NCBI GenBank assembly: GCA_030065235.1
Contig: JASJDC010000006.1
Coordinates: 1 to 32,534, forward strand
Length of the DNA stretch: 32,534 bases
Direction: 5' to 3'
Source of the DNA: Alphaproteobacteria bacterium
GTDB lineage: Bacteria > Pseudomonadota > Alphaproteobacteria > UBA8366 > Aestuariispiraceae
Below, piece after piece: positions 1-32,534 of the stretch; position 1 is the first letter of the stretch, and every line of letters starts with the position of its first letter. The notes beneath the pieces are model-generated. The model saw nothing but the letters and a program-made list of their open reading frames with translations, was not told the origin of the DNA and ran no database searches. The translations under genes were made by a program, and so were the position numbers.

Positions 1-102
1 TATAACCATGAACGACCGCATTCGAGCCTGCACGGGCTCACCCCAAAGGAATATGCAACCCGGTCCGTCGAGGATCAAAACCTGAACAGAGCTAACTTCT
101 GA
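1..102 (+). CDS. IS3-family transposase (OrfB), C-terminal end, cut by window edge
   Basis: Frame 1 is open from the first base to a TGA at 100-102 and gives 33 residues starting YNHERPHSSL. That is the closing motif of the DDE integrase domain of IS3-family OrfB transposases, where YNxxRPHxSL is followed by TPxEY; here TPKEYA follows. Only the last part of the protein is in the window, so I cannot tell whether the catalytic DDE residues or OrfA are intact. The enzyme would catalyse transposition of its own element. The match rests on this motif alone, but it is highly characteristic. The subgroup within IS3 is not resolved. Confidence 0.85.
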   Translation, partial: YNHERPHSSLHGLTPKEYATRSVEDQNLNRANF

Positions 103-128
103 ATGAGGATAAACAGGGGATCAGGTCA
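1..128 (+). mobile_element. Right end of an IS3-family insertion sequence
   Basis: Downstream of the transposase stop, the bases at about 111-128 end in CAGGTCA. Read inward from the end this gives TGACCTGATCCCCTG, which fits an IS3-family terminal inverted repeat beginning with TG. The element would therefore end near base 128. The left end and any target duplication are outside the window, so the boundary is inferred from one end only. Confidence 0.6.
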
Positions 129-441
129 GTCGTCGCAACCGATCGGTCTTGAGGTCGCGGATCGGTTATAGCCCTGTTCTACCGTTCATCGTTGGGCCTT
201 TCGACCCACGACACATCTAAATCAACCACGGTGGCGGAAGCGCCAACTCGAGAAAATTATCGCGAACTTGACGAAACATTAACGCATTGTCGACGCCAGA
301 CCCATACCGTTCCAGACGGTGATCGTTGGGGAGACGAACATGCTTGCTGAATTGGCTTTGCGCGAATTAGCGAGATCGAATACACTCGGCGCCTACGATG
401 ATAACGGTACTCGGTCTACTACGTTCTGCGGAGGCGTGGTG
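129..441. other. Stretch between the IS end and the regulator gene; no convincing gene
   Basis: No coding region is supported here. A short inverted repeat (ACCGT-TCCAG-ACGGT, about 306-320) and a TTGACG hexamer near 268 could belong to a promoter for the downstream cassette, but neither is decisive. In-frame upstream starts for the regulator exist at GTG 319 and at ATG 340, the latter preceded by GGGGAG, so the coding region could begin inside this stretch. Confidence 0.4.
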
Positions 442-2241
442 ATGGAAGCAGCTGAGTCTGAAGCGTCAGCCGTGAAAATCTTCTTGTTCGGTCCCCTATC
501 AATCGTCGGACCCGCTGGCGATGATCTGACGCCGCGTAATCAAAAGTCGAAAGCCGTGTTGGCGATGCTTGCATTGGCGCCGCGCGGATCCAGGTCGCGC
601 GTTTGGCTGCGAGACAAGCTTTGGAGCGACCGCGCTGAGACACAAGCGTCAGCAAGTCTGCGCCAGGCTTTGCTTGAAATTCGTAAAGCGTTGGGGCCGC
701 GGCTTAAGGATCTCGTTCAAACCAATAAGTACTCGGTGACCTTGGATTTAGATCGCGTGCAAGTGGACGTCATTGAACGCCTCGGCGGAAGAGAGGCGGG
801 CGACCGGACACATGCTGCTGATACAGAAGCGAACTCTGAGCATTTTTTAGAGGGTTTCGATATCTGTGATCCCGAATTCGAGAATTGGCTGACACTAGAG
901 CGTCGTATCTGGGATCAACGCTTTGAGAATATGCTTGGCGGCGGCCCAACCGACAAGGCTATCCAGGCGGCGCAGTTATTCGACCTGACGAGCCCCGGCT
1001 TCTCAAATGAACAAGGCCGGAAGGTCGCCGCCCCAAAACCAACGTCTCCGTCTAAGGTTTCGAGCCAGCAATCAGGGTGGCGGAGAAACAACTGGGCGAT
1101 TGGGGTCCAGTGTTCAGGTGCGCCCGACAGAGCCGATTCAGAGTTCGCGCGGTTGCTTGGAGACAAACTCGCCCGGCATCTTTCTGATATAGCGCGCATC
1201 AAGTCGCTGTGGCTGACGGACGACCCAAAGCTGGCGGAGGGCGTACAGCTGCCTTTGAACGTTCGAATCACAGAGTATAGTCATCAATCTAGCGTGCGAT
1301 TGACTGTTGAAGTCGTGGATTGCACGTCTGGCGTGTCGCTCTGGTCGGCTGGACAGGCGTTCCAGCGGAATCAGTTGGAAGGCCCGCATGCGCCGATATT
1401 GAACGGGCTTGTCTCAAGAGCGGTCATTGAGCTTGGCGCGCATCTTCAGGCGCCGGGTTCGCCGGAAGAGATCGTCTTGGGCGGCCGCCTCATTGAAAGT
1501 GTGAATCGTATTTTCAGTTTGTCCGCGGGCGATTTAGACGAAGCTGAAGCAGCGCTCACCCAGATTCTGAAGGTCAATCCAAGTGCGCAAGCCCATGCAT
1601 GGATGGCGTTCGCCAAGTCATTCAGGGTTGGACAGAGATTTTCACCCGGTACAGCCGAACAGGTTGCAGAGTCTCAGTATCATTCAGCGCGCGCGCTAGA
1701 GACGGATCAATTCGATCCGTTGGTCTTGTCCCTCGCGGCGCATATTCACTCCTATTTGTTTAGTGAATACGATATCGCCGCGTCGCTCTTTGAACGCGCG
1801 CTTCGGACCGACCCGGAGCAAACCATCGGTTGGGATCTGTACGCGATGCTGAACGCCTATACCGGACAGCCGGGGCGGGCCTTGACCATGGCGAGTTGGG
1901 CTCAACACCTGGGCGGCAATACCCCGATAAGCTATTATTTTGATACGACAAACTGCATTGCGGCGACCCTGGCGGGCAACTATCAGCAGGCGGACCAAGT
2001 CGGTAGACAGGCGTTAGTGGCGCGGCCGAATTTCAACACGATCCTGCGTTACCTGATTTCAGCAAACGCCCACCTTGGCAACGTATCCGCGGTCGAAGAT
2101 CTGCGTCAAAAACTTGCCGAGATCGAACCTGATTTCTCAACAGACGTCCTGGCCGCGACGGGTTATCCGGGACTATCGACGGAAGGAGGTCAGCAGTTCC
2201 TTTTGGGACTGAAAAAGGCCGGTCTAGGGCGGCGAAAGTAG
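442..2241 (+). CDS. SARP/BTAD-type transcriptional regulator with TolB-N-like and TPR regions
   Basis: The product is predicted to be a cytoplasmic DNA-binding regulator of about 599 residues. The N-terminal 100 residues start with a VKIFLFGPL strand, then the winged-helix pattern with LRDKLWSDR and SLRQALLEIRKALG, as in OmpR/SARP-type BTAD regulators. LEGFDICDPEFENWL is the typical linker into the BTAD helices. The middle (NWAIGVQCSG to SGVSLWSAGQAFQ) resembles the TolB-N/FlgO-like domain of alphaproteobacterial TPR regulators, and the C-terminal half is TPR-like helices ending FLLGLKKAGL. No membrane segment is seen, unlike CadC-type regulators. I chose ATG 442 because GGAGG lies 7 bases upstream and the conserved domain starts at once; ATG 340 and GTG 319 are alternatives. 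It is first in a run with the PAP2 and subtilase genes and probably controls them, which is inference. Confidence 0.75.
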   Translation: MEAAESEASAVKIFLFGPLSIVGPAGDDLTPRNQKSKAVLAMLALAPRGSRSRVWLRDKLWSDRAETQASASLRQALLEIRKALGPRLKDLVQTNKYSVTLDLDRVQVDVIERLGGREAGDRTHAADTEANSEHFLEGFDICDPEFENWLTLERRIWDQRFENMLGGGPTDKAIQAAQLFDLTSPGFSNEQGRKVAAPKPTSPSKVSSQQSGWRRNNWAIGVQCSGAPDRADSEFARLLGDKLARHLSDIARIKSLWLTDDPKLAEGVQLPLNVRITEYSHQSSVRLTVEVVDCTSGVSLWSAGQAFQRNQLEGPHAPILNGLVSRAVIELGAHLQAPGSPEEIVLGGRLIESVNRIFSLSAGDLDEAEAALTQILKVNPSAQAHAWMAFAKSFRVGQRFSPGTAEQVAESQYHSARALETDQFDPLVLSLAAHIHSYLFSEYDIAASLFERALRTDPEQTIGWDLYAMLNAYTGQPGRALTMASWAQHLGGNTPISYYFDTTNCIAATLAGNYQQADQVGRQALVARPNFNTILRYLISANAHLGNVSAVEDLRQKLAEIEPDFSTDVLAATGYPGLSTEGGQQFLLGLKKAGLGRRK

Positions 2242-2287
2242 AACCAAATCTTGAGCCAGAGGATTCGGCTACTGGAAAGGAAGCGCT

Positions 2288-3247
2288 ATGAACGACACTG
2301 TATATTTGACCAAGAAATGTCGGAGCACGACCGAATTCCTGAATGCTTGCATGATTTTTGTCGAGCGGGGACAACTGGTTTCCGATTCGCTCAGCGACGC
2401 AGCAATAGAGCTAGAAATTCCGCAAGATGACGGCCCGGCGGCGGGCGGCGGCGTCAATTCGGTGCGGACGGTGATGAATAAATCTACGCTCAATAAGTCC
2501 GTTTTGAACAAGAATAAAAATAAGAACAAGAACAAGAACAAGAATAAGAATAAGAACAAGCTGCAGGCGCCGTCCGCTCAAAATGATAGCGGCGGACTGA
2601 TCCCGACCGAGGCGCTATTGCGCCTCCACCGGCTGGGTGCTGAAGACTTATCCAATCGGCTGCCGTCGGAATGGACCAATATTCAGATCCCGCCACCTCC
2701 CGGGCCGGACGAGTCGCGGTTGGAAACATGTCTACTATTGGCGATGCAGGCGAACTTGCGCGAACGGAGCCTGCGCAAAGACGACATCCTCCAAGAAGCG
2801 TCGCTTGACCTCACCGCTTTCACCCGCCCGCTTGGCGTGGATGGGCTGGCTGGCTTCGTTGAAACCGAGGCGCTGTTTCTCGAACTGCTGACCGTCTGCG
2901 AGTATATCGGTCTTTACTACAAGGCGACCTTCGGCCGACTGCGGCCAAATCAGGTCGAACCACGGTTACGGCCTTTGCTGCCAAACCCAGCCCACGAGGC
3001 CTATCCGAGCAATCATTCCTTCCAGTGCCACACGATAGCCTACGCTTTCAACACCATACTGCCAGAGCATCCAGCGACGCAGGTTCTCTCGGACATAGCG
3101 CTGAATGTTGCGCAGAACCGTGAATGGGCGGGATTGCACTATCCAAGCGACACCGCAGCCGGCCGGCTCTTGGCTCGCAAAATGGCCCCGATCCTCGCCG
3201 AGGCGTTTATTGAACGCTTTCACGCAGTTCAGCAGGAATGGATTTAG
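2288..3247 (+). CDS. PAP2-superfamily phosphatase / vanadium haloperoxidase-like protein with Asn-Lys repeat
   Basis: This 319-residue protein has all three PAP2/haloperoxidase motifs in order. Motif one is K212-x6-R219-P. Motif two is PSNHS with Ser241 and His243. Motif three is R278-x5-H284-x3-D288. In this superfamily these residues bind phosphate or vanadate, and the two histidines do the chemistry. The usual glycine of PSGH is Asn242. The C-terminal helical region from about residue 150 is the enzyme core. Residues 1-60 match nothing I recognise and are followed by a low-complexity tract of nine NK dipeptides (74-91). No signal peptide or clear membrane helix is seen, so it looks soluble, unlike lipid-phosphate PAP2 enzymes. 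It lies 46 bases after the regulator and 14 bases before a subtilase gene. Whether it is a phosphatase or a haloperoxidase cannot be decided from sequence. Confidence 0.8.
   Translation: MNDTVYLTKKCRSTTEFLNACMIFVERGQLVSDSLSDAAIELEIPQDDGPAAGGGVNSVRTVMNKSTLNKSVLNKNKNKNKNKNKNKNKNKLQAPSAQNDSGGLIPTEALLRLHRLGAEDLSNRLPSEWTNIQIPPPPGPDESRLETCLLLAMQANLRERSLRKDDILQEASLDLTAFTRPLGVDGLAGFVETEALFLELLTVCEYIGLYYKATFGRLRPNQVEPRLRPLLPNPAHEAYPSNHSFQCHTIAYAFNTILPEHPATQVLSDIALNVAQNREWAGLHYPSDTAAGRLLARKMAPILAEAFIERFHAVQQEWI
2507..2560 (+). repeat. In-frame hexanucleotide repeat coding nine Asn-Lys dipeptides
   Basis: Nine consecutive AAY-AAR units (mostly AACAAG or AATAAG) encode NK repeated nine times inside the PAP2-like gene. 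Two isolated NK pairs lie just upstream (residues 64-65 and 69-70). The unit is 6 bases long, so slippage would change the length of the basic linker without shifting the frame. Third-position variation (AAC/AAT, AAG/AAA) means the tract is not a perfect microsatellite. Confidence 0.9.
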
Positions 3248-3261
3248 GGGAGGAACTTCGA

Positions 3262-4818
3262 ATGACCCATATAGACCCGCGGCGTCCCAGTCCAAGATAC
3301 TATTACCTATGGCATCTCGTTTCATTGGGTGTGATGACGCCAGACCCTTGCGGAGAAGAGCTCAAACAAACAATTTGGGACGAGCTCGCCGATATAGGTG
3401 CGACGTCGCCGTCCACCGTCGTCATGATCGATGTTGGCTGTCGATTTGACCACCCTAACCTGCGCGGACGGGTGGACCATCGCCGGTCGATAGATTTCAG
3501 TATAACGCCGTATGGAACCCGATTTTCCGCCGAAGCGTCGGATCGACCCGCCCCTGTCCCGTCCAATTTCTCCGGGCTGGATTTGAGACGCCTGAACCTC
3601 GATGCGCTCAATTCAGATGATCTGGGCCTGTTGCAAGAGATTGCGCAGGACTTGATTGAATCGAACGGGCTTTGGCGGGGTCATGGCGATGTTGAACGCA
3701 TTTTCTCCAGTCATGGGACCGCCGCCAGCGGCTTAATCGTCGGCGGGCCCGAAATCCTTGGCCCCGAGCAGGAGCCACATGCGGGTGCGATCCCATACTT
3801 TGGCGTCGATCCGTATTCACATCTGATCTCTGTTCGAACCGGCTTCGACGACGACCCGGCCCAGTTTATCTCTGCATTGCTCTATGCTTGGAATCAAACG
3901 GCGGACGTCATTGTTCTGCCGCGCGGCCTGCCTGATCCTGTCGCGAGTTATATGACGCCGAAGGACGATTTTGGCGCAGATCTGGAGCGGTGGGCGAATA
4001 GAGACCACAGCGACTTGCTCGGCCGGATGGAAGCGCTTCAAGCAACCGCTGAAACGGTCAGCCCGTTGCATCCACAGCGTGGCGCCACCAAGGCGCGGCT
4101 ATGGCGTATTCTCAGGCAGATTTTTATCGCGGTATCTAAGCACATTCCGATTGTATGCGCCGCGGGAAATGATGGTGAGAGTCAACTCAACTATCCGGCG
4201 AGCCTCGCCTCGCGAGAGAACGGCGTCATAGCCGTCGGCGCGGTGACTGCGAATGGACTGCGTGCAGGATATTCCAACTACGGCGACGGACTCTCTCTGG
4301 TTGCGCCATCTGATGATATGCAGGTCTTTAACCGCTATCAGTTACGCGATGTCCCCAAGACGCGCGAGCGTTTGAAGTATCTCTGCTCCAACGATGTGCA
4401 ACAATTGGACTACAGCCATCTTGGCCTGCTGACTACCGACATTCCAGGGCGCTTTGGATATGACGCGGGCCGCGCGGCGACGGGGGACCCCGATGATCGG
4501 GCGTCGCCCGAGCCGCAGACTGGTCTATACACCCAGTTTGGCGGCACATCGGGCGCTGCGGCCCTCGTCGCCGGCGTTGTCGCCTTGATACGTCGCGCCG
4601 AACGCGCGCGATCCGCCAAAGGCGAGCCACTGGATGGGTGCGATATCAAAAAGCTTCTGTGTGACACCGCGCGTCAATCTCTACCGTTGATGCAAGACCA
4701 GGCGCCGTTGAAGGGCGACCGCATGAACAGCGCCAGCGAAGACGCCGATACTTTCGAGGCTTTCTTTGGTTGCGGGCTTGTAGACGCCCGCGCCGCGATC
4801 GACGCAATCATACTTTAG
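3262..4818 (+). CDS. S8-family (subtilisin-like) serine peptidase without propeptide
   Basis: This 518-residue protein has the subtilase catalytic set. Asp57 lies in VVMIDVG, followed by HPNLRGRV. His151 lies in SSHGTAASG, oxyanion Asn303 in CAAGNDGES, and Ser430 in GGTSGAAALVAG. These depart from the textbook HGTHVAG and GTSMAAP but keep the key residues. Asp and His are 94 residues apart, against about 32 in subtilisin BPN', so there is a large insertion; another extra segment lies before the Ser box. No signal peptide and no I9-type prodomain precede the catalytic domain. I chose ATG 3262 because AGGGGAGG lies about 8 bases upstream; the ATG at 3238 lies inside the PAP2 gene. It is probably cotranscribed with the two upstream genes and ends at a hairpin at 4843. 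Substrate is unknown. Confidence 0.8.
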   Translation: MTHIDPRRPSPRYYYLWHLVSLGVMTPDPCGEELKQTIWDELADIGATSPSTVVMIDVGCRFDHPNLRGRVDHRRSIDFSITPYGTRFSAEASDRPAPVPSNFSGLDLRRLNLDALNSDDLGLLQEIAQDLIESNGLWRGHGDVERIFSSHGTAASGLIVGGPEILGPEQEPHAGAIPYFGVDPYSHLISVRTGFDDDPAQFISALLYAWNQTADVIVLPRGLPDPVASYMTPKDDFGADLERWANRDHSDLLGRMEALQATAETVSPLHPQRGATKARLWRILRQIFIAVSKHIPIVCAAGNDGESQLNYPASLASRENGVIAVGAVTANGLRAGYSNYGDGLSLVAPSDDMQVFNRYQLRDVPKTRERLKYLCSNDVQQLDYSHLGLLTTDIPGRFGYDAGRAATGDPDDRASPEPQTGLYTQFGGTSGAAALVAGVVALIRRAERARSAKGEPLDGCDIKKLLCDTARQSLPLMQDQAPLKGDRMNSASEDADTFEAFFGCGLVDARAAIDAIIL

Positions 4819-4842
4819 ATCGAATCCTCCCAGCAACTTAGC

Positions 4843-4874
4843 GCCGCCGTGGCTTTTGCTTCGGCGGCTTCTTT
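4843..4874 (+). terminator. Rho-independent terminator after the first subtilase gene
   Basis: GCCGCCG (4843-4849) pairs with CGGCGGC (4862-4868) around a 12-base loop and is followed by TTCTTT. It lies 25 bases after the stop codon. The rest of the 285-base gap before the next gene shows nothing further. Confidence 0.6.
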
Positions 4875-5103
4875 GTGCTTTGCGCGCCAAATTCCTGCCT
4901 CGCTGTCGCGTTCTGACGTCATAATCACGCTGCTTTAGCGCAGTGATGACGGCCGCCGCCGATACTACGCCTGTGTCCTACAACGCGCAGGTGGTTAAAA
5001 ATTCCATCGAAAGTTACAGGTTCCCGGGCCTGCGTATCAGGACGCTTTTCAGAGGGCCTTTCTATTGTCGGTCCATCACCCGAATTCGAGAGAGGATAGT
5101 ATC

Positions 5104-6627
5104 ATGTCAACAACACGGACTCCGCGCCTTGTCATCATGGAAGAGGACCTGTCGGTCGAAGATGCAGGCATCGAACAGATCTCCAGTGTACGCTCCAGCG
5201 TATCGGCGCTCGACGCCGTAGAAACCTTGCTGGGTGTCGAAGAGATCGGAGAGGACAGTGCGCTAATCACTCAGGAGATCAATACGGTCACCGTCGACCT
5301 GACGGACAAGGAAGCCAAGGACTTGGCCAAGAAGTCCGGCGTCGCGGCCGTTGAGGATGATGTTTGGAACCACGCGTCGAATCTCGAACAAGACATCGAC
5401 GCCGACATACCAGACCAAGATCCGGAGGCCGAGGCGGAAATCGACGCCGCGCAGGATTCGCTTCTGTCGGCCGAGTTGGACCCCGACGACGCGATCAAGG
5501 CGGCGGCCGAACGCGCCGGCGCCATCGAAGCGTGCAAGGTCGATGATATTGATTTCGATGAGGCTGGAAACGCCTTCTCTTTTTCGGCCGCCTCCGATCC
5601 GCTCGTCGCAGATACCGCCAGCGCCGCTGGAATCGACAGGGAGAAACTGCTGAAACTCGTTCGCTGCGTCATCAAATGCGCGCTCAGCGAACTAAGCGCC
5701 TCGGAAGCAACCGATGTCGACGAAGAGCTCGTATCCAGGCTTCTAGCCGAAAACGGCGTGTCTGGTAATGACGCTTCGGTACAAGCGATCCGAGACTACA
5801 TTACCTGCGGCCTGCGTGTGATTTATGCGCCGCGCGCCTGGCGTTACTCAACCGGTGCTGGTGTGCGTACAGCGATTATCGATACAGGCATCGCACCGCG
5901 ACACCCGGACTTGAGGGTCTATGGCGGCGCTAGTTTCGTACCCCGTGTTCGGTCGTGGGCGGATGATCATGGCCACGGAACGCATGTGGCCGGCACCGTC
6001 GCGGCCTTAGCCAACAACCGCGGCTTGGTGGGCGTTGCGCCCCATGCTCGGCTTTACGCGGTTAAGGTTCTGAACCGCCAGGGATCGGGTCGGTCCAGCT
6101 GGATCATCAACGGGTTGGTCTGGTGCTATCGAACGCGCATGCACATCGCGAACCTTAGTCTCGGCAGTGGTGTAAACACGCATGATCCGAGGGTCTACAG
6201 CCGCGCCTACGAGCGGGCCGGTCGACTCTTGCGAAATCGAGGCATTCTTGCAATCGCCGCGGCCGGAAACAGCAATGGGCCGGTCGGCAACCCGGCGCGC
6301 TGCCCGTCCTTCATGGCGGTTTCAGCGGTTGACTGCAATCGCCGGCGTGCTTCATTTTCGTGCTTTGGTCCGCAGGTGGAGGTTACAGCTCCAGGCGTCA
6401 ATGTCTGGTCTACCTATCCGCAGACGGGTTACCGCCGCCTAAGCGGCACCTCAATGGCGGCGCCGCATGCCGCCGGGGTCGCCGCACTGATTAAACGACG
6501 GCACCCGTCATGGCATGGCGATCGGATTCGCGTCCATATGTGGCGCACCGCCACTGACCTAGCGCCCAGCGGTCGTGACGTGGCCTATGGCTTTGGCTTG
6601 GTGAATGCGTATCGCGGCGTGCGCTAA
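5104..6627 (+). CDS. S8-family subtilisin-like serine peptidase with I9-like prodomain and acidic linker
   Basis: This 507-residue protein is a more canonical subtilase than its neighbour. Asp260 lies in [15 protein letters not shown], His291 in [14 protein letters not shown], Asn389 in AAAGNSNG, and Ser450 in [18 protein letters not shown]. Residues about 58-90 ([10 protein letters not shown] to VAAVEDD) fit the second half of the ferredoxin-like I9 propeptide that folds and inhibits subtilases. Between it and the catalytic domain is an acidic, Ala-rich segment of about 150 residues with several cysteines, which I do not recognise. There is no signal peptide, so the enzyme may act in the cytoplasm. 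The start at ATG 5104 has GAGAGGA upstream. It is flanked by hairpins at 4843 and 6648, so it is probably its own transcription unit next to the first protease operon. Confidence 0.88.
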
Positions 6628-6647
6628 ACGCCTTTGAACGCAATAGC

Positions 6648-6677
6648 AGGGAGTGGCGAGCCTTCTCGCCACTCCCT
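6648..6677 (+). terminator. Strong hairpin, probable terminator after the second subtilase gene
   Basis: AGGGAGTGGCGAG (6648-6660) pairs perfectly over 13 bases with 6665-6677 around a CCTT loop. The following bases (GACCTTTAA) give only a weak U-tract. It could stop transcription or protect the 3' end of the message. Confidence 0.65.
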
Positions 6678-6797
6678 GACCTTTAAGGCCCAATTCTGTT
6701 AGTGTGGGATATGCGTCGTTCGGGACATGCGCGCGCCGCCAATTTGAGATAAGTCGAATGCGCTGCGCCGGCGGCCGACAACACGGAGAAACTCGAA

Positions 6798-7052
6798 ATG
6801 GACAAGATAGATCAGGCTCTTGCGAAAGCCATTTCCGATCAGCCGTTGGAGCCGGTTCCTGTTCTCATTGCGTGCCGGCATGACTGCGCCAAACTCGCCA
6901 AACGTTTACAGAGTCTCGGTTTGTCGGGATTTCATGTCATCGCCGAACTGAACATAATTTCAGTCACTGTCGCGCCCGATATCCTGCCGCAGATTGATGC
7001 GGACTCCGAGGTCTCTTCCATTGAGTTGGATTCGGAAGTACGGCTGGACTAG
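6798..7052 (+). CDS. Small free-standing I9-like subtilase propeptide/inhibitor
   Basis: This 84-residue soluble protein has the pattern of a subtilisin propeptide (inhibitor I9 fold). A strand PVPVLIACR is followed by a helix DCAKLAKRLQSLG, then ELNIISVTVAP, a second helix, and SEVSSIELDSEVRLD at the end. The middle and end align by eye with the prodomain of the 5104 subtilase (ELNIISV with EINTVTV, EVSSIELD with GVAAVEDD). In the family such domains act as intramolecular chaperones and inhibitors of the peptidase; free-standing ones inhibit in trans. GGAGAAACTCGAA precedes the ATG. The adjacent subtilase at 3262 lacks a prodomain, so this protein could serve it. That pairing is inference. 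No other family comes to mind. Confidence 0.6.
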   Translation: MDKIDQALAKAISDQPLEPVPVLIACRHDCAKLAKRLQSLGLSGFHVIAELNIISVTVAPDILPQIDADSEVSSIELDSEVRLD

Positions 7053-7378
7053 TCGGCGTCATCTTGCCCAAGCGTCGTCGCGGGCGGGCCGAGATAGACC
7101 GAGATCCCATCCGGATCGCGCTTCAGATCGGCCAGATCAATATCATGCCGTAATAGGACGCGCTTCGTATCGCCTTAATCGAGAAACTGCGTCTGGCGAT
7201 GGGCGGCGGAAAGGATGCTGGCGCGTTCATTATCCGACGTGTCGTAGAAGCTCGCCATGCCGCCGCCGATCGCGTCGTCGGGCCGCCAAAGCCGCCTTGT
7301 CGCCAGATGGGGGGTAGAGGCGTCTTTCTGGGAGACCAAAGAAGCGCTTGCTTGTGTTGCAGCATGACATAAGATCAC
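7049..7378 (-). pseudogene. Remnant of a type IV coupling protein (VirD4/TraG-like)
   Basis: The minus strand reads as one frame of 110 codons interrupted by a TAA at 7175-7177. Before the stop it contains GGGMASFYDTSDNERASILS and QTQFLD, and after it VLLRHDIDLADLK and GISVYLGPP. This order (a run ending in S-A-x-R-Q-T-x-F-L-D, then D-x-x-x-A-D-L-K, then a S-V-Y-L-x-x-P strand) is how I remember the late ATPase region of TraG/VirD4 coupling proteins used in conjugation. The N-terminal two thirds and the C-terminal end are missing. No intact conjugation gene is nearby. I infer a decayed fragment of a mobile element next to the protease cassette. The identification is from memory of the family and needs a profile search. 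Confidence 0.45.
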
Positions 7379-7523
7379 TGCTTTCTACGGTGTTCGTTTT
7401 GCGTTCGACTGGCGGAGCCTGATCGGCGAAAGGTGAGGAGGACGGCGAGAAACCGTAGGCTTGGAGATAAACGCGGATCAGTCCGGTATAAGGGCGTTCG
7501 CATTAGATTCCTTGGGAGGAACC

Positions 7524-8618
7524 ATGAAAAATACTGTTGATCGCAGAAATCTTCTGCGCGGCGCGGCGGTTGCCGGCGCTGCAACCCTGGCCACGCCGGC
7601 GATTGCGCAAAACGCGGGGACGACCCTCAAAATGCAAGCCGCCTGGGGCGGCGGGATCTTCCTTGAGAACGCCCAGTCCTTTGCGGCGCGTGTCAATGAA
7701 ATGTCCGGCGGATCGCTGACCATCGACGTGCTGTCGGTCGATGCGGTTGTGAAAACCAGCCAGATGCAAGACGCGGTTCATCGCGGCGTTCTCGACGCGG
7801 CGCATTACGTATCCGCCTATTGGTACGGCAAATCCAAGGCGGCGTCGCTTTTCGGAACGGGCCCTTGCTTCGGTTGGTCGAGCCAGGAAATGCTCGGTTG
7901 GATCTATGCCGGCGGCGGACAAGAGCTCTTCGACGAGTTGATGGAGACGCTGCGTCTGAACGTCGTGTCTTTCTTCAATTCGCCCATGCCGGCGCAGCCG
8001 CTCGGGTGGTTCAATCAGCATATCACGGACGCATCGCAAATGGACGGTCTGAAGTACCGGACTGTTGGTCTTGCGGCGGACGTCTTGCTGGAAATGGGTA
8101 TGTCCGTCGTTCAGTTGCCCGGCGGTGAGATCCAGCCCGCGATGAAGTCCGGCCTGATTGACGCGGCCGAGTTCAACAACCCGACGTCGGATCGGGATTT
8201 TGGTATGCAGGACGTCTCGAAGCATTACCACCTGGCGTCGTACCACCAGAGCCAGGAGTGCTTTGAGGTCACCTTCAACAAGGACAAGTTCAACGCATTG
8301 TCGCCTGAACATCAGGCGATTATTCGCAACGCATCCATGGCCGAGAATTCAGGCTTCTATTGGAACAACACCAAGCGGTACTCCGACGACCTGGTCAAGC
8401 TGCAAGAACAAGACGGGGTGAATGTCTACCGCACGCCGGATTCGGTGATGGCGGCCCAACTTGCGGCGTGGGATGTGGTTACGGAGCGGATCGCGTCAGA
8501 AGATCCGTTCTTCGCCAAGGTGATGGAATCGCAGAAGACGTACGCCCGGAATGTGATGGGTTATCTGAACCTGAACCAGCCTGACTACCAACTGGCCTAC
8601 AACCACTATTTCAGTTGA
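7524..8618 (+). CDS. dctP: TRAP transporter solute-binding protein, DctP family
   Basis: This 364-residue periplasmic binding protein captures the substrate of a secondary TRAP importer. The N-terminus has a twin-arginine signal (DRRNLLRGAAVAGA, then ATPAIAQ and the likely cleavage site), so export is by Tat. The mature part has the DctP layout, including GLKYRTVGLAADVL, where the conserved arginine normally binds the substrate carboxylate, and GEIQPAMKSGLIDAAEFNNP. The latter region resembles the TakP-like subgroup that binds 2-oxo or hydroxy acids. ATG 7524 has GGGAGGA 4 bases upstream. It is followed by a hairpin and then the two membrane subunits. The actual substrate is unknown; the amidase downstream suggests an amide-containing organic acid. 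Confidence 0.9.
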   Translation: MKNTVDRRNLLRGAAVAGAATLATPAIAQNAGTTLKMQAAWGGGIFLENAQSFAARVNEMSGGSLTIDVLSVDAVVKTSQMQDAVHRGVLDAAHYVSAYWYGKSKAASLFGTGPCFGWSSQEMLGWIYAGGGQELFDELMETLRLNVVSFFNSPMPAQPLGWFNQHITDASQMDGLKYRTVGLAADVLLEMGMSVVQLPGGEIQPAMKSGLIDAAEFNNPTSDRDFGMQDVSKHYHLASYHQSQECFEVTFNKDKFNALSPEHQAIIRNASMAENSGFYWNNTKRYSDDLVKLQEQDGVNVYRTPDSVMAAQLAAWDVVTERIASEDPFFAKVMESQKTYARNVMGYLNLNQPDYQLAYNHYFS

Positions 8619-8639
8619 TCTGTCGGCAAGCCGAGTATT

Positions 8640-8670
8640 GTCCGGGTGCCGAATAGGCATCCGGACTTTT
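8640..8670 (+). terminator. Intercistronic hairpin between dctP and dctQ
   Basis: GTCCGGGTGCC (8640-8650) pairs with GGCATCCGGAC (8656-8666) over 11 bases including one G-U pair, with a GAATA loop and TTTT after it. It lies 21 bases after the dctP stop. It probably gives partial termination or 3'-end protection so that the binding protein is made in excess over the membrane subunits. Confidence 0.65.
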
Positions 8671-8727
8671 ACTGCTCTAGGGACGATCGTCAGCGACCCG
8701 CCGCTCTGTTAAGGAGAAAGCAGGTAC

Positions 8728-9318
8728 ATGAAACTCGTTCACGCCATCGAAGGGTTGAGTTTGTGGGTTGGCCGCGCCTTTGGCTGGTGCATCCTCATCC
8801 TTACGCTCTCGGTCTGTTACGAAGTGTTTGTCCGCTACGTTCTCAACGCGCCCACCGTTTGGGCGTTCGATATGATGATCCAAATGTATGGCGCGCTGTT
8901 CTTGATGTGCGGCGCCTATGCTTTGGCTCAAGATACCCATGTGCGGGCGGATGTGGTGTATCGTTTGCTGCCTATCAAGGTTCAGGCAGGCCTCGATTTT
9001 GTGCTGTACTTTCTGTTCTTCTTCCCCGGCGTTCTCGCCTTGGCCTGGTATGGGTACGAAATCGCTTCTGACAGCTGGCGGTACAAGGAAGTCAGCTTTA
9101 ACAGTCCCGCCAGCATCCAGATATACTTCTTTAAATCGTTAATCCCGTTGGCGGGCGGAATCTTGATGGTCCAGGGTTTTGCCGAATTGATCCGCTGCGT
9201 CATGGCGATGCGGACCGGCGCATGGCCCGAGCGGCTGGTCGATGTCAAAGAGACCGAGGATCTTCTGTCCGAAGCGGATATCGAAACGATCAACGCCATC
9301 ATTCCAGGAAAGAAATAG
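8728..9318 (+). CDS. dctQ: TRAP transporter small membrane subunit, DctQ family
   Basis: This inner-membrane protein of 196 residues has four predicted hydrophobic helices (about 15-35, 50-70, 88-110 and 132-155). The N-terminal part reads EVFVRYVLNAPTVWAFD, the usual DctQ motif with R-Y and a following W near the second helix. DctQ partners with DctM to form the membrane complex, which takes up substrate using the sodium or proton gradient. The C-terminus is longer than average and acidic (VKETEDLLSEADIETI). AAGGAG lies 11 bases before ATG 8728. The gap to dctM is only 29 bases, so the two are surely cotranscribed. Confidence 0.9.
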   Translation: MKLVHAIEGLSLWVGRAFGWCILILTLSVCYEVFVRYVLNAPTVWAFDMMIQMYGALFLMCGAYALAQDTHVRADVVYRLLPIKVQAGLDFVLYFLFFFPGVLALAWYGYEIASDSWRYKEVSFNSPASIQIYFFKSLIPLAGGILMVQGFAELIRCVMAMRTGAWPERLVDVKETEDLLSEADIETINAIIPGKK

Positions 9319-9347
9319 GCCGTACGGCGCTTCAAGAAAGACAAGAG

Positions 9348-10715
9348 ATGACGAACCCCGAAGTCGCCCTGTTCATGTTGGGGCTGTTCATTGTCCTGGT
9401 GCTGCTGGGATTTCCGATCGCTTTCACGCTGCTCGCAATGGGCGTGGGCTTTGGATACTACGCGTATCATCAGGGCCAGCCGATTGAGAGCTTCAGCGAT
9501 ATCTTCAACAACAATATTTTCTATTTGCTGAACCAGAACACCTATTCGGTGATGGAGAATCCGACTTTGGTCGCGATCCCGCTATTCCTGTTTATGGGAT
9601 ATGTGGTCGAGCGCGCCAACATCGTCGATAAGCTGTTCTTTTCCCTTTACATGGCCGCGCGAAATCTGCCGGGGAGCCTTGCGATCGCAGCCCTTGTGAC
9701 CTGTACGGTGTTCTCCACGGCCTCGGGTATTGTGGGTGCGGTCGTCACGCTGATGGGGCTGCTGGCCTTCCCGGCGATGGCCAACGCCCGATACAATAAG
9801 AGCTTTGCGTCGGGCGTCATCTGCGCCGGCGGCACATTGGGCATTTTGATCCCGCCCTCGATCATGCTCATCGTCTATTCGGCGATCGCCGATCTTTCCC
9901 CTTTGCGCCTGTACGCCGCCGCTGTCTTTCCCGGCTTGCTGCTGGCGGGGCTCTACATCGTCTATGTGATCGTGCGCGTCTGGTTCAATCCGGCGCTCGC
10001 GCCAAAACCAGTGATGGAAAACGTCCCCCCGCCACGCGAAATCTACTGGAACCTGCTGGTCAGCTTTGTGCCGTTGACGGTCCTGATCGCTCTGGTGCTG
10101 GGGTCGATCCTGGGCGGGCTCGCGACCCCGGCCGAAGCCGCCGCGATGGGGGCGATGGGCGGCATCGTCTTGGCGATCTTCTACCGATCGTTGACATGGA
10201 CCAAACTCAAGGAAAGCGTCTTTCTGACGGCCAAATCAACGGCGATGGTGTGTTGGCTTTTCGTCGGCTCATGGACCTTTGCGTCTGTCTTCTCGTATCT
10301 CGGAGGACATGACATCATCGCCGAGTGGGTCGGTGGGATGGCGTTAGAGCCCTGGCAGTTCCTTGTGTTGGCTCAGCTGATCATCTTCTTGTTGGGCTGG
10401 CCGTTGGAATGGTCGGAGATCCTGATCATCTTCGTTCCGATTTTCCTACCGCTGCTCGACGTGTTCGGCGTGAACCCTTACTTCTTTGCAATGCTGGTGG
10501 CGCTGAATCTGCAAACCTCGTTCCTGACGCCGCCCATGGCCATGTCGGCTTACTATCTGAAAGGCGTGCTCAAGAGACAGATCGAGTTGATGGAGATTTT
10601 CCGCGGCATCATGCCGTATCTGGGGATCGTGATCTTGACGATGGTCTTGATGTATCAGTTCCCCCGCATTGCGTTGTGGTTCCCCGATTATCTCTTCGGT
10701 GTCTATATTCCGTGA
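9348..10715 (+). CDS. dctM: TRAP transporter large permease subunit, DctM family
   Basis: This 455-residue polytopic membrane protein carries the transport pathway. Hallmarks include VLLGFPIAFTLLAMG in the first helix, the conserved segment around FSTASGIVGAVVTLMG, CAGGTLGILIPPSIMLIVYS, and LGGLATPAEAAAMGAMG. A terminal LQTSFLTPPMAMSAYYL region is also typical of the family. The protein is slightly longer than the common length of about 425 because of a loop near residues 40-60. ATG 9348 follows a weak AAGAG-type ribosome site. It overlaps the next gene by 4 bases if that gene starts at GTG 10712. It works with the dctP and dctQ products. Confidence 0.92.
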   Translation: MTNPEVALFMLGLFIVLVLLGFPIAFTLLAMGVGFGYYAYHQGQPIESFSDIFNNNIFYLLNQNTYSVMENPTLVAIPLFLFMGYVVERANIVDKLFFSLYMAARNLPGSLAIAALVTCTVFSTASGIVGAVVTLMGLLAFPAMANARYNKSFASGVICAGGTLGILIPPSIMLIVYSAIADLSPLRLYAAAVFPGLLLAGLYIVYVIVRVWFNPALAPKPVMENVPPPREIYWNLLVSFVPLTVLIALVLGSILGGLATPAEAAAMGAMGGIVLAIFYRSLTWTKLKESVFLTAKSTAMVCWLFVGSWTFASVFSYLGGHDIIAEWVGGMALEPWQFLVLAQLIIFLLGWPLEWSEILIIFVPIFLPLLDVFGVNPYFFAMLVALNLQTSFLTPPMAMSAYYLKGVLKRQIELMEIFRGIMPYLGIVILTMVLMYQFPRIALWFPDYLFGVYIP

Positions 10716-12052
10716 TCAAGGAGGCCAGCACGCTGACAGCAACCGAGGCGGTTCAGGCGATCGCCTCGGGTCGTCTGACGTCTGTGGGTCTGGTCGAATC
10801 GTGCCTTGCGCGCATTGAAGAGACGGACGACACGGTCATGGCGTGGGCCTATGTCGACGCTGACGCCGCGCTGGCGCAAGCCGCCGACTGCGACCGTATC
10901 CGCAGGGCCGGAATGGCGACCGGTCCGCTGCACGGGATTCCGGTGGGCCTGAAAGACAATGTCGACACTGCGGATACGCCCACTGAATGCGGTACGGCGA
11001 TCTTCGCTGGGCGTCGGCCGGAGAGAGATGCGCGTCTGGTCGATCATTTGCGCGAAGCGGGGGCGGTGATCCTTGGCAAGACCGTGACGACGGAACTGGC
11101 CTTTGTTCACGCCAACGAAACGCGCAATCCACATAATCCGGACCACACTCCCGGGGGCTCGTCCAGCGGGTCCGCCGCCGCCGTCGCCGCCCAGCAGACG
11201 CCGCTTGCCATTGGCACCCAGACCAATGGGTCGGTCATCCGGCCGGCCTCGTTTTGCGGTGTTTTCGGTCTCAAACCGACGCGCGGCATGATCCCACGCG
11301 AGGGGGTGTTGCGAACCTCCGTCTCGCTGGATCAAGTGGGATGTTTCGGGCGCAGTTTGGCCGATGTCGCGCTCTTGGCCGATGTCATCAGCAGTTATGA
11401 CAGCGGCGACCCGGCCAGCTTCGCCCGTCCGCGCCCCAACATGGCGGACGGGGCCGCCGCGGCGGCGCCGGTCACGCCGAATCTTGCTTGGTTAGACTTG
11501 CCGTTCTACGACCGTCTGGCGGAAGACGCCCGCGATGGGATGAATGCCGTTATTGATCTCCTGGGGCCGCAGGTCGCCAAGATGGAGGCCGCCGAGGCGC
11601 TGTCAAACCTCGTAGCGGTGCAGGCGCGCATCCACGAATACGAGATTTGCCAGCATCAAGCCAAGCTGTTCGAGACCCATTGGGACCAAATCAGCGAAAC
11701 GCTGAAACCAATAGTGGCGCGCGGGCGCAAGATCACCCGGACCGAATACGAGGATGCGCTGGCGGTAAAGGCGTCGGCGGAGGCTTTCTTCGCCGACTTT
11801 TTCGTCGATTATGACGCTATTCTTGCGCCCGCCGCATCGGGAGAGGCGCCTATGTTCGGGAATGGAACCGGCGATCCGATCTTCTGCACCCTGTGGACGC
11901 TGGCGGGATTGCCCTGTGTGACTTTGCCTGTGCTGGTGGGCGAAAATGGCTTGCCGATCGGCGTTCAGCTGATCGGGCCTGTAGAAAAAGACGATCGGCT
12001 GCTGCGCACCGCGCGTTGGCTGCAGAATCAACTTGCCGAAGAAACGGCTTAG
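10712..12052 (+). CDS. Amidase-signature family amidohydrolase
   Basis: This enzyme of about 446 residues belongs to the amidase-signature family, which hydrolyses carboxamides with a Ser-cisSer-Lys triad. All three are visible: Lys81 in GIPVGLKDNVDT, the cis-serine Ser150 in the GGSSSGSAAAVA loop, and nucleophile Ser174 in GTQTNGSVIRPASFCG. The spacings (69 and 24 residues) match those I recall for malonamidase E2. No signal peptide is present, so it acts in the cytoplasm. The start is uncertain. GTG 10712 overlaps the dctM stop, whereas a near-ideal AAGGAGG at 10718-10724 lies 8 bases before an in-frame CTG at 10733. It directly follows the TRAP genes, so it probably processes the imported compound. 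Gat-type amidotransferase is unlikely because no GatB or GatC is nearby. Confidence 0.88.
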   Translation: MIKEASTLTATEAVQAIASGRLTSVGLVESCLARIEETDDTVMAWAYVDADAALAQAADCDRIRRAGMATGPLHGIPVGLKDNVDTADTPTECGTAIFAGRRPERDARLVDHLREAGAVILGKTVTTELAFVHANETRNPHNPDHTPGGSSSGSAAAVAAQQTPLAIGTQTNGSVIRPASFCGVFGLKPTRGMIPREGVLRTSVSLDQVGCFGRSLADVALLADVISSYDSGDPASFARPRPNMADGAAAAAPVTPNLAWLDLPFYDRLAEDARDGMNAVIDLLGPQVAKMEAAEALSNLVAVQARIHEYEICQHQAKLFETHWDQISETLKPIVARGRKITRTEYEDALAVKASAEAFFADFFVDYDAILAPAASGEAPMFGNGTGDPIFCTLWTLAGLPCVTLPVLVGENGLPIGVQLIGPVEKDDRLLRTARWLQNQLAEETA

Positions 12053-12066
12053 GGAAAGAGGACCAC

Positions 12067-12261
12067 ATGTCATATGGCGTCAAACTTGTGATGGGCCTGA
12101 TCGGAACCGTGCTTTTATGCGCCTTTGTCGGCGGCCTTTCGGAAAGCATCTCGTCCGGTTTTGCCGGTTTCTTTGGCGGGTTGCCGTTCATGATCATCGC
12201 AATTGTGGTCTGCGGCGCCGCTGTCTATGACTTCTGGGACGAATGTGTTCGCAAGAAATGA
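12067..12261 (+). CDS. Small two-helix membrane protein of unknown function
   Basis: This 64-residue protein has two hydrophobic stretches, about residues 5-25 (VKLVMGLIGTVLLCAFVGG) and 33-54 (GGLPFMIIAIVVCGAAVY), and a charged tail DFWDECVRKK. GAGGACC precedes ATG 12067, and the gap from the amidase is 14 bases, so it is probably the last gene of the TRAP operon. I do not recognise a family. A role as an accessory of the transporter or a general small envelope protein is possible; nothing in the sequence decides it. A hairpin at 12285 follows. Confidence 0.6.
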   Translation: MSYGVKLVMGLIGTVLLCAFVGGLSESISSGFAGFFGGLPFMIIAIVVCGAAVYDFWDECVRKK

Positions 12262-12284
12262 CCAAGCCGCGCCTGTAAATCACC

Positions 12285-12300
12285 CGCCGGCTTTCCGGCG
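12285..12300 (+). terminator. Short hairpin after the TRAP operon
   Basis: CGCCGG (12285-12290) pairs with CCGGCG (12295-12300) around CTTT. There is no U-tract, so it is at best a weak or Rho-assisted terminator. Confidence 0.4.
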
Positions 12301-12868
12301 CAACGCTTGAACGCGCTGCGCGATCACGAGCTCATTATCAATTGCGAAGGCGCGCCCGGCATAGCGGATCAGATCATTGCCGCCAGTTCTGAGTGCGACG
12401 CCATTACGCCCTGCCATTGCGATGGTTCGTCTTGCCGGCTCCGTTTCGACCGGACGCCTGGGCTTGACCCAGGAGGCTTGGGGATGTCCCTGAGCATGTG
12501 CTTATGTCTGAGATTGTAGTCATTGCCGACCGTAGGCGCTGTCATGGTTGAACTGCTGCCGAGAAGCTCTGGATCGTTGAATTTTTCAATAGAGAGTGAT
12601 GGCCGACGCAGATTCTTCGGGACGCAGCTTGTCGCGACTTCCTATTATTAACTCGATCAAAAACAGAGCCCAATGCGACAAACTGTGTGAAGGTTTTTTG
12701 ATATCATTCGCAGCGGCTTGCGCCTCTGAAGCAAGCTGACCTACACAAACAAGACGGGAGAAGAACCGGAGCACGGTTGCCCGAACCAAAGTCCCGAGCG
12801 ACTTGGTGCGCGTGTCGGGCGAAATAGGGACAACGCTAGTCCCTTGGCGAAACGACTGGTCTGGCGAT
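12301..12868. other. Stretch of about 570 bp without a convincing gene, possible gene remnant
   Basis: No complete gene is supported. On the minus strand a frame ending with TGA at 12280-12282 reads ARRTIAMAGRNGVALRTG then YAGRAFAIDNELVIAQRVQ, which has protein-like character. It is closed upstream by stops near 12502 and 12520 and has no clear start, so it may be the end of a decayed gene. A small inverted repeat (CCTGGG-CTTGA-CCCAGG) lies at 12457-12473. A minus-strand frame at 12586-12882 overlaps the phnN start and resembles nothing I know. The phnN promoter must lie at the right-hand end, but no clear -35/-10 pair was found. Confidence 0.4.
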
Positions 12869-13435
12869 ATGGCAGGTTCCATTCAGGGTGTTTTGGTTCT
12901 TGTGGTCGGGCCATCGGGCGCAGGCAAGGATTCCGTGCTTGGCGGCGCCAGGGAACGTTTGTATGCAGACCCGTCGGTCGTCTTTCCGCGCCGGGTGATT
13001 ACCCGAGCGCCCGACCTGGGGCTCGAAGATCACGATACGCTCGATGAAACCGCCTTCGACGCGGCGGTTGAGGGCGGCGCCTTTGCCCTGCATTGGCGGG
13101 CGCATGCGCTGTGCTACGGTATTCCGGTCGCAATCGAAGACCACCTCCGCACCGGTCGCGTTGTTATCGTCAACGGGTCCCGCACAGTTGTCGGCGAAGC
13201 CCAGCGGAAATACGTCGCCACGCAGACGGTCGTGATAACCGCGCCCGCTCGCGTCATCGCCGAGCGGCTCGCCGTCCGAGGTCGCGAGACCGACCTCGAG
13301 GTCGCCGATCGACTGGCTCGGAAAGCGCTGACGCCGCCGCCCGGCGACGACGTGCATCATGTCATGAACGATGGCGATCTGAACGTCGCCGTCGATCAGT
13401 TCGTCGATATAGTCGGGCGGTTCAGTGCGCTTTGA
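12869..13435 (+). CDS. phnN: Ribose 1,5-bisphosphate phosphokinase PhnN
   Basis: PhnN phosphorylates ribose 1,5-bisphosphate with ATP to give PRPP, the last step that returns C-P lyase products to nucleotide metabolism. The 188-residue protein has a guanylate-kinase-like P-loop, VVGPSGAGKDSVL, close to the N-terminus. It then has FPRRVITR, HDTLDETAFDAAVEGGAFALHWRAHAL in pieces as expected for PhnN, and VIVNGSR. The start at ATG 12869 puts the P-loop near residue 12, as in the family. It is the only phn catabolic gene on the + strand, and its last 14 bases overlap the end of phnE2, which runs the opposite way. Confidence 0.92.
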   Translation: MAGSIQGVLVLVVGPSGAGKDSVLGGARERLYADPSVVFPRRVITRAPDLGLEDHDTLDETAFDAAVEGGAFALHWRAHALCYGIPVAIEDHLRTGRVVIVNGSRTVVGEAQRKYVATQTVVITAPARVIAERLAVRGRETDLEVADRLARKALTPPPGDDVHHVMNDGDLNVAVDQFVDIVGRFSAL

Positions 13436-14789
13436 CGGGCCGCGTCTGATCCGATTTTCCTTGGATCAGGCGTCGCCGCAGCCAGCTTGACAGGCTGTCC
13501 ATGGCGATAACCAGCATCACGGTCAGCAGAATGATGTAGAGCGTATTCTCCCAGTCGCGGGAGGTGCGCATCGTCTCAACCAGCATGAGGCCGATACCGC
13601 CGGCGCCCAGCGCGCCGATCACTGTCGCCGAGCGCATGTTGGATTCAAGGTAGTAAAGTCCCTGTGAGACGAAAATCGGCAAGATCTGTGGAATCACGCC
13701 GTACCGGTAGACCTGGAGCTTACTGGCCCCTGTCGAACGGACGCCCTCAATCTGCTTGTCGTCGACATTTTCGAGAGCTTCGGAGAACAGCTTGCCCAGC
13801 GTACCCGTATCGGTGAAAGCGATGGCGAGCGCGCCGGTTAGCGGTCCGAGGCCAAACGAACGAATAAAAATCAGCGACCAGATCAACATATCGATGCCGC
13901 GCAACAGATCGAACAGCCGCCGAACCACGAACATCAAACCAACATTGATCGTGAAGTTCCTCGCAGCGAGCAGGGCGAGCGGCAAACCGACGAACGCCGC
14001 TGTGAAGGTGCCGAGGACGGCCATCAGCAGGGTTTCGAGTAAGGCGATGAAGACATTGCCGTGCTGCCAATCGGGATTGGTCCAGAATGTATCGAAGATA
14101 TAGGCCGCGTTGCTCATATCATTGCGCAGCGGCGGGCCGCCGAAAGCCAGCGAAAATAGGTCGCCCGCGCTGTATGCGTTTATCTCCGAATTGAACGGAA
14201 AGAAGAAATTCTCCCAACCGAAGAAGTACCGATGAACTTCGATTTTGGCGCGAGAAACCTGAACCCGTCGGTCGATGGTCGGCCGCGCATCAAACTTGGC
14301 GTCTGAGGCCCTAAGCCATCCGTGCTGCGGCCCATCCTTAGGCAAGGTCGTAACAACGCCGTCAGAAGTCGCCTCGGCCACGATCTCGCCATAACCGGGG
14401 ACATAGAAATAGGCGACATTGCCGAGGATGTCGGCCCGATACCCGTCGCCAAGATCGATCGATGCTGACTCTTCGTCGGCCGTGACCCAGCCCGGCGGTG
14501 TGTCATACGTCGCCGTGCGTTCTCCTTCGACCGCTATCACAATGTCACCGGTGCGCGTGGAACGGGTGACATGCACCTTGTGCGCCACAGAGTCTGTCGC
14601 CAGAAGCGCCGCACGCTCCGGGCGCGCGCTCTCGATCAGGCCCGGCATGTCGAACGCGAACCAGGCATAGGTCAGGTAAGCGAAGACAGCGGCGGCGAGG
14701 GCGATCGACAACCGCGCCCGCCGGGCCACCGCGCGCGCAATGGCCGGATTGCGGCCCAATCGATTCAACCCAATTGCTGTCGCCGTCAT
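13422..14789 (-). CDS. phnE: Phosphonate ABC transporter permease PhnE2 (long form)
   Basis: This 455-residue inner-membrane permease is the second PhnE-type subunit. After an N-terminal helix (about 26-46) there is an extra domain of roughly 170 residues, probably periplasmic, before the transport core. Such long second permeases are usual in alphaproteobacterial phn loci. The core has several helices and the coupling-helix region EALENVDDKQIEGVRSTGAS, with the E-x3-G-x9 type signature that contacts PhnC, then GALGAGGIGLMLVETM typical of PhnE. The last bases overlap phnN on the other strand. It lies 9 bases after phnE1 and should pair with it as a heterodimeric pore. Confidence 0.9.
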   Translation of the reverse strand: MTATAIGLNRLGRNPAIARAVARRARLSIALAAAVFAYLTYAWFAFDMPGLIESARPERAALLATDSVAHKVHVTRSTRTGDIVIAVEGERTATYDTPPGWVTADEESASIDLGDGYRADILGNVAYFYVPGYGEIVAEATSDGVVTTLPKDGPQHGWLRASDAKFDARPTIDRRVQVSRAKIEVHRYFFGWENFFFPFNSEINAYSAGDLFSLAFGGPPLRNDMSNAAYIFDTFWTNPDWQHGNVFIALLETLLMAVLGTFTAAFVGLPLALLAARNFTINVGLMFVVRRLFDLLRGIDMLIWSLIFIRSFGLGPLTGALAIAFTDTGTLGKLFSEALENVDDKQIEGVRSTGASKLQVYRYGVIPQILPIFVSQGLYYLESNMRSATVIGALGAGGIGLMLVETMRTSRDWENTLYIILLTVMLVIAMDSLSSWLRRRLIQGKSDQTRPVKAH

Positions 14790-14798
14790 CGTTTTTTC

Positions 14799-15647
14799 TC
14801 AATCCGAGTTCTTCTGGATCAGGCGTCGACGCAAATAAGAGGAGGTTTGGTCGATGACGAAGATTGACAGAATCAACAGAACAAAGAGCGCCGCAGTCTC
14901 ATCGCCTGAGCCCTGACCCCAGCCAATCGTCCGCCGCAACTCGGCGCCGATGCCGCCCGCGCCGACAAAGCCCAAAATCGCGGAGGCGCGCACATTGATC
15001 TCAAACCGCAGCATGAAGTAGCTGAGATAGTTTGGCAGCACTTGCGGCAGGACGGCGAACTTCATCCGCTGGAACCAATTGGCGCCGCAGGCCTCCAGAC
15101 CTTCGATCGCCTTGCGGTCGATATTCTCATTCACTTCGGAAAACTGCTTTCCGAGTGCGCCGGTCGTGTGGAATGCGACGGCGATCATCGCCGGCACGGG
15201 GCTCGTGCCGAGCACGAAGATCAGGAACAGGGCGATGATCAATTCCGGGAAGGCGCGCAGGATATCCATCGTGCGCCGCGCGATCGGCACGGCGCGCGGC
15301 CAGATATCAAGGTTCCCGGACCCGAGAAACGCAAAGATCATTCCCATGACGCCGCCGAGGATCGTTGCGACCGCGGCGATATTGAGCGTCTCGATCAACG
15401 CCGGGGTGAATTTGTACATAAGCCCCAGGAACGCGGTGCGCGCCTCCCAGGCTTCGACAACGATTTCACTGGGATAGTCGAAGAACTTGGTGAGTCCGTT
15501 TAGGAACCCGCCCGAATTCATCGAGTTGGCCTGACCGTATCCAGCGAAGATCACAGCAGCGGTGATCACGACAATAGCGATGGAATAGAGCCGCCGCCGG
15601 CCTTCGGCCTGAATGATATGATGAGAGAGATCCGCAGTCGCGGTCAT
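14799..15647 (-). CDS. phnE: Phosphonate ABC transporter permease PhnE1
   Basis: This 282-residue permease of the PhnCDE importer has a first hydrophobic helix at about 20-38 and further helices through the core. The coupling region reads VNENIDRKAIEGLEACGANW and is followed by FVGAGGIGAELRRTIGWGQG, both hallmarks of PhnE. It forms the membrane channel with PhnE2 and is driven by PhnC. No good Shine-Dalgarno sequence lies immediately upstream of ATG 15647, and a G/C-rich hairpin precedes it at 15682, so translation may be weak compared with phnD. Confidence 0.92.
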   Translation of the reverse strand: MTATADLSHHIIQAEGRRRLYSIAIVVITAAVIFAGYGQANSMNSGGFLNGLTKFFDYPSEIVVEAWEARTAFLGLMYKFTPALIETLNIAAVATILGGVMGMIFAFLGSGNLDIWPRAVPIARRTMDILRAFPELIIALFLIFVLGTSPVPAMIAVAFHTTGALGKQFSEVNENIDRKAIEGLEACGANWFQRMKFAVLPQVLPNYLSYFMLRFEINVRASAILGFVGAGGIGAELRRTIGWGQGSGDETAALFVLLILSIFVIDQTSSYLRRRLIQKNSD

Positions 15648-15681
15648 GGCGGGAATCGGTCTTTAGCGAGGAGGAAGAAAA

Positions 15682-15708
15682 GGGGGGGCCGCTGTCTCAG
15701 CGCCCCCC
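15682..15708 (-). terminator. Hairpin between phnD and phnE1
   Basis: On the minus strand a G-run and CGCTG pair with CAGCGG and a C-run (one or two bases bulged, loop about 3 to 5), followed by TTTTCTT. It starts about 25 bases after the phnD stop. Partial termination here would favour binding protein over permeases. Confidence 0.6.
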
Positions 15709-15732
15709 AAGATTGGACAGTCGCCAGGCTCT

Positions 15733-16641
15733 CTACTGAGACTTCCGCTTGCGGGCTTCGACGATGATTTCATAATCCGCATGGCTGATCGGCGCGATCG
15801 CCTTGATCTTGCCGGCCATGAAGCCATAGGCGCATTCCGGGTCCACCGACGGAAGGCTTGCGAGCATCCCGGTAACCTTCAGTTTGACGCTTTCCGGTAG
15901 GCTCTTGGCGAGAACGATCGGTCCTTCCGGAATCACCTGAGAGCGCCAGATTTCCTTGATCTGGGTCATGTCAACCAGGCCGGCGTCGGTAGCCTTACGA
16001 AGCGCGCCGGAGTTGTAGCCGTCTTCCCATACGCCAAGACCGTCCGCCCAGGTGACGCCGCCGTCGATGTCGCCATTAGCGACCGCAACGATGGTTTGCT
16101 CATGGCCGCCCGTGAAGACGACCTCGCCGAAATGATCGCCGGACTCCATGGTGTAGCCAGCCTGGGGAATCTCGATCGATGGAATCAGATAGCCCGACGT
16201 CGAGTTTGGGTCGCCGAAGCCAAACTTCTTGCCCTTCATGTCGGCAAGATTTTCGATGCCGCTATCCACACGGGTAAAGCCGATGGAATAGTAGCCAAAC
16301 GACCCGTCCTCATTGATCTTCGTAAGCACCGGCTCAACGGCGTCTGGATTGGTCAGGTAGACCTTGGCGTACCCGGAGGCGCCAAGCCAAGCCATATCCA
16401 GGTTGCCGCCAAGCAAGCCTTCGATCACGCCGTTATAATCGGCAGGGGCGAATAGTTTAGTTTCGACGCCAAGAAGCTTTTCGGTGTGTTCTTGGATGCA
16501 GGCGTTCGAGCGCAGCCGGTCGGACGCGTTTTCGCCGCCGAGGATGCCGATCCGGAATTCTGAGATCTCAGCGGCCATTGCGCCGGTGGATACAAAGATC
16601 GCGGCCGCAGCAGCGGACAAGAGTTTGGAGGCGTTCATCAT
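15733..16641 (-). CDS. phnD: Phosphonate ABC transporter periplasmic binding protein PhnD
   Basis: PhnD captures phosphonates in the periplasm and delivers them to PhnE. The protein is about 302 residues long with a Sec signal peptide (MNASKLLSAAAAAIFVSTGAMAAE). The mature part shows FRIGILGGENASDRL, DYNGVIEGLLGGNLDMAWLG and a GFGDPNSTSGYLIP segment, where the S-T-S-G residues line the phosphonate site in this family; GGVTWADGLG follows. Two adjacent ATGs exist (16641 and 16638); the second has better spacing from AGGAG. The gene lies 83 bases after phnC. Ligand range cannot be read from sequence. Confidence 0.93.
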   Translation of the reverse strand: MMNASKLLSAAAAAIFVSTGAMAAEISEFRIGILGGENASDRLRSNACIQEHTEKLLGVETKLFAPADYNGVIEGLLGGNLDMAWLGASGYAKVYLTNPDAVEPVLTKINEDGSFGYYSIGFTRVDSGIENLADMKGKKFGFGDPNSTSGYLIPSIEIPQAGYTMESGDHFGEVVFTGGHEQTIVAVANGDIDGGVTWADGLGVWEDGYNSGALRKATDAGLVDMTQIKEIWRSQVIPEGPIVLAKSLPESVKLKVTGMLASLPSVDPECAYGFMAGKIKAIAPISHADYEIIVEARKRKSQ

Positions 16642-16724
16642 TCTCTCCTGAGTTGTGTGAGTGTGTCGTAAGGAAGACGTCGCAAACGCAAAGCCGGCCT
16701 ATAGGCGGTTACACGGCTAGCCTG

Positions 16725-17549
16725 TTACACGGCGACGGATACGGGCTCCGGCGTCGAAACAGGGGGCGTCGCTGAACGGCCGGGCAGCGAAGTCGATGTT
16801 GTCGCTTCGTCGATTTCTCTATCAGCGCCGTAGATTTCGCGTACGGCGGCTGGCTTCAGGTCTTCGGGAGGGCCGTCGAACACCATTTTACCATGCAGCA
16901 TGCCGATCACGCGATCACAATAGGCGCGCGCCGTATCGAGCGTATGCAGGTTGCAGATGACTGTGAGATTGTCGCGCTCGTGAATCTCGCGCAGCGACTT
17001 CATGACGATTTCGGCGCTCAGCGGGTCCAGTGAGGCGATCGGCTCGTCCGCTAGTATCATCTTTGGGGCCTGAGTCAGCGCGCGGGCGATGGCGACGCGC
17101 TGCTGCTGTCCACCGGAGAGCGTCTCTGCGCGCTGTAAGGCTTGGTCAACGATGTCCAGCCGCTCAAGGGCGGCGAGCGCACGCTCGATTTCCTCCGCGC
17201 CGAAGATATTGAACATACTTTTCAGGGTGTTATGGCCATTCAGACGGCCAAGCATCACATTGGTGACGACGTCGAGACGCGGCACTAGATTAAATTGCTG
17301 GAAGATCATGGCGCAATCGCGCTGCCACCGGCGTTTGGCCGCGCCTTTCAACTGCAGTACATCTCGTCCGTCGATGACGATTTCGCCGCCGTCTGCGTCG
17401 GTCAGCCGATTGATCATTCGCAGCAGTGTGGACTTGCCGGCGCCGGAGCGACCGATCACACCGATCATTTGCGGTTTTTCCGCAGAGAATGATATGTGAT
17501 CGACTGCCGTATGCTGACCGAACCGTTTAACGAGCTTACTAATGCGCAT
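16725..17549 (-). CDS. phnC: Phosphonate ABC transporter ATP-binding protein PhnC
   Basis: This 274-residue ATPase powers PhnDE-mediated phosphonate uptake. It has Walker [10 protein letters not shown], a Q-loop in [21 protein letters not shown], the signature [14 protein letters not shown], and Walker B with DEPIASLD. The [16 protein letters not shown] run is diagnostic of PhnC. The C-terminal 40 residues are a variable tail rich in Ser, Thr and Pro. I chose ATG 17549 because the conserved strand [10 protein letters not shown] starts there; an upstream in-frame ATG at 17603 would add 18 unconserved residues. A possible Pho box lies about 170 bases upstream, and the gap from the HD gene is 286 bases, so phnCDEE may have its own promoter. 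Confidence 0.93.
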
Positions 17550-17719
17550 TCCCTGACATCGCTCCCGACCTGCCAGTAAAAATAATCTCTTTCTAAAGGC
17601 CATAAGTAGCGTGCCAGCATGGTGCGACAGGGCTGCGTCACTTTTTTTACGGTTTCATGATACGCGCTCGGCGATGTTGATAAGCTGCTTAATTCTAGGG
17701 CGGTCTATGAAGAAGGAAT

Positions 17720-17737
17720 GGTGCAGTTGGATGACAG
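17720..17737 (-). promoter_or_regulatory. Possible Pho box upstream of phnC
   Basis: On the minus strand the sequence is CTGTCAT, four bases, then CTGCACC. The first half matches the PhoB half-site exactly; the second matches about four of seven positions. Spacing is the 11-base period expected for PhoB. It sits in the 286-base gap before phnC, where a phosphate-starvation promoter would make sense. The weak second half keeps confidence low. Confidence 0.35.
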
Positions 17738-17835
17738 GGGCGCTTTACGTTGGCGCGAGGTAGGCCGTCATTCCAACTACGGAGAGTGGTTCGCTCTCTG
17801 TGAGGCTGATTGTGAGTAAGGCGCTGTCGCGCCTG

Positions 17836-18393
17836 TTAGGCGACGTTCGCACGGTTATAGGCGATCGCCGCGTATTGCAGGTAGGCGTCCAGCCCATCGG
17901 TCTTCGCCGTCGGGTCTTTCGCCTTATCGTCCCAGCGGCGAAGCCGCACGGCGTCCGCGGCCCATGGATCCTCGAGAAAATGTGCAACAGAAAATCCGTT
18001 GTTGAGGCCGCCCTGCAGTTCGAGGCTCTGGATCGAGGCCGGTGACAGGGTCTCGTAATATTCGGGCTCGACCGTGCATAAGTACTGTTTCGCCGCAACG
18101 TGCAGCAAAATGGGCTGTGTCACGGCCTCGCCGAACCATTGCGACAAATAGGCCGCGCCGATCGCTTCGTGGCGCCGGTCGATTCCGGCGGCGGCGGCGC
18201 CCTCAAAACGATGATCGATGCAGTGACCGATATCGTGCAGCAGCGCCGCTGTCACCAGTTCCGCAGTCGCGCATTCCTTTACGGCAAACGCCGCACATTG
18301 TAGGGCGTGATCGAGTTGCGATACGCTTTCGTCACCATACCGTTTCTCGCCGATTTTGGTCATGATTTCGGTGATTGTCTCAATTGGCGACAT
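17836..18393 (-). CDS. PhnZ-like HD-domain mixed-valent di-iron phosphonate oxygenase
   Basis: This 185-residue protein belongs to the phosphonate-operon-associated HD family that includes PhnZ, which oxidatively cleaves 1-hydroxyphosphonates to a carboxylate and phosphate. Iron ligands are visible as His29, His53-Asp54 (LLHDIGH), His75, His98 and Asp155 (RRWDDKAK). Spacing matches PhnZ as I remember it (H34, H58, D59, H80, H104, D161), apart from one residue. Tyr19 and Glu22, equivalent to the PhnZ Tyr24/Glu27 pair, and Lys102 are also present. ATG 18393 has AAGGAG upstream; a GTG at 18411 overlapping the phnM stop is the alternative. It is the last gene of the C-P lyase operon. No PhnY hydroxylase is in the window, so its substrate is open. 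Confidence 0.85.
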   Translation of the reverse strand: MSPIETITEIMTKIGEKRYGDESVSQLDHALQCAAFAVKECATAELVTAALLHDIGHCIDHRFEGAAAAGIDRRHEAIGAAYLSQWFGEAVTQPILLHVAAKQYLCTVEPEYYETLSPASIQSLELQGGLNNGFSVAHFLEDPWAADAVRLRRWDDKAKDPTAKTDGLDAYLQYAAIAYNRANVA

Positions 18394-18407
18394 GGTGTTC
18401 TCCTTTG

Positions 18408-19550
18408 TCACGCGACCCGATGTCCTTCCCGCCAGACACCGCGGATCAGCGGGTGATGGGGCGTATGGCGCACGCGCACCAAGTCGGCGCGTCTACCAGG
18501 CGCAATTTCGCCCCGATCGGACAGGTTGGCGGCCTCCGCCGGCGTCTTCGTGACCAACCGGATTGCGCGCGGCAAGTCGTAATCCTCCAGCAACTCGTAC
18601 AACATAAAAGCGCTGTGCATTAGGCTGCTTGGCACGTAGTCGCTTGACAGGATATCCAGCACGCCGCGTTCGGCGAGTTCGCGCGCCGAGACATTGCCCG
18701 AGTGCGAACCGCCGCGCACGACGTTCGGCGCGCCCATAAGGACGCCCAACCCGTGCGCATGGGACGCCTCGGCGGCGACCGCAGTTGTCGGAAATTCGGC
18801 GATCGCCATCCCATCCTCGACGGCTTCCTGAACATGTTCATGCGTCGCGTCGTCATGGCTCGCCAGGCTGATGCCGCGGGACTTCGCTTGTTCTACGGCG
18901 TAGCGCCGGTTCTGTTCGCTGTTTTCCTGTTGATCTTTCAGGCGACGGGCGATGAAGGCGTCCATCTCCTCTGCCTTCAAACCGAACTTCCCTTGATAGT
19001 ATTTGCGATACTCGTTTTCATCGGCGAACTGTCGCTGACCCGGCGTGTGGTCCATCACCGAGACCAGCTTGACCAGCGGGCTGTCGATCAATCGGTCGAA
19101 CAGGTCGGCCATGCCGGCATAGGCGACTTCGCACCGCAGATGCAGGATATGGTCGGCTTGCAGAAGGTCAGAGGCGACGCCAGCGTCAAGCGCCTCGACG
19201 ACGTCGCTCAACCTTTCGACCCGCGGGTCGTCATCGACCATCGCGCCAAGGGCGATCGAGTCGAACACCGTGGTGATGCCGGCGGCGGCGACCTGTCGAT
19301 CGTGCGAGACGACCGCGGCCATGGTCGGCCATGTCGTCTTTGGACGCGGCGTCAAATGGCTTTCGAGATTGTCGGTATGGAGTTCGACAAGCCCCGGAAT
19401 CAGAAGATCGCCCTCCAGGTCCAGGGCGCTGGACAGAGCGGAACTGGTTCTGGCGATATCGGTGATGACGCCATCGCGCACGGCGACTGCGCCGTCGACA
19501 ATGTCATCGGCCAGGACGATGCGCGCGTTGGTGAACACGGTTTCGGTCAT
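18408..19550 (-). CDS. phnM: Alpha-D-ribose 1-methylphosphonate 5-triphosphate diphosphatase PhnM
   Basis: PhnM removes pyrophosphate from ribose 1-alkylphosphonate 5-triphosphate, giving the 5-phosphate substrate of PhnJ. The 380-residue protein is an amidohydrolase-superfamily enzyme. Metal-site motifs are ELHTDNLESHL near residue 55, HLRCE near 137, MDHTPGQ near 165, SHDDATHEH near 234 and SSDYVPSS near 307. The GAPNVVRGGSHSGN segment is typical of PhnM. Its first four bases overlap phnL (ATGA), showing translational coupling, and its stop abuts the HD oxygenase gene. Length fits the family. Confidence 0.94.
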   Translation of the reverse strand: MTETVFTNARIVLADDIVDGAVAVRDGVITDIARTSSALSSALDLEGDLLIPGLVELHTDNLESHLTPRPKTTWPTMAAVVSHDRQVAAAGITTVFDSIALGAMVDDDPRVERLSDVVEALDAGVASDLLQADHILHLRCEVAYAGMADLFDRLIDSPLVKLVSVMDHTPGQRQFADENEYRKYYQGKFGLKAEEMDAFIARRLKDQQENSEQNRRYAVEQAKSRGISLASHDDATHEHVQEAVEDGMAIAEFPTTAVAAEASHAHGLGVLMGAPNVVRGGSHSGNVSARELAERGVLDILSSDYVPSSLMHSAFMLYELLEDYDLPRAIRLVTKTPAEAANLSDRGEIAPGRRADLVRVRHTPHHPLIRGVWREGHRVA

Positions 19551-20248
19551 GCCGCTTGCCTCGCATAATGCGCCATCTCGAAAGCGCGGGTCGACACGGC
19601 GTCGCGTATATCGGCGTCGTGAAAAATGCCGACGATCGCGGCCCCTCGGTTGCGCGCCTCCCGGATCAAATCGAGCACAACTTCACGGTTCGCCGCGTCC
19701 AGGCTCGCCGTTGGTTCGTCGAGCAGCATGACCGGGCGCCCTAAGATGAATCCACGCGCGATATTCACGCGCTGCTGTTCGCCGCCGGAGAAAGTGATCG
19801 GCGATAATGACCAAAGGCTCTCAGGAATGCGCAGCCTTTGCAGCAGGCCCGCGGCGCGCGCCCGCGCTTCCTCTGCGTCGACGCCGACGGCGCGCAACGG
19901 TTCAGAGACGATGTCGAGGGTGGCGACCCGCGGGACGACCCTCAAGAACTGCGAGACATAGGCGATGGTGCGCCGGCGAACCTCGATAATCTGGTGCGGG
20001 TGCGCGGACGCCATATCGACCCAATCCTCATCATGCCGGACAAGAATGCGGCCGCTCGGGCAAACATAATTGGCGTCGATCATACGCATCAGCGTGCTTT
20101 TGCCGACGCCGGATCCGCCGCTGAGGACAACGCATTCCCCGGCGTCGACCGTCAGGTCGAGCCCCTGGAACACCGAAATCTCAACCCCGCCTTGGACATG
20201 AAGCGTGAAAGTCTTGGCGACCTGCTCGATCTTCAGCATCGTGGTCAT
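19547..20248 (-). CDS. phnL: C-P lyase ABC-type ATPase subunit PhnL
   Basis: PhnL is an ABC-type ATPase that associates with the PhnGHIJ core complex rather than with a transporter. The 233-residue protein has Walker A GGSGVGKST, the signature FSGGEQQRVNIARG and Walker B LLDEPTASLD. Its N-terminal part, GVEISVFQGLDLTVDAGECV, matches PhnL more than PhnC. No membrane partner is encoded with it beyond PhnE. It lies 4 bases after phnK and overlaps phnM by 4 bases. In the related E. coli complex PhnK and PhnL bind together on PhnJ. Confidence 0.93.
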   Translation of the reverse strand: MTTMLKIEQVAKTFTLHVQGGVEISVFQGLDLTVDAGECVVLSGGSGVGKSTLMRMIDANYVCPSGRILVRHDEDWVDMASAHPHQIIEVRRRTIAYVSQFLRVVPRVATLDIVSEPLRAVGVDAEEARARAAGLLQRLRIPESLWSLSPITFSGGEQQRVNIARGFILGRPVMLLDEPTASLDAANREVVLDLIREARNRGAAIVGIFHDADIRDAVSTRAFEMAHYARQAA

Positions 20249-20252
20249 GGCG

Positions 20253-21035
20253 TCATGTCCTCAGGATCGATGACACGAGGAGTTGCGAATAGGGGTGTTG
20301 CGGATCGTCCAGCACCTGATCGGTCAGGCCGCTTTCAACCACGCGGCCCTTCCGCATGACGAGGAGCCGGTGGGCCAGCAACCTGACCACGGCGAGATCA
20401 TGGGTGACCACGATCGCGGACAAACCAAGATCGGTGACCAACCCGCGGAGCAGATCGAGCAGCCGCGCCTGAACCGAGACATCCAAGCCGCCCGTCGGTT
20501 CGTCCATGAAGATCAGACGCGGCCCGGTCACCAGATTGCGGGCGATCTGCAGCCGTTGTTGCATGCCGCCGGAATAGGTGGCCGGCAGGTCGTCGATCCG
20601 CTCGGCGTCGACCTCTACCCGCTCCAGCCAGTCGATCGCTTTGCTGCGGATGTCGCCATAATGGCGCTCGCCGACCGCCATCAGGCGTTCGCCGACATTG
20701 GCGCCGGCCGAAACGTTCATACGCAATCCATCACGCGGGTTCTGATGCACGAAGGCCCAGTCGACGCGCATCAGCAACCGTCGCTCCGGCTCGCTGATCG
20801 TGTGAATGTCGACGCTCTCGTCTGTGCGGGTGCGACATGTGACCCGACCGGCCGTCGGCGTCAGGCGTCCATAAAGCGTCGACAGCAGGGTCGATTTGCC
20901 GGAGCCCGATTCGCCGACGACCCCCATCACCTCGCCTGGAAAGAGGTCGAAGCTGACATGCTCGCATCCGCGATGGCGTCCATAATAGTGTGCGACATCG
21001 TCGGCTTGCAGAATCGGTTGCGCCGCGCCGATCAT
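20253..21035 (-). CDS. phnK: C-P lyase ABC-type ATPase subunit PhnK
   Basis: This 260-residue ATPase has Walker A GESGSGKSTLL, a Q-loop in FVHQNPRDGLRMNVSAGANV, signature YSGGMQQRLQIARN and Walker B MDEPTGGLDVS. The HQNPRDGLR stretch is characteristic of PhnK. In C-P lyase it docks on the PhnJ insertion and couples ATP hydrolysis to opening of the core complex. The ATG at 21035 overlaps the phnJ stop as ATGA, so translation is coupled. It is paired with phnL just downstream. Confidence 0.93.
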   Translation of the reverse strand: MIGAAQPILQADDVAHYYGRHRGCEHVSFDLFPGEVMGVVGESGSGKSTLLSTLYGRLTPTAGRVTCRTRTDESVDIHTISEPERRLLMRVDWAFVHQNPRDGLRMNVSAGANVGERLMAVGERHYGDIRSKAIDWLERVEVDAERIDDLPATYSGGMQQRLQIARNLVTGPRLIFMDEPTGGLDVSVQARLLDLLRGLVTDLGLSAIVVTHDLAVVRLLAHRLLVMRKGRVVESGLTDQVLDDPQHPYSQLLVSSILRT

Positions 21036-21949
21036 GGTGCGGCGCTCATCGTTTCGAATGGGGCGGCGGCCGCCGCCGGGCCGACATGGCCGTTTGCACG
21101 GCGCTCGCGGCAATGGTCGGTGTCTGAGCAGACGAACATCCGGCCGCCGGCGTCGTCAAGGATGACCTCGTCCAGGAAGGAGTGCGTGTCCCCGCAAAGC
21201 GCGCAGGCTGCGTCCCATGTCGGAAGCTCAAACGGATAGTCGTCGAAGTCCAGGCTCTTCACTTCCGTATAAGGCGGGATCGCATAGATGCGTTTTTCTC
21301 GGCCGGCCCCGAACAACTGCAGGGCCGGGCAGCGATCCATTTTCGGGTTGTCGAACTTCGGCGTCGGCGACGGGTCCATGACGTAGCGTCCAGCGACTTT
21401 GACCGGATAGGCGTAGGAGGTCGCGATATGGCCATGGCGCGCGATGTCTTCATAGAGTTTGACATGCATCAGGCCGTAATCCTCAAGCGCGTGCATTTGA
21501 CGGGTTTCGGTCTCGCGCGGCTCGAGGAAGCGCAGCGGTTCGGGAATGGGCACCTGATAGACCAGGATTTGATCTTCGCGCAGCGGCGACTCCGGGATAC
21601 GATGCCGTGTCTGAATGATGCTCGCGTCTCCGGTGCTTTCCGTCGTGCGGACGCCGGTCGTCCGAACGAAGAACTTGCGGATCGAGATCGCGTTGGTGGT
21701 GTCGTCCGACCCTTGATCGATGACTTTCAGAACGTCGTCCGGGCCGATGACCCCGGCTGTGACTTGGATGCCGCCGGTGCCCCAGCCATAGGGCATCGGC
21801 ATTTCGCGGCTGGCGAACGGCGCCTGATAGCCTGGAATCGCGACCGCCTTGAGGATGGCGCGACGGATCATGCGTTTGGTTTGTTCGTCGAGGAAGGCGA
21901 AATTGTAGGACGGGTCCCAGGCGCCTTGCGTTTCACTCGGCTGCGACAT
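21032..21949 (-). CDS. phnJ: Alpha-D-ribose 1-methylphosphonate 5-phosphate C-P lyase PhnJ
   Basis: PhnJ is the radical SAM enzyme that cleaves the carbon-phosphorus bond, releasing the alkane and ribose 1,2-cyclic phosphate 5-phosphate. The 305-residue protein has the four-cysteine pattern CALC, then C after 21 residues, then C after five more. This matches the PhnJ CxxC-x21-C-x5-C layout that holds the 4Fe-4S cluster and the catalytic cysteine. The N-terminus YNFAFLDEQTKRMIRRAILK and the MPYGWGTGGIQVT segment are typical. The ATG at 21949 has GAGGAGG six bases upstream; the ATG one codon earlier is the alternative. It overlaps phnI by 17 bases. Confidence 0.96.
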   Translation of the reverse strand: MSQPSETQGAWDPSYNFAFLDEQTKRMIRRAILKAVAIPGYQAPFASREMPMPYGWGTGGIQVTAGVIGPDDVLKVIDQGSDDTTNAISIRKFFVRTTGVRTTESTGDASIIQTRHRIPESPLREDQILVYQVPIPEPLRFLEPRETETRQMHALEDYGLMHVKLYEDIARHGHIATSYAYPVKVAGRYVMDPSPTPKFDNPKMDRCPALQLFGAGREKRIYAIPPYTEVKSLDFDDYPFELPTWDAACALCGDTHSFLDEVILDDAGGRMFVCSDTDHCRERRANGHVGPAAAAAPFETMSAAP

Positions 21950-23048
21950 CATGGGCCTCCTCACCGTCGCTCCAGCGACCCTGCTCGATCTCACGCCGCA
22001 TCTTCCGCACCAATTCGAGCTCCGACTGAAAATCGACATAATGCGGCAGTTTCAGGTGCTGCACGAAGCCGGACGCTTCGACATTGTCGGCATGCGCCAG
22101 AACGAATTCTTCGTCGTGACATGGCGCGTCGACCTCCTCGCCCAGATCGCGTCCGCGCAGCGCGCGGTCGACCAACGCCATCGCCATGGCTTTGCGCTCG
22201 CAGAAGCCAAAGGTCAGGCCGTAGCCGCGCGTGAATTTCGGCGGTTCGGTCTTGGACCCCATGAACTGGTTCACCATTTCGCATTCGGTGACCGTGATTT
22301 CGCCGATGGTCACGGGCCCGTCGATTCCGTCGATGTCGATTTCAATCTCGACCGCACCCATGCGTATCTCGCCCGCGAACGGGTGCGTTCGTCCGTAGCC
22401 CCGTTGCGTCGAGTAGCCGAGCGCTAGCAAGAAACCCTCGTCACCGCGCGCCAAAGCCTGCAATCTCAGATCGCGATCGGCTGGAAACTCCATTGGCTCT
22501 CGTGTCAGATCGCCCGGAGCGTCTTTGTCCGGCACGGCGCCCGCCTCTTCGATCAGATCCTCGCCAGCAAGCAACTCGGTGACCCGTGGGGCGACCACCG
22601 GTTCGGCTGGATCCGCGTCGAGAGACGCATCGCCACCGCCTTCGGCGGCGAGCGCGAAATCGAGCAGCCGGTGGGTATAGTCGAAGGTCGGGCCCAAGAC
22701 TTGGCCGCCCGGCAAGTCCTTGTAGGTCGCCGAGATCCGACGCCTGATATTCATGGCGCCAGTATCGATCGGCTTCGTTTCCCAAAGGCGCGGGAGCGTC
22801 GTCCGGTACGCCCGGAGCAGGAATATCGCTTCGACAAGATCGCCGCGCGCCTGCTTGATGGCGAGCGCGGCGAGATCGGGGTCGTGGAGGGAGCCTTCAG
22901 TCATAACGCGATCGACCGCCAGGCTCATCTGCTGCTTGATTTGCTCCAGCGAAAGCTCGGGCACGTTGGTATCGCCGCGACGCTCTTCAGCGAGCAGTTT
23001 GTGGGCGTTCTCAATGGCGGCCTCACCGCCTTTGACAGCGACATACAT
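21933..23048 (-). CDS. phnI: C-P lyase core subunit PhnI
   Basis: PhnI catalyses attack of phosphonate on ATP at the ribose C1, displacing adenine, with PhnG, PhnH and PhnL. This 371-residue protein starts MYVAVKGGEAAIENAHKLL, the usual PhnI opening, and contains LRAYRTTLPRL and MNIRRRISATYKDLPGGQ, and further on ALGYSTQRGYGRTHPFAGEI. The C-terminal part, VNQFMGSKTEPPKFTRGYG, is also well conserved in the family. It is separated from phnH by one base and overlaps phnJ, so expression is tightly coupled. Length is as expected. Confidence 0.95.
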   Translation of the reverse strand: MYVAVKGGEAAIENAHKLLAEERRGDTNVPELSLEQIKQQMSLAVDRVMTEGSLHDPDLAALAIKQARGDLVEAIFLLRAYRTTLPRLWETKPIDTGAMNIRRRISATYKDLPGGQVLGPTFDYTHRLLDFALAAEGGGDASLDADPAEPVVAPRVTELLAGEDLIEEAGAVPDKDAPGDLTREPMEFPADRDLRLQALARGDEGFLLALGYSTQRGYGRTHPFAGEIRMGAVEIEIDIDGIDGPVTIGEITVTECEMVNQFMGSKTEPPKFTRGYGLTFGFCERKAMAMALVDRALRGRDLGEEVDAPCHDEEFVLAHADNVEASGFVQHLKLPHYVDFQSELELVRKMRREIEQGRWSDGEEAHDVAAE

Positions 23049-23049
23049 G

Positions 23050-23661
23050 TCAAACCTCCGCCCGAGTGGTTCGCGGCAGGCAAGCCAATGACGAGCCGGC
23101 GCATAAGATCACATCCACGCCGAGCGGAAAGAGCAGCCCCAGTCTCTCGCGGGCGAGCCAGAAATCGGCATGCAGTCCGTCGACGCCGAGCTTGTGGGCA
23201 TGTTCGACGCCGGGGCCCCGGAGCCTGATCGACCCGTCGGCCGACAACGCCTGCACTTGAATGACGACAGTCGCCGATCGATCCGGATATTCAGGCGTCC
23301 CAATCGCGAAACGGGAGAGATCACCGGCGTCAGCGCCGTCGATGATGGCGAAAGCAGCCTCGTCGGCCTGTTCGGTCAGCGGACAGCCCGTATGAAAGGT
23401 CAGGAACTCCTGAACCGGCGCTGTCGCGATGCCCGGCGCGATAAAAACAGGCGTCGAGAGGTCAAACAGGGTCAGCGCGACGGCGGCGCTGGCGGAGACC
23501 AACGGCCCCGGCGGCGGCGACGGCAGGGCGGCGAATGCGACCCGTCCCGGGCGCGAAAAAGCCTCGAGCACGGCGCGGAAGACGGATTGAGAGTCCAGCG
23601 TCGGATCGTCGAAGCCGGCGGGGATCGGAACAGCTTCTAAAGGTGGCGGCGCGGGTGTCAT
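23050..23661 (-). CDS. phnH: C-P lyase core subunit PhnH
   Basis: PhnH is a structural and catalytic member of the PhnGHIJ core, with a fold related to PLP-dependent transferases but without the cofactor lysine. The 203-residue protein begins with the typical pattern of a Pro-rich start then GFDDPTLDSQSVFRAVLEAF and SRPGRV. It continues with DLSTPVF, EFLTFHTGCPL and the GIEHAHKLGVDGLHADFW-like end (here GVEHAHKLGVDGLHADFW). The ATG at 23661 overlaps the phnG stop as ATGA. It is followed by phnI after one base. Confidence 0.94.
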   Translation of the reverse strand: MTPAPPPLEAVPIPAGFDDPTLDSQSVFRAVLEAFSRPGRVAFAALPSPPPGPLVSASAAVALTLFDLSTPVFIAPGIATAPVQEFLTFHTGCPLTEQADEAAFAIIDGADAGDLSRFAIGTPEYPDRSATVVIQVQALSADGSIRLRGPGVEHAHKLGVDGLHADFWLARERLGLLFPLGVDVILCAGSSLACLPRTTRAEV

Positions 23662-24137
23662 GTATGCCCCCGCTCCATCGTGAAAAACTCGACCCGTGTC
23701 GCGGCCGTCTTGGCCGCTTGCGTGGCTTGGCGTTCTTCGAGCGCCGCTGAAAGGTTGTTAAGGGCGTTTTCCCGAGCGGCGATGTCGCACCCGCTGTCCT
23801 GGTAGGCCGCGTCCAGCCGTGCGATCAGCGCGGCTTTGTCCCGATCGCGGCCGCCAATGGCGCCAATTCCTTCGATATGGGTCCTGGTCCGGGAGTCGAC
23901 GGCCCCGACCGAGCACCGCGTGACGGTCATTTCACCCAGGTTGAAGGCCGCGCCGGCGCCGCCGGCTCGGCCGCGCACCATCGCCAGGCCGACTTCCGGT
24001 CGGCGCAACACCCGTGTCTCCGGCGCAGTTGGCAATGCGTCCCAAATCTCTGCTAACTGGCGGGTCTCGCTCAGCGCCATCAGCCGCAGCCAGCGGCGCC
24101 GGGCCTCGCTCTGAGATGATTGTGTCGCGTTAGACAT
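23658..24137 (-). CDS. phnG: C-P lyase core subunit PhnG
   Basis: PhnG is the first gene of the C-P lyase operon; its product assists PhnI in forming the ribose 1-phosphonate triphosphate. The 159-residue protein shows the PhnG pattern RRRWLRLMALSETRQLAEIW, then PEVGLAMVRGRAGGAGAAF, NLGEMTVTRCSV and GRDRDKAALIARLDA. ATG 24137 has GAAGAAA upstream. An ATG at 24158 in frame would extend the protein by seven residues but falls inside the palindromic operator at 24148-24157. The gene is divergent from phnF. Confidence 0.93.
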   Translation of the reverse strand: MSNATQSSQSEARRRWLRLMALSETRQLAEIWDALPTAPETRVLRRPEVGLAMVRGRAGGAGAAFNLGEMTVTRCSVGAVDSRTRTHIEGIGAIGGRDRDKAALIARLDAAYQDSGCDIAARENALNNLSAALEERQATQAAKTAATRVEFFTMERGHT

Positions 24138-24147
24138 TTTCTTCACT

Positions 24148-24157
24148 TGTCTAGACA
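24148..24157. promoter_or_regulatory. Probable PhnF operator between phnG and phnF
   Basis: TGTCTAGACA is a perfect 10-base palindrome, extended to TTGTCTAGACAT, in the leader of phnG. GntR/HutC-family repressors bind such short inverted repeats, and the TCTAGA core resembles the TATAGA core I recall for mycobacterial PhnF sites. A partial copy (AGACA) lies at 24132-24136. Binding here would cover the start of the phnG transcript and the phnF promoter. Confidence 0.6.
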
Positions 24158-24220
24158 TCTCATGTAACGCAACATACGCCCATGCGCTTAGCGAGGCCAG
24201 AGAATTATGGTGAAGCTTTC

Positions 24221-25024
24221 ATGACGACATCAGCCAAGGTTCGACGCGGCGCCGATCGCCCGTTATGGAAGCAGATTCACGACGCGTTGTTGGACGATAT
24301 CCGCGCAGGCCGATTGGAGGATGCCGGGCGCTTGCCCCCCGCAGGCAAGATTGCGGAAAGATTCGGCGTCAACCGGCATACAGTGCGCCAGGCGCTGCGC
24401 GCCCTGGATGAGGCTGGCGTCACGGTTACACGGCAGGGCGCGGGCAGCTACGTCGCCGGACATGTCGTCGACTACCCGATTTCTGAAAAGACCCGGTTCT
24501 CGGACATCGTTCTTAGCCTTGGAATGGCGCCGTCAGGTCAGATCGTCCAGATCAAGAAGCGCGTCGCCGGCAAAGTCATCGCAGAGGCGTTGCAGATTAG
24601 CGCGCGCGCGCGAATCGTCCTCATCGAACGGATCGTCTCGGTAGACGATCGCGTGATTGGAGTTGGGCGTCACCATTTCGCCGCGGAGCGATTTCCGGAG
24701 ATTGGAGAGACGGTCAAGACATGCGGCGGCATCACGGCGGCGCTAGAACGTAACGGTGTCGGCGCCTATTTCCGTCAGTCGACAATGGTCGCCGCCCGCA
24801 TGCCGTCGGCCCGTGAAGCGCGGTTGCTGAGCCAACGTCCGTCCGAACCCGTCTTGTTCGCGACCGCCATCAATGTAGATAGCGGCGGGTCGCCTATCGA
24901 ATATGGCGAGACGCTTTTCGCCGCCGGTCGCGTACGGCTCAGATTCGATGAGATTCGCGGCGAAAACGGGGAGCCTAGACCGAAGAATCCGCGACATCGA
25001 GCGCGACGTCAAAAAAGCTGCTGA
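24221..25024 (+). CDS. phnF: GntR/HutC-family phosphonate operon repressor PhnF
   Basis: This 267-residue regulator has an N-terminal winged helix: PLWKQIHDALLDDIRAG, then LPPAGKIAERFGVNRHTVRQ with LRALDEAGVTVTRQGAG. A UTRA effector domain follows (RFSDIVLSLGMAPSGQIV to YGETLFAAGRVRLRFD), as in HutC-type regulators. In C-P lyase loci PhnF represses the phn operon. The UTRA ligand is not known from sequence. I chose ATG 24221, just before the helix-turn-helix; ATG 24182 would add 13 residues. It is divergent from phnG, with the palindrome between them. Its 3' end overlaps the convergent LysR gene by 50 bases. Confidence 0.88.
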   Translation: MTTSAKVRRGADRPLWKQIHDALLDDIRAGRLEDAGRLPPAGKIAERFGVNRHTVRQALRALDEAGVTVTRQGAGSYVAGHVVDYPISEKTRFSDIVLSLGMAPSGQIVQIKKRVAGKVIAEALQISARARIVLIERIVSVDDRVIGVGRHHFAAERFPEIGETVKTCGGITAALERNGVGAYFRQSTMVAARMPSAREARLLSQRPSEPVLFATAINVDSGGSPIEYGETLFAAGRVRLRFDEIRGENGEPRPKNPRHRARRQKSC

Positions 25025-25856
25025 CCAGCCGGAGATCGCGTTTGTCGGCGAGCGTGATGATGCAATTCTTATAGCTTTCCGGCATCTCCTGTATCTCAAT
25101 CGCCGCCAGCGAGGTTGAGGGGAATTGCCCATTCTCCAGCATGATTCCCACGCCGACATTGTGGAGAACAGCTTCCTTCACCATGGGGAATGTCGCGGTC
25201 TTTAGGATCTTTGTCAGATCGATTCCCAACGCGTGGGACTTCTCCCGGACGATCCGCTGGGTCAGCGACCCGTCTTCCGGGACGATGAGCACCTCATCGC
25301 GAAGTTCCCGCAGCGACACGGTTTTCCGAGCGGCCAATGGGTGATCCACATGGACATAGGCCTTGTATCGCGTGGCGCCCATCTCATTGATGACAAACCC
25401 GTCCAAGGGCTCCGGTTGGACGATGATCGCAATGTCTATGTCGCGCTTCGGCAATTGGCGCATGATCATGTCCCAGCTCAGCAGCGTGAATTCAATGCGC
25501 ACATTTGGGTAAAGCGTCAGATAGCGGGATATGACGAGGAGAGACGGCGACGGCGCGTTCGCGGCGATGCGAAGATGCCCGGCAGAAACCTGTCCGTAGT
25601 CGTTGACCTTTTCTTCGACCAGTTGCTCCATTGTTCGAAGGCGATCGGAAATCTGAAACAACTCCCAGGCCGCCGGCGTCAATTCCAGCCCCTCGCGCCG
25701 ACGGGAAAACAGGTGCGTTCCCATAGCCTGCTCAAGCTTCGCGACATGTTGGGTGACCGATGATTGCGTCACCCCCATCGCGGCGGCGGCCTTAGAGAAG
25801 CTCCTCTGGCGCGCCGCCTCCGTGAAGGCTGCAATTTGATAGGGGCTGATCTTCAT
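24975..25856 (-). CDS. LysR-family transcriptional regulator
   Basis: This 293-residue LysR-type regulator has the N-terminal winged helix ISPYQIAAFTEAARQRSFSK, then AAAAMGVTQSSVTQHVAKLE and GTHLFSRRREGLELTPA. A two-lobed effector domain follows from about residue 92. It is transcribed away from the Ugp-like ABC operon at 26007, and a dyad typical of LysR sites lies between them. It probably controls that transporter and itself. The inducer is unknown; a phosphodiester or its product would fit the neighbours. Its end overlaps phnF, so the two regulators are convergent. Confidence 0.88.
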   Translation of the reverse strand: MKISPYQIAAFTEAARQRSFSKAAAAMGVTQSSVTQHVAKLEQAMGTHLFSRRREGLELTPAAWELFQISDRLRTMEQLVEEKVNDYGQVSAGHLRIAANAPSPSLLVISRYLTLYPNVRIEFTLLSWDMIMRQLPKRDIDIAIIVQPEPLDGFVINEMGATRYKAYVHVDHPLAARKTVSLRELRDEVLIVPEDGSLTQRIVREKSHALGIDLTKILKTATFPMVKEAVLHNVGVGIMLENGQFPSTSLAAIEIQEMPESYKNCIITLADKRDLRLVSSFFDVALDVADSSV

Positions 25857-25919
25857 CGTTCTTTTGGCGCCGCGCTGCTGATCCTGGCTCTCTCGGTCCG
25901 CAAGCGAGCTATACCAGAC

Positions 25920-25934
25920 ATTAGTGTCGGTAAT
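25920..25934. promoter_or_regulatory. Candidate LysR-type operator (T-N11-A dyad)
   Basis: ATTAGTGTCGGTAAT has the ATTA-N7-TAAT dyad of LysR recognition sites and satisfies T-N11-A. It lies 64 bases before the LysR start and 73 before the ABC ATPase start, where an autoregulatory site is expected. Such short motifs occur by chance, so the position is the main support. Confidence 0.5.
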
Positions 25935-26006
25935 ATTACGTCACGTCAGTGTAAAGCGACCTTGCTATGTCTGTGCGCAAGGGGATAGCGGCGCGCGGGG
26001 GCGCAG

Positions 26007-27182
26007 GTGAGTCATATTCAAGTAAATGCGATCGAGAAATCATTTGCCGACACCAAGGTGCTGCAAGGGGTTCAACTGGACATAAGGGGCGGCGAGTTTC
26101 TGACGCTGGTCGGCCCGTCCGGCTGCGGCAAGTCTACATTGCTGCGCATCATCGCCGGCCTAGAACGCCAGACATCGGGCGATGTCGTGATCGCCGGCCG
26201 AAACGTCAACGGCGTGCGCGCGAGCGAACGGGATTTGGCGATGGTTTTCCAGTCCTATGCGCTGTATCCGCATCTGACCGTGCGTGACAATATGATGACG
26301 CCGTTGCGGCTGCGGGACCTCTCCAAGGCGCAGCGGACGCCGCTGGTCGGACGCTATCTGCCGGGATCGAAGAAAAAACTGGCGGGGATCCGTGAGACCG
26401 TCGAGGAAACGGCGGATATCCTCAAGATCCGAGAACTGTTGGCGCGAAAGCCGGGTCAATTGTCCGGCGGCCAGCGCCAACGTGCGGCGCTGGGCCGCGC
26501 GATGGTGCGCCGCCCGGTCGCTTTTTTGATGGACGAGCCCTTGTCCAATCTCGACGCGGCGCTGCGTGTTCATATGCGCGCCGAATTGACCGATCTCCAT
26601 CGGCGTCTGCAGGCGACCTTCGTCTATGTCACCCACGATCAGGCCGAGGCGCTGACCATGTCGAGCCGCGTCGCCGTCATGATGGACGGGCGCATCCTGC
26701 AGTTGGACACGCCGATGGCGGTCTACGCCGATCCGGTCTCGCGCCGTGTCGCGGAATTTATCGGAAGCCCGAAGATCAACATCCTCCCCGGCCGCCTGGA
26801 CAGCGCCGGGCGCGTCACGGTTTTGGGTCACTCGATGGCGCGGCGAATCACCGATGCCGCGGCGCAGAGCGTGTCGGTCGGGATCAGGCCGGAGCATCTA
26901 ATTGACGTGCCGACCGACAGCGACGCGGCGGAATATGTCGGCGTGGTCCGGCGGCTCGAGCATTTGGGGTCGGATCTCTACATTCACGCCAGCCTTTCCG
27001 ACGGACAGGAAATGCTGATCATCCGCTCCGATCCGGACGCCGCTGCACGGTACAGCTATGGCGACCCGATCACGATCGCGCAGGTCAAGGGCGCCGCGCT
27101 GATTTTCGACGATAAGGGCGACCGGCTTCGCACCGCGCCGAAGAAAGAGAGCGCCGGTGACGATGCTCTGGAGGTCGCTTGA
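26007..27182 (+). CDS. ABC transporter ATP-binding protein, UgpC/MalK family
   Basis: This 391-residue importer ATPase has Walker A GPSGCGKST, Q-loop VFQSYALYPHLTVRDN, signature LSGGQRQRAALGRA and Walker B FLMDEPLSNLD, with the H-loop YVTHDQAEA. A C-terminal TOBE-like regulatory region follows (from about 235, GSPKINILPGRL to VGIRPEHL), as in UgpC and MalK. After the Q-loop there is an extra segment of roughly 20 residues (SKAQRTPLVGRYLPGSKKK) that common MalK lacks. The start is GTG 26007; there is no strong ribosome site, only GGGGGCGC. The stop overlaps the next gene as TGATG. It powers the two permeases that follow. Confidence 0.92.
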   Translation: MSHIQVNAIEKSFADTKVLQGVQLDIRGGEFLTLVGPSGCGKSTLLRIIAGLERQTSGDVVIAGRNVNGVRASERDLAMVFQSYALYPHLTVRDNMMTPLRLRDLSKAQRTPLVGRYLPGSKKKLAGIRETVEETADILKIRELLARKPGQLSGGQRQRAALGRAMVRRPVAFLMDEPLSNLDAALRVHMRAELTDLHRRLQATFVYVTHDQAEALTMSSRVAVMMDGRILQLDTPMAVYADPVSRRVAEFIGSPKINILPGRLDSAGRVTVLGHSMARRITDAAAQSVSVGIRPEHLIDVPTDSDAAEYVGVVRRLEHLGSDLYIHASLSDGQEMLIIRSDPDAAARYSYGDPITIAQVKGAALIFDDKGDRLRTAPKKESAGDDALEVA

Positions 27183-28138
27183 TGGCGCCGCGTTCCACCG
27201 GCTATTGGTTCACGGCGCCCGCGCTGACCTTGATGGCGATCATCCTGCTCTTACCGGTGCTGATCGCCGCCGGACTTTCATTCACCGACTACTCGCTGGG
27301 CAATCAGAGCGCCAACTGGGTCGGCGCAGAGAATTACGAAAAGATCGTAAGCCGCTCGACCTATCAAAAGATGTTCACCGCTTCGATCATCTATGTCTTG
27401 GTCGTCGTTCCGGTCTCGGTAGTGTTGGGCCTGGGCGCCGCGCTATTGATCAACTCGCTTTCATTCGGCGGCGATCTCTACAAGACGATCTTCTTTCTGC
27501 CGGTCATGGCGGCGCTGTTGGCCATGGCAATCGTGTGGGAGTTTGCGCTTCACAACTCCGTCGGCATCGTCAATGAGATGTTTCAGGCGGGTTGCGGGAC
27601 GATCATCGAATGGGTCTTCAACTGGGGATGGATTCCCTTCGTCGATGGCAGTCAGACATGGTACGGCCGGAACTGCGCGTCTCAGGAATTCCCGCTCTGG
27701 CTGCGCGACCGGAATTACGCCTTGGCGACCATCTGCTTCATCGGGATCTGGCAAGCGTTCGGCTTCAACATGGTTCTGTATCTGGCGGGGCTGACGTCGA
27801 TTCCGCGAGAGCTTTTGCAAGCGGCGGAAATGGATGGCGCCAAGAGCGCGTGGGAAAGATTTCGCCTCGTGATCTGGCCGATGTTGGGGCCGACCACGGT
27901 CTTCGTCGTGACCATCACCTCGATCCGATCATTCCAAGTCTTCGATACGATTGAGGCGCTGACCCAGGGCGGGCCGTCAAAATCGACCTATGTGATGATG
28001 TACGCGATCTACGAGAAAGCCATTCAGCAGAATCTGATGGGGATCGGCGCGGCGATCACAATCGTCTTCCTCGGTTTCGTATTGGTCATCACCTTTATGC
28101 AACGCTATCTCGTCGAGCGGCGGGTGCATTACTCATGA
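27182..28138 (+). CDS. ABC transporter permease, UgpA/MalF type
   Basis: This 318-residue permease has a first hydrophobic helix at about 14-32 and further helices at about 66-90, 101-122 and beyond. The coupling loop EMDGAKSAWERFRLVIWPML fits the EAA motif of carbohydrate-type importers. Between helices near 137 and 180 there is a periplasmic loop longer than usual with Cys138 and Cys165. I start at ATG 27182, which shares one base with the ATPase stop and has GGAGG upstream; a TTG at 27179 is the alternative. The next gene overlaps by ATGA. Closest by pattern to glycerol-phosphate and sugar systems. Confidence 0.9.
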   Translation: MAPRSTGYWFTAPALTLMAIILLLPVLIAAGLSFTDYSLGNQSANWVGAENYEKIVSRSTYQKMFTASIIYVLVVVPVSVVLGLGAALLINSLSFGGDLYKTIFFLPVMAALLAMAIVWEFALHNSVGIVNEMFQAGCGTIIEWVFNWGWIPFVDGSQTWYGRNCASQEFPLWLRDRNYALATICFIGIWQAFGFNMVLYLAGLTSIPRELLQAAEMDGAKSAWERFRLVIWPMLGPTTVFVVTITSIRSFQVFDTIEALTQGGPSKSTYVMMYAIYEKAIQQNLMGIGAAITIVFLGFVLVITFMQRYLVERRVHYS

Positions 28139-29112
28139 ACCGTATTCACTATCTCGGCGAGAGTTGGAAGCATCTGATCCTGATTCTGGGGTCCATGATC
28201 GTAATCCTGCCCTTCTACGTTATGGTCAGCTTTTCCTTGAAGAGCCCCGGACAGATCGAGAGGAACGAGGGCGGGTTCTTCGGCACCGAAAACAGCATGG
28301 TTGATGAGCGCTGCGTGAAACTGCGGGAACCCGATCGGAACGCCATCGCCGCCGCGCGGGACCGTTTCGAAGGCCTGGACGACACACAGATCTATCGGGC
28401 GTTGCTCGCCGAAATCGAGACCGACTGCTCGATGCACCCCATCGTCTACAACTATAGCAAAGCCTTCTCCGAGGCGCCGCTGCTGCGCTATCTGATGAAC
28501 GGGGTGATCGTGACTGTCTCGATCTTCGTCATTCAGGTCATCGTTGCGCTACCCTGCGCCTACGCGCTGGCCAAACTGAGATTTCGAGGCCGCGGGTTCG
28601 TGTTTGGCATGGTGATCTTCTGCCTGCTGATCCCGGTCCATGCGATTGCGCTGCCGCTCTATATCATGCTGGCGAAGGTCGGGCTGACCAACACCTACGC
28701 CGCCTTGATCATTCCCTGGACGATCTCCGTCTTTGGCATCTTCCTGATGCGCCAGTTCTTTATGACCGTGCCGGACGACCTGATCGACGCGGCCCGGATG
28801 GACGGCATGAGCGAATTCTGGATCGTTTGGAAAGTGATGCTGCCCACCGCCATCCCGGCCTTGCTGGCTTTCGCGATCTTCTCGGTTGTCGCGCATTGGA
28901 ATGATTACTTCTGGCCGCGCATCGTCGTCACCGGGAACCGCGATCTGTTCACCCCGCCGCTCGGGCTACGGGAGTTCAAGGGAGACGCGGACGGGAGTTT
29001 CTTTGGACCAATGATGGCGACCGCGACGATCATCGTCATGCCGCTCATTGTCGCCTTCCTACTGGCGCAACGACGGTTCATTGAGGGGATCACCCTGTCC
29101 GGCATGAAATAG
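28135..29112 (+). CDS. ABC transporter permease, UgpE/MalG type
   Basis: This 325-residue permease has TM1 (HLILILGSMIVILPFYVMV), followed by a soluble segment of about 65 residues before NYSKAF. Most MalG/UgpE proteins have only 20 to 25 residues there. The insert has Cys60 and Cys98. The rest is canonical: VIVTVSIFVIQVIVALPCAYALAKL, then DDLIDAARMDGMSEFWIVWK as the EAA coupling loop, and ending RFIEGITLSGMK. The start overlaps the previous stop as ATGA. It should form the channel with the 27182 product. Confidence 0.92.
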   Translation: MNRIHYLGESWKHLILILGSMIVILPFYVMVSFSLKSPGQIERNEGGFFGTENSMVDERCVKLREPDRNAIAAARDRFEGLDDTQIYRALLAEIETDCSMHPIVYNYSKAFSEAPLLRYLMNGVIVTVSIFVIQVIVALPCAYALAKLRFRGRGFVFGMVIFCLLIPVHAIALPLYIMLAKVGLTNTYAALIIPWTISVFGIFLMRQFFMTVPDDLIDAARMDGMSEFWIVWKVMLPTAIPALLAFAIFSVVAHWNDYFWPRIVVTGNRDLFTPPLGLREFKGDADGSFFGPMMATATIIVMPLIVAFLLAQRRFIEGITLSGMK

Positions 29113-29150
29113 CGGGAAGGGGCAAATAATTCGGCCGACCGCCGAAAAGG

Positions 29151-29183
29151 GATCCCGGTCCGTCGCCACAACGGACCGGGATC
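29151..29183 (+). other. Perfect 13-bp hairpin ahead of the binding-protein gene
   Basis: GATCCCGGTCCGT (29151-29163) pairs fully with ACGGACCGGGATC (29171-29183) around CGCCACA. There is no U-tract, so a terminator is less likely than a stabilising 5' structure or processing site between permease and binding-protein messages. Confidence 0.7.
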
Positions 29184-29204
29184 GAACAGCGAAGGAGAAA
29201 GAGT

Positions 29205-30464
29205 ATGAAACGTACACTCACCGCCGCCGTTATTCTGACGGCCGCATCCCTATCACCCGCTCTGGCGGAAGAAAAGGTGACGATCGAGTTCGCCTACCCG
29301 TATTCGCATCTGTTCGATGTGACCTACGAAAAGATCTTACCGAAATTCAATGCGCAGTATCCGCATATCGAGGTGGTCATGCGGGCGACCTATGAGAGTT
29401 ACGAGGACGGCACCAATACAATCCTGCGCGAAGCGGTGTCCGGCGACCTGCCGGACGTCACGATGCAGGGCTTGAATCGCCAGGCGATCCTCGTGGAGAA
29501 AGGCATCGCCAAGTCGCTGGAGCCCTATATCGCCAAAGAGGCCGACTTTGAGAAAGACGGCTATCACGCCGCGATGCTCGAACTGGGCACCTTTAATGAA
29601 AGGGTGCATGGGCTGCCCTTTTCCGTCTCGCTGCCGGTCGGCTACTACAACATGGATTTGATGTCGCAGGCGGGGATCACCGAAATGCCCCGAACCTGGG
29701 ACGAAGTCGTCGCGACCTGCAAATCGTTGCGCGCGGCCGGCGTCAACAACCCCATCTTCTGGGGTTGGAACATCACCGGGAACTGGTTCCTTCAAGCGCT
29801 GATGTGGAGCCAGGGCGCCCCCACGATGAAGGAGGGCGCGTTCAACGTCGCCGCCGACGAGGGACTGACCTCGCTTGAAACGATGCATACGATCTTCCGC
29901 GAATGCGATATGCAAAATCTGGAATGGAAAGAGGCGCTGGCCTCCTTCTCCGCCGGTCAAGTCGCCATGATGTTCTGGTCGACTTCCGCGCTTGGGGCCG
30001 TCGAGCGCTCCCAAGGCGACTTCACGCTGAAGACAGGGCCGTTTCCCGGCATCGGCGGTACGCCGCAAGGCCTTCCGGCGGGCGGCAATTCGGCCATGCT
30101 GGTATCGACCTCCGAGGATCCGAAAGAACTGGAAGCCGCCTGGTTGTGGCTCAAATTCATCACCTCCGGCGAGGGGGCGGCGGATGTCGCGCGGACAACC
30201 GGGTACATGCCGCCCAACAAGGCGGCGAATGAGATCATTCTGGCCGACTTCTACAAGAACAACCCGAACAAGCAGACCGCGGTCGATCAATTGCCGTTGC
30301 TGCGCGAGTGGCAGGCTTATCCGGGCGACAATGGCCTTGCGATTACACAGGTCATCTATGATGGCATAGAAAGCATTGTCGTAGGCGAAAGTGACGATAT
30401 GCAGGAACTGCAGGAAGAATTGGTCGAGGAGGTCGAAGACCTTCTGCCGACCAAAGGGTCTTAG
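29205..30464 (+). CDS. ABC transporter periplasmic binding protein, UgpB-like (family 1)
   Basis: This 419-residue extracellular solute-binding protein has a Sec signal (MKRTLTAAVILTAASLSPALA). The mature part has the UgpB/MalE-like layout: VTIEFAYPYSHLFDVTYEKI, VSGDLPDVTMQG, VGYYNMDLMSQAG, then PRTWDEV and ITSGEGAADVARTTGYMP. The YYNxDLxxxAG and PxTWDEV motifs are shared with glycerol-3-phosphate binding proteins. The C-terminal 30 residues are acidic and helical. AGGAGAAAGAG lies just before ATG 29205. It serves the 26007-29112 transporter. Given the next gene, glycerophosphodiesters are a reasonable guess for the ligand; a sugar is the alternative. Confidence 0.9.
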   Translation: MKRTLTAAVILTAASLSPALAEEKVTIEFAYPYSHLFDVTYEKILPKFNAQYPHIEVVMRATYESYEDGTNTILREAVSGDLPDVTMQGLNRQAILVEKGIAKSLEPYIAKEADFEKDGYHAAMLELGTFNERVHGLPFSVSLPVGYYNMDLMSQAGITEMPRTWDEVVATCKSLRAAGVNNPIFWGWNITGNWFLQALMWSQGAPTMKEGAFNVAADEGLTSLETMHTIFRECDMQNLEWKEALASFSAGQVAMMFWSTSALGAVERSQGDFTLKTGPFPGIGGTPQGLPAGGNSAMLVSTSEDPKELEAAWLWLKFITSGEGAADVARTTGYMPPNKAANEIILADFYKNNPNKQTAVDQLPLLREWQAYPGDNGLAITQVIYDGIESIVVGESDDMQELQEELVEEVEDLLPTKGS

Positions 30465-30547
30465 GACCGGACCTGATTTCGGGATCGATCGAGGGGTCGG
30501 CCAATGCGTCGCCGTCCCCTCCCTCCCGGCCATCATGCGAGGGCGAT

Positions 30548-31384
30548 ATGAAACTACTGCACCTGACAGACACGCATTTCGTGCCTAAAGGCGAAACGCT
30601 GTATGGCGGCGATCCGTGCGCCACGCTTGAAAAAGCCGTCATCGATATCAACCGCCATCACGCCGACGCGGACTTGGTTGTGATCACGGGGGATCTGACC
30701 CATTGGGGCGAGAAAGCGGCTTTCGACTGTCTCGCGGCGACGCTTGACCCGCTGACGCCGCCTGTACGCCTTCTGGTGGGCAATCATGACGACAGGGCCG
30801 TCTTCGCAGAGACCTTTCCGGACCAGCCGACCGACGAAGACGGCTTCGTTCAATCGGTTCACGACACTGAAGCCGGACGCCTGTTGTTTCTCGATACGAT
30901 GCTTGAAGGCACGCACGCGGGCTGGTATTGCGCTCAGCGCCGCGCGTGGCTGGACCGACAGCTTCAGGCGGCGCGCGATGACGCCATGCCGGTCTTTTTG
31001 TTCATGCATCATCCGCCCTTCCGGATCGGGCTTTCCACGCTCGACGCCATTTCCCTGCAAGAGGCGGATTTGTTCTGGGAGACGATCGAACCCTACGCAA
31101 ACCAGATCCGACACTTGTTCTTCGGTCATATCCATCGTCCCTTATCCGGCAACTGGAAGGGGATATCGGTCTCCGCCTTGCGGTCGATGAACCATCAATG
31201 CCGTTTGGAATTCGAACCGCTGGAAGGCATTCCCGGCAGTTTCGAACCGCCCGCCTACGCAGTGGTCTTGATCGACGGCGAGTCCGTCATCGTCCACACC
31301 CATGATTTCATGGATCAAAGCCAGAAGTTCTGGCTCAACGACAGCCCGGTCAAAGACTGGGCGGTGCGCTACGCACATCCTTAG
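30548..31384 (+). CDS. Metallophosphodiesterase, GpdQ-like (calcineurin-like fold)
   Basis: This 278-residue cytoplasmic enzyme has the full binuclear metal set: Asp8 and His10 in LLHLTDTHF, Asp49 in ITGDLT, Asn79-His80 in VGNHDDR, His154 or His155 in FMHHPPF, and His194 and His196 in FFGHIHRPL. The spacing follows that of Enterobacter GpdQ (as I recall D8, H10, D50, N80, H156, H195, H197), and the start KGETLYGG also matches GpdQ. GpdQ hydrolyses glycerophosphodiesters and is promiscuous towards other phosphodiesters; CpdA-type cyclic-AMP esterases are the nearest alternative. It follows the Ugp-like genes by 83 bases, so uptake and hydrolysis are probably coupled. Its last 35 bases overlap the minus-strand gene at 31350. 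Confidence 0.9.
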   Translation: MKLLHLTDTHFVPKGETLYGGDPCATLEKAVIDINRHHADADLVVITGDLTHWGEKAAFDCLAATLDPLTPPVRLLVGNHDDRAVFAETFPDQPTDEDGFVQSVHDTEAGRLLFLDTMLEGTHAGWYCAQRRAWLDRQLQAARDDAMPVFLFMHHPPFRIGLSTLDAISLQEADLFWETIEPYANQIRHLFFGHIHRPLSGNWKGISVSALRSMNHQCRLEFEPLEGIPGSFEPPAYAVVLIDGESVIVHTHDFMDQSQKFWLNDSPVKDWAVRYAHP

Positions 31385-31724
31385 CCGACGCGCCAAGGAA
31401 AGTTTCGTGGACAAATCGATAGATAAGACGCTGAGAATATCGATAGCGGTATCGCAAAAACGACAAGTCAGTCAGCGCCAGTTCTCCGAGTTGACGCGCT
31501 TCCACGGTCGCTGAAGCCACAATCACGTGATTTTCAGAAAAGGTCACATAATCAACGCCGTCCGTACAGGGCGGCGTTTTGGTGTCTGCAGACTGCGAAA
31601 ACGCGAGGATGCCAATGATCTTGCTGGTCAGCGACACCGCCTGCTTGTTCATTCCGTTCGCCGCCACCGGCGATGTCTGCAGGCGCTTTTTCAGTACAGC
31701 CTTGCAGTCTTCGAGTGTTTCCAT
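31350..31724 (-). CDS. Orphan protein of 124 residues
   Basis: I do not recognise a family. The frame has GC-biased third positions much like its neighbours, which argues that it is real rather than a shadow. The middle is moderately hydrophobic (VSLTSKIIGILAFSQSA), followed by VDYVTFSENHVIVASATVEA and a Tyr/Arg-rich stretch LRYRYRYSQRLIYRF. No signal peptide is obvious. Two cysteines are present (residues 7 and 53). GAGG lies only 2 bases before the ATG, which is a poor ribosome site. It converges on and overlaps the phosphodiesterase gene by 35 bases and is divergent from the isomerase gene. Confidence 0.5.
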   Translation of the reverse strand: METLEDCKAVLKKRLQTSPVAANGMNKQAVSLTSKIIGILAFSQSADTKTPPCTDGVDYVTFSENHVIVASATVEARQLGELALTDLSFLRYRYRYSQRLIYRFVHETFLGASAKDVRSAPPSL

Positions 31725-31885
31725 AGCCTCAGCCCAATAGCCGTCGCCGTCGGGTTACAGGGCGCCGGGTCGCACGCTAGAAATTGACAGCGCGCCATAC
31801 CCATTGAGATCATCCCGTGCTACGCTTCGATAATTGTAATTCCGCAGATCAACAAGGCGGCGCAACACATAGGGGAGGATCGGCC

Positions 31886-32534
31886 ATGAAGACGATCAAG
31901 GGGCCAGCGTTGTTCTTGGCGCAATTCGCCGGAGACGCAGCGCCGTTCAACAGCTGGGATTCGATTACTAAATGGGCGGCGGATTGCGGCTATATCGGGG
32001 TGCAGGTCCCAAGCTGGGACGGTCGTCTGATCGATTTAGACAAGGCGGCCGAGTCGAAAGACTATTGCGATGAATTCAAGGGACAGGCTGCGGAAAACGG
32101 CGTTCAGGTCACGGAACTCTCGACCCATCTACAGGGTCAATTGGTGGCGGTGCACCCGGCCTACGACGCCGCGTTCGACGGGTTCGCGGCGCCGGAGGTG
32201 CGGGGCGATCCCTCGGCGCGCCAGGCATGGGCCGTCGATCAGGTGACCAAGGCGCTGACGGCGAGCCGGAATATGGGGCTTACAGCGCATGTCTCGTTTT
32301 CCGGCGCGCTCGCCTGGCCCTATGTCTATCCTTGGCCTCAGCGCCCGGCAGGCTTGATCGAGACAGCCTTTGACGAGTTGGCGAAACGCTGGCGGCCGCT
32401 GTTGGATCATGCGGACGCGATGGGGGTGGATCTGTGCTATGAGATCCATCCGGGCGAGGATCTGCATGACGGGATTTCCTTCGAGATGTTCCTGGACCGG
32501 GTCGAGAACCACGCCCGCGCCAAGATGCTCTACG
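31886..32534 (+). CDS. Sugar phosphate isomerase/epimerase (xylose isomerase-like TIM barrel), cut by window edge
   Basis: The first 216 codons are in the window and the frame stays open to the end. The start MKTIKGPALFLAQFAGD is followed by DSITKWAADCGYIGVQVPSWD, the usual opening of AP-endonuclease-2 family barrels, then VTELSTHLQGQL, NMGLTAHVSFSG, LLDHADAMGVDLCYEIHPGE and SFEMFLDRV. The Glu in CYEIHPGED sits where this family places a metal ligand. GGGGAGGA lies 8 bases before ATG 31886. It follows the Ugp/GpdQ group on the same strand, though 500 bases away and behind an oppositely oriented gene, so it may begin another operon for sugar or polyol breakdown. The precise substrate is not readable. 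Confidence 0.85.
   Translation, partial: MKTIKGPALFLAQFAGDAAPFNSWDSITKWAADCGYIGVQVPSWDGRLIDLDKAAESKDYCDEFKGQAAENGVQVTELSTHLQGQLVAVHPAYDAAFDGFAAPEVRGDPSARQAWAVDQVTKALTASRNMGLTAHVSFSGALAWPYVYPWPQRPAGLIETAFDELAKRWRPLLDHADAMGVDLCYEIHPGEDLHDGISFEMFLDRVENHARAKMLY

Follow-up and report, generated by a model that had tools for sequence, protein, structure and literature searches.

Enzymes of the PAP2 superfamily are recognized by the signature KX6RP - PSxH - RX5HX3D, and among them the class A non-specific acid phosphatases (typified by PhoN and PDB 7f17) are, by profile, the closest solved relatives of the enzyme discussed here, with which they share the K/RP/SxH/R/H/D residues. Unlike these phosphatases, this enzyme bears an N-terminal array of short tandem peptides and a C-terminal Glu-Trp, displays no signal peptide by eye, and is encoded together with a regulator and a peptidase. 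The peptidases in question share Pfam families and catalytic residues with the S8 subtilases (mycosin, PrtP and PatA models) and with the A4 family, which we take to be the G1 glutamic peptidases, but differ from the known S8 and A4 enzymes in being tied to a PAP2 gene, with no propeptide or signal seen. The regulator recalls the SARP/AfsR-type regulators, through a weak AfsR match of the copy studied here, and the class III cyclase-TPR regulators, through a related module (L047) with a Pfam cyclase and TPR in the regulator's place. Compared with both, a related TPR part is joined in the module to either output, beside the array-bearing PAP2 gene. RRNPP-type signalling is peptide-TPR signalling, and the likeness to it lies in a TPR regulator located beside what may be a source of short peptides, together with a peptidase; unlike RRNPP systems, no small pheromone gene was seen, and the module's candidate peptide source is the tail of an enzyme.

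The window, the whole analysed stretch of 32,534 nucleotides from an alphaproteobacterial contig (JASJDC010000006.1), contains five same-strand genes, as the first-pass annotation had stated (Table 1). The first three constitute one copy of a conserved regulator-phosphatase-peptidase module. This module is apparently undescribed: no description of the combination of regulator, PAP2 enzyme and peptidase was found in the open-access papers searched, a scope with most subscription papers and all preprints outside it. The peptide array offers a handle on this module, including its copies on plant-symbiont plasmids.

Table 1. Features of the window discussed in the text, with positions counted from its first nucleotide.
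Feature	Position	Strand	Remarks
Regulator (REG), module gene 1	319..2241	+	GTG-start ORF; possible ATG start at 442 (residue 42); putative SARP/OmpR-type winged helix, middle region and TPR, assigned from Pfam, a weak AfsR match and synteny
rPAP2, a PAP2-fold enzyme resembling class A acid phosphatases and bearing an N-terminal peptide array, module gene 2	2288..3247	+	PF01569, E 1.2e-8
Tandem array region MNKSTLNKSVLNK(NK)n	2474..2560	+	within the PAP2 gene
Uninterrupted (Asn-Lys)9	2507-2560	+	perfect tandem peptide array
Subtilase S8A, module gene 3	3238..4818	+	PF00082, E 2.3e-21; overlaps the PAP2 stop codon
Subtilase S8B, gene 4	5104..6627	+	PF00082, E 4.4e-58; neighbour, not a conserved module part
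84-aa ORF, gene 5	6798..7052	+	earlier called I9-like; no family match; not a conserved module part

The regulator, PAP2 and S8A genes adjoin in all 14 relatives from other genera among the matches listed. The search that recovered these 14 loci used a pattern including NKNKNKNK, and they are therefore biased towards the array. A set free of this bias came from a PAP2-domain profile that left the array out and was run against two samples of 398 genomes of the phylum and 385 of the class. Thirty-four places scored above 130 bits, 13 of them seeds of the profile and 21 new; the new PAP2 genes stand above a score gap and belong to genomes of the window's phylum. A REG gene lies within 122 bases of the PAP2 gene or overlaps it in 20 of these 21 new places and about 2 kb away in the last (L131), and an S8 neighbour is likewise present in 20, one of which is weak (L131 again, matched by our own profile alone, with no Pfam match at E <= 0.01). 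Below the cut, the places were sampled in part, and the 11 PAP2 loci taken (one of them, L026, a plasmid match) include none with an array, none with an S8 or A4 neighbour and one with a weak REG-type neighbour. The module occurs in Rhodobacterales, Hyphomicrobiales and other members of the class and phylum to which the window belongs, and on plasmids of plant symbionts, with 99 matching plasmid records, 63 of them from Rhizobium.

The PAP2 superfamily signature is retained in the module family: its K, RP, S, H, R, H and D residues do not vary in any of the 19 rows aligned. The C-terminal Glu-Trp is invariant in the same rows and was not found in four of the 54 members (L119, L120, L130 and L131). 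The closest solved structures to the family profile are the acid phosphatases 7f17 (E 1e-23) and PhoN (2a96; E 2e-15), and bromoperoxidases match more weakly (1qi9; E 5e-11). The fold first assigned to this protein, PAP2/haloperoxidase, is borne out as PAP2 by the Pfam match and the catalytic residues, while the better match of acid phosphatases tells against the haloperoxidase reading and does not settle it; rPAP2 is accordingly described here as a predicted phosphatase. An AlphaFold model of the window protein, built on a 15-row alignment, had a mean pLDDT of 39.5, too low for use.

The regulator had been called a BTAD/TPR protein. Its TPR model lies above the Pfam cut-off, and "SARP/BTAD-like" is a fair but weak description of the remainder: the Trans_reg_C match is weak (E 0.018), no BTAD model is among the Pfam matches, and among solved structures the closest is the SARP AfsR, over residues 43-169 (E 4.5e-4). 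The ATG is a plausible, if unproven, start; homology begins at residues 36-53 in 11 of the 14 relatives among the matches listed, and at residues 4, 24 and 26 in the other three. The middle region may be FlgO/TolB-N-like, the sole FlgO match being a sub-threshold one in a relative (L121) and not in the window protein by Pfam. Related modules carry, as their N-terminal output domain, either a winged helix or a nucleotidyl cyclase. This class was called from Pfam for L047 (cyclase). Weak Trans_reg_C matches decided it for the window and for L131 and L135, and iterated profiles built in this work did so for the remaining loci; two of these, L062 and L025, gave matches to both probes and were scored as winged helix. 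The output domain switched at least five times on the tree (L131 left out of this count).

The peptidase is exchanged as well. S8 and A4 enzymes replace one another across modules, with at least two changes on the tree, a count that left out L048, L049, L053 and L132 (the S8 genes of L049 and L053 being found afterwards). An S8 or A4 peptidase lies near the PAP2 gene in 32 of the 34 places, in L131 and L049 by our own profiles alone, and was not detected in L048, where a transposase is nearby, or in L132. The columns holding the catalytic Asp, His and Ser show no variation among the 44 module subtilases aligned, and the two subtilases announced for this locus are both confirmed as such by Pfam (Table 1); the NCBIfam matches of S8A are all far under cut-off. 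In L049, L053, L123 and L130 the peptidase gene is convergent or divergent and stands outside the operon, an arrangement that does not imply cutting of this particular substrate. No signal peptide was visible by eye in the printed PAP2, S8 and A4 proteins of the family, nor on inspection in the products of the five window genes, in agreement with the first-pass annotation, and the module is therefore probably cytosolic.

The central feature of the PAP2 enzyme is its array, which had gone unremarked in the first reading of this DNA. An array is present in all 21 newly found PAP2 places, as a degenerate Gly-Leu tract in L132 and in partly imperfect form in L129, and none of 823 other gene proxies across 65 loci passed the same test. 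When every frame was scanned less strictly, antisense images of the arrays turned up as well, together with one threefold NSSS in an L026 ORF that is unrelated. The units vary widely (NTG, DAR, SGV, NSF, GGF, NAE, AGR and others), and a protein segment so perfectly repetitive and yet built of such different units is unusual. None of the 18 NK sequences has an interrupted NK array. In this clade the array is not N-terminal, lying tens of residues into the longest frame as counted from its first Met (73 residues in the window). Each of the six genomes with two places carries two different units; the two copies come mostly from different clades, and the difference may thus reflect descent and not insulation.

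The arrays are conserved as peptides. Across 54 arrays, identical codons between adjacent units numbered 379, against 446.5 expected when synonymous codons were permuted inside each array (Z -4.9); restricted to the NK clade, the test falls short of significance (Z -1.5). The codons of adjacent units are scrambled, and it is therefore the peptide and not a DNA repeat that is conserved, with synonymous change saturated and the peptide intact, which argues that the array is functional. Arrays decaying by non-synonymous change at the synonymous rate were not seen among the 54 members. The unit changed at least 25 times on a tree whose unit labels were assigned by hand, which left out seven near-duplicate NK loci (L006, L009, L013, L015, L021, L022 and L024), and whose deep order is unsure around the long branches of L048, L128, L131 and L132. 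Well-supported clades hold neighbouring units, such as GGF/GSF/NSF and TGV/AGV, with every copy changed. A count of NK third positions (0 transversions against 215 transitions) was discarded as circular because the arrays had been excised as pure NK runs.

The array is a testable case for how repetitive peptides are read. We tentatively propose, as a possibility short of an even chance, that the module is a cytosolic, protease-gated signalling device in which the array is cut by the peptidase and read by the TPR part of the regulator. The S8 or A4 enzyme would cut the array, or the point where it joins the folded PAP2 domain, and the array, attached or cut, would serve as ligand of the TPR part, so that proteolysis of the tail would set the output of the regulator, be it DNA binding or cyclic-nucleotide synthesis. 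All units of one array would be identical so that every register or fragment reads the same, and module copies sharing a cell would be held apart by their different units. Units of two to three residues make poor specific ligands, a point against the array as ligand. In its wider form, a rather unlikely one, this proposal would amount to a new bacterial signalling principle, in which an exchangeable repetitive enzyme tail acts as a lineage-specific identity tag, processed by its cognate peptidase and read by a TPR receptor; the tag would change in concert over all copies, with codons kept mutually different.

The array may instead be a structural tail that drives self-assembly of the phosphatase into a fibre, condensate or polyproline-II-type bundle, which the peptidase would dissolve by removing the array. 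Packing would then need perfect repetition, and differing repeats would separate two assemblies in one cell. The perfect periodicity, conserved as peptide, is consistent with this, as are a period of mostly three residues outside the NK clade, a composition often rich in Gly, Asn, Ser and Ala, a position 1-12 residues downstream of a Met (27 of the 33 members not in that clade), and the differing units of the six two-module genomes. However, units range from hydrophobic (GGF) through basic (NK, NR, AGR) and mixed-charge (DAR) to acidic (NAE), and no single assembly chemistry fits them all; we consider a structural tail a somewhat improbable explanation. Low-complexity processing signals are known from NF-kB and from Caulobacter DnaX, and a brake of this kind, at which an ATP-dependent protease, degrading from one end, would stall before the PAP2 domain and leave a processed phosphatase, would explain why the array precedes a folded domain and why its composition is free to vary, low complexity itself being what is selected. 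A mixed tract would suffice for such a brake, yet copies are identical in most arrays and units change in concert, and the conserved neighbouring peptidase would be left without a role, so a brake appears improbable.

Tailoring of a ribosomally synthesized peptide (RiPP), with the regulator, PAP2 enzyme and a leader peptidase maturing a product encoded nearby, is suggested by the downstream genes of some of the 17 near loci (the 14 among the matches listed together with L020-L022). Eight of these carry a gene of one homologous cluster annotated "HEXXH motif-containing putative peptide modification protein", with a ThiF gene coming after it in L021 and L022; at L017 there are in addition a radical SAM protein and an ORF of 110 aa. 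The cluster was found neither in the nine other near loci nor within the window's first 13.5 kb, its L022 member has no Pfam match, and no conserved precursor gene was seen; precursor and modifying enzymes are thus not conserved with the module, and this explanation is doubtful indeed. Equally doubtful is an abortive or anti-phage protease circuit, akin to the suicide or defence role first suggested, for which a regulated protease without signal peptide, a patchy distribution and the many plasmid records would speak. No positive evidence for such a role emerged: genes 1-3 have no PADLOC match at E <= 0.001, and the annotated flanks of the module loci examined are mostly metabolic, transport, secretion and replication genes, with no named defence gene. 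Functionless noise from replication slippage near gene starts appears highly implausible, for although many units are one-step relatives, a new unit probably begins by expansion and codons are fairly similar in a few arrays (NAD 14/20, EGGG 8/8), synonymous codons over all arrays are mixed at least as much as at random with the peptide perfect, and arrays occur in all the newly found PAP2 genes against none of the other gene proxies.

The five-gene cassette envisaged for this locus is rejected for genes 4 and 5, which do not travel with genes 1-3; the proposed synteny of PAP2, S8 and BTAD-type regulator genes holds for REG, PAP2 and S8A and fails for S8B and the 84-aa ORF. Neither S8B nor I9 gave a match in the related loci, comprising the 14 among the matches listed and three plasmid loci. 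Among 42 genomes of the order, S8B reaches E <= 1e-60 only in its own, and its plasmid matches all fall below 60% identity, none covering 80% of the protein. The 84-aa ORF has no homologue at E <= 0.001 in 337 genomes of the class except its own, and none at E <= 0.01 among 72,556 plasmid records. Its reading as a free I9-like inhibitor is unsupported by any search, since it matched no Pfam or NCBIfam family and has no BLASTP similarity to S8B; the N-terminus of S8B itself holds a sub-threshold I9 match (E 0.075). Subtilases lie divergently upstream of the regulator in L049 and L053 and beside the PAP2 gene in L128, the L049 call resting on a profile built from S8B and the L128 protein (Pfam covered other L049 ORFs). 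Because these loci carry such enzymes, S8B could be an additional peptidase of the module, although it occurs in none of the 17 near loci. The PADLOC matches of S8B and of one related S8 enzyme are to subtilase or IetS models.

Pfam assigns the genes of the cassette, all five of which are present on the plus strand of the window as the first-pass annotation had described, to TPR (gene 1), PAP2 (gene 2) and Peptidase_S8 (genes 3 and 4, S8A and S8B), with S8A, as called, beginning 10 bases inside the end of the PAP2 gene and finding only far sub-threshold matches in NCBIfam. Signal peptides, said to be absent, were seen by inspection in none of the five proteins, and the 84-residue product of gene 5 has no family match in Pfam or NCBIfam, which leaves its earlier label of an I9-like inhibitor without backing from either. 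Among the matches listed for the PAP2 protein against bacterial genomes are 14 loci in Rhodobacterales and Hyphomicrobiales, in each of which the PAP2 gene is preceded by the regulator and followed by S8A; S8B and the 84-residue protein occur at none of these 14 at E ≤ 1e-3, and the proposed five-gene set thus contracts to a trio. The trio recurs on named plasmids (Aliiroseovarius M344, R. johnstonii pRL12, Sinorhizobium B11, Palleronia THAF1 and Phyllobacterium zundukense) and also on one of Phaeobacter inhibens, but there with very divergent PAP2 and S8. Only two of 43 genomes of the window's order match at E ≤ 1e-10, its own and, much more weakly, one other, a rarity that fits horizontal gain but is no proof of it.

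The scan behind the 14 loci held NKNKNKNK in its pattern and so favoured the tandem peptide array of the PAP2 N-terminal part, a bias that is absent from a profile of 19 PAP2 domains aligned without the array. Searched against 398 genomes of the phylum and 385 of the class, this profile matched 34 places above 130 bits (best below the cut, 111), in 22 and 13 genomes, respectively, two of these genomes (G437 and G643) lying outside the window's class; 13 of the places are profile seeds and 21 are new. An N-terminal tandem array is found in all 21 new places, that of locus L132 being a degenerate Gly-Leu tract. A regulator of the same family overlaps PAP2 or lies within 122 bases of it in 20 of them, the exception being L131 (about 2 kb away), and an S8 peptidase lies downstream of or facing PAP2 in 20 (19 firm, L131 weak), none being found near PAP2 in L132. 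The synteny of PAP2, S8 and regulator in unrelated genera, proposed earlier as support for a system, is borne out for genes 1-3. The seeds carry S8 in seven cases (L049 by a purpose-built profile only) and A4 (also named G1) in five; no peptidase was found in seed L048, which has a transposase nearby. Arrays, S8 or A4, and a C-terminal Glu-Trp were each found in 0 of 11 control PAP2 loci under the cut, and a regulator match, a weak one, in a single control (L054). A fixed-threshold test detected arrays in 52 of 65 PAP2 genes (54 family members and the 11 controls) versus none of 823 other gene proxies (1.14 Mb), with L011, (NK)4, and L048, (EGGG)3, being by their copy numbers the two family members under the threshold.

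Arrays of NK are carried by the window and all 17 near relatives, and the Palleronia unit is NR. Among 18 regions with distant PAP2 genes in the class sample of 385 genomes, all 12 in which PAP2 adjoins a regulator have an array (units NTG, GNA, TSN, EGGG, DGM, DAR, SGV, NSF, NAE and GGF), and the other six, L054 with its weak regulator-type neighbour included, have none. The array begins 1-12 residues past a Met in 27 of 33 non-NK members. Identical codons in adjacent units are fewer than expected from synonymous shuffling (379 vs 446.5; Z -4.9, 54 arrays), likewise in the 33 non-NK arrays (Z -4.8) and not significantly so in NK alone (Z -1.5), Z being a guide only because related loci are not independent. 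Codons are alike in 5/42 comparisons for SGA x15, 1/15 for GNA x6 and 2/18 for DAR x7, with the opposite trend in NAD (14/20) and EGGG (8/8). Judged from these codons, what is conserved is the peptide and not a DNA repeat, and slippage alone does not account for peptides that stay perfect while their codons are scrambled.

A tree built from 47 PAP2 domains requires at least 25 changes of unit. Neighbouring units with all copies changed are seen in well-supported clades, namely GGF, GSF and NSF (L117, L062, L133, L058, L025) and TGV and AGV (L124, L126), which suggests concerted evolution of the unit. In each of six genomes (the window's own, G000, and G135, G292, G370, G418 and G729) two places pass the cut, and in every case their units differ. 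Identical units changing in concert would argue for recognition or regular packing over a mere low-complexity spacer.

Two parts of the module stay constant, the regulator's TPR half and the array-bearing PAP2 protein. The regulators have one of two N-terminal output domains, a winged helix or a nucleotidyl cyclase, with at least five changes on the tree (the cyclase of L047 is a Pfam assignment, the remaining ones were made with iterated purpose-built profiles, and L062 and L025 match both). The peptidase likewise comes in two classes, S8 and A4. The Asp, His and Ser columns show no variation among the 44 aligned S8 sequences of the module. The PAP2 protein, whose closest match is the class A acid phosphatases, keeps its catalytic residues and C-terminal Glu-Trp in 19 of 19 aligned rows; the Glu-Trp was not found in four of 54 family members (L119, L120, L130, L131). 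Because its TPR half is constant and its outputs are exchangeable, the regulator looks like a sensor, and the adjoining peptidase, together with a repetitive tail of uniform units, hints that this tail may be processed and read. Peptide-TPR signalling in RRNPP systems and the low-complexity processing signals of NF-kB and DnaX offer comparisons; the combination of regulator, array-PAP2 and peptidase was not found described in the open-access full texts searched. A HEXXH-type gene adjoins the module downstream in eight of the 17 near loci, in one of them (L017) together with a radical SAM protein; these neighbours hint at a possible peptide context for the module, though they are not constant partners.

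Features of the window and of compared loci
Feature	Location
Regulator	window 319/442-2241
PAP2	window 2288-3247
(Asn-Lys)9 array	window 2507-2560
S8A	window 3238-4818
S8B	window 5104-6627
84-residue ORF	window 6798-7052
TRAP transporter genes DctP, DctQ, DctM (Pfam) after the cassette; ordinary metabolism	window 7461-10715
Second module of the window's genome: (NGG)15 PAP2, divergent winged-helix regulator, divergent S8	G000:C2, L135:6977-12531
Outlier PAP2 with a long Gly-Leu-rich, degenerate tract; no peptidase detected in its vicinity	L132:7752-9227
PAP2 start in public annotation, some 25 residues ahead of the NK array, after a partly conserved stretch	L020:10142, L021:10067
HEXXH gene annotated 'peptide modification', with ThiF	L021:12850-15236, L022:12832-15560
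Radical SAM protein and 110-residue ORF (could be a RiPP precursor) by the module	L017:10581-14380
Aliiroseovarius type I secretion genes, divergent, upstream of the module; homologues in L006 and L007	L020:2292-6938
Palleronia plasmid, haem peroxidase (animal type by Pfam) and C1 peptidase after the module	L023:8503-12260
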